Part shown: positions 1 to 64,000 of the stretch, piece by piece
How positions within the stretch are numbered: position 1 is the stretch's first letter
Layout of the letters: each line of letters opens with the position of its first letter
Assembly: GCF_015221995.1 (NCBI RefSeq)
Contig: NZ_JADFFM010000001.1
Span: forward strand, 992,001 to 1,056,000
Length of the DNA: 64,000 bases
Source of the DNA: Mucilaginibacter boryungensis
GTDB taxonomy: Bacteria > Bacteroidota > Bacteroidia > Sphingobacteriales > Sphingobacteriaceae
Direction of reading: 5' to 3'
The notes under the pieces: generated by a model
Seen by the model: only the letters and a program-made list of their open reading frames with translations
Told to the model about the DNA's origin: nothing
The model's database searches: none
Made by a program: the position numbers and the translations under genes

Positions 1-1
1 C

Positions 2-421
2 GGTTTATACGTATTCGCCATGGCCGATTTTGTGGCGATAACCCAGATAGTAATTTATGTAGGCGGCATTTTGGTGCTAATACTGTTTGCCTTTATGCTA
101 TCGGGCCGCGAAACGTTGGACAGATTGAAAGATGCCAACACCAAATTTATCGGGTTTAAAAACTGGCCCTCGCTGTTGCTGGCGGTACTGTTTTTTATAG
201 TGATGGTTAACGTGATATTAAAAGGAATGGCCAACGGTCTGCAATGGGTAAATGATGCGGCCTTGATAAATAATATTGTAATGCCAACCGATACCACAAC
301 CAGTAACCTGGGGGTTAATTTAATGACCCGCTACCTGCTGCCGTTCGAGGCTATTTCTATTTTGTTGATGATGGTGCTGGTAGGCGCGGCCCACCTGTCG
401 CGGAAGGAGGGTGTGGAATGA
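2..421 (+). CDS. nuoJ: NADH-quinone oxidoreductase subunit J (5' truncated by window edge)
   Basis: Membrane subunit of the proton-pumping respiratory complex I. The frame is open to the window edge and reads GLYVFAMADF before the conserved ADFVAITQIVIYVGGILVL transmembrane segment typical of NuoJ. The first ATG in the window (position 20) is therefore internal and the true start lies upstream. Several hydrophobic helices follow. The stop overlaps the start of nuoK by four bases (ATGA), as expected for translational coupling in the nuo operon. Identity is firm; only the N-terminus is missing. Confidence 0.93.
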   Translation, partial: GLYVFAMADFVAITQIVIYVGGILVLILFAFMLSGRETLDRLKDANTKFIGFKNWPSLLLAVLFFIVMVNVILKGMANGLQWVNDAALINNIVMPTDTTTSNLGVNLMTRYLLPFEAISILLMMVLVGAAHLSRKEGVE

Positions 422-723
422 TCACCTTAACACATTTCCTCATTATTAGCGCGGTGCTGTTTTGTATAGGCTTGTATATGGTCATCAGCAAAAGTAACGC
501 CATACAAGTATTGATAGGTATTGAATTGATACTGAATGCCGCCATACTAAACCTGGTGGCCTTTGGCCGTTATGATAAGCTAAACAACAACGGCCAAACC
601 TTTGCCATTTTTGCCATAGTGCTGGCCGCGGCCACAACCGCTGTAGCTTTGGCTATTATATTGAATGTTTACCGTCGCTACAAAACCATTGAACCCGATA
701 GCATTAACCAACTAAAAGACTGA
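418..723 (+). CDS. nuoK: NADH-quinone oxidoreductase subunit K
   Basis: Small membrane subunit of complex I, 101 residues, the family's normal length, with three transmembrane helices. The channel glutamate of helix 2 is present (GIELILNAAILNLVAF, Glu36, same number as in E. coli). In helix 3 the usual AAAE motif reads AAATT, so the second conserved glutamate (E. coli Glu72) appears replaced by threonine at residue 73. The start overlaps nuoJ by four bases and the stop shares one base with the next gene. Subunit assignment is secure; the missing glutamate is noted as a finding. Confidence 0.95.
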   Translation: MITLTHFLIISAVLFCIGLYMVISKSNAIQVLIGIELILNAAILNLVAFGRYDKLNNNGQTFAIFAIVLAAATTAVALAIILNVYRRYKTIEPDSINQLKD

Positions 724-1223
724 TGTTAAAAAGATTATTAATTGTTTTATTACTGTGTTTCCCGGTTGTTTTAAAAGCTCAGGTTATCTTGCCCGCGGTA
801 AATGCTAAGGACCTATTATATGTGGTCGATTCGGTTAAAACGACTAAAGAACAGTTTAATGCGGTAAATCCTAAAGATATATCATCTGCCGAAATATTAA
901 AAGGCGAGGCCGTCACTGCAAAATATGGCACTGAAGGCGCCAATGGTGTAGCAATAATTACTACCAAAAAATTTGCTATAGCGGCGTATCAGCAGAAATT
1001 CAGCATGTTTTCTGATGATTTTGAAAGTTTTCTCACCAGTCATGGTAAAGATGACAGCCAGTTTATTTACGTGGTAGATGGCGTACAGGTAGAGAAAAAC
1101 AATAGCGAGTCCTACAAGCTGAACAGCATACCCAAAGATAAAATTGAGAGCGTAACCTTTGTGCAGGATCAGCCGGAAGGAAGTAAGATAGCGGCTAAAA
1201 TTGTCATCGTAACAAAAAAATAA
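723..1223 (+). CDS. Secreted protein with two TonB-plug-like modules, inside nuo operon
   Basis: 166 residues with an N-terminal signal peptide (about residues 1-19, ending LKAQ). The rest is two similar halves. The first runs from LLYVVDSV to GANGVAIITTKK and the second from FIYVVDGV to AAKIVIVTKK. Each has the YVVDG...I.s.e.l.....G..a..V.ivTKK pattern of the TonB-dependent receptor plug, as in SusC-type proteins and MG2/plug proteins, but there is no barrel. Its start overlaps the nuoK stop by one base and nuoL begins 8 bases after its stop, so it is in the complex I transcript. Function is unknown; a periplasmic or outer-membrane-associated role is inferred from the signal peptide and fold. 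Confidence 0.75.
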   Translation: MLKRLLIVLLLCFPVVLKAQVILPAVNAKDLLYVVDSVKTTKEQFNAVNPKDISSAEILKGEAVTAKYGTEGANGVAIITTKKFAIAAYQQKFSMFSDDFESFLTSHGKDDSQFIYVVDGVQVEKNNSESYKLNSIPKDKIESVTFVQDQPEGSKIAAKIVIVTKK

Positions 1224-1231
1224 ACAAAATA

Positions 1232-3298
1232 TTGGAAAGCCTTTTAGCACATCAGGATCTGCAATTAGCTGGCTACACCCTCACCGCGGTGCTGGCCCCG
1301 CTTGCTGCCTTTTTGCTGAATGCTTTAGTGCTGGATAAAGGCAGCAAGATCAGCGGTTGGGTATCTACCCTGGCCATGCTGCTAAGTACAGCTTGCGCCG
1401 TAGTTGTGTTTTCAAAAGTGTGGAACAGCGGCCTATATTATCACCAGCAATATTTGTGGTTCACCATTGGCAGCACACGCATATATGCCGGTTTATTGCT
1501 GAATAACCTATCGGTTTTGTTGCTGTTGCTGGTATCGGTAATTGCGCTGCCGGTGCATATTTACGGCACGGCTTATATGAAAGGCGACCCATATTTCGGG
1601 CGTTATTTTACCTACCTCAGTTTCTTTTGCTTTAGCATGCTGGCTTTGGTTGTGGCCGATAACCTGGTGTTGGTTTATGCTTTTTGGGAGTTGGTGGGTT
1701 TCTCATCCTACCTGCTCATTGGCTTCTGGAACACGCGCGATAGGGCTGTGCAGGCTAATAAAAAAGCTTTTATCATGAACAGGATAGGCGATATCGGCCT
1801 GCTGGCCGGTATCATGATCCTGTTCGCGCAATTCCACACGTTCGATCTTGATCAATTATTTGGCAATAATGGCATGGTAATGCAGGCCATTGTTAAAAAT
1901 GGGGTATGGTTTAGTCCGTTTGGGAGTATGCCTGTGGTTTGGCAGTACATAGCTTGCGGCGGTATTATATTGGCAGTTGCGGCTAAATCGGCACAATTTC
2001 CATTGCATACCTGGCTGCCCGATGCAATGGAAGGCCCAACCTCGGTTTCGGCTTTGATACACGCGGCTACCATGGTGGCAGCAGGGGTATTCTTATTGGG
2101 ACGGTTCTATCCATTTTTCAATAGTAATGAACTAACGGCACTGGCCGTTATCGGTTGTTTTACGGCATTTATGGCGGCAACCATCGCGCTAACGCAAAAC
2201 GATCTGAAACGCATCCTGGCTTATTCAACCATATCGCAATTGGGCTTCATGGTTATGGCCATGGGTATCGGCGCGTATGGTTCGGGGTTGTTCCACCTGG
2301 TAACACACGCATTCTTTAAATGCCTGCTGTTCCTGTCGGCTGGTATCATTATTCACGAGATGCAGCACCTGAAAGACGAATATCAACTGGATATCGACCC
2401 ACAGAACATCCTTTACATGGGCGGACTGCGTAAAAAGCTGCCGTTAACATTTGTGGTTTGTGTAATAGCCGCGCTGGCCTTGGTAGGTATACCTTTTACT
2501 ACGGGTTATTTGTCTAAAGATGGCATACTTGTACAGGCCTTTGAGTGGGCAGGCGATAAAAGCTGGGTTTACAGTATAGTGCCCGTATTAGCTTTGCTAA
2601 GCGGTGTGCTGACGGCTTTTTATGTTGCACGTTTAATATTCCGGGTGTTTTTTGGCGAATTTGAACAGGAACGTATCAATGCGCAAGTTAAAGCGCATTT
2701 TACCGATGGCGGCTGGGCTTATAAATTTCCGCTGATATTCCTGGCGCTGTGCTGCCTGTTCCCGGTATTTTCATTCAACCCGTTTTTTTATGAACATGCC
2801 TGGGTATTGAAAGGCTTGGTGGTTACCGATCATTTAGGGCGTATCAATCCTTATCATACCATTATCCCGGTAGGGGTAACTTTAATTAGCATACTCACTA
2901 TTTATTGGGCGTACAGCATTTATGTTACGCAAAAGCGGAAACTGTTCCCGCAGCATACATTCCTGTTCAAACTATCGTATCACGAGTGGTATATTGATAA
3001 ATTTTACAATGGTGCTATTGTAAAAGGCGTATTAGCTTTGAGCGACAGGATGTTTTGGTTTGATAAGAACGTTATTGACGGTTTGATACATTTGCTCACT
3101 AAAATTACCTTAGCGCTATCGGCCACAGCCAAATGGCTGGATAAATATATTGTAGATGGTTTTTTGCACGGCATAGCGGCAGTTGTAGTGGGCATTAGTA
3201 ATTTTGTGCGCGGCTTTCAAACCGGCAAGGTGCAGTACTATTTGTTTAGCATGCTCGCAGTAATATTGGCTTTATTTATATTTAAAATACTGATCTGA
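1232..3298 (+). CDS. nuoL: NADH-quinone oxidoreductase subunit L
   Basis: Largest antiporter-like proton-channel subunit of complex I, 688 residues. Key elements are intact: the channel glutamate in YAFWELVGFSSYL, the lysine in AAKSAQFPLHTWLPDAMEGPT, and the distal lysine in GYLSKDGIL. The C-terminal part carries the long hydrophobic extension of NuoL and ends with a membrane segment. No ATG or GTG precedes the conserved N-terminus; the frame begins with TTG at 1232, giving LESLLAHQDLQ, so a TTG start is the best choice. It lies 8 bases after the inserted plug-like gene and 5 bases before nuoM. Confidence 0.95.
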   Translation: MESLLAHQDLQLAGYTLTAVLAPLAAFLLNALVLDKGSKISGWVSTLAMLLSTACAVVVFSKVWNSGLYYHQQYLWFTIGSTRIYAGLLLNNLSVLLLLLVSVIALPVHIYGTAYMKGDPYFGRYFTYLSFFCFSMLALVVADNLVLVYAFWELVGFSSYLLIGFWNTRDRAVQANKKAFIMNRIGDIGLLAGIMILFAQFHTFDLDQLFGNNGMVMQAIVKNGVWFSPFGSMPVVWQYIACGGIILAVAAKSAQFPLHTWLPDAMEGPTSVSALIHAATMVAAGVFLLGRFYPFFNSNELTALAVIGCFTAFMAATIALTQNDLKRILAYSTISQLGFMVMAMGIGAYGSGLFHLVTHAFFKCLLFLSAGIIIHEMQHLKDEYQLDIDPQNILYMGGLRKKLPLTFVVCVIAALALVGIPFTTGYLSKDGILVQAFEWAGDKSWVYSIVPVLALLSGVLTAFYVARLIFRVFFGEFEQERINAQVKAHFTDGGWAYKFPLIFLALCCLFPVFSFNPFFYEHAWVLKGLVVTDHLGRINPYHTIIPVGVTLISILTIYWAYSIYVTQKRKLFPQHTFLFKLSYHEWYIDKFYNGAIVKGVLALSDRMFWFDKNVIDGLIHLLTKITLALSATAKWLDKYIVDGFLHGIAAVVVGISNFVRGFQTGKVQYYLFSMLAVILALFIFKILI

Positions 3299-3303
3299 AC
3301 CTG

Positions 3304-4902
3304 ATGAATATATTAACTATATTAATATTTATACCTGTGCTGTTTGCCCTGCTGATATGGGTGATGCCATCGGCATGGCGGGGCAGTTTTAAGTTCCTTA
3401 CGCTAACGGCAACGCTGATACAATTGGGTTTAGCAGTTTGGATATATTGTCATTTTAAAACCGGGGCCAATTTTGGCGGCATTAACCATGAGGGGCAATA
3501 CCAACTGGTACAAAAGCTATCGTGGATAAACCTGAACCTCGGTCAGTCTAAACTACAGATAGATTATTTTGTGGGGATAGATGGCATTTCATTAGCCATG
3601 GTGGTAATGACATCGCTGGTGCTGGTTATAGCGGCGCTATCAGCCTGGGAGATAAAAAGTAACCTGAAAGGCTTTTTTATCCTGTTCCTGATATTGGATA
3701 TGGCGGTTATCGGCGTTTTCTGCGCGTTGGATTTCTTCTTGTTCTACCTGTTTTATGAACTAATGCTGTTGCCACTCTACTTCCTGATAGGTATGTGGGG
3801 CGGGGTACGGCGCGAATATGCGGCTATCAAGTTCTTTCTGTATACGCTGTTCGGTTCGGTATTTATGCTGCTGGTAATGATAGGGTTATACCTCTCAGTA
3901 CAGGACCCTGCCACGGGCAACCACACGTTTAACATGGTAACCATGATGAACCCGGCCAATTATATTTCCGGTTCTATTTTTGATACCATTAATCATTACA
4001 CATTATTCGGCATGCACGCCCGTACGCTGGGCTTTATTATCCTGTTTATAGCCTTTGCCATTAAAGTACCCGTAGTGCCATTGCACACCTGGCTGCCCGA
4101 TGCGCACGTGGAAGCGCCTACACCGGTGTCTATTATATTAGCGGGTATCCTGCTAAAAATTGGTGGTTACGGTATCATTAGGATCTGTACCGGGATATTC
4201 CCCGATGTGGCTACTACCGGTGCATTTTGGCTGGGCCTGCTGGGCATTATATCCATTATTTACGGCGCGTTGAATGCCCTGGCCCAACGCGATCTGAAAC
4301 GTATGATCGCCTATTCATCCGTATCGCACATGGGCTTTGTGCTGCTGGGCATTGCCTCGCAAACGCCCGAGGGTATTGGCGGCGCTATGATGCAAATGGT
4401 AAGTCACGGCTTTTTATCGGCCATGCTGTTTTTCCTGGTAGGCGTAATTTACAACCGGGTGCACGATAGGGATATTTACAACTTCCGCGGCTTAAGCGGG
4501 TTGATGCCGCGCTATACAGTTTTTGTGATGATCGCCTTTTTCGCATCGTTAGGCTTGCCGGGCTTCTCGGCTTTCGTGGCCGAGGCTTTCTCGCTGGCGG
4601 GGGCGTTTAAATCTTTCACCTTTAACGGGCTGATGCCGCAATGGCTGGCCGTGTGCGGTGTGCTGGGGATATTACTAAGCGCCGCTTACTTTTTATGGAC
4701 GCTGCAGCGGATGTTTTTTGGCAAGGAATTATTAAAAGGCGGCGAAACCTGGCATTTGGCCCTTACCGATTTGAACTGGCGCGAAACCATAACCCTTGTA
4801 CCGCTGGCTGTGCTGGCCCTGGCTTTAGGTATTATGCCATCGCTGGTGTTTGATAAGATAAACGATTCGGTACTGGCTTTAGTAAGCTTTTTACACGGCT
4901 GA
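3304..4902 (+). CDS. nuoM: NADH-quinone oxidoreductase subunit M
   Basis: Antiporter-like proton-channel subunit of complex I, 532 residues with about 14 transmembrane helices. Conserved charged residues are visible: the glutamate in FYELMLLPLYFLIGMWGG, the lysine in AIKVPVVPLHTWLPDAHVEAPTP, and the glutamate of FVAEAFSLAGAF near the C-terminus. The start is 5 bases after nuoL and the two are clearly co-transcribed. A gap of 112 bases follows, and then a DUF4139 gene interrupts the usual nuoM-nuoN order. Confidence 0.96.
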   Translation: MNILTILIFIPVLFALLIWVMPSAWRGSFKFLTLTATLIQLGLAVWIYCHFKTGANFGGINHEGQYQLVQKLSWINLNLGQSKLQIDYFVGIDGISLAMVVMTSLVLVIAALSAWEIKSNLKGFFILFLILDMAVIGVFCALDFFLFYLFYELMLLPLYFLIGMWGGVRREYAAIKFFLYTLFGSVFMLLVMIGLYLSVQDPATGNHTFNMVTMMNPANYISGSIFDTINHYTLFGMHARTLGFIILFIAFAIKVPVVPLHTWLPDAHVEAPTPVSIILAGILLKIGGYGIIRICTGIFPDVATTGAFWLGLLGIISIIYGALNALAQRDLKRMIAYSSVSHMGFVLLGIASQTPEGIGGAMMQMVSHGFLSAMLFFLVGVIYNRVHDRDIYNFRGLSGLMPRYTVFVMIAFFASLGLPGFSAFVAEAFSLAGAFKSFTFNGLMPQWLAVCGVLGILLSAAYFLWTLQRMFFGKELLKGGETWHLALTDLNWRETITLVPLAVLALALGIMPSLVFDKINDSVLALVSFLHG

Positions 4903-5014
4903 TAAAAATTTTAATAATGTTTATGGAAAAATATAAGAGAATACATCTTGTAGTTAGAAAGCAGCAATTAGCTGGCTTTATTAACAAGATCGTTTCACTT
5001 TATATTCAACCATC

Positions 5015-6616
5015 ATGCTTAACAAATTATTAATGGCCGGGATAATTTTATTCATATCAGCACAGGTAAAAGCTGACGATAGCCAAAAAGTGAGTTCAAA
5101 AATTCAGAAAGTAACTATTTTTTTAAACAGCGGGCAAGTAACCCGTACTGCAACAGCAAGCATTAAGCCTGGTACAACCACACTGGTATTTGACCATATT
5201 GCGCCGGATATAGATGCACAAAGTGTGCAGGTGCATGCCACAGGCGATTTTACCATCCTGTCGGTTACACCCGAAGTTAACGTAGCGAACGAGCAAACAC
5301 GGCAAAAAACTATTGATGACCTGCTGGCCCAGCAAAAAGTTATTAAGGATAAAATAGCCGCTCAAACAGATTTAATGAGCATTTACCTTGATGAGGAAAA
5401 ATTACTGAAAAACCAACTTACTAATAATACCACAAATGCCACAGTTGATATTGTTAAACTAAAACAAGCGCTTGATTTTCAGACAGCCCGCTTAACCGAA
5501 TTGAAAAAAAATGAAATGCTGGTTACTCAACAAGTTGATGCGCTGAATACCGAGCTGCAAAAGATTAACGCCCTGATAACCACTACTGAAAATAGCGGCA
5601 GTAAAAAAAGCAGTAATATTTTGGTAACGGTATCGTCTGTCGGTAATACGGTAGGGCAGTTTACCTTAAGCTACCGCGTTTACCGCGCCAGCTGGACACC
5701 TGTTTATAATATCCGTGCTAAAGATGTAAAAAGTCCGGTAACTATTGTATATAAAGCTAAGGTTACCCAGCAAAGCGGTGAGGACTGGAAAGATGTGAAA
5801 CTCACCTTATCGACAGGTAACCCTAACGTTAATGCCAACAGGCCCGATCTTTCCCCATATTACCTGGATATCCCAAAATATGAAATGGCCCAGGATAAAA
5901 GAAGCAATCAATTAAATGAAGTAGTTATAGTGAGGGGGATGGCCACACAAAGCCTTGGAAAGGTATATGGCATGGCATCGGTTCCGGGTGTTACCCAGCA
6001 GGAAAACCAAACCGCGACAGAGTTTAATATCAACACGCCTTTTTCGGTAAATGCCGATGGTAAACAAGCTACGGTTGAAATGAACCAGGTAGAACTGCCG
6101 GCTAAATACGAATACTACGCGGCGCCCAAAATAAACACCAACGTATTTTTAACCGCCCTGGTAACCGATTGGAACAAGTACAACTTTTTGCCCGGCGATA
6201 TGAACCTGTTTTTTGAAGGTACTTATATTGGTAAATCATATTTAAATAGCCGTACCGCTAACGATACTTTAAAACTTTCTCTGGGCACTGATAAAAATAT
6301 TGTAGTAACCCGTACCTTGCAAAAAAATTTAACAGGGAAACAGGGTATCGCATCTAACAGAAAAGAAACCCGCGATTGGCTGATAGAGGTAAAGAACAGG
6401 AAATCGCAACCTATAAATTTGTTATTGGAAGACCAGATACCCGTATCCGAAAACACAGATATTGTGGTAGATGCAAAGGAATTATCGGGCGGTAAACTGG
6501 ATACTAAAACAGGTTTAATTGCCTGGAATTTTACTTTAGCCCCGCTGGATAATAAAAAGGCCGTTTTGAGTTACCAGGTGCGCCTTCCTAAAAATCAACT
6601 TATTGCAGTACAATAG
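5015..6616 (+). CDS. MuiA-like DUF4140/DUF4139 secreted protein between nuoM and nuoN
   Basis: 533 residues with a signal peptide (about 1-20, ISAQVKA). An N-terminal DUF4140-like beta domain (VTIFLNSGQVTRTA) is followed by a coiled-coil stretch (about 105-195) and a C-terminal DUF4139 domain (SYRVYRASWTPVYNIRA, then LLLEDQIPVS and AWNFTLAPLDNKKAVLSYQVRLP). This is the mucoidy inhibitor MuiA family, whose biochemical role is not known. Around residue 300 it carries LNEVVIVRGM, which resembles the start of a SusC-type plug. nuoN begins 7 bases after its stop, so it is transcribed with complex I. The family call is good; why it sits here is unexplained. Confidence 0.85.
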   Translation: MLNKLLMAGIILFISAQVKADDSQKVSSKIQKVTIFLNSGQVTRTATASIKPGTTTLVFDHIAPDIDAQSVQVHATGDFTILSVTPEVNVANEQTRQKTIDDLLAQQKVIKDKIAAQTDLMSIYLDEEKLLKNQLTNNTTNATVDIVKLKQALDFQTARLTELKKNEMLVTQQVDALNTELQKINALITTTENSGSKKSSNILVTVSSVGNTVGQFTLSYRVYRASWTPVYNIRAKDVKSPVTIVYKAKVTQQSGEDWKDVKLTLSTGNPNVNANRPDLSPYYLDIPKYEMAQDKRSNQLNEVVIVRGMATQSLGKVYGMASVPGVTQQENQTATEFNINTPFSVNADGKQATVEMNQVELPAKYEYYAAPKINTNVFLTALVTDWNKYNFLPGDMNLFFEGTYIGKSYLNSRTANDTLKLSLGTDKNIVVTRTLQKNLTGKQGIASNRKETRDWLIEVKNRKSQPINLLLEDQIPVSENTDIVVDAKELSGGKLDTKTGLIAWNFTLAPLDNKKAVLSYQVRLPKNQLIAVQ

Positions 6617-6623
6617 ATATTAA

Positions 6624-8123
6624 ATGCACGACCTATTACCCTACATATCGTACCAGTTAAATACCGCCATCAGCAGTGTGCACTACTTTATGCCCGAGGT
6701 TTACCTGAGCGTGCTGTTTTTACTGGTGCTGATAACCGGCCTGGTTTATACCCGCAGCGCGGCAGCTATATGTCGTGTGGTCTCGGTAGTAGGGATGGTG
6801 TGTGTGATATTGCAGGACGGCATCCAATACCTACTGCCTGTAGATGAAATGCGGCCTATGTTTGGCGGAATGCTATTGTTGCACCATACCTCGGTAGTGT
6901 TTAAACTGATTATTGACTTTATAAGCCTGCTGCTGCTGCTTTATTTTGCCTGGGACAGGCAGTTGAAGGCCCATAAGAAGGGATTGTCCGATCTTTATGC
7001 CATTGTTATAGCCTCAATACTGGGCCTGCACCTAATGGTGATGTCCATCAACCTGCTATCCATCTACCTGGCTATCGAGTTTGTTTCGCTGGCCTCGTAC
7101 CTGATGGTGGCTTATAAGGCGGAGCAGGGGATAAGCGCAGGGGCAGGCTTAAAGTACGTGCTGTTCGGCGCGGCTTCATCGGCGGTAATGCTGTATGGCA
7201 TTTCGTTGCTGTATGCCTTCACGGGTTTTACCGATCTGTTTGCCGCGCAATTTGTGCATAATTTATCGGCAGTAAACCCTGTCAGCGTTTCATTTGCGCT
7301 GGTGTTAATTTTTGCGGGATTAGGCTTTAAGCTATCTTTTGTACCCATGCATTTTTGGGTACCCGATGTTTACCAGGGCGCCGCTACCCCGGTTACGGCT
7401 TACCTGTCTACTTTGCCTAAAATTGCAGCTTTTGCTATGCTGGTAAACTTTGTAAGGCCATTTATAATATCAGGCATATGGACAAGTTTTGATTTCAGGC
7501 TGTTCCTTTCAGTAGTAGGATTAATTACCATGGTAGCCGGCAATTTTGCCGCGGTAATGCAAAAGAATATCAAGCGCATGCTGGCGTATAGCAGTATCGG
7601 CCATACCGGTTTTGCATTAATGGCCGTAATATGTTTCAGTCCCGATGGTTTGAAGGCCTTATTGTTTTACCTTGCGGTATACAGTGTTGCCAACATAGGC
7701 GCGCTGATGCTGGCATCGTACTTCACTAATATTACCGGCGCCGAGAATGTGGACGATTATAAAGGGCTGGGCTTTAAACTGCCGACTGCTTCGGTGTGCT
7801 TCGTAATTATCCTTATTTCGTTAACGGGTTTGCCGGTAACCGCCGGTTTTATTGGGAAGGTGCTGGTATTCCAGTCGATATATTGTAGGTACCAGTTAGA
7901 TCATCAGTTGCTTTACCTGCTGTTGATGGGTACCGGTGCGCTGACCACCGTGGTAGCATTATTCTATTACATTAAAATACCGCTTTATTTATTCCTGCGC
8001 AAAACAGATAATAACCACGAATACGTGGTGACCAGCCAAAGCTTGTTGTTTGCGGCGGTTGTTATTTCTTTTCTGCTGGTGTTTATCGGGATATTCCCCG
8101 ATTATTTGGCTAAATATTTATAA
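6624..8123 (+). CDS. nuoN: NADH-quinone oxidoreductase subunit N
   Basis: Antiporter-like proton-channel subunit of complex I, 499 residues. Channel residues are present: the glutamate in YLAIEFVSLASYLMVA, the lysine in GLGFKLSFVPMHFWVPDVYQGA, and the C-terminal lysine in GFIGKVLVFQS. About 14 transmembrane helices are predicted from hydrophobicity. It closes the nuo operon and is followed by about 300 bases of AT-rich DNA. Only the J-to-N end of the operon is in the window; the peripheral arm genes would lie upstream. Confidence 0.96.
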   Translation: MHDLLPYISYQLNTAISSVHYFMPEVYLSVLFLLVLITGLVYTRSAAAICRVVSVVGMVCVILQDGIQYLLPVDEMRPMFGGMLLLHHTSVVFKLIIDFISLLLLLYFAWDRQLKAHKKGLSDLYAIVIASILGLHLMVMSINLLSIYLAIEFVSLASYLMVAYKAEQGISAGAGLKYVLFGAASSAVMLYGISLLYAFTGFTDLFAAQFVHNLSAVNPVSVSFALVLIFAGLGFKLSFVPMHFWVPDVYQGAATPVTAYLSTLPKIAAFAMLVNFVRPFIISGIWTSFDFRLFLSVVGLITMVAGNFAAVMQKNIKRMLAYSSIGHTGFALMAVICFSPDGLKALLFYLAVYSVANIGALMLASYFTNITGAENVDDYKGLGFKLPTASVCFVIILISLTGLPVTAGFIGKVLVFQSIYCRYQLDHQLLYLLLMGTGALTTVVALFYYIKIPLYLFLRKTDNNHEYVVTSQSLLFAAVVISFLLVFIGIFPDYLAKYL

Positions 8124-8429
8124 AATACTCCAGGTTTAGCTCCATAAGGTTTTTTAATTCTGTTTGTTTGTCTATTTATTACGGGTGTAATATTACAGTC
8201 TGATTTTTTTGTGATTTTTTCAAAAAATATATGTTTTGAGATAGGTTTTAAACCAAATTTCTTGCGAAATAAAAAATTTAATGCCTTATTTTTATTTTAA
8301 ATTATAAAATTGTTATATATTTTTAATTATCTATTGTGATTATTGTAAAAATTATATTTAATACCCGCGTATTTTAAAAATGTTACTATTTTGCAGCTTT
8401 GAAAATAACTCCGATTGAGCCTGTCAACC
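8124..8429. other. AT-rich intergenic region upstream of amt
   Basis: About 306 bases without a gene, very rich in A and T between 8200 and 8400. It must hold the nuo operon end and the amt promoter. No clear intrinsic terminator and no exact TAnnTTTG box is visible; TACTATTTTGC at about 8384-8394 is only an approximate match. A TTG 15 bases upstream of the amt ATG is in frame but was not chosen as the start. Confidence 0.5.
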
Positions 8430-9737
8430 ATGAAACGTTTTATCCCTATTAGTTTAGTACTAATTATCCTGCTATTGTCGTTCTTTTTCCCGGGCATTGA
8501 TGTCCATAACACGGAAAAATCAACCATCAGCGCGGCCGATACTGCCTGGATGCTGACCGCCACCGCCCTGGTACTGATTATGACCCCAGGACTTGCCTTT
8601 TTTTACGGCGGTATGGTAAATAAGAAAAACGTAATATCAACCATGCTGCAAAGCATCATATGTATGGTTATTGTAACTGTAATGTGGGTGGTGTTTGGCT
8701 TTAGCCTGGCTTTTGGCGATAGCATTGGCGGGTTTATAGGTAACCCTAAAACCTTTTTCATGCTGAAAGGCATGCTGGGCAACCAAACCTGGCGTATGGC
8801 ACCAACTATCCCTATTTTGCTGTTTGCCATGTACCAGTTAAAGTTTGCCATTATTACCCCAGCGCTGATCACGGGCGCCTTTGCCGAGCGGATCAACTTT
8901 AAATCGTACGTGATATTCCTTTGCCTGTTCTCCATATTTATTTTCTCGCCGCTGGCGCATTGCACCTGGCACCCGGATGGTTTTTTGGCCAAACTTGGCG
9001 TACTGGATTTTGCAGGCGGTACTGTTGTGCACATGTCGGCAGGCTGGGCGGCTTTAGCCTCGGCTTTATACTTGAAAAAACGTAACGAGAATACCCACTC
9101 GCCTGCACGTATCACTTATGTGATGATAGGTACAGGCTTGCTTTGGTTTGGCTGGTTTGGTTTTAATGCCGGGTCGGCATTTGGCGCTAATACTTTGGCG
9201 GTAACTGCGCTGGCCACCAGTATGGCAGCATCGGCAGCGGCAGGCGTTACCTGGATATTTTTTGATACGGTACGGGGCCGCAAGCCATCGGCTATGGGCA
9301 CCTGTATTGGCGCGGTGGTTGGTTTAGTGGCTATTACCCCGGCCGCCGGGTTTGTATCGGTACCGCATTCGTTGGCTATTGGTATTATATCGGCCATTGT
9401 AAGTAACCTGGTGGTAGAATGGCGCACCCGCACCACTATTGACGATACACTTGATGTATTCCCTTGTCACGGTGTTGGTGGTATGGTGGGGATGCTTTTA
9501 ACCGGCGTTTTTGCACATAAAAATATAAATGCTGCCAACGTAACAGGTAACGGACTGTTTTTTGGCGAAACACATTTGTTTTTGGTGCAATTAGCTGCTT
9601 TAATTGGCGTTTCTATTTTCGCGTTCTTCGGCTCATTATTGCTGTTGAAAATTACCGATATGATACAGCCGTTAAGGGTAACCAAGGAAGAGGAAACCTT
9701 AGGGCTTGATATTACCCAGCACGGAGAGAAGCTGTAA
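8430..9737 (+). CDS. amt: Ammonium transporter (Amt/MEP family)
   Basis: 435 residues if started at ATG 8430 (MKRFIPISL); an in-frame TTG at 8415 would add five residues. An N-terminal hydrophobic signal-like segment is followed by the 11-helix Amt core: AWMLTATALVLIMTPGLAFFYGGMV, LDFAGGTVVHMSAGWAAL with the first pore histidine, FGWFGFNAGSAF, and DVFPCHGVGGMVGMLLTGVF with the second pore histidine. It takes up ammonium across the inner membrane. No GlnK/PII gene is adjacent, although amt-glnK pairing is common in other phyla. The neighbouring PurF-like amidotransferase is also a nitrogen enzyme but is separated by 232 bases containing a repeat and its own promoter. Confidence 0.95.
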   Translation: MKRFIPISLVLIILLLSFFFPGIDVHNTEKSTISAADTAWMLTATALVLIMTPGLAFFYGGMVNKKNVISTMLQSIICMVIVTVMWVVFGFSLAFGDSIGGFIGNPKTFFMLKGMLGNQTWRMAPTIPILLFAMYQLKFAIITPALITGAFAERINFKSYVIFLCLFSIFIFSPLAHCTWHPDGFLAKLGVLDFAGGTVVHMSAGWAALASALYLKKRNENTHSPARITYVMIGTGLLWFGWFGFNAGSAFGANTLAVTALATSMAASAAAGVTWIFFDTVRGRKPSAMGTCIGAVVGLVAITPAAGFVSVPHSLAIGIISAIVSNLVVEWRTRTTIDDTLDVFPCHGVGGMVGMLLTGVFAHKNINAANVTGNGLFFGETHLFLVQLAALIGVSIFAFFGSLLLLKITDMIQPLRVTKEEETLGLDITQHGEKL

Positions 9738-9739
9738 CG

Positions 9740-9824
9740 GTCTGAACCGGGATTTAACAGATTAATAGGATTATAGGATTTATATCGTTGTCATCTTGCT
9801 AATCTGTTAAATCCCGGTTCAGAC
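9740..9824. repeat. Long perfect inverted repeat after amt
   Basis: Two perfectly complementary 25-base arms (9740-9764, beginning GTCTGAACCGGGATTT, and 9800-9824, ending AAATCCCGGTTCAGAC) flank a 35-base AT-rich spacer containing repeated AGGATT. It starts 2 bases after the amt stop. It could act as a transcript end or RNA-stabilising hairpin, but its length and spacer look like a mobile palindromic element rather than a simple terminator. Confidence 0.85.
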
Positions 9825-9944
9825 AATTCAACAAATCCAGCACAATCATAAGCGTTGCCAGCACGTATTGTATTTTTTACACACTAAGCGTTTATTTAAT
9901 GCTTTTTAATGACAATTACAGGCTGATAATTAGCGCGATTATTT

Positions 9945-9953
9945 TAACTTTGC
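9945..9953 (+). promoter_or_regulatory. Bacteroidota -7 box for PurF-like gene
   Basis: TAACTTTGC matches the Bacteroidota TAnnTTTG consensus exactly and lies 16 bases before the start codon at 9970. No convincing -33 TTTG is visible. Confidence 0.55.
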
Positions 9954-9969
9954 GTGCTCAAATCCAATC

Positions 9970-11877
9970 ATGAGCGATCAGATTAAGCATGAATGCGGGG
10001 TGGCTTTTATCCGTCTACTAAAGCCACTATCTTATTACCAAAAAAAATATGGAACGGCACTGTACGGCATTAACAAGCTGTACCTGCTAATGGAAAAACA
10101 GCACAACCGCGGGCAAGATGGCGCGGGGGTAGCTACCATTAAGCTGGACATTGCACCGGGCAAGCGCTATATTAGCCGGCACCGAAGCATGGCGCCCAGC
10201 GCTGTGGCCGATATTTTTGAGTATATCCAAAAGAAGTTTGCCGATATTCAAAAGGAAACACCCGAAAAAATGCTGGACGCCGAATGGCTGAAAGAGAATG
10301 TTAGCTTTACCGGCGAGGTTTTACTGGGCCACCTGCGTTATGGTACTCATGGTAAGAATAGTATCGAAAGCTGTCACCCTTTCCTGCGCCAAAACAACTG
10401 GCAAACGCGTAACCTGGTTATTGCCGGTAACTTCAACATGACCAATGTTGATGAACTGCTGCAGCAACTGTACGACCTTGGCCAGCACCCTAAAGAAAAA
10501 GCTGATACTGTAACCGTACTGGAAAAAATAGGCCACTTTTTAGATACCGAGAACCAGGGCTTGTTTGACCAATACAAACGGGAGGGTGTGGACAATAATA
10601 TGGAGATCAGTAACATGATAGCCAACGACCTGGACGTAGCTAAGATCCTGAAAAAATCAGCCAAAAGCTGGGACGGCGGGTATACCATCGCAGGTATTTT
10701 AGGTCATGGTGATGCTTTTGTAATGCGCGACCCGGTAGGTATCCGCCCGGCGTTTTATTATTATAACGATGAGATTGTAGTGGCCGCTTCCGAGCGCCCT
10801 GCTATACAAACTGCCTTTAACGTAGCTATCGAGGACATCCGCGAGATAAAACCCGGCCATGCCCTGATAGTTAAAAAGAATGGCAAAATAACTGAAGACC
10901 AGTTTAGTGAGCCCCAGGAAAAGAAATCGTGCTCGTTCGAGCGGATCTATTTTTCGCGCGGCAGCGATGCCTCGATCTACCGCGAGCGTAAACAATTGGG
11001 CCGTTTGTTGTGCCCGCAAATACTGGACGCGGTGGATCATGATATTAAAAACACCGTACTATCCTTTATACCAAATACCGCCGAAGTTGCCTACTATGGC
11101 ATGGTAGAGGGTTTTCATAAATACATTAAAAAATACCAGCGCGATAAGCTGCTGAACCGCGCCGATAAAATTACCGACGAGGAACTGACCGAAGTATTGG
11201 CCATGGCCCCACGGGTGGAAAAGCTGGCGATAAAAGATGTAAAGCTGCGCACGTTCATCACTAACGATGCCGACCGCGGCGAGATGGTAGCACATGTATA
11301 CGATACTACCTACGGTGTAATTAAAGCGGGAACCGATATGTTGGTAGCTTTGGATGATTCGATTGTACGCGGTACAACGCTGAAGCAAAGTATATTGAAG
11401 ATACTGGACAGGCTGGGCCCTAAAAAGATAGTCATTGTATCATCGGCGCCGCAAATACGTTACCCGGATTGTTATGGTATTGATATGAGCCGTATGGGCG
11501 AGTTCGTTGCTTTTGAAGCGGCTGTAAGTTTGCTGAAAGAAACCGGTAAGGAAAACATACTGACCGAAGTTTACCAGAAATGTAAAGATAGCCTGGCCCT
11601 GCCGAAAGAGAAGGTACAAAACTACGTAAAAGCTATTTACGAACCGTTTACCGATCAGGAAATATCTGACCGTATAGCGAAGATCATTACACCTAAAGGT
11701 ACTAATGCCGAAATAAAAGTATTATACCAAACGCTGGATAACCTGCATATTGCCTGTCCTGATCATCTGGGCGACTGGTACTTCAGCGGCGACTACCCAA
11801 CCCCGGGCGGCAACAAGATTGTGAACCGCGCCTATGTGAACTGGATGGAAGGGAAGAACCAAAGGGCATATATGTAG
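9970..11877 (+). CDS. PurF-like class II glutamine amidotransferase / phosphoribosyltransferase
   Basis: 635 residues, about 120 longer than classic PurF. The N-terminal Ntn glutaminase domain starts at Cys9 after a short propeptide (MSDQIKHE before CGVAF), with HNRGQDGAG at 45-53 and HLRYGTHG at about 121-128. The C-terminal half has a phosphoribosyltransferase PRPP loop, LVALDDSIVRGTT, ending at residue 470. Classic PurF makes phosphoribosylamine from PRPP and glutamine in purine synthesis. This longer form resembles a paralogous PurF-like family that I recall from Bacteroidota; whether it is the main PurF cannot be told here. It has its own promoter and a strong terminator. Confidence 0.85.
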   Translation: MSDQIKHECGVAFIRLLKPLSYYQKKYGTALYGINKLYLLMEKQHNRGQDGAGVATIKLDIAPGKRYISRHRSMAPSAVADIFEYIQKKFADIQKETPEKMLDAEWLKENVSFTGEVLLGHLRYGTHGKNSIESCHPFLRQNNWQTRNLVIAGNFNMTNVDELLQQLYDLGQHPKEKADTVTVLEKIGHFLDTENQGLFDQYKREGVDNNMEISNMIANDLDVAKILKKSAKSWDGGYTIAGILGHGDAFVMRDPVGIRPAFYYYNDEIVVAASERPAIQTAFNVAIEDIREIKPGHALIVKKNGKITEDQFSEPQEKKSCSFERIYFSRGSDASIYRERKQLGRLLCPQILDAVDHDIKNTVLSFIPNTAEVAYYGMVEGFHKYIKKYQRDKLLNRADKITDEELTEVLAMAPRVEKLAIKDVKLRTFITNDADRGEMVAHVYDTTYGVIKAGTDMLVALDDSIVRGTTLKQSILKILDRLGPKKIVIVSSAPQIRYPDCYGIDMSRMGEFVAFEAAVSLLKETGKENILTEVYQKCKDSLALPKEKVQNYVKAIYEPFTDQEISDRIAKIITPKGTNAEIKVLYQTLDNLHIACPDHLGDWYFSGDYPTPGGNKIVNRAYVNWMEGKNQRAYM

Positions 11878-11904
11878 GTCTTGAGTTCTAAGTCATAAGT
11901 TATA

Positions 11905-11940
11905 AGCAAACGCCCCGATTTATTGGGGCGTTTGCTGTTT
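11905..11940 (+). terminator. Intrinsic terminator of PurF-like gene
   Basis: Perfect 12-base arms AGCAAACGCCCC and GGGGCGTTTGCT separated by 8 bases, followed by GTTTTAC. It starts 27 bases after the stop codon. Confidence 0.8.
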
Positions 11941-11948
11941 TACAACCA

Positions 11949-12044
11949 CGTCATTGCGAGGAACGAAGCAATCTCTAAGTTTACAGAGTAGCTGTGCATA
12001 TTTAACTTTTGGGTGTAGAGATTGCTTCGTGCCTCGCAATGACG
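11949..12044. repeat. Interspersed palindromic repeat, family A (TCATTGCGAG type)
   Basis: A near-perfect palindrome with outer arms of about 28 bases: it begins CGTCATTGCGAGGAACGAAG and ends CTTCGTGCCTCGCAATGACG around a 40-base centre. Related copies occur at 13620-13703 and 37733-37824. It lies between the convergent PurF-like gene and clpP. Confidence 0.85.
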
Positions 12045-12049
12045 CAAGA

Positions 12050-12748
12050 TTAAGCGTTGGCTTGGGGGACTAATATCTCATCAATTATCCCAAATTCCAA
12101 TGCCTCTTGCGATGTCATCCAGTTATCGCGGTCGGAGGCGTGGTGGACTTCATCGTAGGTGCGGCCACTGTGTTCGGAGAGGATGGTGTAGAGTTCCTTT
12201 TGAATTTTAAGTACCTGCCGGGCGGTGATCTCAATATCCGATGCCGGGCCCTGTACGCCACCAGATGGTTGGTGCAGCATAATACGCGAATGTTTCAGCG
12301 CCGAGCGTTTACCTGCCGCGCCGCCGCACAGCAAATTAGCCGCCATGGATGCCGCCATGCCTGTGCAGATGGTAGCCACATCGTTGCTGATGATTTGCAT
12401 GGTATCATAAATACCAAACCCGGCATACACCGAGCCGCCTGGTGAATTGATATACATCTGGATGTCTTTCTTACTATCTACCGATTGCAGGAACAGTAAT
12501 TGCGCCTGTATCACATTGGCCATATGGTCTTCAACCTGGGTGCCAAGGAAGATAATGCGGTCTATCATCAGGCGCGAGAATACGTCCATCTGGGCCACGT
12601 TCAGCTGGCGCTCTTCGGTAATATAAGGCGTCATACTCATGGTAATGGCCGCTTGTTGGGTTTGTGCAATAAAGCGCTCAACCGCGAAAGTTTTGGCATG
12701 GCAATGCCCCACCGCATATTTGCGGAATTCGTTAGTGTCGATATTCAT
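12050..12748 (-). CDS. clpP: ATP-dependent Clp protease proteolytic subunit
   Basis: Serine peptidase that forms the barrel chamber of Clp proteases and degrades proteins unfolded by ClpX/ClpA-type ATPases. The catalytic triad is Ser134 (GMAASMAAN), His159 (MLHQPSGG) and Asp208 (SDRDNW); the spacings of 25 and 49 residues match E. coli Ser97, His122 and Asp171. At 232 residues it is longer at the N-terminus than E. coli ClpP, and the conserved region starts near PYITEERQLN, so an N-terminal propeptide or later start is possible. No clpX gene is adjacent. Confidence 0.95.
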   Translation of the reverse strand: MNIDTNEFRKYAVGHCHAKTFAVERFIAQTQQAAITMSMTPYITEERQLNVAQMDVFSRLMIDRIIFLGTQVEDHMANVIQAQLLFLQSVDSKKDIQMYINSPGGSVYAGFGIYDTMQIISNDVATICTGMAASMAANLLCGGAAGKRSALKHSRIMLHQPSGGVQGPASDIEITARQVLKIQKELYTILSEHSGRTYDEVHHASDRDNWMTSQEALEFGIIDEILVPQANA

Positions 12749-12759
12749 AAATGATGGTT

Positions 12760-13026
12760 TTACTTAAACAGCGCCAGCACTTTTTCCCTGAAACGCTGAT
12801 GTTTGGTTTGGGTAAATAACTGCTGATGCACGGATTCTATCTCCGCTTTCAACTTTCGGCGGCCATATTGATTGATGATGGCGTACGCATCTTTTTGCAA
12901 GCTAACTTCCTGGTGCAGGTTTTCATCAAGCAATAGCTGGGCTTCAAACACCAGGTTGTCACCCGGATTATTGGTTTTTAAAATAAATCCTTCTATCTGC
13001 TGCAGCTTATTCAACAAAGTCTTCAT
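12760..13026 (-). CDS. Small partner of ECF sigma factor (possible anti-sigma-like protein)
   Basis: 88 residues, highly charged, no membrane segment. The middle (FEAQLLLDENLHQEVSLQKDAY) resembles the cytoplasmic N-terminal region of Bacteroidota anti-sigma proteins, which often read FE..L..DPEL..EV..Q, but there is no zinc-binding HxxxCxxC and no transmembrane helix. It overlaps the 3' end of the upstream sigma factor gene by 20 bases, so the two are coupled. A role in controlling that sigma factor is inferred from position and this weak resemblance. Confidence 0.6.
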   Translation of the reverse strand: MKTLLNKLQQIEGFILKTNNPGDNLVFEAQLLLDENLHQEVSLQKDAYAIINQYGRRKLKAEIESVHQQLFTQTKHQRFREKVLALFK

Positions 13027-13543
13027 AGGTTAAGGATTTACTTTTAACTGTTTCGCGTACTTTTTCCAGGCATTTAAACTTCTGCACCGTAGCCGACCGT
13101 TCGCCTGAGAAGCCAAATGTTTGGGCAATATCAGTCATGGGCAGCTTGTCGTAATAGAAGCTTTTCAGCAAATCCATACATTTTTCGCCGGTGCTTTCCA
13201 GGTAGTGTAGTATTTTATTGGTTATAGGCTGCTGCGCTTGGGGTATGGTTATGTCCAGGTTGTTAGCCTCATCCAGCGGTACATAGCGGCTATTGTTCTG
13301 ATAGCTTTTTATCCAAAGATGCTTGGCAATGCCCATTAAATAAGCTTTTGCGTTGACAGGAGATTGGTTACCGCTGATGTGCTTCTCGTAATAAATTACC
13401 AGCGCGTCCTGAAAAACATCCTTCGCTTCATCGAACGATCCGCCCCGCCGGCTCACATAGCGCGCTACCGAGGGAAATGCCGATTGATACAGCTTTATAA
13501 AAAGCCGGGCATTGTTTGCTGTTTGTTGGGTATCATTTGCCAT
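13007..13543 (-). CDS. ECF-type RNA polymerase sigma factor
   Basis: 178 residues, normal ECF length. Region 2 is visible as YVSRRGGSFDEAKDVFQDALVIYYEK and AKAYLMGIAKHLWIKSYQ; region 4 as CMDLLKSFYYDKLPMTDIAQTFGFSGERSATVQKFKCLEKVRE, a helix-turn-helix that would bind the -35-like element. It directs RNA polymerase to a dedicated regulon. The downstream overlapping 88-residue protein may be its regulator. It belongs to the broad sigma-70 family set found in many copies in Bacteroidota; the target genes cannot be read from here. Confidence 0.85.
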   Translation of the reverse strand: MANDTQQTANNARLFIKLYQSAFPSVARYVSRRGGSFDEAKDVFQDALVIYYEKHISGNQSPVNAKAYLMGIAKHLWIKSYQNNSRYVPLDEANNLDITIPQAQQPITNKILHYLESTGEKCMDLLKSFYYDKLPMTDIAQTFGFSGERSATVQKFKCLEKVRETVKSKSLTYEDFVE

Positions 13544-13619
13544 AATGAATGTGCATTTAATACTAAGTGCGGTAATTTAGGAAGATATCACCAAGGAAAA
13601 GGAAAAAATATTTCATTCA

Positions 13620-13703
13620 TGTCATTGCGAGGAACGAAGCAATCTCTAAACTATGCAAGCCTCTTTGCTTATCAGGGATAGCCACGCTGCGCTCGCTATG
13701 ACG
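13620..13703. repeat. Interspersed palindromic repeat, family A, degenerate copy
   Basis: It begins TGTCATTGCGAGGAACGAAG like the 11949 copy. Its right arm (GCCACGCTGCGCTCGCTATGACG) instead matches the form seen at 37733-37824, so it looks like a hybrid of two subtypes. Confidence 0.75.
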
Positions 13704-13716
13704 TGGGGAGGCAAAA

Positions 13717-14367
13717 TCAGCTCATCGGCGAGAACACATAGTGTGTCACCAGTTTATCAACCAAAATTAACGAGGCAATAATAAGGGCTATACCAGCAAC
13801 CTGATTTAGGCGGTGTACCATTTTTTCGGATATGCGGTCGCGCAGCTTATTGGCGTAAAATGCTTTGGTAGTATCCATTCCAAATTGTACAATAAGTACG
13901 GTGAAGAACATGGTAGCCAGTTTTAGTCCGCGATGTGGGATGCCCTGGTGATAAATAGTACTGGCCGTACCAATAACGGTTATCCAATGAAAAAGGATAG
14001 TAGGGTTAAATATGCACATTACAAAGCCCTTTAAAAAAAAGCCTGCCTTGCGGATGCGTTTTGGGGCTACAGTTTTGTAATTAACATCGGCCTTTTTAAA
14101 TATATAATAGATACCGATACCGAAAAGGATAGTAGTGCCTACAATACCCGCAATGGTTTTGGTTTGCGCAGATACATCAAAAAATTGCGAACCGAAAAGG
14201 ATGGTGCCTACAAATACCACATCGCTGGTAACCACTCCCAGGGCTAAAGCAACACCTGCATGAAAGCCTTTTTCGATACTTGTTTTTATTAAAGCGAAGA
14301 AAACCGGGCCGGTTAAAAACGTGAGCACTAATCCAATCCCTATACCCGATATTACGGCTTCTATCAT
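13717..14367 (-). CDS. LysE/RhtB family translocator
   Basis: 216 residues with about six hydrophobic helices. The N-terminal GIGLVLTFLTGPVFFALIKTSIEKGFHAGVALALGVVTSD is the conserved LysE-family start (small-residue-rich helix with G-P, then a second helix ending in SD). Members export amino acids such as lysine, arginine or homoserine lactones; the substrate cannot be predicted. It stands alone, divergent from the downstream MFS sugar transporter, with 160 bases between the two starts. Confidence 0.85.
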   Translation of the reverse strand: MIEAVISGIGIGLVLTFLTGPVFFALIKTSIEKGFHAGVALALGVVTSDVVFVGTILFGSQFFDVSAQTKTIAGIVGTTILFGIGIYYIFKKADVNYKTVAPKRIRKAGFFLKGFVMCIFNPTILFHWITVIGTASTIYHQGIPHRGLKLATMFFTVLIVQFGMDTTKAFYANKLRDRISEKMVHRLNQVAGIALIIASLILVDKLVTHYVFSPMS

Positions 14368-14527
14368 TTACTAATAGGCTTATATAACAGTTTAAAGTAT
14401 GCGAATATGCAACTTTATCTATTAAACAAAGAAATTTAAGACCTGATTTAATTTTTAAAAATATTACGAATAATAAAAAATTAGCTTATGTTAGTGTCCT
14501 TTAAACACCAATTTAAATTTTAACCTT

Positions 14528-15997
14528 ATGGAGCAAACTAACAGCAAGAACTATAGTTCGGCCTTGTTGACATTGATTACTGTTTTCTTTTTTTGGGGCT
14601 TTGTGGCCGCAAGCAACGATATCTTAATCCCTGTTTTCAAGGAGAAACTGAATCTCGAACAATGGCAATCGCAAATGATATCGTTCGCCTTTTATTTTGC
14701 TTATACAGTTGGTTCACTCATCTATTTCTTTATTTCAAAAGCCCGTGGCGGCGATATCCTGAACCATTTTGGTTATAAAAACGGTATTGCCGTGGGCCTT
14801 ATAATTTCGGCATTGGGTACTTTATTATTTTACCCGGCAGCAGAAAGCGCTTCGTTCTATATTATGATCACCGGCTTATTTATTGTAGGGTTAGGTTTCT
14901 CGTTGCAGCAAATTGCGGCCAACGCGCTGACTGTTGCCATGGGCGACCCTAAAACAGGCGCGCAACGTTTAAGCCTTGCGGGTGGTGTAAATAACTTTGG
15001 TACTACTATTGGCCCCTTGCTGGTTAGTTTGGCCATTTTCGGTTCGGTATCTGCCAATTCGCAGGTGGCTGATATCAGCGCGGTAAAATTCCCTTATCTT
15101 ATTTTAGGTGCGTTGTTTATAGTAGTGGCAGTTATCTTCAAATTCTCATCGGTACCCAACAAAATTGAAAACATAACCGAAGAGGTGGTAAGTTCGCCAA
15201 CAGATGTGGCCGCCCCATTAGCCACTAACGATAGAAAAGGCGCGATCAACTACTTGCAATTATCGTTAGGTATGATAGCCATATTTGTTTACGTAGGTGT
15301 TGAAGTTTCTACCGCCAGTAACCTGCCGGCTTATATGAAAGAGAAATTAAATATACCTACCGCTAATATAGCCCCGTTCATTTCACTTTACTGGGCCAGC
15401 TTAATGATAGGCCGGTGGACAAACTCTATCGGTGCTTTCAGCCTATCGGGCGGGGTTAAGCAGGTATTGAAATTCTTAATGCCCTATATCGCATTCGCAG
15501 TGTTCCTGGCGGTGAACAGGATAGCCCAGCATGATATTACACCATTTTACATCTATGCCGCTGTAGTTGCCGTATTGATTATAGCCGATTTGCTAAGTCG
15601 CGGTAACCCGGCACGCCAATTATTAATTTTCTCAGGTTGTGCTATTGTTGCCCTGTTTATTGGGATGTTTACCACCGGTATGGTAAGTGTATTCGCTTTT
15701 GTTAGCGTGGGTTTATTTTGCTCAACCTTATGGCCATGTATTTATACCCTTGCGGTTACCGGCCTTGGCCGCCATACCAACGAGGGTTCCAGTTTCCTCA
15801 TTATGATGATTATGGGCGGCGGATTTATCAGCTTGTTACAAGGTTTCTTAGCTGACCATTTCCTGGGCATCCAATTCTCGTACCTGGTGGGCGTAGCTTG
15901 TTTTGCTTATCTGGCGTTTTACGCAATTAAAGCAAAAAGTGAACTCAAAACGCAGGGTATTGATTTTGATGCTGTAGAGGTTAAAGGTGGGCATTGA
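14528..15997 (+). CDS. FucP-type sugar MFS transporter
   Basis: 489 residues with about 12 transmembrane helices. The N-terminus (TVFFFWGFVAASNDILIPVFKE) and GFSLQQIAANALTVAMGDP are typical of the fucose/glucose/galactose:H+ symporter (FHS) branch of the major facilitator superfamily. It is an inner-membrane proton-coupled sugar uptake protein; the exact sugar is not determinable. A 20-residue hydrophilic loop after helix 6 (TEEVVSSPTDVAAP) joins the two halves. No sugar-kinase or polysaccharide-utilisation gene is beside it. An intrinsic terminator follows. Confidence 0.88.
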   Translation: MEQTNSKNYSSALLTLITVFFFWGFVAASNDILIPVFKEKLNLEQWQSQMISFAFYFAYTVGSLIYFFISKARGGDILNHFGYKNGIAVGLIISALGTLLFYPAAESASFYIMITGLFIVGLGFSLQQIAANALTVAMGDPKTGAQRLSLAGGVNNFGTTIGPLLVSLAIFGSVSANSQVADISAVKFPYLILGALFIVVAVIFKFSSVPNKIENITEEVVSSPTDVAAPLATNDRKGAINYLQLSLGMIAIFVYVGVEVSTASNLPAYMKEKLNIPTANIAPFISLYWASLMIGRWTNSIGAFSLSGGVKQVLKFLMPYIAFAVFLAVNRIAQHDITPFYIYAAVVAVLIIADLLSRGNPARQLLIFSGCAIVALFIGMFTTGMVSVFAFVSVGLFCSTLWPCIYTLAVTGLGRHTNEGSSFLIMMIMGGGFISLLQGFLADHFLGIQFSYLVGVACFAYLAFYAIKAKSELKTQGIDFDAVEVKGGH

Positions 15998-16022
15998 TTT
16001 TCCAGTGATTAGTTAATCAAAG

Positions 16023-16063
16023 AATAGAGATTGGTGTATTTATTTACTAATCTCTATTTTTTT
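16023..16063 (+). terminator. Intrinsic terminator of MFS transporter
   Basis: Arms AATAGAGATT (16023-16032) and AATCTCTATT (16049-16058) followed by a run of T. It lies 26 bases after the stop codon. Confidence 0.7.
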
Positions 16064-16126
16064 GACTGTAAGTTTCTAATCTTTATTTTTAACCTTGATC
16101 TCTAATTAACTAATCTCTGATCACTG

Positions 16127-16582
16127 ATGAACAAACCATCTTTCGAACATATCTTCATGAACCTTGCCGGCGATCTGGCTAAGCGGTCGCACTGTGTAAA
16201 AGCGCAGGTGGGGGCGGTGCTGGCTAAAGATACCCGTATTATTTCCATCGGTTACAACGGTCCGCCATCGGGCACGCACAATTGCGACGAAGAATGGCCG
16301 GGCGTTGGCTGCGCCCGCGATTCAAAAGGCAGCTGTTCGTTAGCACTTCACGCCGAGGAGAACGCCATATTGTATGCCGTAAAAAACGGTGCACGATTAG
16401 AAGGGGCAACTTTGTATACTACGTTATCACCTTGTTTAGCTTGCGCCAGGTTGATCTATTCGGCAGGGGTGAGGCAGGTTTACTACCGGTACTCGTACGC
16501 CGAATATAAAGGCTTAGTCAGCGATGAAGGGGTTGATTTCCTGAACAGGTTTGGGGTAAATACGGAGAAGTTTGTGGAGTAA
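16127..16582 (+). CDS. Deoxycytidylate (dCMP) deaminase family enzyme
   Basis: 151 residues, the ComEB/dCMP deaminase size. The zinc site is complete: HAEENAI (His and catalytic Glu) and PCLACA (two cysteines). SKDTRIISIGYNGPPSGTHNCDE-like text near residues 40-60 is the nucleotide-binding segment of dCMP deaminases. The likely reaction is dCMP to dUMP, feeding thymidylate synthesis. It lies 146 bases before the convergent cytidylate kinase gene, another pyrimidine enzyme, with a repeat in between. Confidence 0.9.
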   Translation: MNKPSFEHIFMNLAGDLAKRSHCVKAQVGAVLAKDTRIISIGYNGPPSGTHNCDEEWPGVGCARDSKGSCSLALHAEENAILYAVKNGARLEGATLYTTLSPCLACARLIYSAGVRQVYYRYSYAEYKGLVSDEGVDFLNRFGVNTEKFVE

Positions 16583-16599
16583 GATCAACTTATAAAAGC

Positions 16600-16711
16600 T
16601 GTCATTTCGATAGAGCATAGGTAGATGTGTGCGAAGGGGCGAAAGAGAAATCTTCTACGATATACATGTCGCGTATAGAAGATTCCTCCTCGTACCTCGT
16701 TCGAAATGACA
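16600..16711. repeat. Interspersed palindromic repeat, family B (TCATTTCGA type)
   Basis: Ends TGTCATTTCGA and TCGAAATGACA are perfect inverted copies; the inside contains AAATCTTCTACG and GTATAGAAGATT arms. Matching copies occur at 33509-33586 and 38989-39073. It lies between convergent genes. Confidence 0.85.
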
Positions 16712-16723
16712 TAGTAATAGGGG

Positions 16724-17398
16724 TTATTTCAAAAACGGCTCTATCTTATCCAGCGCAAATTGCAGCTGCTCGTCCGGTGTTAAATCGGTGTTGTCTAAAA
16801 TAATAGCGTCTTCGGCGCGGGTGAGGGGGCTTTCCTCGCGGGTGGTGTCCTGATAATCGCGATGGGCCAGGTTTTCAAACACTTCCTCTAAAGTAATATC
16901 CGGATTTTTAGGCGCCAGTTCCTTAAAGCGGCGTTCAGCGCGGATCTTGGGGTCGGCGGTCATAAACAGTTTTACCTGGGCGTGCGGGAAAACTACGGTG
17001 CCGATGTCGCGGCCATCCATTACCACATTCTTTGATTGCCCCATGCGTTGCTGCTGCTTCACCATCTCTACACGTACTTCTTTAACGGCAGAAACAGCAC
17101 TTACATTCTCGGACACCGGCATCAGGCGTATCTCATCTGATACTTCTTCGTCGTTTAGGGTAATATGTGTTTGGTAATCGCGCGAGTGGAAGTTAAGGTG
17201 GATATCCTTTAACGCCTCAGCAATTTGCTCGTGATTATGCAAATCGATATTGTTACGCAGAAAATACAAAGTCACCGCCCGGTACATAGCACCGCTGTCA
17301 ACATAAATAAAATGGAGTTTTTTGGCCAGGGCTTTGGCTAAAGTGCTTTTTCCGCATGACGAGTAGCCATCGATAGCTACCACAATGTTATTGCTCAT
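16724..17398 (-). CDS. cmk: Cytidylate kinase
   Basis: 224 residues from ATG 17398 (MSNNIVVAIDG); the frame is open further upstream but family homology starts here. The P-loop is GYSSCGKST, followed by the CMP-binding YVDSGAMYRAVTLYFLR and MDGRDIGTVVFPHAQVKLFMTADP motifs of the Cmk family. It phosphorylates CMP and dCMP with ATP. In many Bacteroidota cmk sits beside rpsA or ispH; here its neighbours are a dCMP-deaminase-like gene and arfB. Confidence 0.95.
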   Translation of the reverse strand: MSNNIVVAIDGYSSCGKSTLAKALAKKLHFIYVDSGAMYRAVTLYFLRNNIDLHNHEQIAEALKDIHLNFHSRDYQTHITLNDEEVSDEIRLMPVSENVSAVSAVKEVRVEMVKQQQRMGQSKNVVMDGRDIGTVVFPHAQVKLFMTADPKIRAERRFKELAPKNPDITLEEVFENLAHRDYQDTTREESPLTRAEDAIILDNTDLTPDEQLQFALDKIEPFLK

Positions 17399-17521
17399 CG
17401 GGGTACGAAGATAGGGAATTTTAGTGAGTGGTTGAATAAGTGAGGAGTTGAATAAGTTATCTGCCAATAAATAAAACGGTTGACTCAATCAACCTAATCT
17501 ACCATTCATTAAATTAGCACC

Positions 17522-17932
17522 ATGAACTTAAATAAAGCCGACCTGCAAAAGGAAGTGAGCTATAAAACATCGCGCAGCGGGGGCAAAGGCGGCCAAAATG
17601 TAAACAAGGTTTCTACCAAAGTTGAACTGCTGTTCCCGATTGAAACATCGCTGTTATTTACAGATGAAGAGAAAGCTTTGCTGATCACCAAACTACATTC
17701 CCGTTTTAATAAAGATGGCTTGCTGCAAATTGTGTGCGACGAGGAACGTAGTCAGCTGTTGAATAAAGAGATAGCGCTTGGACGCCTGGTGCAAATATTG
17801 GGTAATGCTTTAATTGTACCCAAAGCGCGGAAAAAAGTAAAAATATCTAAAGCCAAAAAAGCGGCACGGTTAGATGCCAAAAAACTCCATTCAGCCAAAA
17901 AAGAATCGAGAAGGAAGGATTTTGGGGAGTAA
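17522..17932 (+). CDS. arfB: Ribosome-rescue peptidyl-tRNA hydrolase ArfB-like
   Basis: 136 residues. The GGQ catalytic motif is at 23-25 in SRSGGKGGQNVNKVSTKVEL, as in class I release factors, and no codon-recognition domain is present. The C-terminal tail (about 100-136) is strongly basic, as in ArfB/YaeJ, where it enters the empty mRNA channel. It releases peptides from stalled ribosomes. A TAAATTAGC near-match to the -7 box ends 3 bases before the ATG, which suggests a leaderless or very short-leader mRNA. Confidence 0.9.
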   Translation: MNLNKADLQKEVSYKTSRSGGKGGQNVNKVSTKVELLFPIETSLLFTDEEKALLITKLHSRFNKDGLLQIVCDEERSQLLNKEIALGRLVQILGNALIVPKARKKVKISKAKKAARLDAKKLHSAKKESRRKDFGE

Positions 17933-17939
17933 TACTTGT

Positions 17940-18024
17940 CGTCATCCTGAGCGATAGCGAAGGATCCCAAATAAGCAGAGTCGCTTAGCATATCGGAGAT
18001 TCTTCGCTATCGCTCAGAATGACG
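17940..18024. repeat. Interspersed palindromic repeat, family A variant (TCATCCTGAGCGATAGC type)
   Basis: The left arm CGTCATCCTGAGCGATAGCG is complementary to the right arm CGCTATCGCTCAGAATGACG apart from two bases. A central AAGCAGAGTCGCTTAGCATAT-like stem also appears in the 37733 copy. It sits between convergent arfB and the LpxR-like gene. Confidence 0.85.
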
Positions 18025-18037
18025 TACTTTTTTAATA

Positions 18038-18985
18038 TTAAAACCTATACAATACCGTTACCGATCCCCATTGGTGCAATTGCACCATCTGCTTTACATC
18101 TTTACTGTGAAATATCACCGATACATCAAACACCCAATGGTTGGCGGTGTAAGCGCCCCCTATCTGGTTGCTGAATATGAATGGTTCACGGTCTAAAGTT
18201 ACTTCCTGCGGGTTATTGTGCGCGTTGAACAAGCTGCCTTGTATGGTAGCATCGTACGCTACGTAGTTTAATGCTGGTTTGTAGTAGGCAAAAAATTCGT
18301 GCTGGTGCAATGCACTTTTACTGTCTATATTACTGGCGGTACTTTGGGTACTTACCGAATTGAATAATTGATTAAAATTTCCCGCTCTCAGCATTAAGCC
18401 CGCGCCTGCGCCCGTAAAGCCATTGCCCAGGTTGCCATAGCTGTTAAAAGTCAGGTCGATGCCATTGCCCCGCGTAAGCAGTTTATTGTATTCGGCCGAT
18501 AGGTTAAGCTCGGCGCCATCATGTACCTGGTGCTCCCAGCCGGTTGGGGGGTAAAAACCAAACCATTTGTGGATGTCTTCCTGTATCTCTTTTCCACCTG
18601 CACCCGGGCCAACTACGCCAATTTGCGCGCCAAATTTCAAATTACTTTCGTTACTATATAAAAAATTTAAAGTTGAACCGATATACAGATAGCCTGCAAA
18701 CGGACGGTCTAAATAATCAACCGATGGGATACTGCCGCTTTGAGGGTTAAATATCTTCTGACCAGCCTCAAAACCCAACACCTTATTTTTTAGTTTGGTA
18801 CCACCTTCACTCACTTTTAAGGCATGGCGATAATAGATAAATATACCGTTGGTATAATACCTGTCCGATCCCTGGCCCAGGAACGAATCGTTATCGGCCT
18901 GGATGCCTACCTCGTTTTTGCGCGATTGAGCGAAGCCGGTACAGGTTAGAATTAAAACAACAGTAATCAGAAATAATTTTCTCAT
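18038..18985 (-). CDS. LpxR-family outer-membrane lipid A deacylase-like protein
   Basis: 315 residues with a signal peptide (to about residue 20, TGFAQ). The sequence after it, NEVGIQADNDSFLGQGSDRYYTNGIFIYY, matches the LpxR/DUF2219 start with its conserved N, D and YTNG. Later GWEHQVHDGAELNLSAEYNK and alternating hydrophobic strands are consistent with a 12-strand barrel. LpxR removes the 3'-acyloxyacyl group of lipid A in Salmonella; activity here is inferred from family only. Confidence 0.8.
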   Translation of the reverse strand: MRKLFLITVVLILTCTGFAQSRKNEVGIQADNDSFLGQGSDRYYTNGIFIYYRHALKVSEGGTKLKNKVLGFEAGQKIFNPQSGSIPSVDYLDRPFAGYLYIGSTLNFLYSNESNLKFGAQIGVVGPGAGGKEIQEDIHKWFGFYPPTGWEHQVHDGAELNLSAEYNKLLTRGNGIDLTFNSYGNLGNGFTGAGAGLMLRAGNFNQLFNSVSTQSTASNIDSKSALHQHEFFAYYKPALNYVAYDATIQGSLFNAHNNPQEVTLDREPFIFSNQIGGAYTANHWVFDVSVIFHSKDVKQMVQLHQWGSVTVLYRF

Positions 18986-19017
18986 GCGGGGTATGAATTA
19001 GCAAAGATCAAAAATAG

Positions 19018-19041
19018 AAAAAGCCCCGGGAATGGAGCTTT
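19018..19041 (-). terminator. Terminator of the 19058-19588 gene
   Basis: On the minus strand AAAGCTCC pairs with GGGGCTTT (one G-U) across a six-base loop, followed by a U-rich tail. It lies 17 bases beyond the stop codon. Confidence 0.65.
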
Positions 19042-19057
19042 AATCTATCAGTAAATT

Positions 19058-19588
19058 TTACCGGAAAGTATAACCCAACCCGGCGCCTATATAAGGAAAT
19101 ACATTATGCAGGTTTTCTGTATCGAAAATACCATCGAAGCTTATTTTATAATAGATACCCCTGCCCAAAGCCTGGTGACGGAAAGCCGCCGTTAAAGTGG
19201 CAACCGCGCCGTTAACTGTTTTCCCATCATCACCGAAGGGTACATCCGTCTTATCGTCTACTGAACCTGCTGTAATGCCCGCGCCAAGTTCGAAGAAGTT
19301 TTTAGTTTTCCCGAAAAGATAATTGACCTGTATCGGCAACAAAACAATCGAGCCAGGCCTATCATGGAAATATCCTATACCAATGCGCCCGCCCCAGCCA
19401 TTACGTTTTTTGCTGAACCGGGTATCGTAATTTGCCGAAAATACTACGCCTGCGCCACCCGCTTCCAGAAAAACGGTTTGGGCACGCTGATGCAGTAAAG
19501 AATCGGGACTGGTTTGGCCAAATGATTTGCCGGAAAAAAGAATAAACAGCAGGCAAATGGCCGACAAAAGTGGACAATTTTTAATCAT
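19058..19588 (-). CDS. Outer-membrane beta-barrel-like protein, function unknown
   Basis: 176 residues from ATG 19588 (MIKNCPLL), which places a normal signal peptide at the N-terminus (ending SGKSFGQ). An upstream in-frame start would add 12 charged residues and is less likely. The mature part alternates amphipathic strands rich in glycine and aromatics (VVFSANYDTRFSKKRNGWGGRIGIGYF, and the C-terminal YIGAGLGYTFR, which ends in a barrel-type aromatic-Arg). It is probably an 8-strand outer-membrane barrel. No specific family is recognised. Confidence 0.65.
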   Translation of the reverse strand: MIKNCPLLSAICLLFILFSGKSFGQTSPDSLLHQRAQTVFLEAGGAGVVFSANYDTRFSKKRNGWGGRIGIGYFHDRPGSIVLLPIQVNYLFGKTKNFFELGAGITAGSVDDKTDVPFGDDGKTVNGAVATLTAAFRHQALGRGIYYKISFDGIFDTENLHNVFPYIGAGLGYTFR

Positions 19589-19643
19589 GATATCGGTTTT
19601 GATACCACGAAGATAATTGTTCACATGAAATAGAAATGAAAAC

Positions 19644-22115
19644 TTAAGCTTCCACTTTGGCGTCTTCTTTCACTGTCAAATCCAACGGATCGGCAACCAA
19701 TTCATCCAGCAGGGCCAGGTCAATTACCTCGCGCATTTCTTTTACATAGTGGAAAGTAAGGTCTTTGATATAATCTTCCTTAATATCCAAAATATCCTTC
19801 TCGTTAGATTTGCACAGGATGATCTCTTTGATATTAGCGCGTTTGGCGGCCAGTATCTTTTCTTTAATGCCACCAACCGGCAACACACGGCCACGCAGGG
19901 TAATTTCACCCGTCATAGCTAAATGCGGTTTCAGTTTGCGCTGGGTGAAGGCTGATGTAAGCGCGGTAAGCATAGTTACCCCGGCCGAAGGGCCATCCTT
20001 AGGCGTAGCGCCGGCAGGCACGTGGATATGCACATCCCACTGGTCGAAAAGGCGCGGGTCGATATTAAAATAACTGGCATGGGCGCGCAGGTAAGCCAGC
20101 GCAATGGTGGCCGATTCCTTCATCACATCACCAAGGTTACCCGTAAGGGTTAAACGCCCTTTACCCGGACTTAAACTCGATTCAATAAATAAAATATCGC
20201 CGCCTACCGATGTCCACGCCAGGCCTGTTACTACGCCGGCAACATCATTGCCCTCATATAGGTCTTTATCAAAAATAGGTGCGCCCAGTATTCGCTCTAC
20301 ATCTTTTTTATTCAGCAGCGGGTTGTATTCTTCTTTCATGGCAATGTTTTTTGCCACGCCGCGTATAACCGAACCTATTTGTTTATCCAAACTACGCACG
20401 CCCGATTCGCGGGTATAATCTTCTATCACCTTTTCAATCACATCGTTTTTCAATGTAACATCTTTGGTTTTAATGCCGTGGGCCTCGCGCTGTTTGGGTA
20501 CTAAATGTTGTTTAGCTATCTCAATTTTTTCTTCAATAGTATACCCGTTCACTTCAATAATTTCCATACGGTCTATTAAAGCGGGTTGTATAGTGCTTAG
20601 CGAGTTTGCTGTAGCGATGAACATTACGTTGCTCAGGTCAAAGTCCATCTCTACGTAATGATCGTAAAAAGTGCTGTTCTGTTCAGGGTCAAGCACTTCT
20701 AACAGCGCCGATGACGGATCGCCGCGGAAATCGTTACCTACTTTATCAATCTCATCCAAAATAAACACCGGGTTAGCGGCGCCTGCTTTTTTTATCGATT
20801 GGATAATGCGGCCCGGCATAGCGCCAATATAAGTTTTGCGATGCCCGCGTATCTCGGCTTCGTCGCGGATACCGCCCAGCGCCATACGCACATATTTACG
20901 GTTTAACGCCTTGGCGATAGATTTACCCAGCGATGTTTTACCCACCCCCGGAGGGCCTACAAGGCACAGGATAGGGGCCTTCATGTTGTGCTTCAGTTTC
21001 AGCACGGCCAGGTATTCAATAATACGCTGTTTAACTTTGTCTAAACCGAAGTGGTCTTTATCCAGTATCTTTTGTGCCCGTTTCAGGTCGAAGTTATCTT
21101 TAGTAAACTCGTTCCAGGGCAAATCAAGCAATAGTTCAAGGTAGTTTATCTGTACCGAGTAATCGGCAGCCGCGGGGTTCATGCGGGCCAGTTTTTCCAG
21201 CTCCTTATCAAAATGGTCCTTTACCTCTTTGGCCCATTTCTTTTTTACGGCGCGCTCGCGCAGGTTTTCAATCTCCAGGTCGGGACTGTTACCGCCTAAT
21301 TCTTCCTGTATGGTTTTTAGTTGCTGGTTCAGAAAATAATCGCGCTGTTGCTTATCCAGGTCGGTACGTACGCGGCTTTGTATCTGATTTTTCAGTTCCA
21401 GCATCTGTATCTCGGTGGTCAGGTGCTCTAAAACCATTTTGGCCCGCTCGCGCAGGTCGGCAGTTTCCAGCATCTTCTGCTTGGCCGACATCTCGGCATT
21501 CATGTTAGACGAGATGAAGTTGATCAAAAACGAAGTACTTTCAATATTACGTATGGCAATACCAGCTTCGCTTGGGATATTTGGCGATAACTGGATAATG
21601 CTCATCGCCATATCTTTTATGGAAGATACCAGCGCTTTAAACTCTTTGTTTTCAGTTGGTTTTATCTCCTTAAAAGGTTCGATAGTGGCTTTTATATAGG
21701 GCTCGCTTTGTACTTCTTCCTGTAATATGAAACGTTTTTTTCCCTGCAGTATCACGGTAGTGTTACCATCGGGCATTTTTAACATTTTTATGATGAGTGC
21801 GGTGGTGCCGATGCGGTTAAGCTGGTTAAAAACAGGGTCTTCAATATTCACATCCTGTTGGGCCACCACCCCAATCATGCGGTCTTTTTTATTTGCCTCA
21901 CGTATCAGCCGGATAGATTTATCGCGTCCTACAGTAATGGGCATTACTACGCCCGGGAACAAAACGGTATTGCGTAATGGTAGTATCGGCAAAATAGAGG
22001 GCATCTCCTCGTTATTCATTTCTTCTTCGTCTTCCGACGACATGAGCGGAAAGAATTCAGAATCCTCGTTTATGATTGGTAAAGCAGATTTAAAGTCGAA
22101 TGGATCAAAGCTCAT
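19644..22115 (-). CDS. lon: ATP-dependent Lon protease
   Basis: 823 residues, full-length LonA. The N-terminal substrate domain (ILPILPLRNTVLFPGVVMPI) is followed by an AAA+ module with Walker A GPPGVGKT at 387-394 and Walker B FILDEIDK at 451-458. The C-terminal peptidase domain has Ser710 in PKDGPSAG and Lys753 in GGIKEK; the 43-residue spacing matches the E. coli dyad. It degrades misfolded and regulatory proteins in the cytoplasm. It is divergent from the TPR gene at 22480, with 364 bases between them; no heat-shock operator was recognised there. Confidence 0.97.
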   Translation of the reverse strand: MSFDPFDFKSALPIINEDSEFFPLMSSEDEEEMNNEEMPSILPILPLRNTVLFPGVVMPITVGRDKSIRLIREANKKDRMIGVVAQQDVNIEDPVFNQLNRIGTTALIIKMLKMPDGNTTVILQGKKRFILQEEVQSEPYIKATIEPFKEIKPTENKEFKALVSSIKDMAMSIIQLSPNIPSEAGIAIRNIESTSFLINFISSNMNAEMSAKQKMLETADLRERAKMVLEHLTTEIQMLELKNQIQSRVRTDLDKQQRDYFLNQQLKTIQEELGGNSPDLEIENLRERAVKKKWAKEVKDHFDKELEKLARMNPAAADYSVQINYLELLLDLPWNEFTKDNFDLKRAQKILDKDHFGLDKVKQRIIEYLAVLKLKHNMKAPILCLVGPPGVGKTSLGKSIAKALNRKYVRMALGGIRDEAEIRGHRKTYIGAMPGRIIQSIKKAGAANPVFILDEIDKVGNDFRGDPSSALLEVLDPEQNSTFYDHYVEMDFDLSNVMFIATANSLSTIQPALIDRMEIIEVNGYTIEEKIEIAKQHLVPKQREAHGIKTKDVTLKNDVIEKVIEDYTRESGVRSLDKQIGSVIRGVAKNIAMKEEYNPLLNKKDVERILGAPIFDKDLYEGNDVAGVVTGLAWTSVGGDILFIESSLSPGKGRLTLTGNLGDVMKESATIALAYLRAHASYFNIDPRLFDQWDVHIHVPAGATPKDGPSAGVTMLTALTSAFTQRKLKPHLAMTGEITLRGRVLPVGGIKEKILAAKRANIKEIILCKSNEKDILDIKEDYIKDLTFHYVKEMREVIDLALLDELVADPLDLTVKEDAKVEA

Positions 22116-22479
22116 TAAGTACCTCTTTGTTATAATAAAACGTCAAAATGTCAGCCTGTAATATAACAAACTGACTAAAAACACAGCCTGTGTAGTATGG
22201 CTGTATATATATGCGTATGTTTCAATCCTTATGCCAACTTATAATTTATACTTAATTTATTACGATAAAAAATGTAAACGGCTGACTGGTTGTTGCTTAT
22301 AATAATTAAACTTGCCAATTAGATAAAATAGCGGTATAATGCGGACGTGTTAAAAAGTCATGGATGATTTTCCCCATATTGGTGAAAAAATATTTTCAAT
22401 GAAAACAATATCGCCATATAATAAATTGACACAATATAAGTTATTGTTATAATATTTTGTTAGAACGAGTTATCAGTTA
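22116..22479. other. AT-rich divergent intergenic region, lon / TPR gene
   Basis: 364 bases between two divergent starts, so it should hold both promoters. It is AT-rich, with no exact TAnnTTTG box, no strong hairpin and no RNA gene recognised. Confidence 0.4.
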
Positions 22480-23097
22480 ATGAGATTATCGGTCATACTT
22501 TCATATATTGTCCTTACAACGGCCAGTCCGGTACTGGCACAAAACGCATATGTCAATTTGGGCCGGCAGGCTTTAATGGACGGCGATTTTAAAACGGCTA
22601 CAAAGCACCTGGAAAAAGCATGCGTGGTTGATTCCACCAACTCGAACGCTTTGTGGATGCTGGGCTATTCCTATTTCCATAACGAAAGCTATAAAAAAGC
22701 CATTGCTACCTATAGCAAAGTAATTAGCCTGAAACCAGCCGATTGCATGGCTTACTACTACCGGGCGCTTGCACAATGCCGCATGGCTAAGGATGCGCAA
22801 ACCGGCAATGCCGATAAAGAAAAATGGCTGCTGGGATCGATAGTAGACTATACCAAGGCTATTGATATTGAAGCATCAGATAAAATATACCAGAACAGGG
22901 CTATAGCCTACCGCGAATACGGTGTTTTTAAATTGCAGAGCAACAAAGCCAACGACAGGAACCGCGGTATCAATTCATTAAAAGCATCAATTGCCGACCT
23001 GGAAAAAGTGTTAAATAATGATGCTTCACGTGCTGATATCCAATCCCTGCTGGATATTTCAAAAGAAAAACTGGCCGGCGCTTTAGGCCATCGCTAA
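22480..23097 (+). CDS. Secreted tetratricopeptide-repeat protein
   Basis: 205 residues with a signal peptide (to about residue 20, SPVLAQ). At least two canonical TPR units follow (ALMDGDFKTATKHLEKACVVDSTNSNALWMLGYSYFHNESYKKAIATYSKVISLKPADCMAYYYRALAQCRMA), then a helical tail to residue 205. TPR domains act as protein-protein scaffolds; the partner is unknown. It stands alone and divergent from lon, and the next gene starts 88 bases later on the same strand. Confidence 0.8.
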   Translation: MRLSVILSYIVLTTASPVLAQNAYVNLGRQALMDGDFKTATKHLEKACVVDSTNSNALWMLGYSYFHNESYKKAIATYSKVISLKPADCMAYYYRALAQCRMAKDAQTGNADKEKWLLGSIVDYTKAIDIEASDKIYQNRAIAYREYGVFKLQSNKANDRNRGINSLKASIADLEKVLNNDASRADIQSLLDISKEKLAGALGHR

Positions 23098-23185
23098 TTA
23101 CCCTCTTTTTATTAAGCCTAATCGGAATCCTGTATGATGCGACCTTAACTTTTAGGTTTCAGCTTTTCCCCATATATTTAACGGT

Positions 23186-23770
23186 ATGAAAAAAGACCGC
23201 CTGGAAGCCTTTAGCGATGGAGTGATAGCCATTATCATTACCATTATGGTACTTGAGCTTAAACTGCCACAGGGACACGATATTCATGCTTTGTTACCTT
23301 TACTGCCCGTGTTTCTGAGCTATGTGCTCAGTTTTATTTATATAGGCATTTACTGGAATAACCACCACCACATGATATATGCCGTTAACACCATTAACGG
23401 CAGGGTACTTTGGGCCAATCTTAATTTATTGTTTTGGCTGTCGCTGGTGCCCTTTGTTACCGGATGGATGGGCGAAAGCCATTTTAGCATGTGGCCTATT
23501 TTCGCTTACGGCTGTGTGCTGATCATGAACGCGATAGCTTACACCGTACTGGCCCGCCTGCTGGTAAAGCAGGCTGGCCACGATTCGTCGCTGGCATTGG
23601 CCATGGGTAAGGATTGGAAAGGTAAATTATCTATTGTTATTTATGCTACAGCTATCATCGTATCAGTATATTGCCCATGGATAAGTTTGGGCTTGTATTG
23701 GGTAGTGGCCGTTATATGGTTTATCCCCGACCCAAGGATAGAGAAAAAGGTGGCAGACAAAGCACATTAA
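23186..23770 (+). CDS. TMEM175-family (DUF1211) membrane protein, probable potassium channel
   Basis: 194 residues, six hydrophobic helices. The N-terminal KKDRLEAFSDGVIAIIITIMVLELK carries the RxxxFSD motif that defines the TMEM175 family, whose bacterial members conduct potassium as tetramers. A histidine-rich WNNHHHMIYAVNTING segment is also typical. Ion selectivity here is inferred from family. It lies between the TPR gene and the T9SS cargo gene, which has its own predicted promoter. Confidence 0.88.
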   Translation: MKKDRLEAFSDGVIAIIITIMVLELKLPQGHDIHALLPLLPVFLSYVLSFIYIGIYWNNHHHMIYAVNTINGRVLWANLNLLFWLSLVPFVTGWMGESHFSMWPIFAYGCVLIMNAIAYTVLARLLVKQAGHDSSLALAMGKDWKGKLSIVIYATAIIVSVYCPWISLGLYWVVAVIWFIPDPRIEKKVADKAH

Positions 23771-23820
23771 TTTCATGCATGAAATTTTGTAATGCGCTAA
23801 CACCTACGCTGATAATTAAT

Positions 23821-23828
23821 TACATTTG
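23821..23828 (+). promoter_or_regulatory. -7 box for T9SS cargo gene
   Basis: TACATTTG matches TAnnTTTG exactly and lies 31 bases before the ATG at 23860. Confidence 0.45.
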
Positions 23829-23859
23829 ATATCACGAACATTAGTGTGGATTGATACCA

Positions 23860-26073
23860 ATGTGTTTTAAACGATCTGTTATTTTTTTTGTATTACTATT
23901 GGTTGCCTGCTGTGCATTTGCGCAGTGCCCTGAAAATATTGGCTTTGAATTAGGGACGCTAAAAAACTGGGTATGTTATACAGGTATCATTCCCGACCAA
24001 ACGGGCAGCACACCAATAGAATGGTCGGCGCCTGTTCCTCCCGTACCCGGAAGGCATCAAATTATTAAAAACTCTTCGCCTCAGATATTAGACCCATACG
24101 GAGGTTTCCCTATCAATGCACCCAATAGCAGCCAATATTCCGTCCAGTTAGGAAATGTAGATCATAGTTCAAGTCATGGCGATAAACAGGCATATGCCGA
24201 AAAAATGACCTATGATTTTAGGGTGCCCAGTGATGATTATACGCTGATATATTATTACGCGGTGGTATTTCAAAACCCACCGGATCACGATCAATATCAG
24301 CAGCCTCAATTTATTGCTAACGTGCATAACCTGGATAACCCGGGAGATGATGGTGGACAATGCGGGTCATTCTCATTTACAGCATCAGCGGGATTACAGG
24401 GTTTTAAAAACTCCACTACCGATAAAACAGTCTATTACAAGCCCTGGTCGCCTATTACCATTAAAATCTCCGGCAAAAAAAACAAGCGATTTCAATTAGA
24501 GTTTATCACGCGCGATTGCTCTAAAGGAGGCCATTTCGGGTATGCTTATATCGATTTTAACGAATCGAACTGCGAATCGCCTATTACAGGTAACCAATAT
24601 TGCGCGGGGCAAAATACGGTTACCTTAACAGCGCCGGCAGGTTTTGAAACCTATACATGGACGGATGCATCCGGTGCCACTGTTAGCCAGACACCAACCT
24701 TAAAACTATCGCAGCCGCTGCCGCCCGACGGCACCCAGTATAATTTGCATATTATACCCTATACCGGTTTGGGTTGCGAAAATGCGTTTACTACTACTAT
24801 ACAAAAAAATAACGAAAGTTTTAATTTACAGGTGGTTCAAAACATGGCAGGTTGCAAAGCCGATGGAATAGACCTTACCCAGGCTTCGGTAACTGCAGGC
24901 AGTACACCGGGGATGAAGTACGAATACTACACCGATCCTGATGGGCAAAATTTTATTTCAGATCCTAAAAGGATTGTAGAAACCGGCGATTATTATATCC
25001 GTGGTACAAACACCTTTGGCTGTACCGATATTGCTAAAATACATTTAGACCTGTACGATGGGGCAACGGTAACAGTTACGCCACCGCAACCTGTTTGTGA
25101 GCCGGCCACAATAGATTTAACCAAGCTGGTAACTACCAATGAAGCTGGCGTTAGTTACAGTTATTACAGCGATGCTTTGTTGCAAAAACAACTAACCACC
25201 GCGCAGGCCGCGGCTATTAATAAAACCGGTACTTATTACGTTAAAGTGGTAGGTTTCAAGGTGCCTTGTGTTACTATCAAATCGGTCGATCTGGTAATTA
25301 GTAAGTTGCCGGTGCTTTCTAATACACCCATAGCCTATAAAAGTTGCCCCCCGCTTAATTTGAATAAAGCTATAGCTACCCTCGGCGATAATGGCAGTGT
25401 TACTTATAAATTTTATATGGATGCCGCAGGCACCGTTCCGGTAACCAACCCGGCTAATATTATAGTAAGCGGTAATTACTATTACAAGGCCATTAACGAA
25501 TATGGCTGCGAAAGTATCAACAAACCGCTCATAAAAGCAACGGTTGTAGACCCACCTGTATTTACCGTTACCGACCCCGCTGCCGTAGTGTTCCCGCAAA
25601 CTATTGATCTGACAGATACACACCCTACGCTTGCCGATGCGGCGTTTACTTATTGGAAAGATGCCGCTGCCACCAAGCCGCTGGATAATTACCAGGCTGT
25701 GGGCCAAAGCGGCACTTATTATATTAAAGCCATCAATTCAACGGGGTGTGTAGTAATTAATCCGGTACATGTGCTGATAAATGCTCCACCAGAGGCAAAC
25801 CTGGTTGCAGCCAATACTTTCACGCCTAATGGCGATGGTGTGAACGACGAATTCCGGCCCACTACGGAAGGGGTGATCACCCTGAACTATATTAAGATAT
25901 TTAACCGCTACGGTAAGGAGATATTTGAGACGAAACAGCTATACAACCGGTGGAACGGAACCATTGACGGTAAACCCGAACCTGCAGGGACATATTATTG
26001 GGTTTTCAGCGCTTATGATATCTATCGCAAAAAGGTAGTAACTAAATCGGGCAGTGTGACGATCATCAGGTAG
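23860..26073 (+). CDS. Secreted multidomain protein with T9SS type B sorting (CHU_C) domain
   Basis: 737 residues from ATG 23860; a TTG three codons earlier is also in frame. A signal peptide (VACCAFAQ) is followed by a lectin/jelly-roll-like N-terminal region (IGFELGTLKNW...), then several roughly 90-residue PKD/Ig-like repeats, each with a paired Y.YY.D...... pattern and a GTYY(I/V)K.... strand. The C-terminal domain NTFTPNGDGVNDEF ... IKIFNRYGKEIFE ... WNGTIDGKPEPAGTYYWV is the gliding-motility-associated CHU_C signal for type IX secretion. It is likely exported or surface-attached; its substrate is unknown. Confidence 0.88.
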   Translation: MCFKRSVIFFVLLLVACCAFAQCPENIGFELGTLKNWVCYTGIIPDQTGSTPIEWSAPVPPVPGRHQIIKNSSPQILDPYGGFPINAPNSSQYSVQLGNVDHSSSHGDKQAYAEKMTYDFRVPSDDYTLIYYYAVVFQNPPDHDQYQQPQFIANVHNLDNPGDDGGQCGSFSFTASAGLQGFKNSTTDKTVYYKPWSPITIKISGKKNKRFQLEFITRDCSKGGHFGYAYIDFNESNCESPITGNQYCAGQNTVTLTAPAGFETYTWTDASGATVSQTPTLKLSQPLPPDGTQYNLHIIPYTGLGCENAFTTTIQKNNESFNLQVVQNMAGCKADGIDLTQASVTAGSTPGMKYEYYTDPDGQNFISDPKRIVETGDYYIRGTNTFGCTDIAKIHLDLYDGATVTVTPPQPVCEPATIDLTKLVTTNEAGVSYSYYSDALLQKQLTTAQAAAINKTGTYYVKVVGFKVPCVTIKSVDLVISKLPVLSNTPIAYKSCPPLNLNKAIATLGDNGSVTYKFYMDAAGTVPVTNPANIIVSGNYYYKAINEYGCESINKPLIKATVVDPPVFTVTDPAAVVFPQTIDLTDTHPTLADAAFTYWKDAAATKPLDNYQAVGQSGTYYIKAINSTGCVVINPVHVLINAPPEANLVAANTFTPNGDGVNDEFRPTTEGVITLNYIKIFNRYGKEIFETKQLYNRWNGTIDGKPEPAGTYYWVFSAYDIYRKKVVTKSGSVTIIR

Positions 26074-26106
26074 ATAATAGACCATAGCAGAAGTTACTTC
26101 CATGGA

Positions 26107-26874
26107 CTATCTGCCATGGGCTATCGGCTTCCCAGCAAACTCGCTGTAACATCTTTTAATATAGGTCACTAATTCATAATCCGTCATTTTACGTAACTGC
26201 GCCATGCCGGGGCGATAACGGCTCATGAAACGTTGCAGCGAGTCGCCTTTTAGACCGGTGACTGCCTGTACCTTTTCCGTAGAGAAAATGCTCAACATAT
26301 AATTCTCACTTTCCTGTTTAAGTAAGGTTTGTTGCAGTTTATTTGTCCGGTCTTTCTTTTTATTAAAAAAGCTAACCAGCTTCAATACATCAAGCCCAAC
26401 TAATGACACGGTACTATTACGGGCGTTAATATAGTCGTAGGGGATATCTAAATAAGGGTTTATACGATTAACCGCATCGGTGACCTTGGGGGCTTTGTAG
26501 GCGTATACACTGGCAAAATCCTTCCGCATGCGTAATGATTCAGCTTTAAAGTCGCGATTGGCTTTAATCTTCACTTCTGCCAGGTTATAGGCTACAGGTT
26601 TAAGATAAATGATTATAGTGTCGCGGTTATTTATTTTAGCCGGTTTGAAAGCATAATAAGTGTAACCGGCACAACTGATGCGGACACTATCAGCCGTTTT
26701 AGCATTGATAGTGAAAATGCCGTAGGCATTGCTAAGCGTTGTTGTACCACCAGTAGCGATAGTAGCATGGGCAAGGGGCAGTCGGGTAACCTCACCCAAC
26801 AATATACCTGTTAAGCGTTGCGCAAAAGCATTGCTGCTAAATAGTATAAAAGCAAATGCAACGGTCAGTTTCAT
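26107..26874 (-). CDS. Carboxypeptidase-like regulatory-domain (CarboxypepD_reg) secreted protein
   Basis: 255 residues from ATG 26874 (MKLTVAFAFILFSSNAFAQ signal peptide). Residues 20-100 form a CarboxypepD_reg-like beta sandwich (LTGILLGEVTRLPLAHATIATGGTTTLSNAYGIFTIN ... ADSVRISCAGY), followed by LAEVKIKANRDF, the linker that in larger proteins leads into a plug or DUF5686 barrel. Here it instead runs into a helical region of about 130 residues. Short stand-alone proteins of this kind are common in Bacteroidota and their role is not known. Confidence 0.75.
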   Translation of the reverse strand: MKLTVAFAFILFSSNAFAQRLTGILLGEVTRLPLAHATIATGGTTTLSNAYGIFTINAKTADSVRISCAGYTYYAFKPAKINNRDTIIIYLKPVAYNLAEVKIKANRDFKAESLRMRKDFASVYAYKAPKVTDAVNRINPYLDIPYDYINARNSTVSLVGLDVLKLVSFFNKKKDRTNKLQQTLLKQESENYMLSIFSTEKVQAVTGLKGDSLQRFMSRYRPGMAQLRKMTDYELVTYIKRCYSEFAGKPIAHGR

Positions 26875-26938
26875 AGTTATACTAAGATAACCCAAAACCG
26901 ATTCCCGGAAAGAAATTTAACAATGATTAACGTTCGGA

Positions 26939-27000
26939 TATGCAGATATGTAAATGTGCAGATAAAAGAATTAGCTAAATATCATTTACACATCTGCATA
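26939..27000. repeat. Palindromic repeat, family C (TGCAGAT type)
   Basis: 18-base arms TATGCAGATATGTAAATG (26939-26956) and CATTTACACATCTGCATA (26983-27000) match as inverted copies at 17 of 18 positions. A larger relative occurs at 48367-48473. It lies between two minus-strand genes, just beyond the 3' end of holA. Confidence 0.8.
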
Positions 27001-27028
27001 CCTTCATATTGCACATCAAGCCACAGGC

Positions 27029-28045
27029 TCAATGCAGTATCCTGAACATCAGCTCCTTCATTAACTCGCCGTGGGGCGCGGTGGAATCTACCCCTTTGCT
27101 TTTCAGGTCATACTCGCGCAGGGCGCTGATGATATCCATAGTTTTGGCGTAGTTAAAGGTGCGCGCGGCTTGTTCGTAATCCTTAATAAAATAAGGGTTC
27201 ACACCTAATTCGCGCGCGGCCTGCGATTTATCTTTTAAATAATGGTAGGTAAGCACCTTGGTGAAGTAGCTGCTCAGGTTACCCAGCACCAGCACTATAG
27301 GGTTCGATTTTGGGTTAGCCTCAAAATAGTTGATGATCTGGTTCACTTTAAAAGCATCGCGCCGGGCCAAAGCGGTTTGCAGTTCGAACACGTTGTACTC
27401 TTTACTGATGCCGATATTATCCTGGATACTTTTTAGGGTGATTTCTTCGCCTTTATTAATATTCAGCATCAGCTTATCCAGCTCATTAGCAATTTTAGAT
27501 AAGTCGTTACCCAAATACTCAGCCAGCATAGCCGATGCTTGTCCGCTTAGTTTATATTGCTTTTCGGCTACGTAGCCTTCTATCCAGGCAGGTATCTTAC
27601 TATCATATAAACTGGCCGATTCAAAAACCAGCCCGTTTTTTTCTATTGCTTTGTATGTTTTTTTACGCTTATCAAACTTGCCGTATTTGTAGCAAAAAAC
27701 CAATATGGTGGTAGGCAGGGGATTCTCCAGGTAACTCAGTACCGGGTTGATAGACTTCTTGTCGTCATCCTCGCGACCCCATTTCATATCCTGTGCTTCT
27801 TTTACCAATACCACCTGGTAATCAGCCATCATAGGATAGCGTTTGGCGGCGTTCAGCACGGTCATAATATCGGCATCCTTACCGTAAAACACAGTTTGGT
27901 TGAACCCCTTTTCGGCTTCGGGCAGTAATTCGTGCTCAATATAATTGCTTACCTGGTCAATAAAATAAGGTTCGTCGCCATGTAGCAGGTACAAGGGCTT
28001 GTATTTGCGGCTTTTCAGGTCTTTTAAAATCTCGGGCGCGGTCAT
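27029..28045 (-). CDS. holA: DNA polymerase III subunit delta
   Basis: Clamp-loader subunit that opens the beta sliding clamp during DNA replication. It has 338 residues from ATG 28045 (MTAPEILKDLKSRKYKPLYLLHGDEPYFID, the conserved delta start); an upstream TTG is less likely. The N-terminal AAA+-like domain lacks a functional P-loop as normal for delta (LYLLHGDEPYFIDQV), and the C-terminal helical collar domain includes FELQTALARRDAFKVNQIINYF. It is divergent from the HsdR_N-like gene with 128 bases between them. Confidence 0.93.
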   Translation of the reverse strand: MTAPEILKDLKSRKYKPLYLLHGDEPYFIDQVSNYIEHELLPEAEKGFNQTVFYGKDADIMTVLNAAKRYPMMADYQVVLVKEAQDMKWGREDDDKKSINPVLSYLENPLPTTILVFCYKYGKFDKRKKTYKAIEKNGLVFESASLYDSKIPAWIEGYVAEKQYKLSGQASAMLAEYLGNDLSKIANELDKLMLNINKGEEITLKSIQDNIGISKEYNVFELQTALARRDAFKVNQIINYFEANPKSNPIVLVLGNLSSYFTKVLTYHYLKDKSQAARELGVNPYFIKDYEQAARTFNYAKTMDIISALREYDLKSKGVDSTAPHGELMKELMFRILH

Positions 28046-28076
28046 ATATTCGGTGTGCAAATTACGAAAAAAATGG

Positions 28077-28146
28077 CCCCACCCAACCCTCCCCGGGAGG
28101 GAGGGCTTTAAAAAGTCCCCGCTCCCGGGGGAGATTTAGAAGGGGC
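28077..28146. repeat. GC-rich double palindrome, family D
   Basis: Two adjacent palindromes, CCCTCCCCGGGAGGG and CCCCGCTCCCGGGGGAG, joined by GCTTTAAAAAGT. It stands out as GC-rich in an AT-rich gap between divergent genes. A fragment with similar wording (CCCCCAGCCACCTAAAGGGGG) lies at about 32675-32697. Confidence 0.7.
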
Positions 28147-28173
28147 TAGTTTATTTTATTTATTTTTACCGTC

Positions 28174-28632
28174 ATGTCATTGCTGCAGCCGCTTAACTTA
28201 CCACCATATCCCTTCAAAATTACCGAGCACGAGGGCCAATACAGCCTGTTCGACGAATTGCGCAAGCGCACTATTATTATTACACCTGAAGAATGGGTAC
28301 GCCAGCATTTTGTACAATATCTTATCAGGCAAAAAAACTATCCTAAAACACTAATAGGTTTGGAAGGGGGCATGAAATTGCATGGCACAGCCCGCCGCAC
28401 CGATATATTAGTGCGCAATAACCAGGGCCAAAAGGTGTTGCTTGTTGAATGTAAAGCGCCATCGGTTGCCATAACCCAGGGCGTGTTCGACCAGGTAGCA
28501 CGTTATAATATGGTGCATAAAGTGCCTTTGCTGGCCGTAACCAATGGTTTGCAACATTATTATTGCCGCATAGATTTTGTGAATACCCGGTACGACTTTT
28601 TAGAAGAATTACCCGAGTATGCCACGGTATAA
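28174..28632 (+). CDS. Stand-alone HsdR_N-like (type I restriction R subunit N-terminal) nuclease-fold protein
   Basis: 152 residues. The sequence matches the type I restriction enzyme R protein N-terminal domain: RTDILVRNNQGQKVLLVECKAPS gives the PD-(D/E)xK residues Asp77, Glu92 and Lys94, followed by QGVFDQVARYN. No helicase domain and no methylase or specificity subunit lies nearby, so it is not part of a visible restriction system. I recall this small protein as a common neighbour of holA in Bacteroidota, which would suggest a housekeeping role. Nuclease activity is plausible because the motif is intact but is unproven. Confidence 0.8.
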   Translation: MSLLQPLNLPPYPFKITEHEGQYSLFDELRKRTIIITPEEWVRQHFVQYLIRQKNYPKTLIGLEGGMKLHGTARRTDILVRNNQGQKVLLVECKAPSVAITQGVFDQVARYNMVHKVPLLAVTNGLQHYYCRIDFVNTRYDFLEELPEYATV

Positions 28633-28695
28633 TCATATCATCTGTAACATTTTCATAGAAATATTGATAGGGGAGTACGTTCTACGAAAAATTCG

Positions 28696-28704
28696 TAGTT
28701 TTGT
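28696..28704 (+). promoter_or_regulatory. -7 box for GLPGLI gene
   Basis: TAGTTTTGT matches TAnnTTTGY and lies 17 bases before the ATG at 28722. Confidence 0.5.
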
Positions 28705-28721
28705 TAAATAACCTATCAATT

Positions 28722-29594
28722 ATGAAGAATTTATTAGCTATTATTATTACTGTGTGCTGTTTCCAAACCTTTGCACAAAAACCTGATGTTGCCCTAGGCA
28801 AGGCGGTTTATGATTTTACCCACGTGCGCGACACGCTTAAACGTAATTACCCGTACAAGGAAAGATTAACTTTATTAGTAGGCCGTAATGCAAGCGTTTA
28901 TAAAAGCCTGGATAAGCAACTGGCGCAGGAACAAATGATTGCCGATGTGAAAAATCAGGTTAAAAATGCCAGTAACCCCAATGCGCTTAGCTTAACTTTA
29001 AAGGGAGCGCCGCCAACCCAAAACGAGGAATACTACCAATACATCAACGAAAAAAAGTTGTATACCGAAGAAAACCTGGTGAACTATTACCTGATTGAAG
29101 AACCGCTGCCCGAAATAAAATGGACTATACGGAAAGATACCTTAAGCTTTAGTGGTTTGCACTGCCAAATGGCTACCGCGCATTTTAAAGGCCGCGATTA
29201 TACGGCCTGGTTTTGCCCGGATCTGCCTTTTCATTGTGGTCCGTGGAAATTGAACGGTTTGCCTGGTTTGATATTGGAAGCCAGCGACAGCAAAAAGGAA
29301 GTGGTATTTAAATTTAGCGGATTTGAAGATATAAGCGCCAGTAATATAACTATTGCGCCGCCTGCTGATGATATAAAAACCACTCCCACGGCTATGGAAC
29401 GCCTGCGCGAAGCCAGAAAAGCTGACCCTGCTGGTTTTGCCAAAGCATCGCATGGATCGGGCCAGGCCAAACGCGGCAGCAACGGTTTGGATATGGTTGA
29501 CCCAAGCAAGATAGCTTCCATAAACGTGAAAGGGTATGATGGGCCTTTAACCAAAGTGATAAATAACCCTATTGAGTTGCCGGAGAAGAAGTAG
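28722..29594 (+). CDS. GLPGLI family secreted protein
   Basis: 290 residues from ATG 28722 (MKNLLAIIITVCCFQTFAQ signal peptide). The name-giving motif is present as LNGLPGLILEASD after YTAWFCPDLPFHCGPWK, the conserved region of this Bacteroidota-specific family. The N-terminal half has the usual DSL-like conserved strands and the C-terminal portion (from about residue 215) is basic and low in complexity. GLPGLI proteins are exported and often sit with TonB-dependent transporters, but no function is established. It stands alone here, with a bidirectional terminator downstream. Confidence 0.9.
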   Translation: MKNLLAIIITVCCFQTFAQKPDVALGKAVYDFTHVRDTLKRNYPYKERLTLLVGRNASVYKSLDKQLAQEQMIADVKNQVKNASNPNALSLTLKGAPPTQNEEYYQYINEKKLYTEENLVNYYLIEEPLPEIKWTIRKDTLSFSGLHCQMATAHFKGRDYTAWFCPDLPFHCGPWKLNGLPGLILEASDSKKEVVFKFSGFEDISASNITIAPPADDIKTTPTAMERLREARKADPAGFAKASHGSGQAKRGSNGLDMVDPSKIASINVKGYDGPLTKVINNPIELPEKK

Positions 29595-29737
29595 TGTTTA
29601 CAGCCGAAAATTATGATTTACACGATTTTTAATTAAATAATTGATTGCCAAATGTTTAATTGAAAAACACCCCCGATTTTGTAAACCATGTAAACCATGA
29701 TTTTGGGTTGGCGAGCCAGATCCTTTCAGGCGTTCCT

Positions 29738-29774
29738 AAAACAAAAAACCCGCACGTGGCGGGTTTTTTGTTTT
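29738..29774. terminator. Bidirectional intrinsic terminator
   Basis: A-rich arm, CCCGC, loop ACGTG, GCGGG, then TTTTTTGTTTT. The symmetrical A-tract/T-tract hairpin serves the GLPGLI gene on the plus strand and the PH/SHOCT gene on the minus strand, whose stop codon it touches. Confidence 0.85.
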
Positions 29775-30432
29775 AAAGGTCGCTTAATAATTCAAGCTTC
29801 TTCTGGTTGTATTCCTCTTGCGATATCAGCCCGTTATCAAACAGGGTACGCAGCTTCTTTAGCTTTTCGGTTAGGACATCCGGCTGTGCTTCAATGTGGG
29901 CCGGTGCTGATGGTGGCGTAACAATCGGTTCCTGCTCTTTCGGCGCTGCCGGTGTTACCGGTTGAAATGCGACGTTATGCGGGTGATCTATAGTTACCGA
30001 ACCCGATTCGGCTCGTTTCTCTTCCAGTTCGCGCAGGCGGCGGGCTTCACGCTCGGCCTCTTTACGTTCCTGGGCATATTGATATAGCTTGCGCGCCTGT
30101 ACTTTAGGCAGGTAATCAACGCCCATCTCAGCACCATTGGTAGTTTTGGCACTGAAGATAGCCCCGATAATTTCCTCTTTGGTGAAAACATCCACAATAT
30201 CCTTCCAAACAAAATCCACAAACTTAATGGACAGGCCCAGATTGGCTGGGGTGAAGAACAGGATACGTTTATTGGTCAGCGCGATAGAATCGGGCAGGAT
30301 ATTTACCAGTGGTTTTTTCTGTGTTGCTATGTATAAAATTTCCTCGCCGGTGGTTAACAAGTCAACCAGGCGAGTATATACTTTCTCGACGGCCTTGGGG
30401 TCTTGCTCGTCTTTTAAAAATTTGTCTATCAT
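29773..30432 (-). CDS. PH-like (YokE-type) domain protein with C-terminal SHOCT domain
   Basis: 219 residues, cytoplasmic. Residues about 20-115 form a bacterial PH-like domain (GEEILYIATQKK ... IALTNKRILFFTPANLGLSIKFVDFVWKDIVDV ... FSAKTTNGAEMGVDYLPK). A charged coiled-coil (QERKEAEREARRLRELEEKRAE) and a Pro-rich linker follow, ending in a SHOCT motif: LTEKLKKLRTLFDNGLISQEEYNQKKLELL. SHOCT motifs are short C-terminal helices thought to mediate oligomerisation. Function is unknown; a scaffold or membrane-sensing role is only a guess. Confidence 0.82.
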   Translation of the reverse strand: MIDKFLKDEQDPKAVEKVYTRLVDLLTTGEEILYIATQKKPLVNILPDSIALTNKRILFFTPANLGLSIKFVDFVWKDIVDVFTKEEIIGAIFSAKTTNGAEMGVDYLPKVQARKLYQYAQERKEAEREARRLRELEEKRAESGSVTIDHPHNVAFQPVTPAAPKEQEPIVTPPSAPAHIEAQPDVLTEKLKKLRTLFDNGLISQEEYNQKKLELLSDL

Positions 30433-30454
30433 ATAATTGCTTTCTGATTTTAGG

Positions 30455-30463
30455 GCAAAAGTA
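30455..30463 (-). promoter_or_regulatory. -7 box for PH/SHOCT gene
   Basis: On the minus strand TACTTTTGC is an exact TAnnTTTGC, 22 bases before the ATG. Confidence 0.5.
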
Positions 30464-30470
30464 ATATTTT

Positions 30471-31643
30471 TTATAACAAAGATTTTGCCTCTGATTCGTA
30501 AAGTAAAGCCAATTCAGTTTGGTAAGGTTCTAAATCCACGTCTTTATCCAATTCCTTAGCTTTATTAAAGTTTAGTGTAGCCGCTTCTTTGTTTTGTGAC
30601 TTTAGGTAATAAACACCTAAATGCTTGTACATATAAGCATTATTCGGGTCCAGTTCAATTCCTTTTTCAATTAGCGACCGACCAGTTTCCAAATCACCGT
30701 TTAATAATTTTAGAAAACCTAAATTACTATATGGGTGTGCAAAGTTAGGGTCAATACTTATGGCTTTTTCAAGCAATTTTTGTGCATCGGCAAAGTCCTC
30801 TTTCATGATATACTCGTACCCCAAATTATTTAATCCTACTAAATTATTTGCATCAATTGCTAATGCTTTCAGATAATTGTCGACCGCCTCTTCTGACCTT
30901 TTTGTTACAGATTGTATGTACCCATAATTTAAATAATCTATGATAGTGAATTCTGTAGTTTCTTTTAATCTAATTAAATATATTTCAGCTTCAGCATTAT
31001 TTTTTAGCATTAATAACGATGAGATAAACGCTCTGATTACAGCTGTTTCGTATGGGACAACCTCCATTACTTTCAAAAAATTAATTTTTGCAGATTGAAA
31101 ATCTTTGTTTGTAAAATCATTTGCGCCATTAATATATTCCCGATAAACACTCCTGGCTTTATAGGTAAATTGTAACTGCTTGCCATCGCTACAGTTTCCT
31201 GTAACCTTATTTACATATGGTCTTAAATTATTGCAAAAACTCATGAAGGAAGCAAGCATTAACGCGAAAAAATATAGTTTAATAGCTCCATGCAGATCGC
31301 TTGACATTACGATATAACCAAGTAGGCATGATAATAGAAATGAAAATAACGGCCCCGCGATAAGAATGATAATAAATTTCCTATAATCGCTTTCGATTTT
31401 ACTGGACTGGCATTGTCCCCCTCTTAAAGGCAAGAAAGATGGCTTTATATAAAAGTGAAGTTTATTTATTCTAAATTTTATTTTGGTAGTTTTATTTCCA
31501 TAAGAACCTATAAATACATCGATTCTATCAGGCCTTGTTAAAAATAAATAAGCTACAGCGTGTCCCAGTTCGTGAAAAGTTATTATCACGGGGTTAGTAA
31601 TATAGAAAACTATTAATACTCCAATAATTATGGCTATCAACAA
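30471..31643 (-). CDS. M50-type site-2-protease-like metallopeptidase with TPR tail
   Basis: 390 residues. The first helix carries the zinc motif HELGH at 24-28 (ITFHELGHAVAYLF). A PDZ-free hydrophobic core with further membrane segments (about 90-150) includes NNLRPYVN...SDG, resembling the second zinc-ligand motif of M50 proteases. Residues about 165-390 are tetratricopeptide repeats (for example AKINFLKVMEVVPYETAVIRA and FAHPYSNLGFLKLLNGDLETG). Its base composition is visibly more AT-rich than its neighbours, which hints at transfer. Intramembrane proteolysis guided by the TPR domain is inferred. No sigma/anti-sigma pair is adjacent. Confidence 0.78.
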   Translation of the reverse strand: MLIAIIIGVLIVFYITNPVIITFHELGHAVAYLFLTRPDRIDVFIGSYGNKTTKIKFRINKLHFYIKPSFLPLRGGQCQSSKIESDYRKFIIILIAGPLFSFLLSCLLGYIVMSSDLHGAIKLYFFALMLASFMSFCNNLRPYVNKVTGNCSDGKQLQFTYKARSVYREYINGANDFTNKDFQSAKINFLKVMEVVPYETAVIRAFISSLLMLKNNAEAEIYLIRLKETTEFTIIDYLNYGYIQSVTKRSEEAVDNYLKALAIDANNLVGLNNLGYEYIMKEDFADAQKLLEKAISIDPNFAHPYSNLGFLKLLNGDLETGRSLIEKGIELDPNNAYMYKHLGVYYLKSQNKEAATLNFNKAKELDKDVDLEPYQTELALLYESEAKSLL

Positions 31644-31676
31644 AACGGGATATTTATTAGTGCAAATTAAGAAATT

Positions 31677-32657
31677 TTACCCCACCAGCAAATTACACCC
31701 CCTGATATCCGAATGATCGAACCGGCCTAGTACCTCAAACGAACCATCGGCGGCTACGCGACCTAAATCCTGCGTGGCTATAAAACTACAGGAATTTATA
31801 TTGGCCAAATCAATCACATTAATACCTCCCGTGCGGTTAACGCCGGTAATGCTAAGCGGATCGTTAGTATCCCGGGTAATAATGCGCATCCAGGGCGGGC
31901 ATTCAAAAACACCATCGCCTTTGGAATAGGCTTGCGATAATAACTCCGTCATGCCGTATTCCGAATGGATTTTAGCTACGCCAAAACCCGCGCACAGGTC
32001 GCGGTGTAATTCCTCGCGTATCATTTCCTTACGGCGGCCTTTCATGCCGCCGGTTTCCATCACAATCAACTGGGGGAAGTTAATAGCATATTGTTCAATA
32101 AAATCAAGCAGGGCAAAAGTTACGCCTATCAGTAACGTGGGCTTTCCAATTTGCCGCTGGCGTATCAGTTGCTGATGAAGCTCGGTGTGATTGTACAAAT
32201 AAAAGCCGCTATCGGGATTGTCCGATTGCGTGATCATATCCTGTGCCATATAGATCAGCGACGAACCCTCGCGTTCTAAATACGAGGGTAGGAGGGCCAG
32301 CACGCAATAATCAGAAATGTCTCCATAAAACAGTTGAAATGCCCGGCGAAAGCTTTCGCGGTACCAGGTAACATTAGTAACATAGTGGCTGCTGGTCACC
32401 ATCCCTGTGGTGCCCGAACTGGTAAAAGTTACCTCAACTGGTTCGGTATTACTTAATACTTTGTGCGATTTAAAAAAGGGGATAGGCAGAAAAGGAATAC
32501 TTTCGATGCTATCCACACTATCCACATCTACCCTCAACCCTTCAATAAACCGGCGGTATACCTCGCAATGCCGCGCCTGGTGGCGGAAGATTTGCAGGGC
32601 AGCCTCGGTAAAATGCTGTTCGGTACTGATAGAAAATACTTGTTGCGGGGTAAGCAT
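31677..32657 (-). CDS. LuxE/PaaK-family acyl-protein synthetase-like acyltransferase
   Basis: 326 residues of the ANL (acyl-adenylating) superfamily in the LuxE branch. The ATP-binding loop is VTFTSSGTTGMVTSSHY, and the HSEYGMTELLSQAYSKGDGVF motif is the second core element. The C-terminal LGRFDHSDIRGCNLLVG is the conserved LuxE end. LuxE activates a fatty acid and passes it to an enzyme-bound cysteine; no LuxC reductase or luciferase lies nearby, so this is a stand-alone version, possibly in cell-surface or secondary metabolism. A TATCTTTGC promoter box ends 3 bases before the ATG. Confidence 0.82.
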   Translation of the reverse strand: MLTPQQVFSISTEQHFTEAALQIFRHQARHCEVYRRFIEGLRVDVDSVDSIESIPFLPIPFFKSHKVLSNTEPVEVTFTSSGTTGMVTSSHYVTNVTWYRESFRRAFQLFYGDISDYCVLALLPSYLEREGSSLIYMAQDMITQSDNPDSGFYLYNHTELHQQLIRQRQIGKPTLLIGVTFALLDFIEQYAINFPQLIVMETGGMKGRRKEMIREELHRDLCAGFGVAKIHSEYGMTELLSQAYSKGDGVFECPPWMRIITRDTNDPLSITGVNRTGGINVIDLANINSCSFIATQDLGRVAADGSFEVLGRFDHSDIRGCNLLVG

Positions 32658-32660
32658 AAG

Positions 32661-32669
32661 GCAAAGATA
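32661..32669 (-). promoter_or_regulatory. -7 box abutting LuxE-like start codon
   Basis: The minus strand reads TATCTTTGC-CTT-ATG. This exact TAnnTTTGC would place transcription start at or next to the ATG (leaderless mRNA). Confidence 0.5.
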
Positions 32670-32818
32670 GTAAACCCCCAGCCACCTAAAGGGGGAACGT
32701 TAAAATTGCAAATCGGTGAAATCAACGTCTAATTGGTGAATCAGACACCACTTGGTGTAATCCTTTCAAAACTAATCAGTGCAATCAATGTTCTACTTTA
32801 TACAATAAATCTCATGCC

Positions 32819-33490
32819 ATGAAAACTATAAAAATTTTAATATTACCGATGTTACTTAGCTGCTTTTTAGTGTTAAGCTCGGCCACAGATGCAGGTAAGG
32901 AAACCGAACGGATCCAAAAATCGGCCGCTGTATTGCGCGATTTTGCAAAGATGAAGGAAAATATCCCAACCCAGTTGATACAACAGGCGCAGGGGATCAT
33001 TGTTATTCCGCATATGATAAATGCCGGACTGGCCGTTGGCGCCAAGCGCGGCAAAGGCGTAGCCATTGTTAAACTGGCCGATGGCAAGTGGAGCAACCCG
33101 GTGTTTGTGACTTTTACCGGCGGCAGCCTGGGCTTGCAGATAGGTGTACAATCGGTAGACCTGGTGCTGGTATTTAAACATAAAGCTGTGCTAACTAAAA
33201 TGGAGAACGGTGATTTTACCATAGGCGGCGATGTATCGGTAGCGGCCGGCCCGGTTGGGCGCAGCAGCACCGCCAGTACCGATTATAAACTGGAGGCCGA
33301 AGTATATTCTTATTCACGCAGCAAAGGCTTGTTTGCCGGGCTAAGTATTAACGGATCGAACATCTCGGTTGATAAAAGTGCCAATGCTAATTTCTACGGT
33401 TCGTCGGCTACATCGCATACCATATTTGCCGATGGTACCAGTAAATCGGCCGAAGTTGGTGAACTTAAAGCGTCGGTAGCAGCGCTGTAA
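32819..33490 (+). CDS. SYLF-domain lipid-binding protein (secreted)
   Basis: 223 residues with a signal peptide (MKTIKILILPMLLSCFLVLSS). The SYLF domain spans nearly the whole mature chain: ERIQKSAAVLRDFAKMKENIPTQLIQQAQGIIVIPHMINAGLAVGAKRGKGVA, then LVLVFKHKAVLTKMENGDFTIGGDVSVAAGPVGRSSTASTD and YSRSKGLFAGLSINGSNISVD. SYLF proteins bind lipid in eukaryotes; the bacterial role is not known. It is a single-gene unit, followed by a family B palindrome. Confidence 0.88.
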   Translation: MKTIKILILPMLLSCFLVLSSATDAGKETERIQKSAAVLRDFAKMKENIPTQLIQQAQGIIVIPHMINAGLAVGAKRGKGVAIVKLADGKWSNPVFVTFTGGSLGLQIGVQSVDLVLVFKHKAVLTKMENGDFTIGGDVSVAAGPVGRSSTASTDYKLEAEVYSYSRSKGLFAGLSINGSNISVDKSANANFYGSSATSHTIFADGTSKSAEVGELKASVAAL

Positions 33491-33508
33491 AGCTATCTTA
33501 AATAAAAA

Positions 33509-33586
33509 TGTCATTTCGAACGAGGTACGAGGAGAAATCTTATACGTGTCGCTTGTATAAGATTTCTCCCTACGGTCGAAATGACA
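33509..33586. repeat. Interspersed palindromic repeat, family B
   Basis: Ends are TGTCATTTCGA and TCGAAATGACA; inner arms GAGAAATCTTATAC and GTATAAGATTTCTC are perfectly complementary around a short GTGTCGCTT loop. It lies between two same-strand genes, 19 bases after the SYLF stop. Confidence 0.85.
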
Positions 33587-33640
33587 TTGTTTTGTTGTTA
33601 TCATGGTATTTATAATATATTAGCGCACCATTAATTAAAT

Positions 33641-34105
33641 ATGCCCCGTAAGTTCTTCCCGCGAATATTATTTCTGCTTGCAATTATCACCATTGGTTTG
33701 GCGGCCAAGGCGCAATCGCTATCACCTACCGAGCAGATTTTGGGCAGGTGGATGGTTCAGGAAAAAAACCTGCTGGTTGAAGTATACAGAGATGGTAACG
33801 ATTATAAAGCTAAAATCATTTGGTTTAAAACCGACGACCAAAGCAAACGCATGGACGAGTGGACAGACAAACACAACCCCGACCCTGCCCAGCGCGACCG
33901 GAAAATATTAGGTATGAACGTAGTGAAGGACCTGGAATACGATCCCAAAACACACTCGTGGGAACACGGCAAGGTTTACGATGCTAAAAATGGTAAATAT
34001 TGGGATGCATCGGCCTACCTTACCAGGGATGGTTTGCTGAAGGTTACCGGCTACTGGCATTTCAAATTTATTGGCCGCACCATGACCTTCAAAAAAGTAA
34101 GCTGA
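33641..34105 (+). CDS. DUF2147 secreted protein
   Basis: 154 residues with a signal peptide (to about 22, GLAAKAQ). The remainder matches DUF2147: EQILGRWMVQEKNLLVEVYRDGNDYKAKIIWF, GMNVVKDLEYDPKTHSWEHGKVYDAKNGKYWDASAYL and the end GRTMTFKKV. The family is a small lipocalin-like beta barrel of unknown function found in envelope contexts. It starts 55 bases after the family B palindrome and is followed by the arginine leader region. Confidence 0.88.
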   Translation: MPRKFFPRILFLLAIITIGLAAKAQSLSPTEQILGRWMVQEKNLLVEVYRDGNDYKAKIIWFKTDDQSKRMDEWTDKHNPDPAQRDRKILGMNVVKDLEYDPKTHSWEHGKVYDAKNGKYWDASAYLTRDGLLKVTGYWHFKFIGRTMTFKKVS

Positions 34106-34235
34106 GGGTGCTGTTAGTCAACAGATTGACATAATACCTGCGCCCTGTGTTTATTATCTTATTTTTTTCTTGCATAAGTTAAAATTAATGCGGTTTTTTG
34201 CACGAAATTCAAATAACACAAACACGTTATTAAAA

Positions 34236-34361
34236 ATGAAGAAGCCAAGCACATTTAAGCCTGTACCTAAAGCAATTTATGCCTGGGTTGCTGCTGCTTT
34301 GGTTACTAATTTTTTTGAATTCCTTCCTTCCCGACGAAGGCCGTTTATCTCCCGGGTTTGA
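34236..34361 (+). CDS. Putative arginine leader peptide upstream of arg operon
   Basis: A 41-codon frame (MKKPSTFKPVPK...) ending FLPSRRRPFISRV. Four of its last ten codons are arginine, three of them consecutive (CGA CGA AGG at 34332-34340). It is followed immediately by two hairpins and then by the first arginine gene at 34480. Leader peptides rich in the end-product amino acid are the hallmark of ribosome-stalling attenuation. It does not resemble any protein family, and a chance frame is possible. An upstream in-frame start at 34170 also exists. Confidence 0.4.
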   Translation: MKKPSTFKPVPKAIYAWVAAALVTNFFEFLPSRRRPFISRV

Positions 34362-34410
34362 GAACTGCATCAGCAGCCTGATCAAACATTAAAGGTTTGT
34401 TAAACCTTTT
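34326..34410 (+). promoter_or_regulatory. Candidate transcription attenuator of arginine operon
   Basis: Three consecutive hairpins. The first (34326-34340, CCTTC/GAAGG) covers the leader arginine codons. The second (34356-34387, GTTTGA/TCAAAC with inner CTGC/GCAG) starts on the leader stop codon. The third (34391-34409, AAAGGTTT/AAACCTTT plus T) is terminator-like. The layout suits arginine-dependent attenuation; mutually exclusive folds were not computed. Confidence 0.4.
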
Positions 34411-34479
34411 CCCACAAAAACCATTCAATTAATAGGGGCCGTAAGGTCAGATAATTTAACGGTAGTTTCTATTTCACTA

Positions 34480-35139
34480 ATGACAATACAAGATTTTGAT
34501 ATAAAGGTAGCCTCGGCACAAGATGTTGATTACGCCGCACAGATATGCGACGAAATGGCCGAATCGGCAAAAGCACGGGGTACCGGGATTGCGCAACGCT
34601 CGCCCGAATATGTGGCTAACAAAATGCTGGAAGGGAAGGCTGTTATAGCCCTGCATAAAAACGGTACCTGGGCCGGCTTTTGCTATATTGAAACCTGGAG
34701 CCACGGCGATTTTGTGGCCAATTCAGGCTTAATTGTAAACCCCGAATTCAGGAAAGTAGGCTTAGCCAAAGCCATCAAGCAAAAGATATTCGAACTATCA
34801 CGTAAAAAATACCCTGATGCCAAAATCTTCGGTTTAACTACCGGTTTGGCTGTAATGAAAATAAATTCAGAGTTAGGCTACGAACCTGTTACCTACAGCG
34901 AACTTACCCAGGATGAAGCCTTTTGGCAAGGTTGCAAAAGCTGCGTTAACTATGATATCCTTACTGCCAAGGGGCGCAAGAACTGCATGTGTACCGCTAT
35001 GCTTTTCGACCCGGCTGAGAAAGCAAAGGAACAAGAGAATAAAATGAAGCAAATTACGCACAAGGCCACCTTGTTGGAGCGTATAGAGAATGCTTTGAAA
35101 AGGTCAACTAAATTGATTGTTGCTCATAACCGTTTTTAA
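34480..35139 (+). CDS. GNAT-family N-acetyltransferase, probable first enzyme of arginine synthesis
   Basis: 219 residues. A GNAT fold with the acetyl-CoA loop in VNPEFRKVGLAKAIKQKI (R-x-x-G-x-A) and a C-terminal cysteine-rich stretch (WQGCKSCVNYD ... KNCMCTAM) that could bind metal. It starts the cluster GNAT-argG-cupin-argC-argD-argF', 23 bases before argG, so an N-acetyl- or N-succinylglutamate synthase role (ArgA-like) is inferred from position. It is unrelated in sequence to classical two-domain ArgA, since it lacks the amino acid kinase domain. Confidence 0.75.
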   Translation: MTIQDFDIKVASAQDVDYAAQICDEMAESAKARGTGIAQRSPEYVANKMLEGKAVIALHKNGTWAGFCYIETWSHGDFVANSGLIVNPEFRKVGLAKAIKQKIFELSRKKYPDAKIFGLTTGLAVMKINSELGYEPVTYSELTQDEAFWQGCKSCVNYDILTAKGRKNCMCTAMLFDPAEKAKEQENKMKQITHKATLLERIENALKRSTKLIVAHNRF

Positions 35140-35162
35140 TATCCTTATATCTATCAATACAA

Positions 35163-36353
35163 ATGAAAAAAAAGAAAGTAGTATTAGCCTATAGTGGCGG
35201 ATTAGATACCTCGTTTTGCTGTATTTATTTAACCCGCGATTTGGGTATGGAAGTACATTCGGTAATTGTAAATACCGGTGGTTTTAGCGATGAGGAATTA
35301 AAAAAGGTGGAACAACGCGCTTACGAAATGGGCGTAACCAGTCACCACGTGGTTGATGAGACCGAAAACTTTTACAACACTTGCGTGCGTTTCCTTATTT
35401 ATGGTAATGTCCTCAAAAATAATACCTATCCGCTTTCGGTAAGTGCCGAGCGTGTTAGCCAGGCTACCGCTATTGCCAACTACGCTAAAGAGATTGGTGC
35501 CGAAGCCGTTGCCCACGGAAGCACCGGCGCCGGTAACGACCAGGTTAGGTTTGATATGATCTTCAACATCCTGGTGCCCGAGGTTAAAATAATTACCCCT
35601 ATACGAGATTTGAAACTAAGCCGCGAAGAAGAAATTGAATACTTGAAAAAGCACGGGGTTGAAATGAACTTCGAAAAAGCTAAATACTCTATCAATAAAG
35701 GCATTTGGGGTACATCAGTTGGCGGTAAGGAAACCCTGACATCAAACTTAGGTTTACCTGAGGATGCCTGGCCTACGCCAATGACCGAAACCGGCAGCCG
35801 CGATATTGAACTTACCTTTGAAAAAGGTGAATTGGTAGCTATTGATGGTACGAAGTACGATCATCCTACTAAAGCTATACAAGCCTTGCAAGCTATTGCT
35901 CAGCCTTATGGCATAGGCCGGGACATCCACGTAGGCGATACCATCATTGGCATTAAAGGCCGTGTGGGTTTTGAAGCTGCCGCACCAATGGTAATTATCA
36001 AAGCGCATCATACTTTAGAGAAGCATGTGTTAACCAAATGGCAGTTAAGCTGGAAAGATCAATTGGCATCTTTCTACGGCAACTGGCTGCACGAAGGTCA
36101 ATTCCACGACCCGATTATGCGCAATATAGAAGCGTTCCTTACTGATACCCAGGATAAAGTGAGCGGCAAAGTGTTTGTGCAATTGAACCCCTACAGGTTC
36201 CAGGTGGTGGGCATTGAATCAGACCATGATTTGATGAGCAACAAATTTGGCAGCTACGGCGAAATGAACAATGCCTGGAGCGGCGAAGATGTAAAAGGCT
36301 TCTCAAAAATATTTGGTAACCAGGTAATGATCTACCATAAAGTAAATAGTTAA
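35163..36353 (+). CDS. argG: Argininosuccinate synthase
   Basis: 396 residues, normal length. The N-terminal ATP pyrophosphatase loop is AYSGGLDTSFCCIYL, followed by STGAGNDQVRFD and KYSINKGIWGTSVGGKE. It joins citrulline and aspartate with ATP to make argininosuccinate in arginine synthesis. The start is 23 bases after the GNAT gene and the stop is 4 bases before the cupin gene, so it is mid-operon. argH, which performs the next step, is not in this window. Confidence 0.96.
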   Translation: MKKKKVVLAYSGGLDTSFCCIYLTRDLGMEVHSVIVNTGGFSDEELKKVEQRAYEMGVTSHHVVDETENFYNTCVRFLIYGNVLKNNTYPLSVSAERVSQATAIANYAKEIGAEAVAHGSTGAGNDQVRFDMIFNILVPEVKIITPIRDLKLSREEEIEYLKKHGVEMNFEKAKYSINKGIWGTSVGGKETLTSNLGLPEDAWPTPMTETGSRDIELTFEKGELVAIDGTKYDHPTKAIQALQAIAQPYGIGRDIHVGDTIIGIKGRVGFEAAAPMVIIKAHHTLEKHVLTKWQLSWKDQLASFYGNWLHEGQFHDPIMRNIEAFLTDTQDKVSGKVFVQLNPYRFQVVGIESDHDLMSNKFGSYGEMNNAWSGEDVKGFSKIFGNQVMIYHKVNS

Positions 36354-36357
36354 AACC

Positions 36358-36717
36358 ATGGCTGCACCGGTATATTCAAAAGATGATTGCATACAACATT
36401 ACGAATGGGGCAATGGCTGCCATGGCTGGACGTTTGTGGATACCGATGAACTGTCTGTTAAGCAGGAGCTAATGCCACCCAGCGCGTCGGAAGAATTGCA
36501 TTACCACGCTAAGGCTACGCAGTTTTTCTTTATACTGAAAGGCAGTGCCATTTTTTATATAGACGGCCAGATTAAAATATTAACCGAACATCAGGGTATC
36601 GAAATTCAACCGGGTCAACAGCATCGTATCAGCAATCACAGCGAAGCCGACCTTGAATTTATGTTATACTCGCATCCATCAACCAAGCATGACAGGATCA
36701 ACATCGAACAAAATTAA
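36358..36717 (+). CDS. Cupin-domain protein in arginine operon
   Basis: 119 residues, a single cupin barrel: HYEWGNGCHGWTFVDTDELSVKQELMPPSASEELHYHAKATQFFFILKG (metal-site histidines in ELHYHAKATQ) and GIEIQPGQQHRISNHSEADLEFMLYSHPSTKHD. It starts 4 bases after argG and overlaps the 5' end of argC by 29 bases, so it is tightly coupled to both. Its substrate is unknown; a regulatory or accessory role in arginine metabolism is inferred only from context. Confidence 0.85.
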   Translation: MAAPVYSKDDCIQHYEWGNGCHGWTFVDTDELSVKQELMPPSASEELHYHAKATQFFFILKGSAIFYIDGQIKILTEHQGIEIQPGQQHRISNHSEADLEFMLYSHPSTKHDRINIEQN

Positions 36718-37723
36718 GGCAGGCATTATTGGCGGGGCTGGTTACACCGGCGGTGAAATGCTGCGGATATTGGTGAACCACCCTAATGTGGATATTACTT
36801 TTGTAAACAGCAGCAGCAATGCTGGTAATTACATTTACGATGTACATACCGACCTGCTTGGTGATACCGACCTGAAATTCACCGGCGAACTATCAACCGA
36901 TATTGATGTGTTGTTTTTATGCGTTGGTCACGGCGATGCGAAGAAATTCCTGGAGGCCAATGCTATCCCAGACACGGTAAAAATTATCGACCTGAGCCAG
37001 GATTTCAGGTTGAAATCTAAAGCCCAAAGCCTAAAGTCTGAAGCCACCGCGACTTTCGATTTAGGGCTTTCGACTAAAAACTTCACCTACGGTTTGCCGG
37101 AATTAAACCGGGATGCTATTAAATCGGCACAGAACATAGCTAACCCAGGCTGTTTTGCCACATGTTTGGAATTAGGCTTATTGCCTTTGGCCAGCCAGCA
37201 ACTGCTAAACAGCGAAGTACATATTACGGCTACCACAGGTTCAACAGGTGCTGGGCAAAAAGCTACAGCCACCACCCATTTTACCTGGAGGAATGATAAC
37301 CTATCGGTTTATAAGGTGTTCGATCACCAGCATTTGAACGAGATAGGCGAATCGCTTAGCCAGCTTCAACCTAACCCTGCACCTATCAACTTTGTTCCGT
37401 ACCGCGGTGATTATACCCGAGGCATCATTGCCTCGATATACACAGAAAGCGAGCTGACGGAGCAGGAGGCGCTGCAGCTTTACCAGGACTATTATGCAGG
37501 GCACCCGTTCACACATGTCACCAACCGTGATATTGATTTGAAACAGGTAGTAAATACCAATAAATGCTTTATCCAGGTGAAAAAGCACGGTAATAAAATA
37601 TTTATTGTAAGCATAATAGATAACCTGCTGAAAGGCGCATCGGGCCAGGCGGTGCAGAACATGAATTTGATGTTTGGCTTTGAGGAAACAGCCGGCCTTA
37701 AACTAAAAGCTAACGCATTTTAA
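36689..37723 (+). CDS. argC: N-acetyl-gamma-glutamyl-phosphate reductase
   Basis: 344 residues from ATG 36689 (MTGSTSNKIKAGIIGGAGYTGGE); the frame extends further upstream but this start gives the normal N-terminus. The NADP-binding GGAGYTGGE and the catalytic cysteine motif NPGCFAT are present, with the C-terminal FVPYRGDYTRGI. It reduces N-acylglutamyl phosphate to the semialdehyde. Between IDLSQDFRLKS and NFTYGLPELNR the chain holds about 20 extra residues (KAQSLKSEATATFDLGLSTK) encoded by an imperfect palindrome (see repeat at 37019). Confidence 0.95.
   Translation: MTGSTSNKIKAGIIGGAGYTGGEMLRILVNHPNVDITFVNSSSNAGNYIYDVHTDLLGDTDLKFTGELSTDIDVLFLCVGHGDAKKFLEANAIPDTVKIIDLSQDFRLKSKAQSLKSEATATFDLGLSTKNFTYGLPELNRDAIKSAQNIANPGCFATCLELGLLPLASQQLLNSEVHITATTGSTGAGQKATATTHFTWRNDNLSVYKVFDHQHLNEIGESLSQLQPNPAPINFVPYRGDYTRGIIASIYTESELTEQEALQLYQDYYAGHPFTHVTNRDIDLKQVVNTNKCFIQVKKHGNKIFIVSIIDNLLKGASGQAVQNMNLMFGFEETAGLKLKANAF
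37019..37070. repeat. Palindromic element inserted in frame within argC
   Basis: Arms AAAGCCCAAAGCCTAAAGTC (37019-37038) and GACTTTCGATTTAGGGCTTT (37051-37070) pair at 15 of 20 positions, including perfect 7-base outer and 6-base inner ends. The wording resembles the intergenic AAAGCCTAAAGC repeat at about 48775. The reading frame is kept open across it. Confidence 0.55.
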
Positions 37724-37732
37724 CACCCAGCA

Positions 37733-37824
37733 CGTCATTGCGAGGAGCGATAGCGACGTGGCAATCCCAAGCAGGCAGAGCCGCTCTGCTTATCGGGGAT
37801 CGCCACACTTCGTTCGCGATGACG
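37733..37824. repeat. Interspersed palindromic repeat, family A, between argC and argD
   Basis: It begins CGTCATTGCGAGGAGCGATA and ends CGTTCGCGATGACG, with a central stem GCAGAGCCGCTCTGC. It is wholly inside the arginine operon, 10 bases after the argC stop. Confidence 0.85.
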
Positions 37825-37842
37825 GGTTAATTGAAATAAAAA

Positions 37843-38973
37843 ATGAAATTATTCGACGTATATCCTATAAACAATATAAATATCACCAAAGGCGTAGGCA
37901 GCCTGGTTTTTGATGATAAAGGGCAGGAATATCTTGACCTGTACGGTGGCCATGCCGTTATTTCCATCGGTCACACTAACCCGCACTATGTAAAACGGTT
38001 GGAAGACCAGTTGCACCAGATAGGTTTTTACTCAAACTCTATTGAGATACCCTTGCAAAAGCAATTGGCTGAAAAATTGGGCCAGGTAAGCGGTAAGCAA
38101 GATTATCAATTGTTCCTGGTAAACTCTGGTGCCGAGGCGAACGAGAACGCGCTGAAGCTGGCATCGTTTTACAACGGCAAAAAAAAAATTATAGCCTTTA
38201 AAGGCGCTTTCCATGGGCGTACATCATTGGCAGTTGCGGCTACCGATAACCCTAAAATTGTAGCGCCGGTTAATGAAACCGATAATGTGACATTTTTGCC
38301 CTGGGCGGATGAAGCTGCTTTAGAACAGGCTTTTAAAGATCACGCGAACGAAATATCATCGGTTATAATCGAAGGCATACAGGGGGTAGGCGGCATACAG
38401 GTAGCGCCGGTGAGCTTCCTTCAAAAGATCAGAACGCTTTGCGACGCGCACAACGCTGTATTTATTGCCGATTCGGTGCAGTGCGGTTACGGCCGTACAG
38501 GCAAATTCTACTCGCACGATTTTGCCGGTATCGATGCCGATATTTATAGCATGGCTAAAGGTATGGGCAATGGTTTCCCTATCGGGGCCATCAGTATATC
38601 GCCGAAGATCCAACCGGCTTATGGTATGTTAGGTACAACCTTTGGCGGCAACCATTTGGCTTGCGCCGCGGCATTAGCTGTGTTGGAGGTAATGGATCGG
38701 GATAACCTGATGCAAAACGTTGCCGAAGTTGGTGCATACCTGATTGATGAACTGAAAAAGTTTAAGCAGGTGAAAGAAGTACGCGGACGCGGCCTGATGA
38801 TCGGTATCGATTTGCCGGCTGAGCTATCGGACGTGAAAAAGAACCTGTTGTTCAAGCACCATATATTTACCGGCGAGGCTAAGCCAAACGTTATCCGTTT
38901 GCTGCCAGCGCTAAATTTAACCAAAGCACATGCTGATCGTTTCCTTGAAGCGTTTAGCAAAGAAGTAAATTAA
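37843..38973 (+). CDS. argD: Acyl-ornithine / acetylornithine aminotransferase
   Basis: 376 residues, class III PLP-dependent aminotransferase. LFLVNSGAEANENALKLA is the phosphate-binding region, FIADSVQCGYGRTGKF the cofactor aspartate region, and YSMAKGMGNGFPIGA contains the Schiff-base lysine. It converts the N-acylglutamate semialdehyde from ArgC into N-acylornithine for ArgF'. It lies 119 bases after argC with a family A palindrome between, and 131 bases before argF' with a family B palindrome between. Confidence 0.93.
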   Translation: MKLFDVYPINNINITKGVGSLVFDDKGQEYLDLYGGHAVISIGHTNPHYVKRLEDQLHQIGFYSNSIEIPLQKQLAEKLGQVSGKQDYQLFLVNSGAEANENALKLASFYNGKKKIIAFKGAFHGRTSLAVAATDNPKIVAPVNETDNVTFLPWADEAALEQAFKDHANEISSVIIEGIQGVGGIQVAPVSFLQKIRTLCDAHNAVFIADSVQCGYGRTGKFYSHDFAGIDADIYSMAKGMGNGFPIGAISISPKIQPAYGMLGTTFGGNHLACAAALAVLEVMDRDNLMQNVAEVGAYLIDELKKFKQVKEVRGRGLMIGIDLPAELSDVKKNLLFKHHIFTGEAKPNVIRLLPALNLTKAHADRFLEAFSKEVN

Positions 38974-38988
38974 AGGCAATAATAAACG

Positions 38989-39073
38989 TGTCATTTCGAC
39001 CAACGGGAGAAATCTTCTACGTGCGATTGGTAGGGTTTAGAAGATTTCTCCTCGTACCTCGTTCGAAATGACA
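38989..39073. repeat. Interspersed palindromic repeat, family B, between argD and argF'
   Basis: Ends TGTCATTTCGA and TCGAAATGACA; inner GGAGAAATCTTCTA and TTAGAAGATTTCTCC arms. It is the second palindrome within the arginine operon. Confidence 0.85.
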
Positions 39074-39104
39074 TAGTTTATTAATATCACAATAAAGGGC
39101 TCAT

Positions 39105-40052
39105 ATGAAACTATTTTCTTCTGTTAACGATGTTACCGACATCAACGCACTGGCTGTTGAAGCTTTAAAACTAAAAGCTGATCCATATGCTTTTCAGCAT
39201 CTGGGTAAAAACAAAACTTTGGTATTGGTTTTCCTTAATCCAAGTTTGCGTACCCGTTTAAGTACTCAAAAAGCTGCCATGAATTTAGGTATGGATGTGA
39301 TGGTGTTGAACATCGACAAAGAAGGCTGGGCGTTAGAGCTGCGCGATAACGTAGTGATGAACGGTACCACGGTCGAACATATCCGCGAAGCGGCAGGCGT
39401 AATGGGGCAATATGCCGATATTATAGGTCTGCGTTCGTTTCCCGGCTTGAAAGACCGCGACGAAGATTATAGCGAAATGGTATTTAACAAGTTTGTGCAG
39501 TTTTGCGGGAAACCCGTGGTTAGTCTTGAATCGGCTACTCGCCACCCGCTGCAAAGCCTGGCAGATCTGGTAACTATTACCGAACTAAAAACCCGCCCGC
39601 GCCCTAAAGTGGTGTTAACCTGGGCGCCGCATGTCAAGGCCTTGCCCCAAGCTGTACCAAATTCCTTTGCCGAATGGATGTGCAAAGCCGATGTTGATTT
39701 TACCATTGCGCACCCCAAAGGTTACGAACTTTCAGGAGAATTTACACAGGGAGCCACCATTACCCATAACCAGCAGGCAGCCTTGGCCGATGCGGATTTT
39801 GTATATGTAAAGAACTGGTCGGCATACGAACCTTATGGACAAATGCCTGCTGTTACTGAAAACTGGTTACTAACTAACGACAGCTTGAAAAATACCAACA
39901 ATGCTAAAGTAATGCACTGCTTGCCTGTGCGCCGTAACCTGGAATTAAGTGACGAGATATTGGACGGGCCACACTCGGTAGTAGTACACGAAGCGGGCAA
40001 CCGCGTTTGGGCTGCGCAGGCCGTGTTGAAACAGATGCTGGAGAGTTTATAA
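39105..40052 (+). CDS. argF': N-acetyl- or N-succinylornithine carbamoyltransferase
   Basis: 315 residues. The carbamoyl phosphate loop is FLNPSLRTRLSTQKAAMNLG, with SLESATRHPLQSLADLVTI and MHCLPVRRN near the C-terminus; the latter and the 70s loop place it with the Bacteroidota/Xanthomonas transcarbamylases that act on acylated ornithine rather than ornithine. At the position described as deciding acetyl (Glu92 in Xanthomonas) versus succinyl (Pro90 in B. fragilis) substrate this protein has Val90 (TTVEH), so the acyl group is uncertain. It is the last gene of the cluster and is followed by hairpins. Confidence 0.9.
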   Translation: MKLFSSVNDVTDINALAVEALKLKADPYAFQHLGKNKTLVLVFLNPSLRTRLSTQKAAMNLGMDVMVLNIDKEGWALELRDNVVMNGTTVEHIREAAGVMGQYADIIGLRSFPGLKDRDEDYSEMVFNKFVQFCGKPVVSLESATRHPLQSLADLVTITELKTRPRPKVVLTWAPHVKALPQAVPNSFAEWMCKADVDFTIAHPKGYELSGEFTQGATITHNQQAALADADFVYVKNWSAYEPYGQMPAVTENWLLTNDSLKNTNNAKVMHCLPVRRNLELSDEILDGPHSVVVHEAGNRVWAAQAVLKQMLESL

Positions 40053-40070
40053 GAAATAAATACTACTGCC

Positions 40071-40094
40071 AGTTCAAGCGTCTACGCTTGAACT
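40071..40094. repeat. Perfect palindrome sharing AAGCGT core with next terminator
   Basis: AGTTCAAGCGT and ACGCTTGAACT are perfect 11-base arms around CT. The core AAGCGTnnACGCTT is repeated in the hairpin 3 bases downstream. Confidence 0.75.
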
Positions 40095-40096
40095 AT

Positions 40097-40128
40097 AAAA
40101 AATGTAAGCGTCCACGCTTACATTTTTT
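40097..40128 (+). terminator. Terminator of arginine operon
   Basis: Perfect 15-base arms AAAAAATGTAAGCGT (40097-40111) and ACGCTTACATTTTTT (40114-40128) around CC, with T-run; it begins 45 bases after the argF' stop. Being symmetrical it could also serve the convergent ClC gene. Confidence 0.8.
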
Positions 40129-40279
40129 GTTTTCGGGAGCGAGGAAGCTCCTATAAGTATTTCAGTCAAGCATTATGTTTATGAAGAGCCTCTTCGTTAT
40201 GCCGAACTTGTTGCGGTGTCCCATAATGCAAACTGGAAATGCAAATGAGACCCGAAACCAGTCCGGCGTAACGTTGTAT

Positions 40280-41983
40280 TTACTTATCTGACTTATTTAA
40301 TAGCTGCTTACTCAATATCATCATTTTAAGCCGGCGGCGTTTTAACGATAGGTTGGTATAAGCATATTCGTTTTCTTCTGTCAGGGTTTTATAGCTTTTC
40401 AGGATGTCTTTATAGGTTAACGTACCGGTTAGTTGCCGGGTTTTAGCATCCACAACCTGCAATATTTCCGAATCGGTTTTGGCCATTAGCTCAACAGCTT
40501 TACGTAGGGTATCGGTGGTTTTTACCTGGTGCTTTAAGTTAGTGCCGCCCAAAATAGCATTGGTTTCCATTACTTCGGCTACTTTTATTTTTTGTAATGG
40601 GTCTGCCTCGTAAGTATCGGGCGTATAAACCCCGCGACGGGCAATTTTTTCTGTCATAATGGTATTTTCCATCAGGAAGAAAGAAACCAGGTATGATCCT
40701 GTACAAGCGCCCAGCAGCGGCAATAAAGCATGCGATTGCATAGTAGCTTCCAGGGCGAAGGTAATGCTTGTCAGATAAGCCCGTGACGCACCGGCAAACA
40801 TAGCCGACATACCTATTAGTGCCGACATAGGAATACTTAACCCGCAATCAGGGAAGAAACCTAATATAACAGTACCAATAACCGCCCCGGATGCCCCGCC
40901 GATAGTAAGCAATGGCGCCAGTGTACCGCCCGATGTGCCGCTGCCCAGAGCTATAGCCCACGATAGGAATTTAAAAAAGCATAAGGTAAGTATCAGCGTA
41001 AGCGGCCATTTGCCTGAAAGTACGCCGGTAATATTATCATAGCCTACCCCCAGCGTATGTGGCGCAAAGTACCCGATAATCCCTACCGCTAAACCGCCTA
41101 TTGCCGGCCACCACATCCAATGGATAGGCAGGTGTTCAAACATATCTTCTATCCAGTACACTATTTTAGTTAATCCCATGGCTAAAAAGCCGGTAACAAT
41201 GCCAATACAGCTATAAATAGCCAGCGCCTGGTTGGATGGTATAGCTACATTGGGCATCGGGAACACGGCACCGGTATCGAACAATAAATGGTGTCCCGCA
41301 GCGCCTGTAATACAGGCCAGCGCTACAGGAAGTATAGACCAGGGTGAAAACTCGAACAACAGCAGTTCTATCGCTAAAAATACCGCGGCTATGGGCGTGC
41401 CAAATATAGCCGACATACCTGCAGTTGCTCCCGCAGCCAGTATTACCTTACGCTCGTTCGCGGTAATTTTAAATAGTTGCCCAATGGTCGACCCTAACGC
41501 GCCACCGGTGGCTATAATAGGTCCCTCAGCGCCAAACGGGCCGCCGGTACCAATTGCAATAGCCGATGATATGGGTTTAAGAAAAGTAATAGCAGGTTTG
41601 ATGGTGCTTTTATTAGTGAGTATCTGCTCCATAGCCTCGGGAATGCCATGGCCACGGATGGCTTTAGAACCATACAAGGCCATTAACCCCACCAGCACAC
41701 CGCCAATTGCCGGAATAATGATAACCCAATACCCCAAATGGTTATTTGCCGGGCTGTGAAATGCCAGATTAAAGCTACCGAAAAAAGAAATATTGGTAAC
41801 CAGGTTTATTAAACTGACAAGCACTTTAGCAATGAAACTAATAGCAATAGCAACAGCTACAGATATTATGGACACGCGCAATAATCTTTTGCGTTGTATA
41901 TAGCGGCGGTCGGAGTCATCGGGCATTTGAGAAGCTAATATTGGAGAAACAGGTATGGTGTTCTGGGGTTTTGATGTTTTCAT
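40280..41983 (-). CDS. ClC-family chloride channel/transporter with C-terminal CBS region
   Basis: 567 residues from ATG 41983 (MKTSKPQN), a start supported by a -7 box just upstream. The ClC core shows RGHGIPEAM, the gating-glutamate motif GAEGPIIATGG and the GSGTSGGTLAPLLTIGG signature. Residues about 440-567 form a CBS-type regulatory region (VAEVMETNAILGG ... EILQVVDAKTRQLTGTLTYKDILK). At the E. coli Glu203 proton-relay site the text reads AIELLLFEF, placing Leu where antiporters have the second Glu, which suggests channel-like or altered coupling. It is convergent with the arginine operon. Confidence 0.88.
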   Translation of the reverse strand: MKTSKPQNTIPVSPILASQMPDDSDRRYIQRKRLLRVSIISVAVAIAISFIAKVLVSLINLVTNISFFGSFNLAFHSPANNHLGYWVIIIPAIGGVLVGLMALYGSKAIRGHGIPEAMEQILTNKSTIKPAITFLKPISSAIAIGTGGPFGAEGPIIATGGALGSTIGQLFKITANERKVILAAGATAGMSAIFGTPIAAVFLAIELLLFEFSPWSILPVALACITGAAGHHLLFDTGAVFPMPNVAIPSNQALAIYSCIGIVTGFLAMGLTKIVYWIEDMFEHLPIHWMWWPAIGGLAVGIIGYFAPHTLGVGYDNITGVLSGKWPLTLILTLCFFKFLSWAIALGSGTSGGTLAPLLTIGGASGAVIGTVILGFFPDCGLSIPMSALIGMSAMFAGASRAYLTSITFALEATMQSHALLPLLGACTGSYLVSFFLMENTIMTEKIARRGVYTPDTYEADPLQKIKVAEVMETNAILGGTNLKHQVKTTDTLRKAVELMAKTDSEILQVVDAKTRQLTGTLTYKDILKSYKTLTEENEYAYTNLSLKRRRLKMMILSKQLLNKSDK

Positions 41984-42006
41984 TAAAAATGTGGATGGAT
42001 AATGTC

Positions 42007-42015
42007 GCAAATTTA
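42007..42015 (-). promoter_or_regulatory. -7 box for ClC gene
   Basis: On the minus strand TAAATTTGC is an exact TAnnTTTGC, 23 bases before the ATG at 41983. Confidence 0.55.
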
Positions 42016-42170
42016 TAAAAATTATCTAAAAACATGATATAAATCATATTTTTATAGTTTTTATAATGTATTTTATTAAATAAACATGATTAATATAATA
42101 TAAAGAAAATCGCCAATTATTAATAATTAATTTTGGATGCGAATATTTATATTGCAATTTACACCCCTAT

Positions 42171-42863
42171 ATGGATATCAAAACGCAGGGATGCGATCTG
42201 CAAAGTTGTTTTTTGTGCCGCCTTTGTTTAAAAGACTGGTTACCGGCTATTGCTGCTAATAAAACCACCATTAAAGTGAAGCGGGGTCAGCAGTTATTTA
42301 AAGAAGGTGATGCGGCCACAGGCATATACTTTGTAAACTCGGGCATAGTAAAAGTACATAAACGCTGGGATGCAGATAAAGAATTGATCATCCGCTTTGC
42401 CAAGCAAGGCGGTATGCTGGGTATTATGAGTTTAGGCGAAAACCTGACCTACCCGGTAAGCGCCACTGTGCTGGAAAGCGGCGCAGTGTGTTTTATTAGC
42501 CTGGAGTTTTTTGAATCGACACTAAAGGTTAACAGCGACATTACCTACCAGTTACTGCTGTTTTTTGCTGCCGAATTGCGCGAATCGGAAAAAAGGATGC
42601 GCAACCTGGCCCATATGCCGGTGAAGGGCCGTATAGCCCAGGCGCTTATCAATCTGCAAAAGCAATTTGGCCTAAACCAGGATGGATATATTGAAATTGA
42701 CCTGACCCGCCAGGACCTGGCATCGTTTGCGGGGGCTACCTACGAAACGGTTTTCCGTATGCTGAATGAGATGGTAAAAGATGGGTTACTGAGCACTAAC
42801 GGAAAGTATATTAAAATTGTTAATACAGCGGGCGTAATGGCTTTGGTAGAAGAGCAGGAATAA
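42171..42863 (+). CDS. Crp/Fnr-family regulator with N-terminal four-cysteine cluster
   Basis: 230 residues. A cyclic-nucleotide-binding-type beta barrel ([28 protein letters not shown] ... [29 protein letters not shown]) is followed by a dimer helix and a winged helix-turn-helix ([31 protein letters not shown]). The first 20 residues contain Cys8, Cys13, Cys16 and Cys19 ([13 protein letters not shown]), a spacing suited to an iron-sulfur cluster or zinc site, as in FNR-type oxygen sensors. It lies 83 bases upstream of the cbpA/cbpM pair on the same strand, which may be co-regulated. Confidence 0.87.
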
Positions 42864-42945
42864 ATATAATCGCCGTCATATTTTCTCAATTTATAAAAAC
42901 TTACTTTGCAGAGTTTTCGTTTACTATTTATTACAACCTAAAGGC

Positions 42946-43863
42946 ATGGCTTTTATTGATTATTATAAAATTTTAGGGGTCGAAAAAAACGCTGACGAGA
43001 AAAGTATTAAAGCCGCTTATCGTAAACTGGCACGCAAACTGCACCCCGACCTTAACCCTAACGACCCAAACGCAAGCAAGAAATTCCAGGAGCTGAACGA
43101 AGCTAATGAAGTACTGAGCGACCCGGTAAAACGCAAAAAATACGACCAATACGGCGAAAACTGGCAGCATGCCGATCAGTACGAGCAGGCACGCCAGCAA
43201 CAACGGTCGGCCTATGGTAACCAGGGTGGCAACGCTTACCAGACAGGCGGCTTTGAAGGCTTTGGCGGCGATGCCGATTTCTCGGAGTTTTTCAATTCCA
43301 TGTTTGGCGGCGCGGCCAATGGAGGCGGCGGTCGCAGGCAGGCGGCTTATCGCGGGCAGGACTTTAATGCCGAATTGCAACTGAGCTTGCGTGATATTGC
43401 TGAAACGCACAAGCGTACGCTAACTGTAAACGGTAAACAGATCCGTATGACCATCCCGGCAGGGGTGGAGAACGGGCAGACCATAAAAATTGCAGGCCAT
43501 GGCGGCCCGGGCAGAAACAACGGCCCGGCGGGCGATCTCTACATCACCTTTGTAATCCCTAACGATCCCGATTTTAAACGCAGCGGGTTCGATTTGTACC
43601 GTACCATAAAGGTTGATCTGTACACTGCTGTGCTTGGCGGCGAGATAACCGCCGATACACTGAACGGTAAGGTTAAGCTGAAACTGAAGCCCGAAACCCA
43701 GCAGGGCACTAAAGTGAAATTAAAGGGCAAAGGGTTACCGGTATATAAAAAAGCCGATCAGTTTGGCGATTTGTACCTTACCTATGATATCCAGGTACCG
43801 CAGAACCTGACCGATAAACAACGCGAATTATTTGAAGAACTGGCTAAAACCACTAAACACTAA
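42946..43863 (+). CDS. cbpA: CbpA-type DnaJ-like co-chaperone
   Basis: 305 residues. The J domain is at 1-70 with the HPD motif at 33-35 ([13 protein letters not shown]), a G/F-rich linker runs to about 130, and a C-terminal DnaJ peptide-binding domain follows ([43 protein letters not shown]). There is no CxxCxGxG zinc finger, so it is the CbpA/type II kind that activates DnaK-type Hsp70. It precedes cbpM by 3 bases, the conserved pairing. A near-match promoter box TTACTTTGC lies at 42901. Confidence 0.93.
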
Positions 43864-43866
43864 GCC

Positions 43867-44163
43867 ATGGCAACAAAAAATATGATACCCGCCGATGAAG
43901 TGTTAACCCATCACCAGGTAGAACAAACTTTTATACATGAGTTAAAGGATGAGGGCCTGATCCATATTAACATTGTGAATAAAAAAACATTTATCCCGGC
44001 TGAAGATTTGCCTATGCTGGAAAAGATGATCAACCTGCACCGCGATCTGGATATTAACGTAGCCGGACTTGCCTCTATAACCCACCTGTTGCAGCGTGTA
44101 GATGAACTGCATAACGAGTTGTGGCGGTTGCGTAACAGGTTACGTATGTACGAGGAGGAGTAA
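43867..44163 (+). CDS. cbpM: Chaperone modulator CbpM
   Basis: 98 residues, a MerR-like helix-turn-helix N-terminal part (LTHHQVEQTFIHELKDEGLIHI) and a helical C-terminal part (MLEKMINLHRDLDINVAGLASITHLLQRVDELHNELWRLRNRLRMYEE). CbpM binds the J domain of CbpA and inhibits it in E. coli. It is 3 bases downstream of the cbpA gene, the expected operon partner. Half of a family B repeat follows the stop. Confidence 0.9.
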   Translation: MATKNMIPADEVLTHHQVEQTFIHELKDEGLIHINIVNKKTFIPAEDLPMLEKMINLHRDLDINVAGLASITHLLQRVDELHNELWRLRNRLRMYEEE

Positions 44164-44175
44164 ATTAGGATATCG

Positions 44176-44196
44176 GACCTCGTTCGAAAATGACAT
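44176..44196. repeat. Half copy of family B repeat
   Basis: CCTCGTTCGAAAATGACA matches the right end of the family B elements (CCTCGTTCGAAATGACA) with one extra A and no left partner. It lies between cbpM and the convergent crotonase gene. Confidence 0.6.
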
Positions 44197-44202
44197 TTTT
44201 TA

Positions 44203-44979
44203 TTAACGCTTCCCGCCTAAAAAGCCCCCGAGTGCTTTCTGGGTAAAATCAGACAATACCAATTCGCCGCTAATAGCTGCACGTTTGGCCAGCAGGTCGT
44301 CCCAATCTTCGGTACCTTCCCACATAATTTGTTTCAGGCCTTCCAGCGCGCCCGGGTGGTAGGAAGCCAGCTTTTGTACCAAGGCATCAATAGCTTCATC
44401 TAAAGCGCTTATATCAGGGTAAACCTCATTATATAAACCTTTCTGCTGTGCCCATAGCGCTGATTGAAAATCAGTAGCCCGGATAGTTAATTGTGAGAAT
44501 GCGGGCAACCCGACCTTACGGATAACCACCGGCGAGATTACAAAGGGGCCTATGCCAATAGCTAATTCGCTTAATTTTATGGCTGCGGCTTCCGTAGCCA
44601 GACAATAATCGGCTGCGGCGGCTAACCCAACCCCCCCGCCTACAGCTTTGCCCTGCACACGGGCAATAATTATCTTGCCCGATTTTCGGCAGGCGTTTAT
44701 TACGTTGGCAAAACCGCTAAAAAATTCAGCGCCGCTTTGTTTATCTTTTAATTGCAGTAGTTCATCAAAGCTAGCACCGGCGCAAAATGTGCGGTCGCCC
44801 GCGCTTTTTAGCAAAATAACGCGGGTAGCGTTATCATCGCCTGCTGTTTGTATTGCGTTGGTTAATTGGCGCAGCAAATTGGCCGGTAACGAGTTTTGCG
44901 CAGGATGAAAAAATATAATAGTAGTAACACCCTGGCTATCTGTCGACGATTGAACATAACCATTTGCTGTATCGCTCAT
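44203..44979 (-). CDS. Enoyl-CoA hydratase/isomerase (crotonase) family protein
   Basis: 258 residues. The crotonase core is clear: TTIIFFHPAQNSLPANLLRQLTNAI, FCAGASFDELLQ (oxyanion hole) and ARVQGKAVGGGVGLAAAADYCLATEAAAIKLSELAIGIGPF. Of the two glutamates of true enoyl-CoA hydratases, the second (SELAIG) is present but the first is replaced by Gly in GGGVGLA, so hydration by the standard mechanism is unlikely. An isomerase, methylglutaconyl-like hydratase or other CoA chemistry is possible. No acyl-CoA pathway genes are adjacent. Confidence 0.85.
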   Translation of the reverse strand: MSDTANGYVQSSTDSQGVTTIIFFHPAQNSLPANLLRQLTNAIQTAGDDNATRVILLKSAGDRTFCAGASFDELLQLKDKQSGAEFFSGFANVINACRKSGKIIIARVQGKAVGGGVGLAAAADYCLATEAAAIKLSELAIGIGPFVISPVVIRKVGLPAFSQLTIRATDFQSALWAQQKGLYNEVYPDISALDEAIDALVQKLASYHPGALEGLKQIMWEGTEDWDDLLAKRAAISGELVLSDFTQKALGGFLGGKR

Positions 44980-45168
44980 AAAAACAGTATTTACAATTGC
45001 GGTACTAATATCTGCAGATTATAATGCAAGTGCAACATTATGCACGGTATTTTCGTACAAGGTAATTTTAGAAGATCTAATTTAATATTAAGAAAATTTC
45101 GTATTCTAATTTAAACAGTTATCTTTGATAACATCACATCTATTAACTAATAATAAATATTTACCTGA

Positions 45169-45525
45169 GTGAAAATCGTTGTAATTGAGGATAATCCAGA
45201 TATTATGGATGTGGTGGATTATGTATTAACCAGCGATGGACACGAGCTGATCCCTTGTAAAGACGGGAGTATTGAATCTGAACTTGGCGACATAAAGCCC
45301 GACCTGGTATTTATTGATGAGTATTTACCGGTAAAAAGAGGCAGTGATATTTGCAAACACATTAAAACCAGCCCACACTTACGGCATTTACCGGTGGTAT
45401 TAATTTCTACTGTGCCCAATATTGGCAAAATAGCCAAACAAAGCGGTGCCGATGCCTATCTTGAAAAGCCTTTTGAACTAAGCGATCTAATTGCGCTTAC
45501 CCATAAATTTATACCAACAGCGTAG
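45169..45525 (+). CDS. Receiver-only response regulator 1
   Basis: 118 residues, a single receiver domain with no output domain. Acidic pocket Glu7-Asp8, phospho-acceptor Asp50 (DLVFIDEYLPV), conserved Lys100 (AYLEKPF). The start is GTG at 45169 (MKIVVIEDN); no ATG lies upstream. It is convergent with the XRE gene, the stops being 4 bases apart. Two more receiver-only genes follow within 2 kb and no histidine kinase is in the window, so signalling partners are elsewhere. Confidence 0.9.
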   Translation: MKIVVIEDNPDIMDVVDYVLTSDGHELIPCKDGSIESELGDIKPDLVFIDEYLPVKRGSDICKHIKTSPHLRHLPVVLISTVPNIGKIAKQSGADAYLEKPFELSDLIALTHKFIPTA

Positions 45526-45529
45526 CCCG

Positions 45530-45775
45530 TTAATCGTGAGGTAGGTTTGGTATCTTAAGTAATTCATTGGGGTCAATATCCAGGGCTTTACCCAAGGCTG
45601 CAATAGTTGTTAGTTTGGCATTTACCCGACCATTCTCAATACGGTATATTTGCGAAAGTTCCATATCGGCCATACGGGCTAATTTATCCATCGATAATTT
45701 TCGTTGCAGGCGTAGTTTTTTAAGATTACGGCCAAATACTTTGGTTACTTCTTCTTCCGGCAGTTGGAAAAACAT
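45530..45775 (-). CDS. XRE-family helix-turn-helix regulator
   Basis: 81 residues, essentially one XRE domain: FGRNLKKLRLQRKLSMDKLARMADMELSQIYRIENGRVNAKLTTIAALGKALDIDPNELL, with the recognition helix in MELSQIYRIENGRVN. A small DNA-binding protein with no effector domain. It lies inside the receiver-only cluster, convergent with regulator 1 and with a TATATTTGC box 32 bases upstream. Regulation of the neighbouring receiver genes is possible but not shown. Confidence 0.9.
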   Translation of the reverse strand: MFFQLPEEEVTKVFGRNLKKLRLQRKLSMDKLARMADMELSQIYRIENGRVNAKLTTIAALGKALDIDPNELLKIPNLPHD

Positions 45776-46076
45776 AAGGTATATTTAAATAGGTGATTGA
45801 GGCTTGGCAAATATACATTTACCGTTAAAATTTAACTATCAAACGTTTTTTTATACTATAAATTTTATGCAGAATAAAAATTTATTGCCCTAAAAAACGG
45901 GATGCATTGAAAATTAATATGATGTGGTAAAAATGCTGCATAATATGTGTTTATAATAATGCAATATATTTTATAACAATAGGTTGTAGTAATAAATAGG
46001 CCATTTTATAGGTACACCCCTGCTATCGCGTAAAAATGCTATTATTTGGCATGCCTATTGCAAGCAGTTCAGTATC
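45776..46076. other. AT-rich divergent intergenic region
   Basis: 301 bases between the XRE start and receiver regulator 2. It is AT-rich; apart from the -7 box at 45807-45815 no hairpin, RNA gene or exact second promoter box was recognised. Confidence 0.4.
45807..45815 (-). promoter_or_regulatory. -7 box for XRE gene
   Basis: On the minus strand TATATTTGC is an exact TAnnTTTGC match upstream of the ATG at 45775. Confidence 0.55.
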
Positions 46077-46448
46077 ATGGAAAAGGAAAAAAGGATATTA
46101 GTGGTGGATGATGATCCGGGTATTCTGGAGATGCTTGGCGAAGTGCTTTCCTATTATGGCTACAAAGTAAGTACGCTATCCCGTGGCGACAAAATATTTG
46201 ATCGTATTAATGAATATCACCCCGATTTAATTTTAATGGATATTATGCTGGCCGGAATGGATGGCCGGACAATATGCCGTGATATTAAATCGGTTGAAAA
46301 CAGCGGTAATATTCCTATTATCCTTATCTCTGCCTCAGAGAATGATGCATCGTGGTTAAACAGAGAAGGTGCGCCCAACGATTTTCTACCCAAACCATTC
46401 GATCTGGACTTCCTTATGAAAAAAATTGAGCATCAACTGGCAGCTTAA
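46077..46448 (+). CDS. Receiver-only response regulator 2
   Basis: 123 residues, one receiver domain. Acidic pocket in VVDDDPG, phospho-acceptor Asp55 (DLILMDIMLAGMDG), conserved Lys106 (DFLPKPFD). No DNA-binding or enzymatic domain is attached. It is 38-40 percent similar by eye to regulators 1 and 3 at the core motifs but differs elsewhere, so the three look like old duplicates. Single-domain regulators usually act as phosphorelay shuttles or bind partner proteins. Confidence 0.9.
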   Translation: MEKEKRILVVDDDPGILEMLGEVLSYYGYKVSTLSRGDKIFDRINEYHPDLILMDIMLAGMDGRTICRDIKSVENSGNIPIILISASENDASWLNREGAPNDFLPKPFDLDFLMKKIEHQLAA

Positions 46449-46710
46449 TAATTAATTGTACCTCCTTCAATATAGCATTAACCATTTCAGCCTTGTTTAT
46501 GCTATCCCGATATTATATTGTATATTATTACACGAGTTTTTATTATAAGTTAATAAAATAAATTATTTTAACTTGAAATTGCATGATAATAAAATTATAA
46601 TTATTATTGCGTTGCATTTTAAACTACACGGTTAAATATATTAACGCAGTTTTCCGATACTTCAAATAGCAAATAATCATTCAACACCTGCCTGTAGGCC
46701 ATTGCAATAA

Positions 46711-47076
46711 ATGTTAAAACGTATTTTGGTACTGGACGATAACCAGGACATATTAGAGGTTGTAAACGAGGTTTTGGCCTACGAAAATTTTGACGTGCAT
46801 GCCACATCAAACAGTGAGGGTATTATAGCAGTAACCGAAGCCTACAACCCCGACCTGATTATTTTAGATTATCGCCTAAACAATGCCAACGGCGGCGAAA
46901 TTTGCCACGAGTTGAAATCGCACCCTAAATTTAAACACATCCCAGTTATTATTTTCTCCGCTTATATTAACCTTAGTATTGATTATGCTAAATACGGCTG
47001 TGATGCTGTGATCTCTAAACCGTTCGACCTGTCGCAATTGATAGAAACCGTTAACGGGTTAATTACTAAGGTATAA
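46711..47076 (+). CDS. Receiver-only response regulator 3
   Basis: 121 residues, one receiver domain. Acidic pocket Asp9-Asp10 (ILVLDDNQD), phospho-acceptor Asp53 (DLIILDYRLNNANGG), conserved Lys103 (AVISKPFDLSQL). No output domain. It is 262 bases after regulator 2 on the same strand, so probably has its own promoter, though none matching the consensus was found. It is followed by a convergent ypdA. Confidence 0.9.
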   Translation: MLKRILVLDDNQDILEVVNEVLAYENFDVHATSNSEGIIAVTEAYNPDLIILDYRLNNANGGEICHELKSHPKFKHIPVIIFSAYINLSIDYAKYGCDAVISKPFDLSQLIETVNGLITKV

Positions 47077-47160
47077 TCAGCTACCTACCTTATGCCCGAC
47101 TTGCTTCGGCATCTCCCTTGCCAAATACCCCGAAAAATCTGAATGACGTTTGACAGATAA

Positions 47161-48120
47161 TTATTGCTTTTGTACAATATTGTTGATGATCATATCCGCA
47201 TGTACGCGCGAATTCTCGATGAACCACAGATGCGTATCCATGCCCCCGCAAACAACACCAGCCAGGTAAACGCCTTTCCGATTGGTTTCCATCGTTTCAG
47301 GATTATAATGGGGGATGAACTTTTGATCTTCAGACAGACTTATTCCCAGGTTATGCAGAAACTGGAAATTCGGTTTATAACCCGTCATAGCCATTACAAA
47401 ATCATTGGCAAGGGTAATATTACCATCAGGGGTTTTAATCTCAACTTCATGCGGGCGTATAGCAACCACGCTCGAATTAAAATAGGCTTTAATACTGCCT
47501 TCTTTTATCCGGTTTAAAATATCAGGGCGCACCCAATATTTAACACGCTTACTCACCTCATCGCTGCGTATCACCAGCGTCACTTCGGCGCCTTTACGGT
47601 AAGTTTCCAGCGCTACATCAATAGCCGAATTGCTGGAACCAACTACCAGCACTTTTTGTAATGCGTAATAATGCGGGTCCTGGTAGTAATGCTTCACCTT
47701 AGGTAGGTCTTCACCGGGGATATCCATTGTTACCGGGATATCATAAAACCCGGTAGATATAATTACATTTTTAGCCTGATAGGTGGCTTTAGATGTGGTA
47801 ATATCATAATGCCTGCCTTTGTGCTCCATCTTAATCACTTCCTCAAACAAATTAACAGGCAGGTTATAAGAGAAGGCTACGCGACGGTAATATTCAAGCG
47901 CTTCGGTACGGTTAGGGCGTTTGTTAATAGTTATAAAGGGTACGCCGCCAATCTCCAGTTTCTCGGAAGTAGAAAAAAAGGTCATGGTAGCCGGATAATT
48001 GTATAGCGAGTTGACCAGACAGCCTTTCTCTACAATAATAAAGCTCAATCCCGCTTTTTGCGCGGTCAATCCGCAAGCCAGGCCAATAGGGCCACCACCG
48101 ATGATTAATATATCCAGCAT
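47161..48120 (-). CDS. ypdA: YpdA-family putative bacillithiol disulfide reductase
   Basis: 319 residues, a two-dinucleotide-domain flavoprotein. FAD motif IIGGGPIGLACGLTAQ at the N-terminus; NADPH motif VLVVGSSNSAIDVALETYRKG near residue 160; C-terminal GVYLAGVVCGGMDTHLWFIENSR. YpdA reduces bacillithiol disulfide in Firmicutes and is widespread in Bacteroidota; there is no CxxC active site, as expected. It is convergent with receiver regulator 3. A TACATTTGC box ends 3 bases before the ATG, predicting a leaderless mRNA. Confidence 0.9.
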   Translation of the reverse strand: MLDILIIGGGPIGLACGLTAQKAGLSFIIVEKGCLVNSLYNYPATMTFFSTSEKLEIGGVPFITINKRPNRTEALEYYRRVAFSYNLPVNLFEEVIKMEHKGRHYDITTSKATYQAKNVIISTGFYDIPVTMDIPGEDLPKVKHYYQDPHYYALQKVLVVGSSNSAIDVALETYRKGAEVTLVIRSDEVSKRVKYWVRPDILNRIKEGSIKAYFNSSVVAIRPHEVEIKTPDGNITLANDFVMAMTGYKPNFQFLHNLGISLSEDQKFIPHYNPETMETNRKGVYLAGVVCGGMDTHLWFIENSRVHADMIINNIVQKQ

Positions 48121-48123
48121 AAA

Positions 48124-48132
48124 GCAAATGTA
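48124..48132 (-). promoter_or_regulatory. -7 box abutting ypdA start codon
   Basis: The minus strand reads TACATTTGC-TTT-ATG, an exact TAnnTTTGC directly before the start codon, the same layout as the LuxE-like gene. Confidence 0.55.
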
Positions 48133-48140
48133 ATGAAAAC

Positions 48141-48171
48141 AGCAAAGCCTTCAATTACTGAAGGCTTTGCT
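48141..48171 (-). terminator. Terminator of SRP RNA
   Basis: Perfect 13-base arms AGCAAAGCCTTCA and TGAAGGCTTTGCT with a 5-base loop. On the minus strand it ends in GTTTTC and lies 42 bases beyond the SRP RNA 3' end. It could work in both directions. Confidence 0.75.
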
Positions 48172-48213
48172 ATATTATTTTTGTCCCTTTCGGGAGTTAA
48201 TTCCATAAAAAAT

Positions 48214-48309
48214 GGGTAAGCTACTTTTATCGCACCGCTCAACCTTCTACCCTTGCTGTGTTCCCACCCTGGGGGAGTTCAAAAGGAGCTGGTCGTAAAA
48301 GACTTACCC
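48214..48309 (-). ncRNA. ffs: Small signal recognition particle RNA (4.5S type)
   Basis: On the minus strand the sequence folds as one long hairpin closed by GGUAAG (5') and CUUACC (3'). The apex carries the SRP domain IV core GGAA ... AGCA in CAGGGUGGGAACACAGCAAGGG, where Ffh binds. The 3' half, GAGCGGUGCGAUAAAAGUAGCUUACC, resembles Bacteroidota SRP RNAs as I recall them. An exact -7 box lies 4 bases upstream of the proposed 5' end and a strong terminator follows. The RNA guides ribosomes making membrane proteins to the inner membrane. Length is about 96 nucleotides by this reading. Confidence 0.9.
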
Positions 48310-48312
48310 GGG

Positions 48313-48321
48313 GCAAATATA
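48313..48321 (-). promoter_or_regulatory. -7 box for SRP RNA
   Basis: On the minus strand TATATTTGC is an exact match and places transcription start at about 48306-48309, agreeing with the RNA's 5' end. No -33 element is obvious. Confidence 0.65.
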
Positions 48322-48323
48322 GC

Positions 48324-48366
48324 AAAAAAGCCCGCGCGGGGAATAGTTTTTATGCAAAAACTATTC
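48324..48366 (-). terminator. Double hairpin ending transcription into SRP RNA promoter
   Basis: On the minus strand GAATAGTTTTT/AAAAACTATTC (perfect 11-base arms) is followed by the self-complementary CCCCGCGCGGG and a run of six T. It probably ends the transcript of the 48477-48728 gene just before the SRP RNA promoter. Confidence 0.65.
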
Positions 48367-48473
48367 AATGTGCAAATATGCAGATGTGCAGATATGCAAA
48401 TGATTAATTGTCAGGGTACTAAAAATCGAGATAATTTCATCTGCACATTTGCATATACACGCATCTGCACATT
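48367..48473. repeat. Palindromic repeat, family C (TGCAGATGTGCA type)
   Basis: Imperfect 37-base arms. The left arm is AATGTGCAAATATGCAGATG plus continuation and the right arm ends GCATCTGCACATT; both are built from repeated TGCA-rich heptamers. It is related to the 26939-27000 element. It lies 4 bases beyond the stop codon of the next minus-strand gene. Confidence 0.8.
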
Positions 48474-48476
48474 CAT

Positions 48477-48728
48477 TTATGCTGCCTTCTGGAATGGGCT
48501 GGTCTGTACCGGCTCTATCATATAGTTATTCATCAGTTCCTTTTCGGTGATGATCATTTTAAAATCGGTATAGATCATGCCATCCTCAAAAGGATAAACA
48601 ACGTAGCCGCGTTTATTAGCGTCGTATTCGCCTAATTCAAAAAGTTCGTCCTGCGTTTTGCCTTTTATTTTAGCGCCCTGCACTAACTGGTAGGCATCTT
48701 TTATATCGTTAAAAGTGATGTTCTTCAT
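48477..48728 (-). CDS. Small conserved-looking protein, function unknown
   Basis: 83 residues from ATG 48728 (MKNITFNDIKDAYQLVQGAK); another ATG three codons upstream is also possible. Soluble, mixed alpha/beta, with an acidic middle (LGEYDANKRGYVVYPFEDGMIYTDFKMIITEKEL) and no membrane segment or known motif. It lies 107 bases upstream (minus strand sense: downstream) of the ABC cassette end and may be the last gene of that unit. I do not recognise a family. Confidence 0.6.
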   Translation of the reverse strand: MKNITFNDIKDAYQLVQGAKIKGKTQDELFELGEYDANKRGYVVYPFEDGMIYTDFKMIITEKELMNNYMIEPVQTSPFQKAA

Positions 48729-48835
48729 GGTACGCATACCTATACAATTACTTTGCCAATAGGCGGAAAGCAGAAGGCAAAAAGCCTAAAGCAGCATATT
48801 TATAGCTTTTAGCTCTATGCTTTCAGCTTTTCGCT

Positions 48836-49585
48836 TTAAGAGAACCACTCAAACAGGTCATTCTGCGATAAGGCTGCTTTCTTTTCCGAACTCAGGTCGT
48901 GCAAAACAACACCTTCACTCATTTGGATGATGCGGTTGCCGTAAGTAAAAGCATCCTTAAGGTTATGGGTGACCAGAATTGCGGTCAGGTTGAAGTCTTT
49001 AATTAACGTATCGGCCGTTTGCATCACCACCTGTGCCGATCGCGGGTCTAATGCTGCCGATGGCTCATCCAGCAAAAGTATTTTGCAATCGTCCATTACG
49101 CTCATCAGCAAAGTAAGGGCCTGCCGCTGCCCGCCAGAGAGGGTGCCCATCAGCTGTTCGGTTTTGTTTTCAAGGCCCATGTTCAACAGGCTGATCTTTT
49201 CTTTTACCTGCTTTTTAAAAGCTTCGGTAACGCCAATGCCAAAACCTTTGGGCTTAGTGCGTAATGCGGCCAAACGGAAATTATCCAGTATGCTTAGATC
49301 AGGAGCGGTGCCGCTTAGCGGGTTTTGAAACACCCGGGCTATCCATTTACTGCGGTTGTATTCGGCCAGTTTGGTAACATTAGTGCCATCAATACTAATG
49401 ATGCCACTTGTAGGTAAAATACTACCCGATACTAAATTTAATAAGGTTGACTTACCCGAGCCATTCGACCCTACAATAATAACATACTCGCCACTGGCAA
49501 TAGTCAGATTGACGCCGCTAATGGCATGTACCTGGTTAGGCTGACCTTTGTTAAAGGTTTTGTGGAGGTCGGTCAATTGTATCAT
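48836..49585 (-). CDS. ABC transporter ATP-binding protein
   Basis: 249 residues. Walker A VGSNGSGKSTLLNLV, signature motif MGTLSGGQRQALTL, Walker B ILLLDEPSAALDP, and the H-loop VTHNL are all intact. It is the ATPase of a three-gene uptake system with the permease and lipoprotein just upstream; its start overlaps the permease stop by four bases. The cassette resembles the TrpXYZ-type (ABC_sub_bind family) importers. Confidence 0.92.
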   Translation of the reverse strand: MIQLTDLHKTFNKGQPNQVHAISGVNLTIASGEYVIIVGSNGSGKSTLLNLVSGSILPTSGIISIDGTNVTKLAEYNRSKWIARVFQNPLSGTAPDLSILDNFRLAALRTKPKGFGIGVTEAFKKQVKEKISLLNMGLENKTEQLMGTLSGGQRQALTLLMSVMDDCKILLLDEPSAALDPRSAQVVMQTADTLIKDFNLTAILVTHNLKDAFTYGNRIIQMSEGVVLHDLSSEKKAALSQNDLFEWFS

Positions 49586-50448
49586 GCGGCCCTCCGGGTT
49601 AAACGTGGTAAACCTACAATTAACAGCACAAATGCGGCGGTAACCAGCTTCAGCAGGTTAGCATCAACACCGGCGCTTAGTGTAAAGGCCAATACTAATT
49701 GAAAAACAATAGCGCCGCCCAGCACCCAGGCCAAACTGGCCCAAACAGAGGTAATATGCAACCAATTGATCATAGTTTCGGCAATAATAACCGAGCCTAA
49801 ACCCGTTATGACCACACCAATCCCCATGCTGATGTCGGCAAAGCCCTGGTATTGGGTAATCAGGTAACCACTTACTGCCGTCAGCGCGTTAGCCAGCGCC
49901 AAACCTATAACTTTCATCCGGTCTGTATTTACCCCCAGCGCGCGGATCATACTTTCGCTATTGCCCGTGGCGCGCATGGCTATGCCAAAATCGGTTTTCA
50001 GTACGTAGCCAATAAATAAAGTAACTAAAACCACAAATAGGAGTAATATCCACAACGCGTTATGGTTAGGATCTGAACTGAAATTGATCAAAGTAAATAA
50101 CGACGGCAGGTTTATCAACGGCAAATTTGATCGCCCCATAATGGTTAGGTTGACAGAGTATAACGCTGTCATTACCAAAATGCCCGCCAACAGTGCATTA
50201 ATTTTCAATTTAGTGTGTATCAGTCCCGTTAAAGCTCCTGCCAGTGCACCGGCAATAATTACGGCGGGTAATATAATGTAGGCTGGTTGATGTTGTGCCA
50301 TTAACACAGCAGTAACTGCGCCGCCCAGGGTGTAACTCCCATCGGTAGTAATATCAGGGATGTTAAATATTTTCATGGAAATAAATATCCCCAGCGCAAG
50401 GGTGCCGAAACACAAGCCTAATAATAACGCGGTGAGGTAAAATTCCAT
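49582..50448 (-). CDS. ABC transporter permease (branched-chain/TrpX-system type)
   Basis: 288 residues with about eight hydrophobic helices. GLCFGTLALGIFISMKIFNIPDITTDGSYTLGGAVTAVLM and DFGIAMRATGNSESMIRALGVNTDRMKVIGLALANALTAVSGYL are typical of the BPD_transp_2 permeases (LivH/RbsC type) that pair with ABC_sub_bind lipoproteins. It starts on the last base of the lipoprotein stop codon (TAATG overlap) and its own stop overlaps the ATPase start, so translation is coupled. Confidence 0.9.
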   Translation of the reverse strand: MEFYLTALLLGLCFGTLALGIFISMKIFNIPDITTDGSYTLGGAVTAVLMAQHQPAYIILPAVIIAGALAGALTGLIHTKLKINALLAGILVMTALYSVNLTIMGRSNLPLINLPSLFTLINFSSDPNHNALWILLLFVVLVTLFIGYVLKTDFGIAMRATGNSESMIRALGVNTDRMKVIGLALANALTAVSGYLITQYQGFADISMGIGVVITGLGSVIIAETMINWLHITSVWASLAWVLGGAIVFQLVLAFTLSAGVDANLLKLVTAAFVLLIVGLPRLTRRAA

Positions 50449-51410
50449 TATTTTACAGCCTGGAAGTTTGTGGGCACAGTAATATGATATTTGGCCACCA
50501 TAGCTGGGTTGTATACGCGGCGCCTAACTTTCACCATAGTAGGGTGCAGGCCGGTAGTATCGCGGGTTTTCAGGTATTGCACGGCCTGTTCGCCCGCCTG
50601 GTAGCCCCACTGGTACATATCGGCACCAAAGGCAACCACCGCGCCGCGCTTAACCAAACCGGCCTCGCTGGTAAAAATGGGGACAAATTTCGCATCGCAG
50701 CCTTTCAAAATAGTTTCAAAAGAGGCAAAAACAATATTATCGGGCAAGGCAAAAAAGGCGTCGATGTTCTTATTCAATATAGATTGGGTAACCAACTGCG
50801 CATCGGCCGAGGTATATACCGGTGCAATAACCAGGTCAACATTTGATGCCGCGGCCTGTTTCTTTATTACTTCCAGCGCGTCTTTCGATTGCGGCTCCGA
50901 TTCGTTATATATAACGCCGACCGTCAGCTTGCCCATTTTAGGTTTCAGCAATTGCGGTATCAGTTTAAACGAGGTATCAATATATTTCAAGTCTTCTACA
51001 GCGCCAAACAGGTTGGGCGGGTTACGGCCATAGTTATCCAGTACTTTCATACGCTCGGGCGTTGGCGATACCATTGCAAAAATTGGGATGGTTTTGGTTT
51101 TTTGCACACAGGCTAAAGTTGAAAGCGTGGTATTAGTGGCCAGTATATCAACCGGTTTATTAATAAAATAATTGGCAATTTGTACTACGGTAGGAATGCT
51201 GCCCTGGCCGTTGCGGTATTCAATTTTAACGGTATGCTCAGCTTCGCTGTAGCCGCCTTTTTTAAGCGCGTCGGTAAAGCCAACGCGGGCTTGCCCAACG
51301 GTAGCATCTTCAAAAGCATCAACAAAACCTACCACAGGCACTTTGCTGCCATTGCAGCCAGCTACTAAGTAAATTATAAAAACTACGGCGATGTATCTAA
51401 GGGGTTTCAT
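50448..51410 (-). CDS. ABC transporter substrate-binding lipoprotein (ABC_sub_bind family)
   Basis: 320 residues. The lipobox is VAGC at residues 16-19, so the mature protein begins with lipid-modified Cys. The two-lobe body (VVGFVDAFEDATVGQARVGFTDALKKGGYSEAEHTVKIEYRNGQGS ... KLTVGVIYNESEPQSKDALEVIKKQAAAS ... FALPDNIVFASFETILKGCDAKFVPIFTSEAGLVKRGAVVAFGADMYQWG) matches PF04392-type binding proteins, some of which bind tryptophan or tyrosine. The substrate is not determinable here. First gene of the cassette. Confidence 0.88.
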   Translation of the reverse strand: MKPLRYIAVVFIIYLVAGCNGSKVPVVGFVDAFEDATVGQARVGFTDALKKGGYSEAEHTVKIEYRNGQGSIPTVVQIANYFINKPVDILATNTTLSTLACVQKTKTIPIFAMVSPTPERMKVLDNYGRNPPNLFGAVEDLKYIDTSFKLIPQLLKPKMGKLTVGVIYNESEPQSKDALEVIKKQAAASNVDLVIAPVYTSADAQLVTQSILNKNIDAFFALPDNIVFASFETILKGCDAKFVPIFTSEAGLVKRGAVVAFGADMYQWGYQAGEQAVQYLKTRDTTGLHPTMVKVRRRVYNPAMVAKYHITVPTNFQAVK

Positions 51411-51426
51411 AAGGGGCTAAGTTAAA

Positions 51427-51435
51427 TATTTTTGC
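51427..51435 (+). promoter_or_regulatory. -7 box for methionine-type aminotransferase
   Basis: TATTTTTGC is an exact TAnnTTTGC on the plus strand, leaving a leader of about 95 bases before the ATG at 51537. Confidence 0.5.
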
Positions 51436-51536
51436 TAATGAAGTGCAAGAGTATCAGGGCGCTTACGTTGGTTTTACGCATGGCTGACCGACGATGCTAA
51501 ATGGGTAAAATAAAAAATCCTTATTTTAGACCCTGC

Positions 51537-52682
51537 ATGATACCTGTTACTTCTAAACTGCCCCAAACGGGCACTACTATTTTTACTGTGATGTCGGCCC
51601 TTGCGGCTGAAACCGGCGCTATTAACCTGTCGCAAGGTTTCCCGGATTACGATTGCCCGCCCGAATTAGTTGATCTGGTAACCCGGGCTATGAAAGATGG
51701 TTTTAACCAATATGCCCCCATGGCCGGATTGATGATCCTGCGCGAGCAGATTAGCATAAAAACGGAAAAGCTATATGGCGCTACTTATAACCCGGATACC
51801 GAAATAACCGTTACTGCCGGTGGTACGCAGGCTATTTTTACGGCTATTAGCGCTGTGATACACCCTAACGATGAGGTGATCATTTTTGAGCCGGCTTATG
51901 ATAGTTATGCCTCGGCTATCAAACTAATGGGCGGCATTGTTAAATCGCTGGAACTGGAACCGCCCGATTACCGCATCCCATGGGATATGGTTAAACGGTT
52001 GATCACCAGTAAAACCCGGATGATCATCCTCAACTCGCCGCAAAACCCAACCGGCAGTATTTTAAGCAAAACCGATATTGATGAATTGATAGCCATTGTA
52101 AAAGGCCAGGATATCTTTATACTAAGTGATGAGGTGTACGAACATCTGGTTTACGACGGGCAGGAACACCAAAGCATGGCCCGCTACCCCGAATTGCGCA
52201 AGCGCAGTTTTATAGCCGTGTCGTTTGGTAAATTGTTCCACAGTACCGGCTGGAAAATTGGCTATTGCCTGGCCCCGGCCAACCTGATGCAGGAGTTTAG
52301 AAAAGTACACCAGTTTTTGGTGTTCAGCGTTAATACGCCCATGCAAGCAGCTATTGCCGAATACCTGAAGGATGAAAACGTTTATGCGGGTTTGCCGGCA
52401 TTCTTTCAGCAAAAGCGCGATTACTTTAGGAATGGGTTGAAAAACAGTCGTTTTAAGCTGCTGCCCTGCCAGGGATCGTACTTTCAATGTGTAAGTTATC
52501 AGGATATTACGGATGAAAAGGATGCCGACCTGGCTATACGTATCACCAGGGAATTTGGGGTGGCATCTATACCGGTTTCAGCTTTCTATAGTAAGGCGAC
52601 AGATCATCATATTTTAAGATTTTGTTTCGCCAAAAGGCAAGAAACGCTGGATAAAGCCGTTGAAAGATTGATAAAGATTTAA
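51537..52682 (+). CDS. Methionine aminotransferase (YbdL/glutamine transaminase K-like)
   Basis: 381 residues from ATG 51537 (MIPVTSKLPQTGTTIFTVMSALA), the conserved family start; an in-frame ATG 12 codons earlier is less likely. Class I PLP enzyme: INLSQGFPDYDCP, NSPQNPTGS, DEVYEHLVYDG, and the Schiff-base lysine in SFGKLFHSTGWKIGY. YbdL-type enzymes transaminate methionine with aromatic or 2-oxo acids. It is 56 bases before an omega-amidase gene, a pairing that removes the 2-oxoglutaramate formed when glutamine is the amino donor. Confidence 0.9.
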   Translation: MIPVTSKLPQTGTTIFTVMSALAAETGAINLSQGFPDYDCPPELVDLVTRAMKDGFNQYAPMAGLMILREQISIKTEKLYGATYNPDTEITVTAGGTQAIFTAISAVIHPNDEVIIFEPAYDSYASAIKLMGGIVKSLELEPPDYRIPWDMVKRLITSKTRMIILNSPQNPTGSILSKTDIDELIAIVKGQDIFILSDEVYEHLVYDGQEHQSMARYPELRKRSFIAVSFGKLFHSTGWKIGYCLAPANLMQEFRKVHQFLVFSVNTPMQAAIAEYLKDENVYAGLPAFFQQKRDYFRNGLKNSRFKLLPCQGSYFQCVSYQDITDEKDADLAIRITREFGVASIPVSAFYSKATDHHILRFCFAKRQETLDKAVERLIKI

Positions 52683-52738
52683 AACATATACGAAGCTTTT
52701 ACCGTAAAACATATAAGCCGGGCCTAAAAAATCAACCG

Positions 52739-53518
52739 ATGGAAAACTTAAAGATCACTACTTATCAAGGCTATCTTTTTTGGGAAAATATTGATAAGAA
52801 CCTGCAAAACATTACGTTGCGATTGGGCGGCATACGCGAAAAAACTGACCTCATTATTCTGCCGGAAATGTTTAACACCGGTTTTACTATGGATGCCGAA
52901 CGCCTGGGCGAACCCATGGGTGGTAAAACCATGCAATGGATGAAAGCAACTGCCGAAAAATACAATTGCACCATTACCGGCAGCCTGATTATTAAAGAAA
53001 ATAACAAATACTATAACCGCCTGATTTGGATGCGCGCCGACGGTACTTATGAGCATTATGATAAACGCCACCTGTTTGCCATGGGTAAAGAGCACCTGAC
53101 CTACACTGCCGGAACTAAAAAACTGGTAGTAGAGTTAAAAGGCTGGAAAATTTGCCCGATGATATGTTACGACCTCCGTTTCCCCGTGTGGCTGCGTAAT
53201 GTGAAAGAGCAATACGATATGCTGATCATTGTAGCCAACTGGCCCGAGAAACGCGCCTTGCATTGGCGCACCCTGATACCGGCCCGCGCTGTGGAGAACC
53301 AAAGTTATGTGATAGGCTTGAACCGTGTAGGCCACGATGGTAACGAGGTTTACCATTCGGGTGATAGTACCTGTATTAGCCCCAACGGCGATGTGGTTTA
53401 TTACAAACGCGACGAGGAAGATGTATACACCTTCACTATTAACCCCGATGAATTAACACGGGTACGCCGTGCCATGCCGTTTTTGCGCGATGCAGATGAG
53501 TTTGTGATAAAAGATTAG
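52739..53518 (+). CDS. Omega-amidase (YafV/Nit2-like nitrilase superfamily)
   Basis: 259 residues. The nitrilase triad is Glu (ILPEMFNTGFT), Lys (YDKRHLFAMG) and Cys (CPMICYDLRFP). The length and HLFAMGKEHLTYTAG match the YafV omega-amidase branch, which hydrolyses 2-oxoglutaramate to 2-oxoglutarate and ammonia. It lies just downstream of the methionine-type aminotransferase, the classic glutamine transaminase/omega-amidase pair used in methionine salvage. Cytoplasmic, no signal peptide. Confidence 0.9.
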   Translation: MENLKITTYQGYLFWENIDKNLQNITLRLGGIREKTDLIILPEMFNTGFTMDAERLGEPMGGKTMQWMKATAEKYNCTITGSLIIKENNKYYNRLIWMRADGTYEHYDKRHLFAMGKEHLTYTAGTKKLVVELKGWKICPMICYDLRFPVWLRNVKEQYDMLIIVANWPEKRALHWRTLIPARAVENQSYVIGLNRVGHDGNEVYHSGDSTCISPNGDVVYYKRDEEDVYTFTINPDELTRVRRAMPFLRDADEFVIKD

Positions 53519-53535
53519 TAGAACTCTTCACACAA

Positions 53536-53598
53536 CGTCATCCCGAACTTGTTTCAGGACCTCGCATGTAAAGTGAAGCAGCTCCGCTATCGGGAAGA
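53536..53598. repeat. Partial repeat of the TCATCCCGAACTTG type
   Basis: CGTCATCCCGAACTTGTTTC begins a fragment ending GCTATCGGGAAG; it resembles family A/B outer ends but only one arm is well preserved. It lies in the 212-base gap before the acylase gene. Confidence 0.5.
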
Positions 53599-53730
53599 AA
53601 AAACATAATGTTTAAACTGCCGTAGTTTACACTTGCTTCACGGTGCTGTGAAACACTTGTGAAAAATGTTTGTGACCTTGAGTGTTTGATGAGGGCAAAT
53701 ACCTAAATTTCGTTTCTGTAATCCCATCGC

Positions 53731-55914
53731 ATGAAAAAAATATTACTCCTGATATATGCTGTGTTGCCGTTAATGGTGTCGGCACAAAAATTTACCCCGC
53801 AGGAAATTAGCCGTTACAAACAGCAGGCAAAAGCAGTAACTATAATTCGCGACAACTGGGGCGTGCCGCATATTTATGCGCAGACCGATGCGCAGGTAGT
53901 TTTTGGGCTGATGTACAGCCAATGCGAGGATAACTTTAAGGGTATTGAACGTAATTATCTTTATCAGATAGGCCGCCAGGCCGAGGTTGACGGCGAAAGC
54001 AATCTCTATACCGATGTGCAGTTGCAAATGATTGCCGACAGCGCCGACGCGATAAAAGATTACAAAGCCAGTCCGCCATGGTTTAAAAAACTGATGGATG
54101 CCTTTGCCGATGGTATCAATTATTACCTGTATAAACATCCCGATGTTAAGCCGCTGGTGTTTAAACACTTTGAGCCCTGGTACGCGCTGATGTTTACCGA
54201 TGGCAGCGTATCGGCTACCGTTACCGGCGGGTTAGGCTTAAGTGAGACAGCCCGCTTTTACGGTCAGCCGGGGATAGATTTGGGTAAGCTAAAGCAGCCC
54301 AAAACTTTGCAGGAAGAACTGGACGAGCGGGAGATCGGATCGAACGGGTTTGCCTTATCGCCTAAGTTAACGGCTTCGGGGCATGCCATGCTATATATCA
54401 ACCCGCATGTGCCGTTCTATTTCCGCAGCGAAGTGCAACTGGTTAGTAATGAAGGTTTAAACGTTTATGGCGCGGTAACCTGGGGCCAGTTTTTTGTTTA
54501 CCAGGGCTTTAACCAGCACTGCGGCTGGATGCACACCAGCAGTAACGCCGATGTAGGTGATCTGTATGCCGAAAAAGTAACTAAGAAGGACGGCAAATGG
54601 TATTACGAGTATAACGGCCAGCAAAAACCGGTAACCGAACGCAAACTGAACATAAATGTTAAGGAGGGTGATAAAGTGGTCTCAAAAACCTTCACGGGTT
54701 ATTACACACACCATGGCCCGGTACTGGGTGCGCGCAATGGTAAATGGCTTTCGCTGAGGAACGATAACCGATCGTATCCGGCCTTACTGGAGTCATGGTT
54801 GATCACTAAAGCCAATACTTTTGCTGAGTATAAAAAAGCCATGGATATTGGGCATAATGCCACCAATAATACGGTATATGCTGATGACCAAGGCAACATC
54901 GCTTTCTGGTACGGCAACTTTACGCCAAAACGCGATCCTAAACTGGATTGGACACAGCCCGTAGACGGCACTACCCCAACTACCGAATGGCAGGGCCTGC
55001 ACAAGCAGGATGAAATAGTACATGTATATAATCCATCAACCGGATGGATAGAGAACTGTAATTCTACCCCGTTTACTTCATCAGGCACGGCAAGTCCTGA
55101 TAAAACGAAATACCCGGCCTATATGGCGCCCGACGGGCAGAATTATCGGGGTGTCAATGCTGTTAAATTATTCAATGGTGCTAAAAACATGACCATGGAT
55201 GATCTAATAAAGAAGGGCTACGATAAATACCTGACGGCCTTTGATGTGATGCTGCCGCCGTTATTTAAAGCTTACGCCGATGCTCCGGATAGCATTAGAA
55301 CATCGCTTAAGGAACCTATACAAGTATTACAGCAATGGGACAGACGGTCTGCGGTAAATTCGGTAGCTACTACCATAGCATTTGAGTGGGGCACGCGCAT
55401 GATGCAATTGCTGCCACGGGCCAGATCGTCAGAGGAGGGCACTTATCAAACCAAACGTACAGAGGCCATGCTGGCCAATGCCCGGTCTGCTCAATTTTTA
55501 AATGAATTAACTAATACTATCCACAGCCTGCAAAGCCGTTACGGCGACTGGAAAGTACAATGGGGCGATATTAACCGCTACCAGCGACCGGCAAATGGTG
55601 TATTTGATGATAACGCGCCGAGCATCCCGGTAGGGCAGGTATCATCATTATTCGGGCAACTGCCATCATTTGTGAGCCGACCAATGAATGGCACCAAAAA
55701 GCGCTATGGCTACAGCGGCAATAGTTTTATTGCGGCTGTAGAGTTTGGGCCGAAGATAAAAGCTAAAAGTATTATGACCGGCGGGCAATCGTTCGATCCG
55801 CAATCGAAAAACTTTACCGATCAGGCCGAGGGGCATATTAACGGGCAATTTAAAGATGTGCTGTTTTACAAAGCTGATGTACTGAAGCATGCGGCAATGA
55901 CGTATCATCCGTAA
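53731..55914 (+). CDS. Penicillin-acylase-family Ntn hydrolase (secreted)
   Basis: 727 residues with a signal peptide (to about 18, VSAQ). The alpha-chain region (VTIIRDNWGVPHIYAQTDAQVVFGLMYSQCEDNF) is followed by the autocleavage site and beta-chain N-terminal nucleophile Ser204 in REIGSNGFALSP. The beta-chain continues with INPHVPFYF, GFNQHCGWMHTSS and NNTVYADDQGNIAFWYGNF. Members deacylate penicillins, acyl-homoserine lactones or other amides in the periplasm; the substrate is not predictable. It is a single-gene unit ahead of a convergent SRPBCC gene. Confidence 0.9.
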   Translation: MKKILLLIYAVLPLMVSAQKFTPQEISRYKQQAKAVTIIRDNWGVPHIYAQTDAQVVFGLMYSQCEDNFKGIERNYLYQIGRQAEVDGESNLYTDVQLQMIADSADAIKDYKASPPWFKKLMDAFADGINYYLYKHPDVKPLVFKHFEPWYALMFTDGSVSATVTGGLGLSETARFYGQPGIDLGKLKQPKTLQEELDEREIGSNGFALSPKLTASGHAMLYINPHVPFYFRSEVQLVSNEGLNVYGAVTWGQFFVYQGFNQHCGWMHTSSNADVGDLYAEKVTKKDGKWYYEYNGQQKPVTERKLNINVKEGDKVVSKTFTGYYTHHGPVLGARNGKWLSLRNDNRSYPALLESWLITKANTFAEYKKAMDIGHNATNNTVYADDQGNIAFWYGNFTPKRDPKLDWTQPVDGTTPTTEWQGLHKQDEIVHVYNPSTGWIENCNSTPFTSSGTASPDKTKYPAYMAPDGQNYRGVNAVKLFNGAKNMTMDDLIKKGYDKYLTAFDVMLPPLFKAYADAPDSIRTSLKEPIQVLQQWDRRSAVNSVATTIAFEWGTRMMQLLPRARSSEEGTYQTKRTEAMLANARSAQFLNELTNTIHSLQSRYGDWKVQWGDINRYQRPANGVFDDNAPSIPVGQVSSLFGQLPSFVSRPMNGTKKRYGYSGNSFIAAVEFGPKIKAKSIMTGGQSFDPQSKNFTDQAEGHINGQFKDVLFYKADVLKHAAMTYHP

Positions 55915-55920
55915 TAACTA

Positions 55921-55953
55921 CAACGGGATGTGTTACTGGTATGCATCCCGTTG
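55921..55953. terminator. Hairpin between convergent genes
   Basis: Perfect arms CAACGGGATG (55921-55930) and CATCCCGTTG (55944-55953) lie between the acylase stop and the SRPBCC stop. T-tracts are weak, so it may be a bidirectional but inefficient terminator. Confidence 0.55.
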
Positions 55954-55961
55954 CTACTGGT

Positions 55962-56390
55962 TTACGCTTCCAGCAGTTTCTTCATCGCATCCAGCACCAT
56001 ACCCCAGTTTTTCTTCATGTGTTCAACTCCATCTTCGTTCTCTATTCCCTCCTGGGTAATGGTAACTTTACTACCATCGCCATTGGGCTCAACTTCATAA
56101 AATACGTCTACGTAGTTTTCAGGTTTATCGGCTTTGCCGCTCATGCTGCTCCAATAGGTAGTGTGCAGGCGTTTAAAAGGGATCACATCCATAATCTGGC
56201 CCTTATCTTCATAGCTTTTACCTTCCCATTCGCCGGTATAAGTAATGCTGCTGCCCAGTTTCCAGTCGGATGTTACAGTAGTTCCAAACAGGTATTGTTT
56301 GATCATATCCGGATCGGTAAATGCCTGCCATACGCTGGCTACAGGGGCATTAATATTTTTAGTAACGGTAACTTTTAAGGGGCCTGCCAT
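55962..56390 (-). CDS. SRPBCC (AHSA1/START-like) domain protein
   Basis: 142 residues, a single SRPBCC hot-dog-type cavity domain: VTVTKNINAPVASVWQAFTDPDMIKQYLFGTTVTSDWKLGSSITYTGEWEGKSYEDKGQIMDVIPFKRLHTTYW, ending GVEHMKKNWGMVLDAMKKLLEA. These proteins bind hydrophobic ligands and some act as Hsp90 co-factors (AHSA1). The ligand is unknown. It stands alone, convergent with the acylase gene. The 229 bases between its start and the next gene hold no recognised feature. Confidence 0.88.
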   Translation of the reverse strand: MAGPLKVTVTKNINAPVASVWQAFTDPDMIKQYLFGTTVTSDWKLGSSITYTGEWEGKSYEDKGQIMDVIPFKRLHTTYWSSMSGKADKPENYVDVFYEVEPNGDGSKVTITQEGIENEDGVEHMKKNWGMVLDAMKKLLEA

Positions 56391-56619
56391 AATGTTGCGG
56401 TTTATAGTGAATTTATAGTATAACCACGATAGATGTTAATGGTTCTTGAAAACTGCAACTTAAAACCAGCAGTCAAACATTGTAACAACATATTTTACAA
56501 TAGGGTAGGGTTACTATTATGCCTTGGCATGTATCAATTAAAAAAAGCAACCACATCCTCTGAATAAAGCCGGCCGGTATATTGAAAGGGTGACTTAGAA
56601 ACCACTAAAAATTAACATC

Positions 56620-57477
56620 ATGAAAACAAAAATTTTAATGGCGCTGCTGGCCGGCACCGTACTGCTTGCCGCATGCAAAGGCTCAGGATCATCTTCAAGC
56701 GCTGATAGTGCGAAGCGGGCTGCTGCACAAATGGATTCTGCTGAAAATACCAAGCTGGTAAAAACCGGAGAAATACGGTTTAAAGTAAAAGACGTAAGGC
56801 AGGCCACCCAACAGATATCAAAGCTAACTACACTTTGTGGGGGTATGGTGATGCATCACGATATGCATTCGAATATCATAAGCCAGCAAAGTATAGATAT
56901 GCCTAACGATTCGGTAAAGAAACTAACCGTTTACAACAGCACGGCCGATATGACCATAAAAGTGCCGGTAGAATACGTAGAGGTCCTGATGGATTCGATA
57001 GCCCAAATGGGCGCTTATGTGGATAATAGAAAGATGGAGGTGGAAGACCGTTCGCTGGATTACCTTTCGGAAAAATTGAAGTCGCAAAACCGGATAGCCT
57101 CAGTCAACCAGAGGAGGCACATTAAATTAACCCAGCGTGGCGCGGATAGCATCTTACAACTAAAAGATGATGTGGTAGACCGTAAGATAAGCAACATGCG
57201 TACCGATGAAGCTGCGAAATTTAGTGTGCTGAATTTGAACCTTTACCAAAACAATACAATAGCAAAGGAAATTGTATTGAGCGATGACCTGTCGCATTAC
57301 AACACACCCCTGGGCACGCGGGTGGGCATGGCATTTTCCAATGGCTGGCATTACTTCTCGGCCATGATAGTTGGTTTGCTTAATTTATGGGTGTTCCTGT
57401 TAATTGGCGCACTGATTTGGATAGGTATAGTTATTTACAAAAGGAAAAAGCAAAATAAGGCCGAAGCGACTACATAA
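56620..57477 (+). CDS. DUF4349 lipoprotein
   Basis: 285 residues. The lipobox is LLAAC at 14-18 followed by a Ser-rich linker (KGSGSSSSADS). The body LVKTGEIRFKVKDVRQATQQISKLTTLCGGMVMHHDM and DMTIKVPVEYVEVLMDSIAQMGAYVDNRKMEVEDRSLDYLSEKLKSQNR is the DUF4349 fold with a predicted coiled coil, and a transmembrane helix (LLNLWVFLLIGALIWIGIVIY) with a basic tail ends the protein. Function is unknown; the family is widespread in envelopes. A predicted promoter for the next gene begins 37 bases after its stop. Confidence 0.88.
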   Translation: MKTKILMALLAGTVLLAACKGSGSSSSADSAKRAAAQMDSAENTKLVKTGEIRFKVKDVRQATQQISKLTTLCGGMVMHHDMHSNIISQQSIDMPNDSVKKLTVYNSTADMTIKVPVEYVEVLMDSIAQMGAYVDNRKMEVEDRSLDYLSEKLKSQNRIASVNQRRHIKLTQRGADSILQLKDDVVDRKISNMRTDEAAKFSVLNLNLYQNNTIAKEIVLSDDLSHYNTPLGTRVGMAFSNGWHYFSAMIVGLLNLWVFLLIGALIWIGIVIYKRKKQNKAEATT

Positions 57478-57514
57478 AATATGAAATTGCTTACACTATT
57501 TTCATAAACATTTA

Positions 57515-57523
57515 TATTTTTGC
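57515..57523 (+). promoter_or_regulatory. -7 box for small membrane protein gene
   Basis: TATTTTTGC is an exact TAnnTTTGC; TTG at 57487-57489 could be the -33 element though spacing is long (25 bases). The ATG is at 57544. Confidence 0.55.
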
Positions 57524-57543
57524 ACAAACAAAACATCAATAAA

Positions 57544-57732
57544 ATGAACACAGCAGAAAACGCAAATGCAACACACCATTATGTAATGTTAGTTATTGCC
57601 ACAGTTATAGGCTTGGTAGGTGTATATCTGCGTTTCGCCGGTGATTCGGCTACACTAAGCGCTGTTTCAAACCTGATCATGGTTGTTGCAGTTATTTTAT
57701 CGCTTAGAACGGTATTTGCCATAATGAAATAA
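57544..57732 (+). CDS. Small two-helix membrane protein, function unknown
   Basis: 62 residues from ATG 57544 (MNTAENANATHHYVML), chosen because it follows a good promoter; the frame also opens 8 codons earlier. Two hydrophobic helices: VMLVIATVIGLVGVYLRFA and LSAVSNLIMVVAVILSLRTVFAIM. A short hydrophilic N-terminus with no signal cleavage site suggests an inner-membrane protein. It has its own promoter and terminator, so it is an independent and probably real gene. No family recognised. Confidence 0.75.
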   Translation: MNTAENANATHHYVMLVIATVIGLVGVYLRFAGDSATLSAVSNLIMVVAVILSLRTVFAIMK

Positions 57733-57751
57733 GCAGAAGCGATTAGCATAT

Positions 57752-57788
57752 AAAAAGAGCGGCCAGGTTTTCCGGCCGCTCTTTTTTT
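57752..57788 (+). terminator. Intrinsic terminator of small membrane protein gene
   Basis: Perfect 13-base arms AAAAAGAGCGGCC and GGCCGCTCTTTTT around AGGTTTTCC, ending in a T-run. Symmetrical enough to serve the convergent minus-strand gene as well. Confidence 0.85.
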
Positions 57789-57816
57789 GTTATGTAGCTT
57801 TTTAATGTGTCATTTA

Positions 57817-60270
57817 TTACTCCACGGTAAAACTCTTTACCACATGGGCGGGGCGGCCATCGGCCGTAATGCCCTCAATAGTTATTTGATAAGTCCCTTT
57901 ATCATCAGTGGTATAAAACTTAAAGGTGGCGTTTCCGGCTTTATCGGTAACAATATCCGGTTTCCAATATATAGTAGTACGATGGTCGGGTATAGCGCTC
58001 GGGTTTACAGTATAGTTGGGGGCGTAAAATTCCCTGATAGCGTGGTAGCCGGTTATAATTAACGGTACAGTCCCCGGCGATGGTTTTGAAGGGTAATGCA
58101 GCTCACTCTTGCCGGTTTTTGTAGTGATAATAATAACCCCATTGTTACCACCGTATAAAGCACTGGTAGCGGCAGTGCGCAGTATTTCAATACTCGCTAC
58201 ATCTTCAACAGGTATCCAGTTTAATGGAGCATCACCATCTGAGTGTAATTCCACACCGTCCAGCATTATCGTCATTGGTTTAGGCGCGTTCTGTCCCGTT
58301 AAAAAATTATCTGCACGGTTAACAAACGCGCTATCATCAATAAACTTAACTCCCATAGCCCTGCCCTGTAAAAACTGTTTCAGCGTCATGCTGTATTTCA
58401 TCTCATCGGCCAGGAAAATCTCGTCGGCATTACCCGCACCATTGCGGTTGGCCGAAAAAGCAGGCACCATTTTGCTTTTTGATCGGGTAGTGGTGATGTT
58501 AACTTCCTTTAAATTGATTGCGCCTAACCGCTGTTTTACCGAATCGGGCAATTGTTTGTAAGCAGTTTTCAGATACGCCTGGTAGGTAGCGTCATCTATA
58601 GGTTGCCCGTTATTCAAAGGTGTATAGCTGCTTACCCCGGGCTGAGGATCAACTTTTAAAATTAGGTTGCGCTTATCATCGTGCACGGTTACCGAGAAGC
58701 GGTTATTCTCGTTCAGCAACAAGTTATTAAACACATAACGCCCCTTAGCATCGGTAACCGTGTCAATACCCATGTACGATTTGACCGAAAGCAACGATAC
58801 TTTCACATTTGCTGCGGGTGTACCGTTACGTGAAGTTACCGTACCGCTAATGGTAAACGATTTTTCGGGCTGGAAATTAACCATAGGCATTTTTCCGGCT
58901 TTTACATCTTCCCACACAATGCGCCGCCAGCCCTGGCACAAGATAAGGTTGTCCAGTTCGGTCATGCGGTCGTTATCAAACACCTCAAAATAATGATCGG
59001 GGTTTTCTACATAACCTTTCAATTCGGGGGTTAACAATAATCCCGGTAAAATGCCTGATTGGTTAGTTTTAAGCTGCGGCAAGCCGCCTAGGTTAACTAC
59101 TGCTGCCGAAAAAGTACCGTTACGCAGGCTATCGGCATCCTCGCCGGCTTTAAGGGTTACCATAACTTGCTGACGGTTCTTATATTGCTGATTATCTAAA
59201 CTGGCAGTAAGCGGTAGTGCGGTATGTGGGTTCAGGTTAAAGAACAGTCGCTCGCATAGTGGCTGCATATTTTCGTTAAACAAGGTTACCTGTATTATCC
59301 CCGACGGGAACTTATCCAGCGGCAGCCGGGTTAACGATTCAGGCGCATTAATAACTTTTTGCCCTGCATAAATAACTTTACCCTGCTTTTGCACCAGTAT
59401 GGTTACATTTTGGTTTTTCACCAACGCCGGACTGGTCTTTATAGCCAGCAATACATTCACCGGCAGGTGGGGCAACAGCGTTAAAACAAAACCTTCGGGT
59501 AGTGCGGCAGGCAGGTTAGTAGTTTGGGTTGTTCCGTTGGTATAGGTCACTACAGCTTTGTAGGCCTTGCCAGCTTGCGGTGTCAGGAAAAAACTGCCCA
59601 TGCCTGCATAACCTGCGGTAAATTCCGCCAGTTTTTCGCCCGTATCATCGGTAACATAACCACTTCCACCGGCTGCAAAACCATCTGGTTGCAACATTTT
59701 AAATGCTACCCGACTTTGCAGTCCCGCCACCATGTTACCGCCTTCGGGCATAAAACTAATGCTGTTGCTTTTTGCCTGTTTAGTGCCGTTAGTACCGGCA
59801 GGTTTATTTTGTGCCGTACCGGTAGCATCCTGTACACGGCCAATGGTAAATTCTTTATTAAAAAAAGTTTCCTCAGGCAGGTTACGCATCCAGTTGGTGT
59901 AAGCACGCAAATGGTAGGTGCCTTGTTTTAAGGTATCAACCAGGTGTAAATCGCCAATGGTCACACCGTGCAGTATCAGCAGTTTGGTTTGGTTTATTAC
60001 TTTGTTAGATGGATCGATCAGATCGATATATAGTATTTTGCTTAAGGCCGATAACTGATTTTGAACGCCAAAGGTAACATAACCCTTAAGCCAAATATCA
60101 TCGCCGGTAAGGTAATGGGGTTTATCTAAGTGCAGGTATACTTTTTCCTGCGGCATGGCCGCTCCGTATTGTTGCAGGTTATTTAAAAATTCAGTTTGCT
60201 GGGCAAGAATAGGTTTAGCAAATGCCAGTATGAGGCATAATAAAATGAAGGTTGTTTTTTTAGTGGCCAT
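57817..60270 (-). CDS. MG2-domain plus TonB-plug-like secreted protein (no barrel)
   Basis: 817 residues with a signal peptide (LAFAKPILAQ). The N-terminal MG2-like repeat EKVYLHLDKPHYLTGDDIWLKGYV is followed by further macroglobulin-like domains, a CarboxypepD_reg-type domain at about 470-550 (FTISGTVTSRNGTPAANVKVSLLSV), and a plug-like domain at about 615-740 (PKPMTIMLDGVELHSDGDAPLNWIPVEDVASIEILRTAATSALYGGNNGVIIITTK). A C-terminal strand-rich region follows. It lacks an outer-membrane barrel. These large Bacteroidota proteins are common but their function is not known. Confidence 0.85.
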   Translation of the reverse strand: MATKKTTFILLCLILAFAKPILAQQTEFLNNLQQYGAAMPQEKVYLHLDKPHYLTGDDIWLKGYVTFGVQNQLSALSKILYIDLIDPSNKVINQTKLLILHGVTIGDLHLVDTLKQGTYHLRAYTNWMRNLPEETFFNKEFTIGRVQDATGTAQNKPAGTNGTKQAKSNSISFMPEGGNMVAGLQSRVAFKMLQPDGFAAGGSGYVTDDTGEKLAEFTAGYAGMGSFFLTPQAGKAYKAVVTYTNGTTQTTNLPAALPEGFVLTLLPHLPVNVLLAIKTSPALVKNQNVTILVQKQGKVIYAGQKVINAPESLTRLPLDKFPSGIIQVTLFNENMQPLCERLFFNLNPHTALPLTASLDNQQYKNRQQVMVTLKAGEDADSLRNGTFSAAVVNLGGLPQLKTNQSGILPGLLLTPELKGYVENPDHYFEVFDNDRMTELDNLILCQGWRRIVWEDVKAGKMPMVNFQPEKSFTISGTVTSRNGTPAANVKVSLLSVKSYMGIDTVTDAKGRYVFNNLLLNENNRFSVTVHDDKRNLILKVDPQPGVSSYTPLNNGQPIDDATYQAYLKTAYKQLPDSVKQRLGAINLKEVNITTTRSKSKMVPAFSANRNGAGNADEIFLADEMKYSMTLKQFLQGRAMGVKFIDDSAFVNRADNFLTGQNAPKPMTIMLDGVELHSDGDAPLNWIPVEDVASIEILRTAATSALYGGNNGVIIITTKTGKSELHYPSKPSPGTVPLIITGYHAIREFYAPNYTVNPSAIPDHRTTIYWKPDIVTDKAGNATFKFYTTDDKGTYQITIEGITADGRPAHVVKSFTVE

Positions 60271-60383
60271 AGGTTAGGTAATAATTAAAGCAATATAACA
60301 TTATTATCGCTATACAAATTACCTTAAATGAAATTGTTTATTGTCAGGAAAGTATGCGTATTCGCGTCTTCAAAAAATGAACA

Positions 60384-61421
60384 TCATTTCGGCCGGTATT
60401 TCGATCCGTTCAGTATCTTCTGCGCATCATCGGTTGCCATTAATTGGGGCAGGGTAATATTGGGGTTCTTGTCCATATAGGCGCGTACTATTTGCCAACC
60501 GGTCCATACACCTAATTTTGGGGCCGATTCGTTATTTTCACCTAAACCCGGTGTGAATGGCGCTTCGCCCAAAAACTTTTGAATTTTTATCTCATCCGAA
60601 TTATACAACAGGTTTTCTTCTAAAAAGTAACCCCATATATCAGCCTTGTATTGGTCGCACCATTTCATTTGTGCATTGGTAAAGCCAATTTTTGTACTAT
60701 CGGGCACGTCCGGGATGATCTGATCCATAAAGTACATGATCTTGCCGGCGTATATCATCTTATCCAGCAGGTTTTTATCTTTATCCGGTTCGGGGAACAT
60801 ATCCTCGCGGGCAATGCCTTCAACCACCCGTGGTGTAATATTATCGGGTGTAAACCTGCGCGATACATAATGCGGTACAATTTGTATCAATGCGGGGTAA
60901 AAGCGGGAATTTTCACCTAAAAACATATCCAGACCGATAGCAAAATAGCCATCGCCAATACTTGTTTGCGCCTGGAAGCCAGATATATAGGCATATATTT
61001 TTGGCAGCTGTTTTTTAGGGAAATAATATTTGATATGTTTAAAAGCGTCGGTTAATTCGGCTTCCTGCTTATCAAGGTTAGGGTAAACGGAATCTACATC
61101 GTGTTTTACATCTTTATAGGCCTTGTTGGCCAGCATACCGCGCAGCGTTTTAAAATATGATGAATCGCGGATACTACCCATAGGTAAAATGCGTTCAATA
61201 AAGTCCTGATAAAAAGCGCCATATTTACGTTGAAGGAAAAGCGCCTGCGCAGCCATTGGTTTTTGGCGCATCTGGTCCAGGTCGTGGTCAAAGCGGTCTA
61301 TCTTAACCTCAAGCTGTATATTACTTACGTCAATTTTTTTATGATTTGTACAGGATGCCAGCAGGATGCCGGTTATGAAAATTAAGTAAATTTGCTTTGC
61401 TTTGTTTTTAGCCGGTATCAT
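60384..61421 (-). CDS. gldB: Gliding motility lipoprotein GldB
   Basis: 345 residues from ATG 61421 (MIPAKNKAKQIYLIFITGILLASC), where the lipobox LLASC gives a lipid-modified N-terminus; an in-frame start 18 codons upstream is unlikely. IQLEVKIDRFDHDLDQMR, AYISGFQAQTSIGDGYFAIGLDMFLGENSRFYP and GLGENNESAPKLGVWTGWQIVRAYM are typical GldB text. In Flavobacterium johnsoniae it is needed for gliding and SprB surface presentation; in related non-gliders it probably supports type IX secretion or the envelope. It is divergent from nadE. Confidence 0.9.
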   Translation of the reverse strand: MIPAKNKAKQIYLIFITGILLASCTNHKKIDVSNIQLEVKIDRFDHDLDQMRQKPMAAQALFLQRKYGAFYQDFIERILPMGSIRDSSYFKTLRGMLANKAYKDVKHDVDSVYPNLDKQEAELTDAFKHIKYYFPKKQLPKIYAYISGFQAQTSIGDGYFAIGLDMFLGENSRFYPALIQIVPHYVSRRFTPDNITPRVVEGIAREDMFPEPDKDKNLLDKMIYAGKIMYFMDQIIPDVPDSTKIGFTNAQMKWCDQYKADIWGYFLEENLLYNSDEIKIQKFLGEAPFTPGLGENNESAPKLGVWTGWQIVRAYMDKNPNITLPQLMATDDAQKILNGSKYRPK

Positions 61422-61434
61422 ATCAATGCTTTCG

Positions 61435-61443
61435 GCAAATTTA
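61435..61443 (-). promoter_or_regulatory. -7 box for gldB
   Basis: On the minus strand TAAATTTGC is an exact TAnnTTTGC, 13 bases before the chosen ATG, which supports that start over the longer frame. Confidence 0.55.
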
Positions 61444-61493
61444 TAGTTTTTGGACTGTATTTTGTGCAGTTCCAAATATCCATCAAACCAAAT

Positions 61494-63143
61494 ATGAAAA
61501 TAGCATTAGCGCAACTGAACTACCATATTGGCAATTTTGAATCGAACACGGCCAAAATTATTGATAGTATAAAAAAAGCAAGACAAGAGGGCGCCGACCT
61601 GGTTGTGTTTGCCGAATTATGTGTATGCGGATACCCTTCGCGTGATTTTCTTGAATTTAAGGATTACATTAAAGCCGGGGAAGACGCCGCACTTAAAATT
61701 GCTGCCGAGTGTACCGATATTGCCTGTATTATTGGTATCCCGACTGAAAACAATAAGATTGAAGGAAAAGACCTGAACAATTCAGCCTATTTTATTGCCG
61801 ACGGCAAGATAAGTGCCGTGGTAAACAAGGCGCTGCTGCCCAACTATGATGTGTTTGATGAATACCGCTATTTCGAGCCGTCCACCTCGTTTAAATGTAT
61901 AGATTTTAAGGGGCACCGTATTGCGCTCACTATTTGCGAAGACTTATGGAACACTATTGAAAACCCGCTATACATTACCCGGCCAATGGACGAACTGATA
62001 AAGGAAAATCCGGATGTGATGATCAATATCGCTGCATCGCCGTTTGCTTACAACCACGATGAGGAGCGTATTGCTATATTGGGCGACAATGCCCGCCGCT
62101 ATAATTTGCCACTGTTTTATGTGAACCATGTAGGGGCGCATACCGAGCTGATCTTTGACGGCGGATCGCTGGTGTTTGATAATAAAGGAGATGTGGTAGA
62201 TGAGCTACCTTATTTTGAGGAAGCCATTACTTATTACAACCTGAAGGATAAGGCCGGGGTTGAGCTGTTGCAGCCGACCACCATGCGTGCCACCCGCCAA
62301 AGCGATATTGAACAGATACACGATGGCTTGATATTAGGTATCCGCGATTACTTTTATAAATCGGGCTTTAAAAGCGCTATCCTGGGCTTATCCGGGGGGA
62401 TCGATTCGGCTGTGGTATGTGCGCTGGCCGCCGCGGCCCTGGGCCCGCAAAATGTGATGGCGGTGTTACTGCCATCGCGCTATTCAACAGATCACTCTAT
62501 TACCGATGCCGAGATACTGGTGCGTAACCTGGGGTGTAAATCAGAGACCGTTCCTATCCGTCAAATTACCGATGCATTTGAATCGGCCCTGCAACCGCAA
62601 TTTCAGGGGCTGCCATTTAACATCGCCGAAGAGAATATCCAATCGCGCAGCAGGGCAGTGGTGCTGATGGCTATGTGTAATAAGTTTGGCTATATCCTGT
62701 TGAATACATCAAACAAAAGTGAAGCAGCCGTGGGGTATGGCACCCTATATGGCGATATGTGCGGCGGGATATCCGTTTTAGGCGATGTTTATAAAACACA
62801 GGTATACCAGATGGCTAATTATATTAACCGCGATAAAGAGATCATCCCGGTAAACTCCATAATAAAACCACCATCGGCCGAGTTAAGGCCCGATCAAAAA
62901 GATAGCGATTCGCTGCCTGAATATGATATACTGGACAAGGTATTGAAGGAGTATCTTGAAAACAGGTTGTCGTCATCGCAAATTATTGAAAAAGGTTATG
63001 ATGAAGCTGTTGTGCAGCGTGTAATTAAGCTGGTAAATATGGCCGAACATAAACGTTACCAAACGCCGCCTATTTTGCGGGTATCGCCAAAGGCATTTGG
63101 CATGGGGCGCAGGATGCCTATTGTTGGGAAGTACTTGTCGTAA
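61494..63143 (+). CDS. nadE: Glutamine-dependent NAD+ synthase
   Basis: 549 residues from ATG 61494 (MKIALAQLNYHIGNFESN); an in-frame ATG 34 codons upstream lies inside gldB and is not supported. The N-terminal nitrilase-type glutaminase has Glu41 (VVFAELCVCGYPSRD), Lys112 (NKALLPNYDVFDE) and Cys148 (ALTICEDLW). The C-terminal synthetase has the ATP loop SGGIDS at 300-305 and LLNTSNKSEAAVGYGTLYGDMCGG. It makes NAD+ from deamido-NAD+, ATP and glutamine in the cytoplasm. It is divergent from gldB with 72 bases between starts. Confidence 0.96.
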   Translation: MKIALAQLNYHIGNFESNTAKIIDSIKKARQEGADLVVFAELCVCGYPSRDFLEFKDYIKAGEDAALKIAAECTDIACIIGIPTENNKIEGKDLNNSAYFIADGKISAVVNKALLPNYDVFDEYRYFEPSTSFKCIDFKGHRIALTICEDLWNTIENPLYITRPMDELIKENPDVMINIAASPFAYNHDEERIAILGDNARRYNLPLFYVNHVGAHTELIFDGGSLVFDNKGDVVDELPYFEEAITYYNLKDKAGVELLQPTTMRATRQSDIEQIHDGLILGIRDYFYKSGFKSAILGLSGGIDSAVVCALAAAALGPQNVMAVLLPSRYSTDHSITDAEILVRNLGCKSETVPIRQITDAFESALQPQFQGLPFNIAEENIQSRSRAVVLMAMCNKFGYILLNTSNKSEAAVGYGTLYGDMCGGISVLGDVYKTQVYQMANYINRDKEIIPVNSIIKPPSAELRPDQKDSDSLPEYDILDKVLKEYLENRLSSSQIIEKGYDEAVVQRVIKLVNMAEHKRYQTPPILRVSPKAFGMGRRMPIVGKYLS

Positions 63144-63233
63144 GCTAAAAGCTTTATGCTTTGGTCTTTAGAAACTAAACCTTCTGCTTCTTGTTTAATC
63201 TAAGTATTAGATTTTTAGAGAGGAGTGGAGGAT

Positions 63234-63833
63234 ATGAAAAAATGGATCACCGGAGGGCTGTTAACTATAGTAACCCTCTTTTTCGTAGCTTGTTCAAGCT
63301 ACACTTATTACTCGGTTGGCAACGCCAGCAAGGTAAGCAGATATAGTACCTTTGCCTGGTTGCCCCCAATAAATAATACCAAAAACCCTTATTTCGACAA
63401 TGACCTGGCCGACCAAAAGATCAAAGACCAGGCTACGGCCGATCTGGAGAGTAAAGGTTTACGCCTGAAAGCCAACCGTCCCGATTTGCTGATACGTTAT
63501 ACCATTGTGGTTGATAACAGGATGAAAACCTATAACGAGCCGGTATATAGTTATAATTACGGTGGTTTTTATCCACGGTATGGTTATTATCGTGGCGGGC
63601 GTGCTTTTTATTATGGCTGGCGCGGTGCATACCCGGTATACCTGGGCGAGGAAATTTATCATGTACCTTATAAAGAGGGTACGCTAATATTAGATATTAT
63701 TGATCGCACTACCCATAAGGTAATTTGGCGTGGGTATGGCGTTGGCGAAGTTACCAACCCCGAACGTGCCATAAACGATCTGCCACAAGTAGTTGACGGC
63801 ATTTTAAACAAACTGCAGATCAATAAGATGTAA
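63234..63833 (+). CDS. DUF4136 lipoprotein
   Basis: 199 residues from ATG 63234 (MKKWITGGLLTIVTLFFVAC); a GTG 3 codons upstream is in frame but the ATG is preferred. Lipobox FVAC, so a lipoprotein. The remainder matches DUF4136: SRYSTFAWLPP, DQKIKDQATADLESKGLRLKANRPDLLIRYTIVV and GTLILDIIDRTTHKVIWRGYGVGEV, ending LPQVVDGILNKL. A central Tyr/Gly-rich insert (FYPRYGYYRGGRAFYYGWRG) is low-complexity. Function is unknown. Confidence 0.88.
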   Translation: MKKWITGGLLTIVTLFFVACSSYTYYSVGNASKVSRYSTFAWLPPINNTKNPYFDNDLADQKIKDQATADLESKGLRLKANRPDLLIRYTIVVDNRMKTYNEPVYSYNYGGFYPRYGYYRGGRAFYYGWRGAYPVYLGEEIYHVPYKEGTLILDIIDRTTHKVIWRGYGVGEVTNPERAINDLPQVVDGILNKLQINKM

Positions 63834-63855
63834 CAATACTATTCCTAATATCAAT

Positions 63856-63902
63856 AACAACCCTGTTGCTTAACTCATACGTAAGTAATAGGGTTGTTTT
63901 GT
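63856..63902 (+). terminator. Terminator of DUF4136 gene
   Basis: Arms AACAACCCT (63856-63864) and AGGGTTGTT (63890-63898) with an inner near-match TGCTTA/TAAGTA, followed by a TTGTTT tail. The last 100 bases of the window after it are AT-rich with nothing recognised. Confidence 0.7.
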
Positions 63903-64000
63903 TTAAATATATTAATTAATATTATATTATTCATTATCATATCGGATTTAATAGCTGAAAACGCTAATAATATTTAAAAAAATATTATTTTTGGTAACCC

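What the first reader, a model, noticed from the sequence alone, without database searches (positions are those of the whole stretch)
34236..34410. Candidate arginine leader peptide and attenuator ahead of the arg operon
A 41-codon frame ends RRRPFISRV with four arginine codons in ten (three consecutive). It is followed by a hairpin over its stop codon (34356-34387) and a terminator-like hairpin with T-run (34391-34410), 70 bases before the first arg gene. This is the layout of ribosome-stalling transcription attenuation. To my knowledge arginine attenuators of this kind are not a standard feature of Bacteroidota, where ArgR/AhrC-type control is usually discussed.
Basis: partly seen in the sequence, partly recalled or inferred. 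Interest (0 to 1): 0.68.

Follow-up and report, generated by a model that had tools for sequence, protein, structure and literature searches.

The report
Arginine-sensing leader peptide before arg operon
A tiny gene just ahead of an arginine-making operon, kept throughout a family of soil and water bacteria and seen in some of their wider relatives, probably makes ribosomes pause when arginine is short and so switches the operon on, apparently in place of the usual repressor protein.

Summary
The frame is real and under selection. In the window's genus (Mucilaginibacter, by matching contig lengths) all 64 loci fetched through the first arg gene alone carry an Arg-rich leader frame. An Arg-pair leader is found in 48 of 59 sequences from the other 19 genera of the family and 23 of 56 outside it, shuffles giving under 1 on average. 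Two parts separate: a rare CGA-CGA codon pair unchanged in 83 sequences, while the other two Arg codons changed 16 and 17 times, always synonymously; and a C-terminal peptide, hydrophobic-P-R-x-stop, under protein-level selection (omega about 0.26 against 1.08 upstream). No ArgR was detected here; ten relatives with argR before the same GNAT-argG-argC genes lack the leader. Hairpins at and after the leader stop covary, but the 'terminator' is followed by one U then CCC, and canonical terminators are hardly enriched in the genus (8 of 84 against 3.8). Arginine-sensing, ribosome-mediated leader control is well supported by comparison, not by experiment; transcription attenuation as the output is unproven. 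The fixed penultimate Arg resembles release-factor-trapping apidaecin and drosocin.

The parts
34196..34201 (+). promoter-like TTTTGC element (putative -7 region of the leader transcript)
   Evidence: TTTTGC/TTTGCA starts a median 39 nt (10th-90th percentile 38-41) upstream of the leader ATG in 82 of 84 genus loci, 28.3 expected from shuffles (motif chosen after looking). The textbook TAnnTTTG is not enriched in this genus (4 of 84 vs 7.3 expected) but is in the other genera (28 of 62 vs 6.2).
34236..34361 (+). leader ORF, 41 aa, MKKPSTF...PSRRRPFISRV, stop TGA
   Evidence: no Pfam or NCBIfam match; no Rfam family over its threshold
34332..34337 (+). locked CGA-CGA codon pair, proposed arginine-starvation sensor
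   Evidence: CGA at both positions in 84 of 84 genus leaders, zero changes on a tree of 83; CGA is 18 of 599 Arg codons in 48 long ORFs of the window
34338..34358 (+). C-terminal peptide element R-x-[FY]-[IM]-P/S-R-V before the stop
   Evidence: omega about 0.26 over codons -6..-1; Arg(-7) and Arg(-2) 16 and 17 synonymous, 0 nonsynonymous changes
34356..34387 (+). P0 hairpin around the leader stop codon
   Evidence: over 67 family loci native pairing -10.3 vs -7.2 kcal/mol when swapped between genera, 0 of 1000 permutations as strong; absent from that test for the genus itself (z +0.3 for 10 genus loci) and weak in a test made for the genus
34391..34409 (+).
   Evidence: best hairpin after the stop starts at +27 +/- 4.5 nt in 84 genus loci, with 65 distinct 5' arms; -4.66 vs -1.49 kcal/mol in shuffles; no U-run after it here
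34437..34448 (+). C hairpin GGCC-GTAA-GGTC
   Evidence: mostly the same position with GGC/GCC, GCC/GGC, GGTTA/TAACC and similar stems in relatives; region z -1.13 on average
34455..34464 (+). D element TTTAACGGTA just before the first gene
   Evidence: TTTAACGGTAA in 35 and AACGGTA in 48 of 84 genus loci; role unknown, pairing with leader codons not kept across the genus
34480..35139 (+). first gene of the operon, GNAT-fold acetyltransferase
   Evidence: Pfam Acetyltransf_1 at 20.5 bits, just under its 20.7 cut-off; no NCBIfam family
35163..36353 (+). argG
   Evidence: TIGR00032 above cut-off
36358..36717 (+). small cupin-domain gene inside the operon
   Evidence: Pfam Cupin_2 above cut-off
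36689..37723 (+). argC (start inferred as the internal ATG)
   Evidence: TIGR01850 above cut-off, residues 21-351 of the ORF from 36653
37843..38973 (+). argD-type transaminase
   Evidence: best NCBIfam hit TIGR00707, below its cut-off
39105..40052 (+). argF-type (N-acetylornithine) carbamoyltransferase
   Evidence: best NCBIfam hit NF003384, below its cut-off

Best explanation
It is a ribosome-mediated, arginine-responsive leader peptide controlling the operon GNAT-argG-cupin-argC-argD-argF. The mRNA probably starts roughly 30 nt before the leader. When charged tRNA-Arg(ACG) is short, the translating ribosome halts at the rare CGA-CGA pair, leaving the leader end free to form the P0 hairpin and the downstream RNA in the form that allows expression. 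When arginine is plentiful the ribosome runs through to the stop codon next to the conserved P-R-x end, covers the P0 arm, and the downstream hairpins settle into the non-permissive form. Shown by comparison: the ORF, the codon lock, peptide-level selection, the hairpins, linkage to the arg operon, no ArgR detected. Inferred: the transcript start, the starvation signal and the sense of control. Not resolved: whether the output is termination of transcription, blocked translation of the GNAT gene, or both.
For: Arg-rich leader in 64 of 64 gene-anchored genus loci; Arg-pair leader in 48 of 59 sequences of other family genera and 23 of 56 outside the family, against 0.7 and 0.9 expected from shuffles and 2 and 0 on the reverse strand. 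CGA-CGA: 84 of 84 leaders, 0 changes of any kind against 16-17 synonymous changes at the other two Arg codons; CGA is 3% of Arg codons; a tRNA-Arg(acg) gene is present. No PF01316 match over its cut-off in the genome or in the 14 family genomes of the class draw. Of the 14 class genomes with ArgR, 10 have it 0.5-0.6 kb before a GNAT gene on the same strand; all ten read argR-GNAT-argG-argC, and 0 of 10 has the Arg leader before the GNAT gene or before argR, so leader and repressor occupy the same slot. P0 and B hairpins maintained by covariation. A named genome collection, overlapping the same species, gives such a tail in 76 of 80 loci (looser score, no shuffle control).
Against: No convincing intrinsic terminator in the genus (8 of 84 vs 3.8 expected); P0 is weak in the genus itself; the post-stop 36 nt on their own are not unusually structured (z -0.2 and 0.0); no pair of mutually exclusive structures was demonstrated; conservation of P, F/Y and the penultimate R is not explained by codon counting. 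One large genus (g14, tails like that of Pedobacter psychroterrae) has no Arg pair near the stop (…SRQNFTPRI). I found no expression data for this locus.
Confidence: 0.7

Rival explanations
1. Ligand-sensing arrest peptide: free arginine (or ornithine/citrulline) acts on the ribosome with the nascent C-terminus and stalls it at the stop codon, as tryptophan does with TnaC; the Arg codons are there for the residues, not the codons.
For: Peptide-level selection next to the stop (omega 0.26); Arg at -2 fixed relative to the stop while the CGA pair slides between genera (-9/-8, -8/-7, -10/-9); penultimate Arg favoured also outside the family: 14 of 23 ORFs chosen without looking at the last three residues, against 1 at -3 and 1 at -1 (among all 39 short ATG ORFs there, Arg is at -2 in 56%, -1 in 23%, -3 in 10%).
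Against: CGA-CGA is locked at codon level, which an arrest peptide does not need. No ligand site is known; high-arginine stalling would have to repress, the reverse of TnaC.
Confidence: 0.13
2. Translational rather than transcriptional output (a variant of the best explanation, not exclusive of it): the leader Arg-Pro codons pair with the region just before the GNAT start and hide it; a ribosome stalled on those codons frees the start.
For: In the Sphingobacterium-type (g16) and Parapedobacter-type (g4) loci CGACCTA/TAGGTCG and ACGACCC/GGGTCGT complementarity is strong (z -1.7 to -2.6).
Against: Not kept across the window's genus. Over all genera the A-D test (p 0.024) is no better than an unrelated control segment (p 0.002). 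GNAT starts are not clearly more paired than other genes' starts (0.47 vs 0.49; other genera 0.55).
Confidence: 0.25
3. The ORF is incidental and the conserved thing is a structured RNA (riboswitch or protein site).
For: Conserved hairpins B, C and P0.
Against: Selection acts on the reading frame: Arg(-2) and Arg(-7) change only, and Pro(-3) mostly (20 of 25), synonymously; no Rfam match over threshold.
Confidence: 0.04
4. The product is a free-standing small protein with its own function.
For: Conserved C-terminus.
Against: Codons -28..-13 evolve neutrally in the genus (omega 1.08) and the N-terminal part is unrelated between genera; it was found only next to this gene.
Confidence: 0.03

Closest known systems
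Ribosome-mediated transcription attenuators of amino-acid operons (trpL, hisL, leuL type; recalled)
   Same: Short ORF with a cluster of codons for the pathway's end product, hairpins downstream, first biosynthetic gene next
   Different: No clear intrinsic terminator in this genus, no demonstrated competing structures, and conserved non-control residues at a fixed distance from the stop
F. psychrophilum structured 5' regions with leader peptides (PMC9723704, section 19 read, other passages seen)
   Same: Same phylum; leader-peptide attenuation proposed upstream of amino-acid operons
   Different: That section names no arginine operon; pheA and hisG are among the structured elements it names
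RbfL of Staphylococcus aureus (PMC13009471, passages read)
   Same: A leader peptide senses arginine shortage by pausing at rare Arg codons (AGA, AGG)
   Different: There pausing blocks the downstream ribosome site and controls a biofilm regulator, not arginine synthesis
[quoted passage not shown] passages read)
   Same: Penultimate Arg with P (apidaecin) or I (drosocin) before it; apidaecin's conserved PRPPHPRL shares R(-7), P(-6), P(-3), R(-2) with the common family leader end RRPFMPRV
   Different: Those are free insect peptides acting in trans; P11 of apidaecin is Arg here, and P(-6) holds in only 29 of 84 genus leaders; trapping of release factor by the leader is untested
TnaC and SpeFL arrest peptides (TnaC: abstracts in a search listing; SpeFL recalled)
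   Same: Regulatory leader peptides that act at their own stop codon
   Different: Tied to catabolic operons; no CGA codon lock known to me; the sequences were not compared here

Membership tests
classical starvation attenuator | leader ORF with clustered codons for the operon's end product | tested here: met
classical starvation attenuator | intrinsic terminator (hairpin plus U-run) between leader and first gene | tested here: not met
   8 of 84 in the genus vs 3.8 expected; 11 of 59 vs 2.8 in other genera. Hairpins abutting a U-run near the GNAT start in other genera (t 3.9) but weak in this one (t 1.8), related sequences counted as independent
classical starvation attenuator | mutually exclusive antiterminator and terminator helices | tested here: inconclusive
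   P0 and B are adjacent rather than overlapping in many genus loci. The one long helix of a weak RNAalifold consensus pairs the leader end GGTTTGA with TTAAACT in the B region, and about eleven loci have such a best partner; that would exclude B, but the leader end hardly varies, so covariation could not test it
classical starvation attenuator | expression responds to the amino acid | not testable with these tools
   needs reporters or RNA-seq
classical starvation attenuator | selection only on control codons | tested here: not met
   codons -6..-1 omega 0.26; -5 F/Y in 84 of 84 and -4 I/M in 83 of 84
Type II PrAMP-like termination arrest | Arg at the penultimate position | tested here: met
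   64 of 65 selected ORFs in gene-anchored genus loci (the odd one a second ORF in L057) and 43 of 45 in other genera (the odd ones a different ORF in L070 and Lys in L100), selected without looking at the last three residues; outside the family 14 of 23
Type II PrAMP-like termination arrest | traps RF1/RF2 on the ribosome | not testable with these tools
   needs toeprinting
T-box, riboswitch or other Rfam family | match to a curated covariance model | tested here: not met
   window 33900-34700: one sub-threshold hit on the other strand; 18 relatives: only two sub-threshold miRNA hits
ArgR/AhrC control | ArgR gene in the genome | tested here: not met
   PF01316 best match 12.7 bits, cut-off 27, in G000

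The most novel reading that the evidence does not exclude
The leader is a two-part device: a CGA-CGA starvation sensor joined to a nascent, apidaecin/drosocin-like C-terminus (R-P-[FY]-hydrophobic-P-R-[VA]-stop) that traps release factor and parks the ribosome at the leader stop when arginine is plentiful, holding the downstream RNA in the closed state. Support: Arg is fixed at -2 across the genera while the CGA pair slides; the constraint at -2 is on the residue (17 synonymous, 0 nonsynonymous changes); the one true exception among the family leaders read is Lys (L100), and Lys is the substitution reported to keep drosocin active while Ala abolishes it (PMC10449632, passages); the one genus leader whose stop was lost ends, four codons on, in I-R-L-stop (L147). 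Bacteria would then be using the insect antimicrobial's trick on themselves.
Probability: 0.15. Interest if true: 0.88.

Novelty: new variant of a known kind. Interest (0 to 1): 0.62.

Why it matters
It would make leader-peptide control, not ArgR, a main regulator of arginine synthesis in a large family and in part of its class. The ten argR-GNAT-argG-argC relatives give a clean natural contrast of repressor versus leader at the same operon. The leader separates codon-level from peptide-level selection in one short frame, and it offers a direct test of whether bacteria use release-factor trapping for gene control.

Tried and rejected
Long-range pairing of leader Arg-Pro codons with the region before the GNAT start: striking in g16 and g4, but in the window's genus the leader changes while the downstream element does not. 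Over all genera it is no stronger than a control segment that itself reached p 0.002, so those permutation p-values are anti-conservative and I rely only on P0, whose effect is three times larger.

Kissing loop between the P0 loop and the B loop: good in g16 (z -3.1), partial in g4 and g15 (-1.5, -1.3), little or nothing in most other genera; its overall gain (0.9 kcal/mol) is about that of the same control (1.0).

Canonical terminator search, a C-rich Rho-type site after the stop (C/G ratio 2.0 in the genus, but long pyrimidine runs are commoner inside the leader there), and start-site sequestration did not give one consistent output mechanism. RNAalifold on a plain MAFFT alignment of 84 genus sequences did not return hairpin B but a rival helix, so hairpins were compared by position instead.

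Selection effects: the pick of leader ORFs for rewarded Arg at -2, so the counts lean that way; one search repeats the count without that condition. The g1 set of 84-85 sequences includes loci found through the leader; the 64 do not. L147, whose leader stop is lost, was left out of the 84-sequence sets, L013 has no GNAT gene on its contig, and one more sequence dropped out of the tree. One search left out 15 loci of g5, g8, g14 and L100 from its 'other' table. Omega values are crude parsimony counts on a tree of 288 nt of the GNAT gene.

Full report
What is there. The frame 34236-34361 encodes MKKPSTFKPVPKAIYAWVAAALVTNFFEFLPSRRRPFISRV and ends 118 bases before the first gene of an arg operon: an acetyltransferase of GNAT type (weak Pfam match), argG, a cupin gene, argC, and argD- and argF-type genes. 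The second has no U-run to speak of: after its 8-bp stem come one U and CCC.

Is it more than chance. I fetched upstream regions through the GNAT gene, not through the leader, to avoid choosing positives. In the window's genus 64 of 64 such loci carry an ATG frame with at least two Arg in codons -13..-4. Including loci found through the leader itself, 85 of 85 distinct upstream sequences pass the Arg-pair test against 0.4 per shuffle set. Fifty-nine sequences from the other 19 genera with a GNAT match give 48 passes (0.7 expected). By eye the other 11 have a related tail: L077 ends RRPFMPRA but lacks an ATG start in the frame, L100 ends LRRSSMPKA, and nine of one genus (g14) end in TPRI without an Arg pair. 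Outside the family 56 of the 97 genomes with a GNAT match were read and 23 pass (0.9 expected, 0 on the reverse strand). A named genome collection, which overlaps the same species, gives 76 of 80 by a looser score; of the four misses two have little or no upstream sequence (L280, L295) and one ends in NRQNYTPRI. It also names the genus: contigs of G034 and G047 have the exact lengths of Mucilaginibacter limnophilus and M. psychrotolerans contigs.

What selection sees. On a tree of 83 genus sequences, codons -28..-13 evolve neutrally (omega about 1.08). The two CGA codons at -9 and -8 never change, not even synonymously, although half of the single-base changes that do not make a stop would be silent there. 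Arg(-7) and Arg(-2) change 16 and 17 times, always synonymously. Codons -6..-1 have omega about 0.26, with F/Y at -5, I/M at -4 and P at -3. CGA is 18 of 599 Arg codons in 48 long ORFs of the window, and a tRNA-Arg(acg) is among the 30 tRNA loci scanned. That inosine at the first anticodon position reads CGA slowly is recalled. CGACGA lies in the tail of 84 of 84 genus leaders and 47 of 62 others. So a codon-level element and a peptide-level element coexist, and the first slides relative to the stop between genera while Arg(-2) does not.

Repressor or leader. No ArgR passes the cut-off in the genome. In 296 class genomes ArgR passes its cut-off in 14; none of the 14 family genomes drawn is among them. 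In 10 of the 14 it lies 0.5-0.6 kb before a GNAT gene on the same strand. I fetched all ten: each reads argR-GNAT-argG-argC with 50-64% identical proteins, and none has the Arg leader before the GNAT gene or before argR. None of the 23 leader-positive genomes outside the family is among the 14. Second GNAT copies in four g14 genomes have neither argG within the 1.5 kb held beside them nor an Arg-pair leader. That argG follows the GNAT gene was checked for only three leader loci besides the window (L107, L173, L178).

RNA structure. P0, the hairpin around the leader stop, is kept by compensation between genera, for example CTGCCTC/GAGGCAG, CTACCTC/GAGGTAG, CTGCCCC/GGGGCAG, GACGC/GCGTC. Over 67 loci native pairing is -10.3 kcal/mol against -7.2 when partners are swapped between genera, with 0 of 1000 permutations as strong; ten genus loci in that test show no gain. 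In a test made for the genus it is weak but above all 30 shuffle sets (13.2 vs at most 12.6). Hairpin B, the best hairpin after the stop, starts at +27 +/- 4.5 nt with 65 distinct 5' arms in 84 sequences; its energy averages -4.66 against -1.49 in shuffles and its centre scatters 4.6 nt against 15. Hairpin C near the GNAT start is also kept. Runs of five or more T lie within 40 bases of the GNAT start in 51 of 84 genus loci and 29 of 59 others, against 7 of 48 genes of the window. In the other genera, but hardly in this one, a hairpin abuts the run, for example TCCGCcaaGCGGATTTTTT in L075. Terminator-like output near 34455-34479 is therefore as plausible as at 34391-34410, and neither is convincing in the window itself.

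Mechanism. The simplest reading is starvation sensing: ribosomes halt at CGA-CGA when charged tRNA-Arg is short, P0 forms, and the downstream RNA permits expression; with arginine the ribosome reaches the stop and masks the P0 arm. The codon lock argues for this. The peptide-level constraint at the stop is left over. Its signature, a penultimate Arg after P or a hydrophobic residue, is found also outside the family (14 of 23 ORFs chosen without looking at the last three residues). It matches the functional end of apidaecin and drosocin, whose penultimate Arg touches the GGQ glutamine of the release factor (PMC11347161, PMC11549390, PMC10449632; passages read). A slow release at the leader stop would serve the repressed state. 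This is an analogy, not a demonstrated function.

Known or new. Six library searches aimed at this topic listed no paper whose title or abstract start reports an arginine leader in Bacteroidota. PMC9723704 (section 19 read) proposes leader-peptide attenuation upstream of amino-acid operons in F. psychrophilum without naming arginine in that section; its supplements were not available. PMC7366714 (passages) mentions leader-like small ORFs in B. thetaiotaomicron. No Rfam, Pfam or NCBIfam family covers the leader. I file it as working like a ribosome-mediated attenuator but, since the terminator feature and the 'control codons only' feature were tested and not met, as a new variant.

Noticed in passing
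L337-L346 (G470, G626, G656, G496, G408, G520, G442, G540, G641, G578): In ten genomes of other Bacteroidota families argR stands before GNAT-argG-argC, the place the leader holds in the window's family.
   Followed up: yes
L118-L121: A second, about 55% identical GNAT copy in four g14 genomes has no argG beside it and no Arg-pair leader upstream.
   Followed up: partly
L079-L085, L168 (g16, Sphingobacterium-type tails) and L065-L068 (g4, Parapedobacter): In most of these TAGGTCG or GGGTCGT just before the GNAT start is complementary to the leader Arg-Pro codons.
   Followed up: partly
L069-L071, L101, L104 and L174, L176, L178, L182, L192, L197, L201: Leaders ending in RR or in another Arg tail are followed by a hairpin whose loop reads TACGC, TACGT or close, sometimes complementary to GCGTA just after the stop.
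   Followed up: no
L147: The leader stop codon is lost and the frame runs four codons further, ending again with Arg at the penultimate position (PRVLIRL).
   Followed up: no
L333, L334: Myroides species have a close relative of this GNAT gene with leader-like tails TRVRA and QSRIRA.
   Followed up: no
34455-34464: TTTAACGGTA before the first gene is well conserved in the genus without a consistent pairing partner.
   Followed up: partly
36358-36717: A cupin-domain gene of unknown role sits between argG and argC.
   Followed up: no
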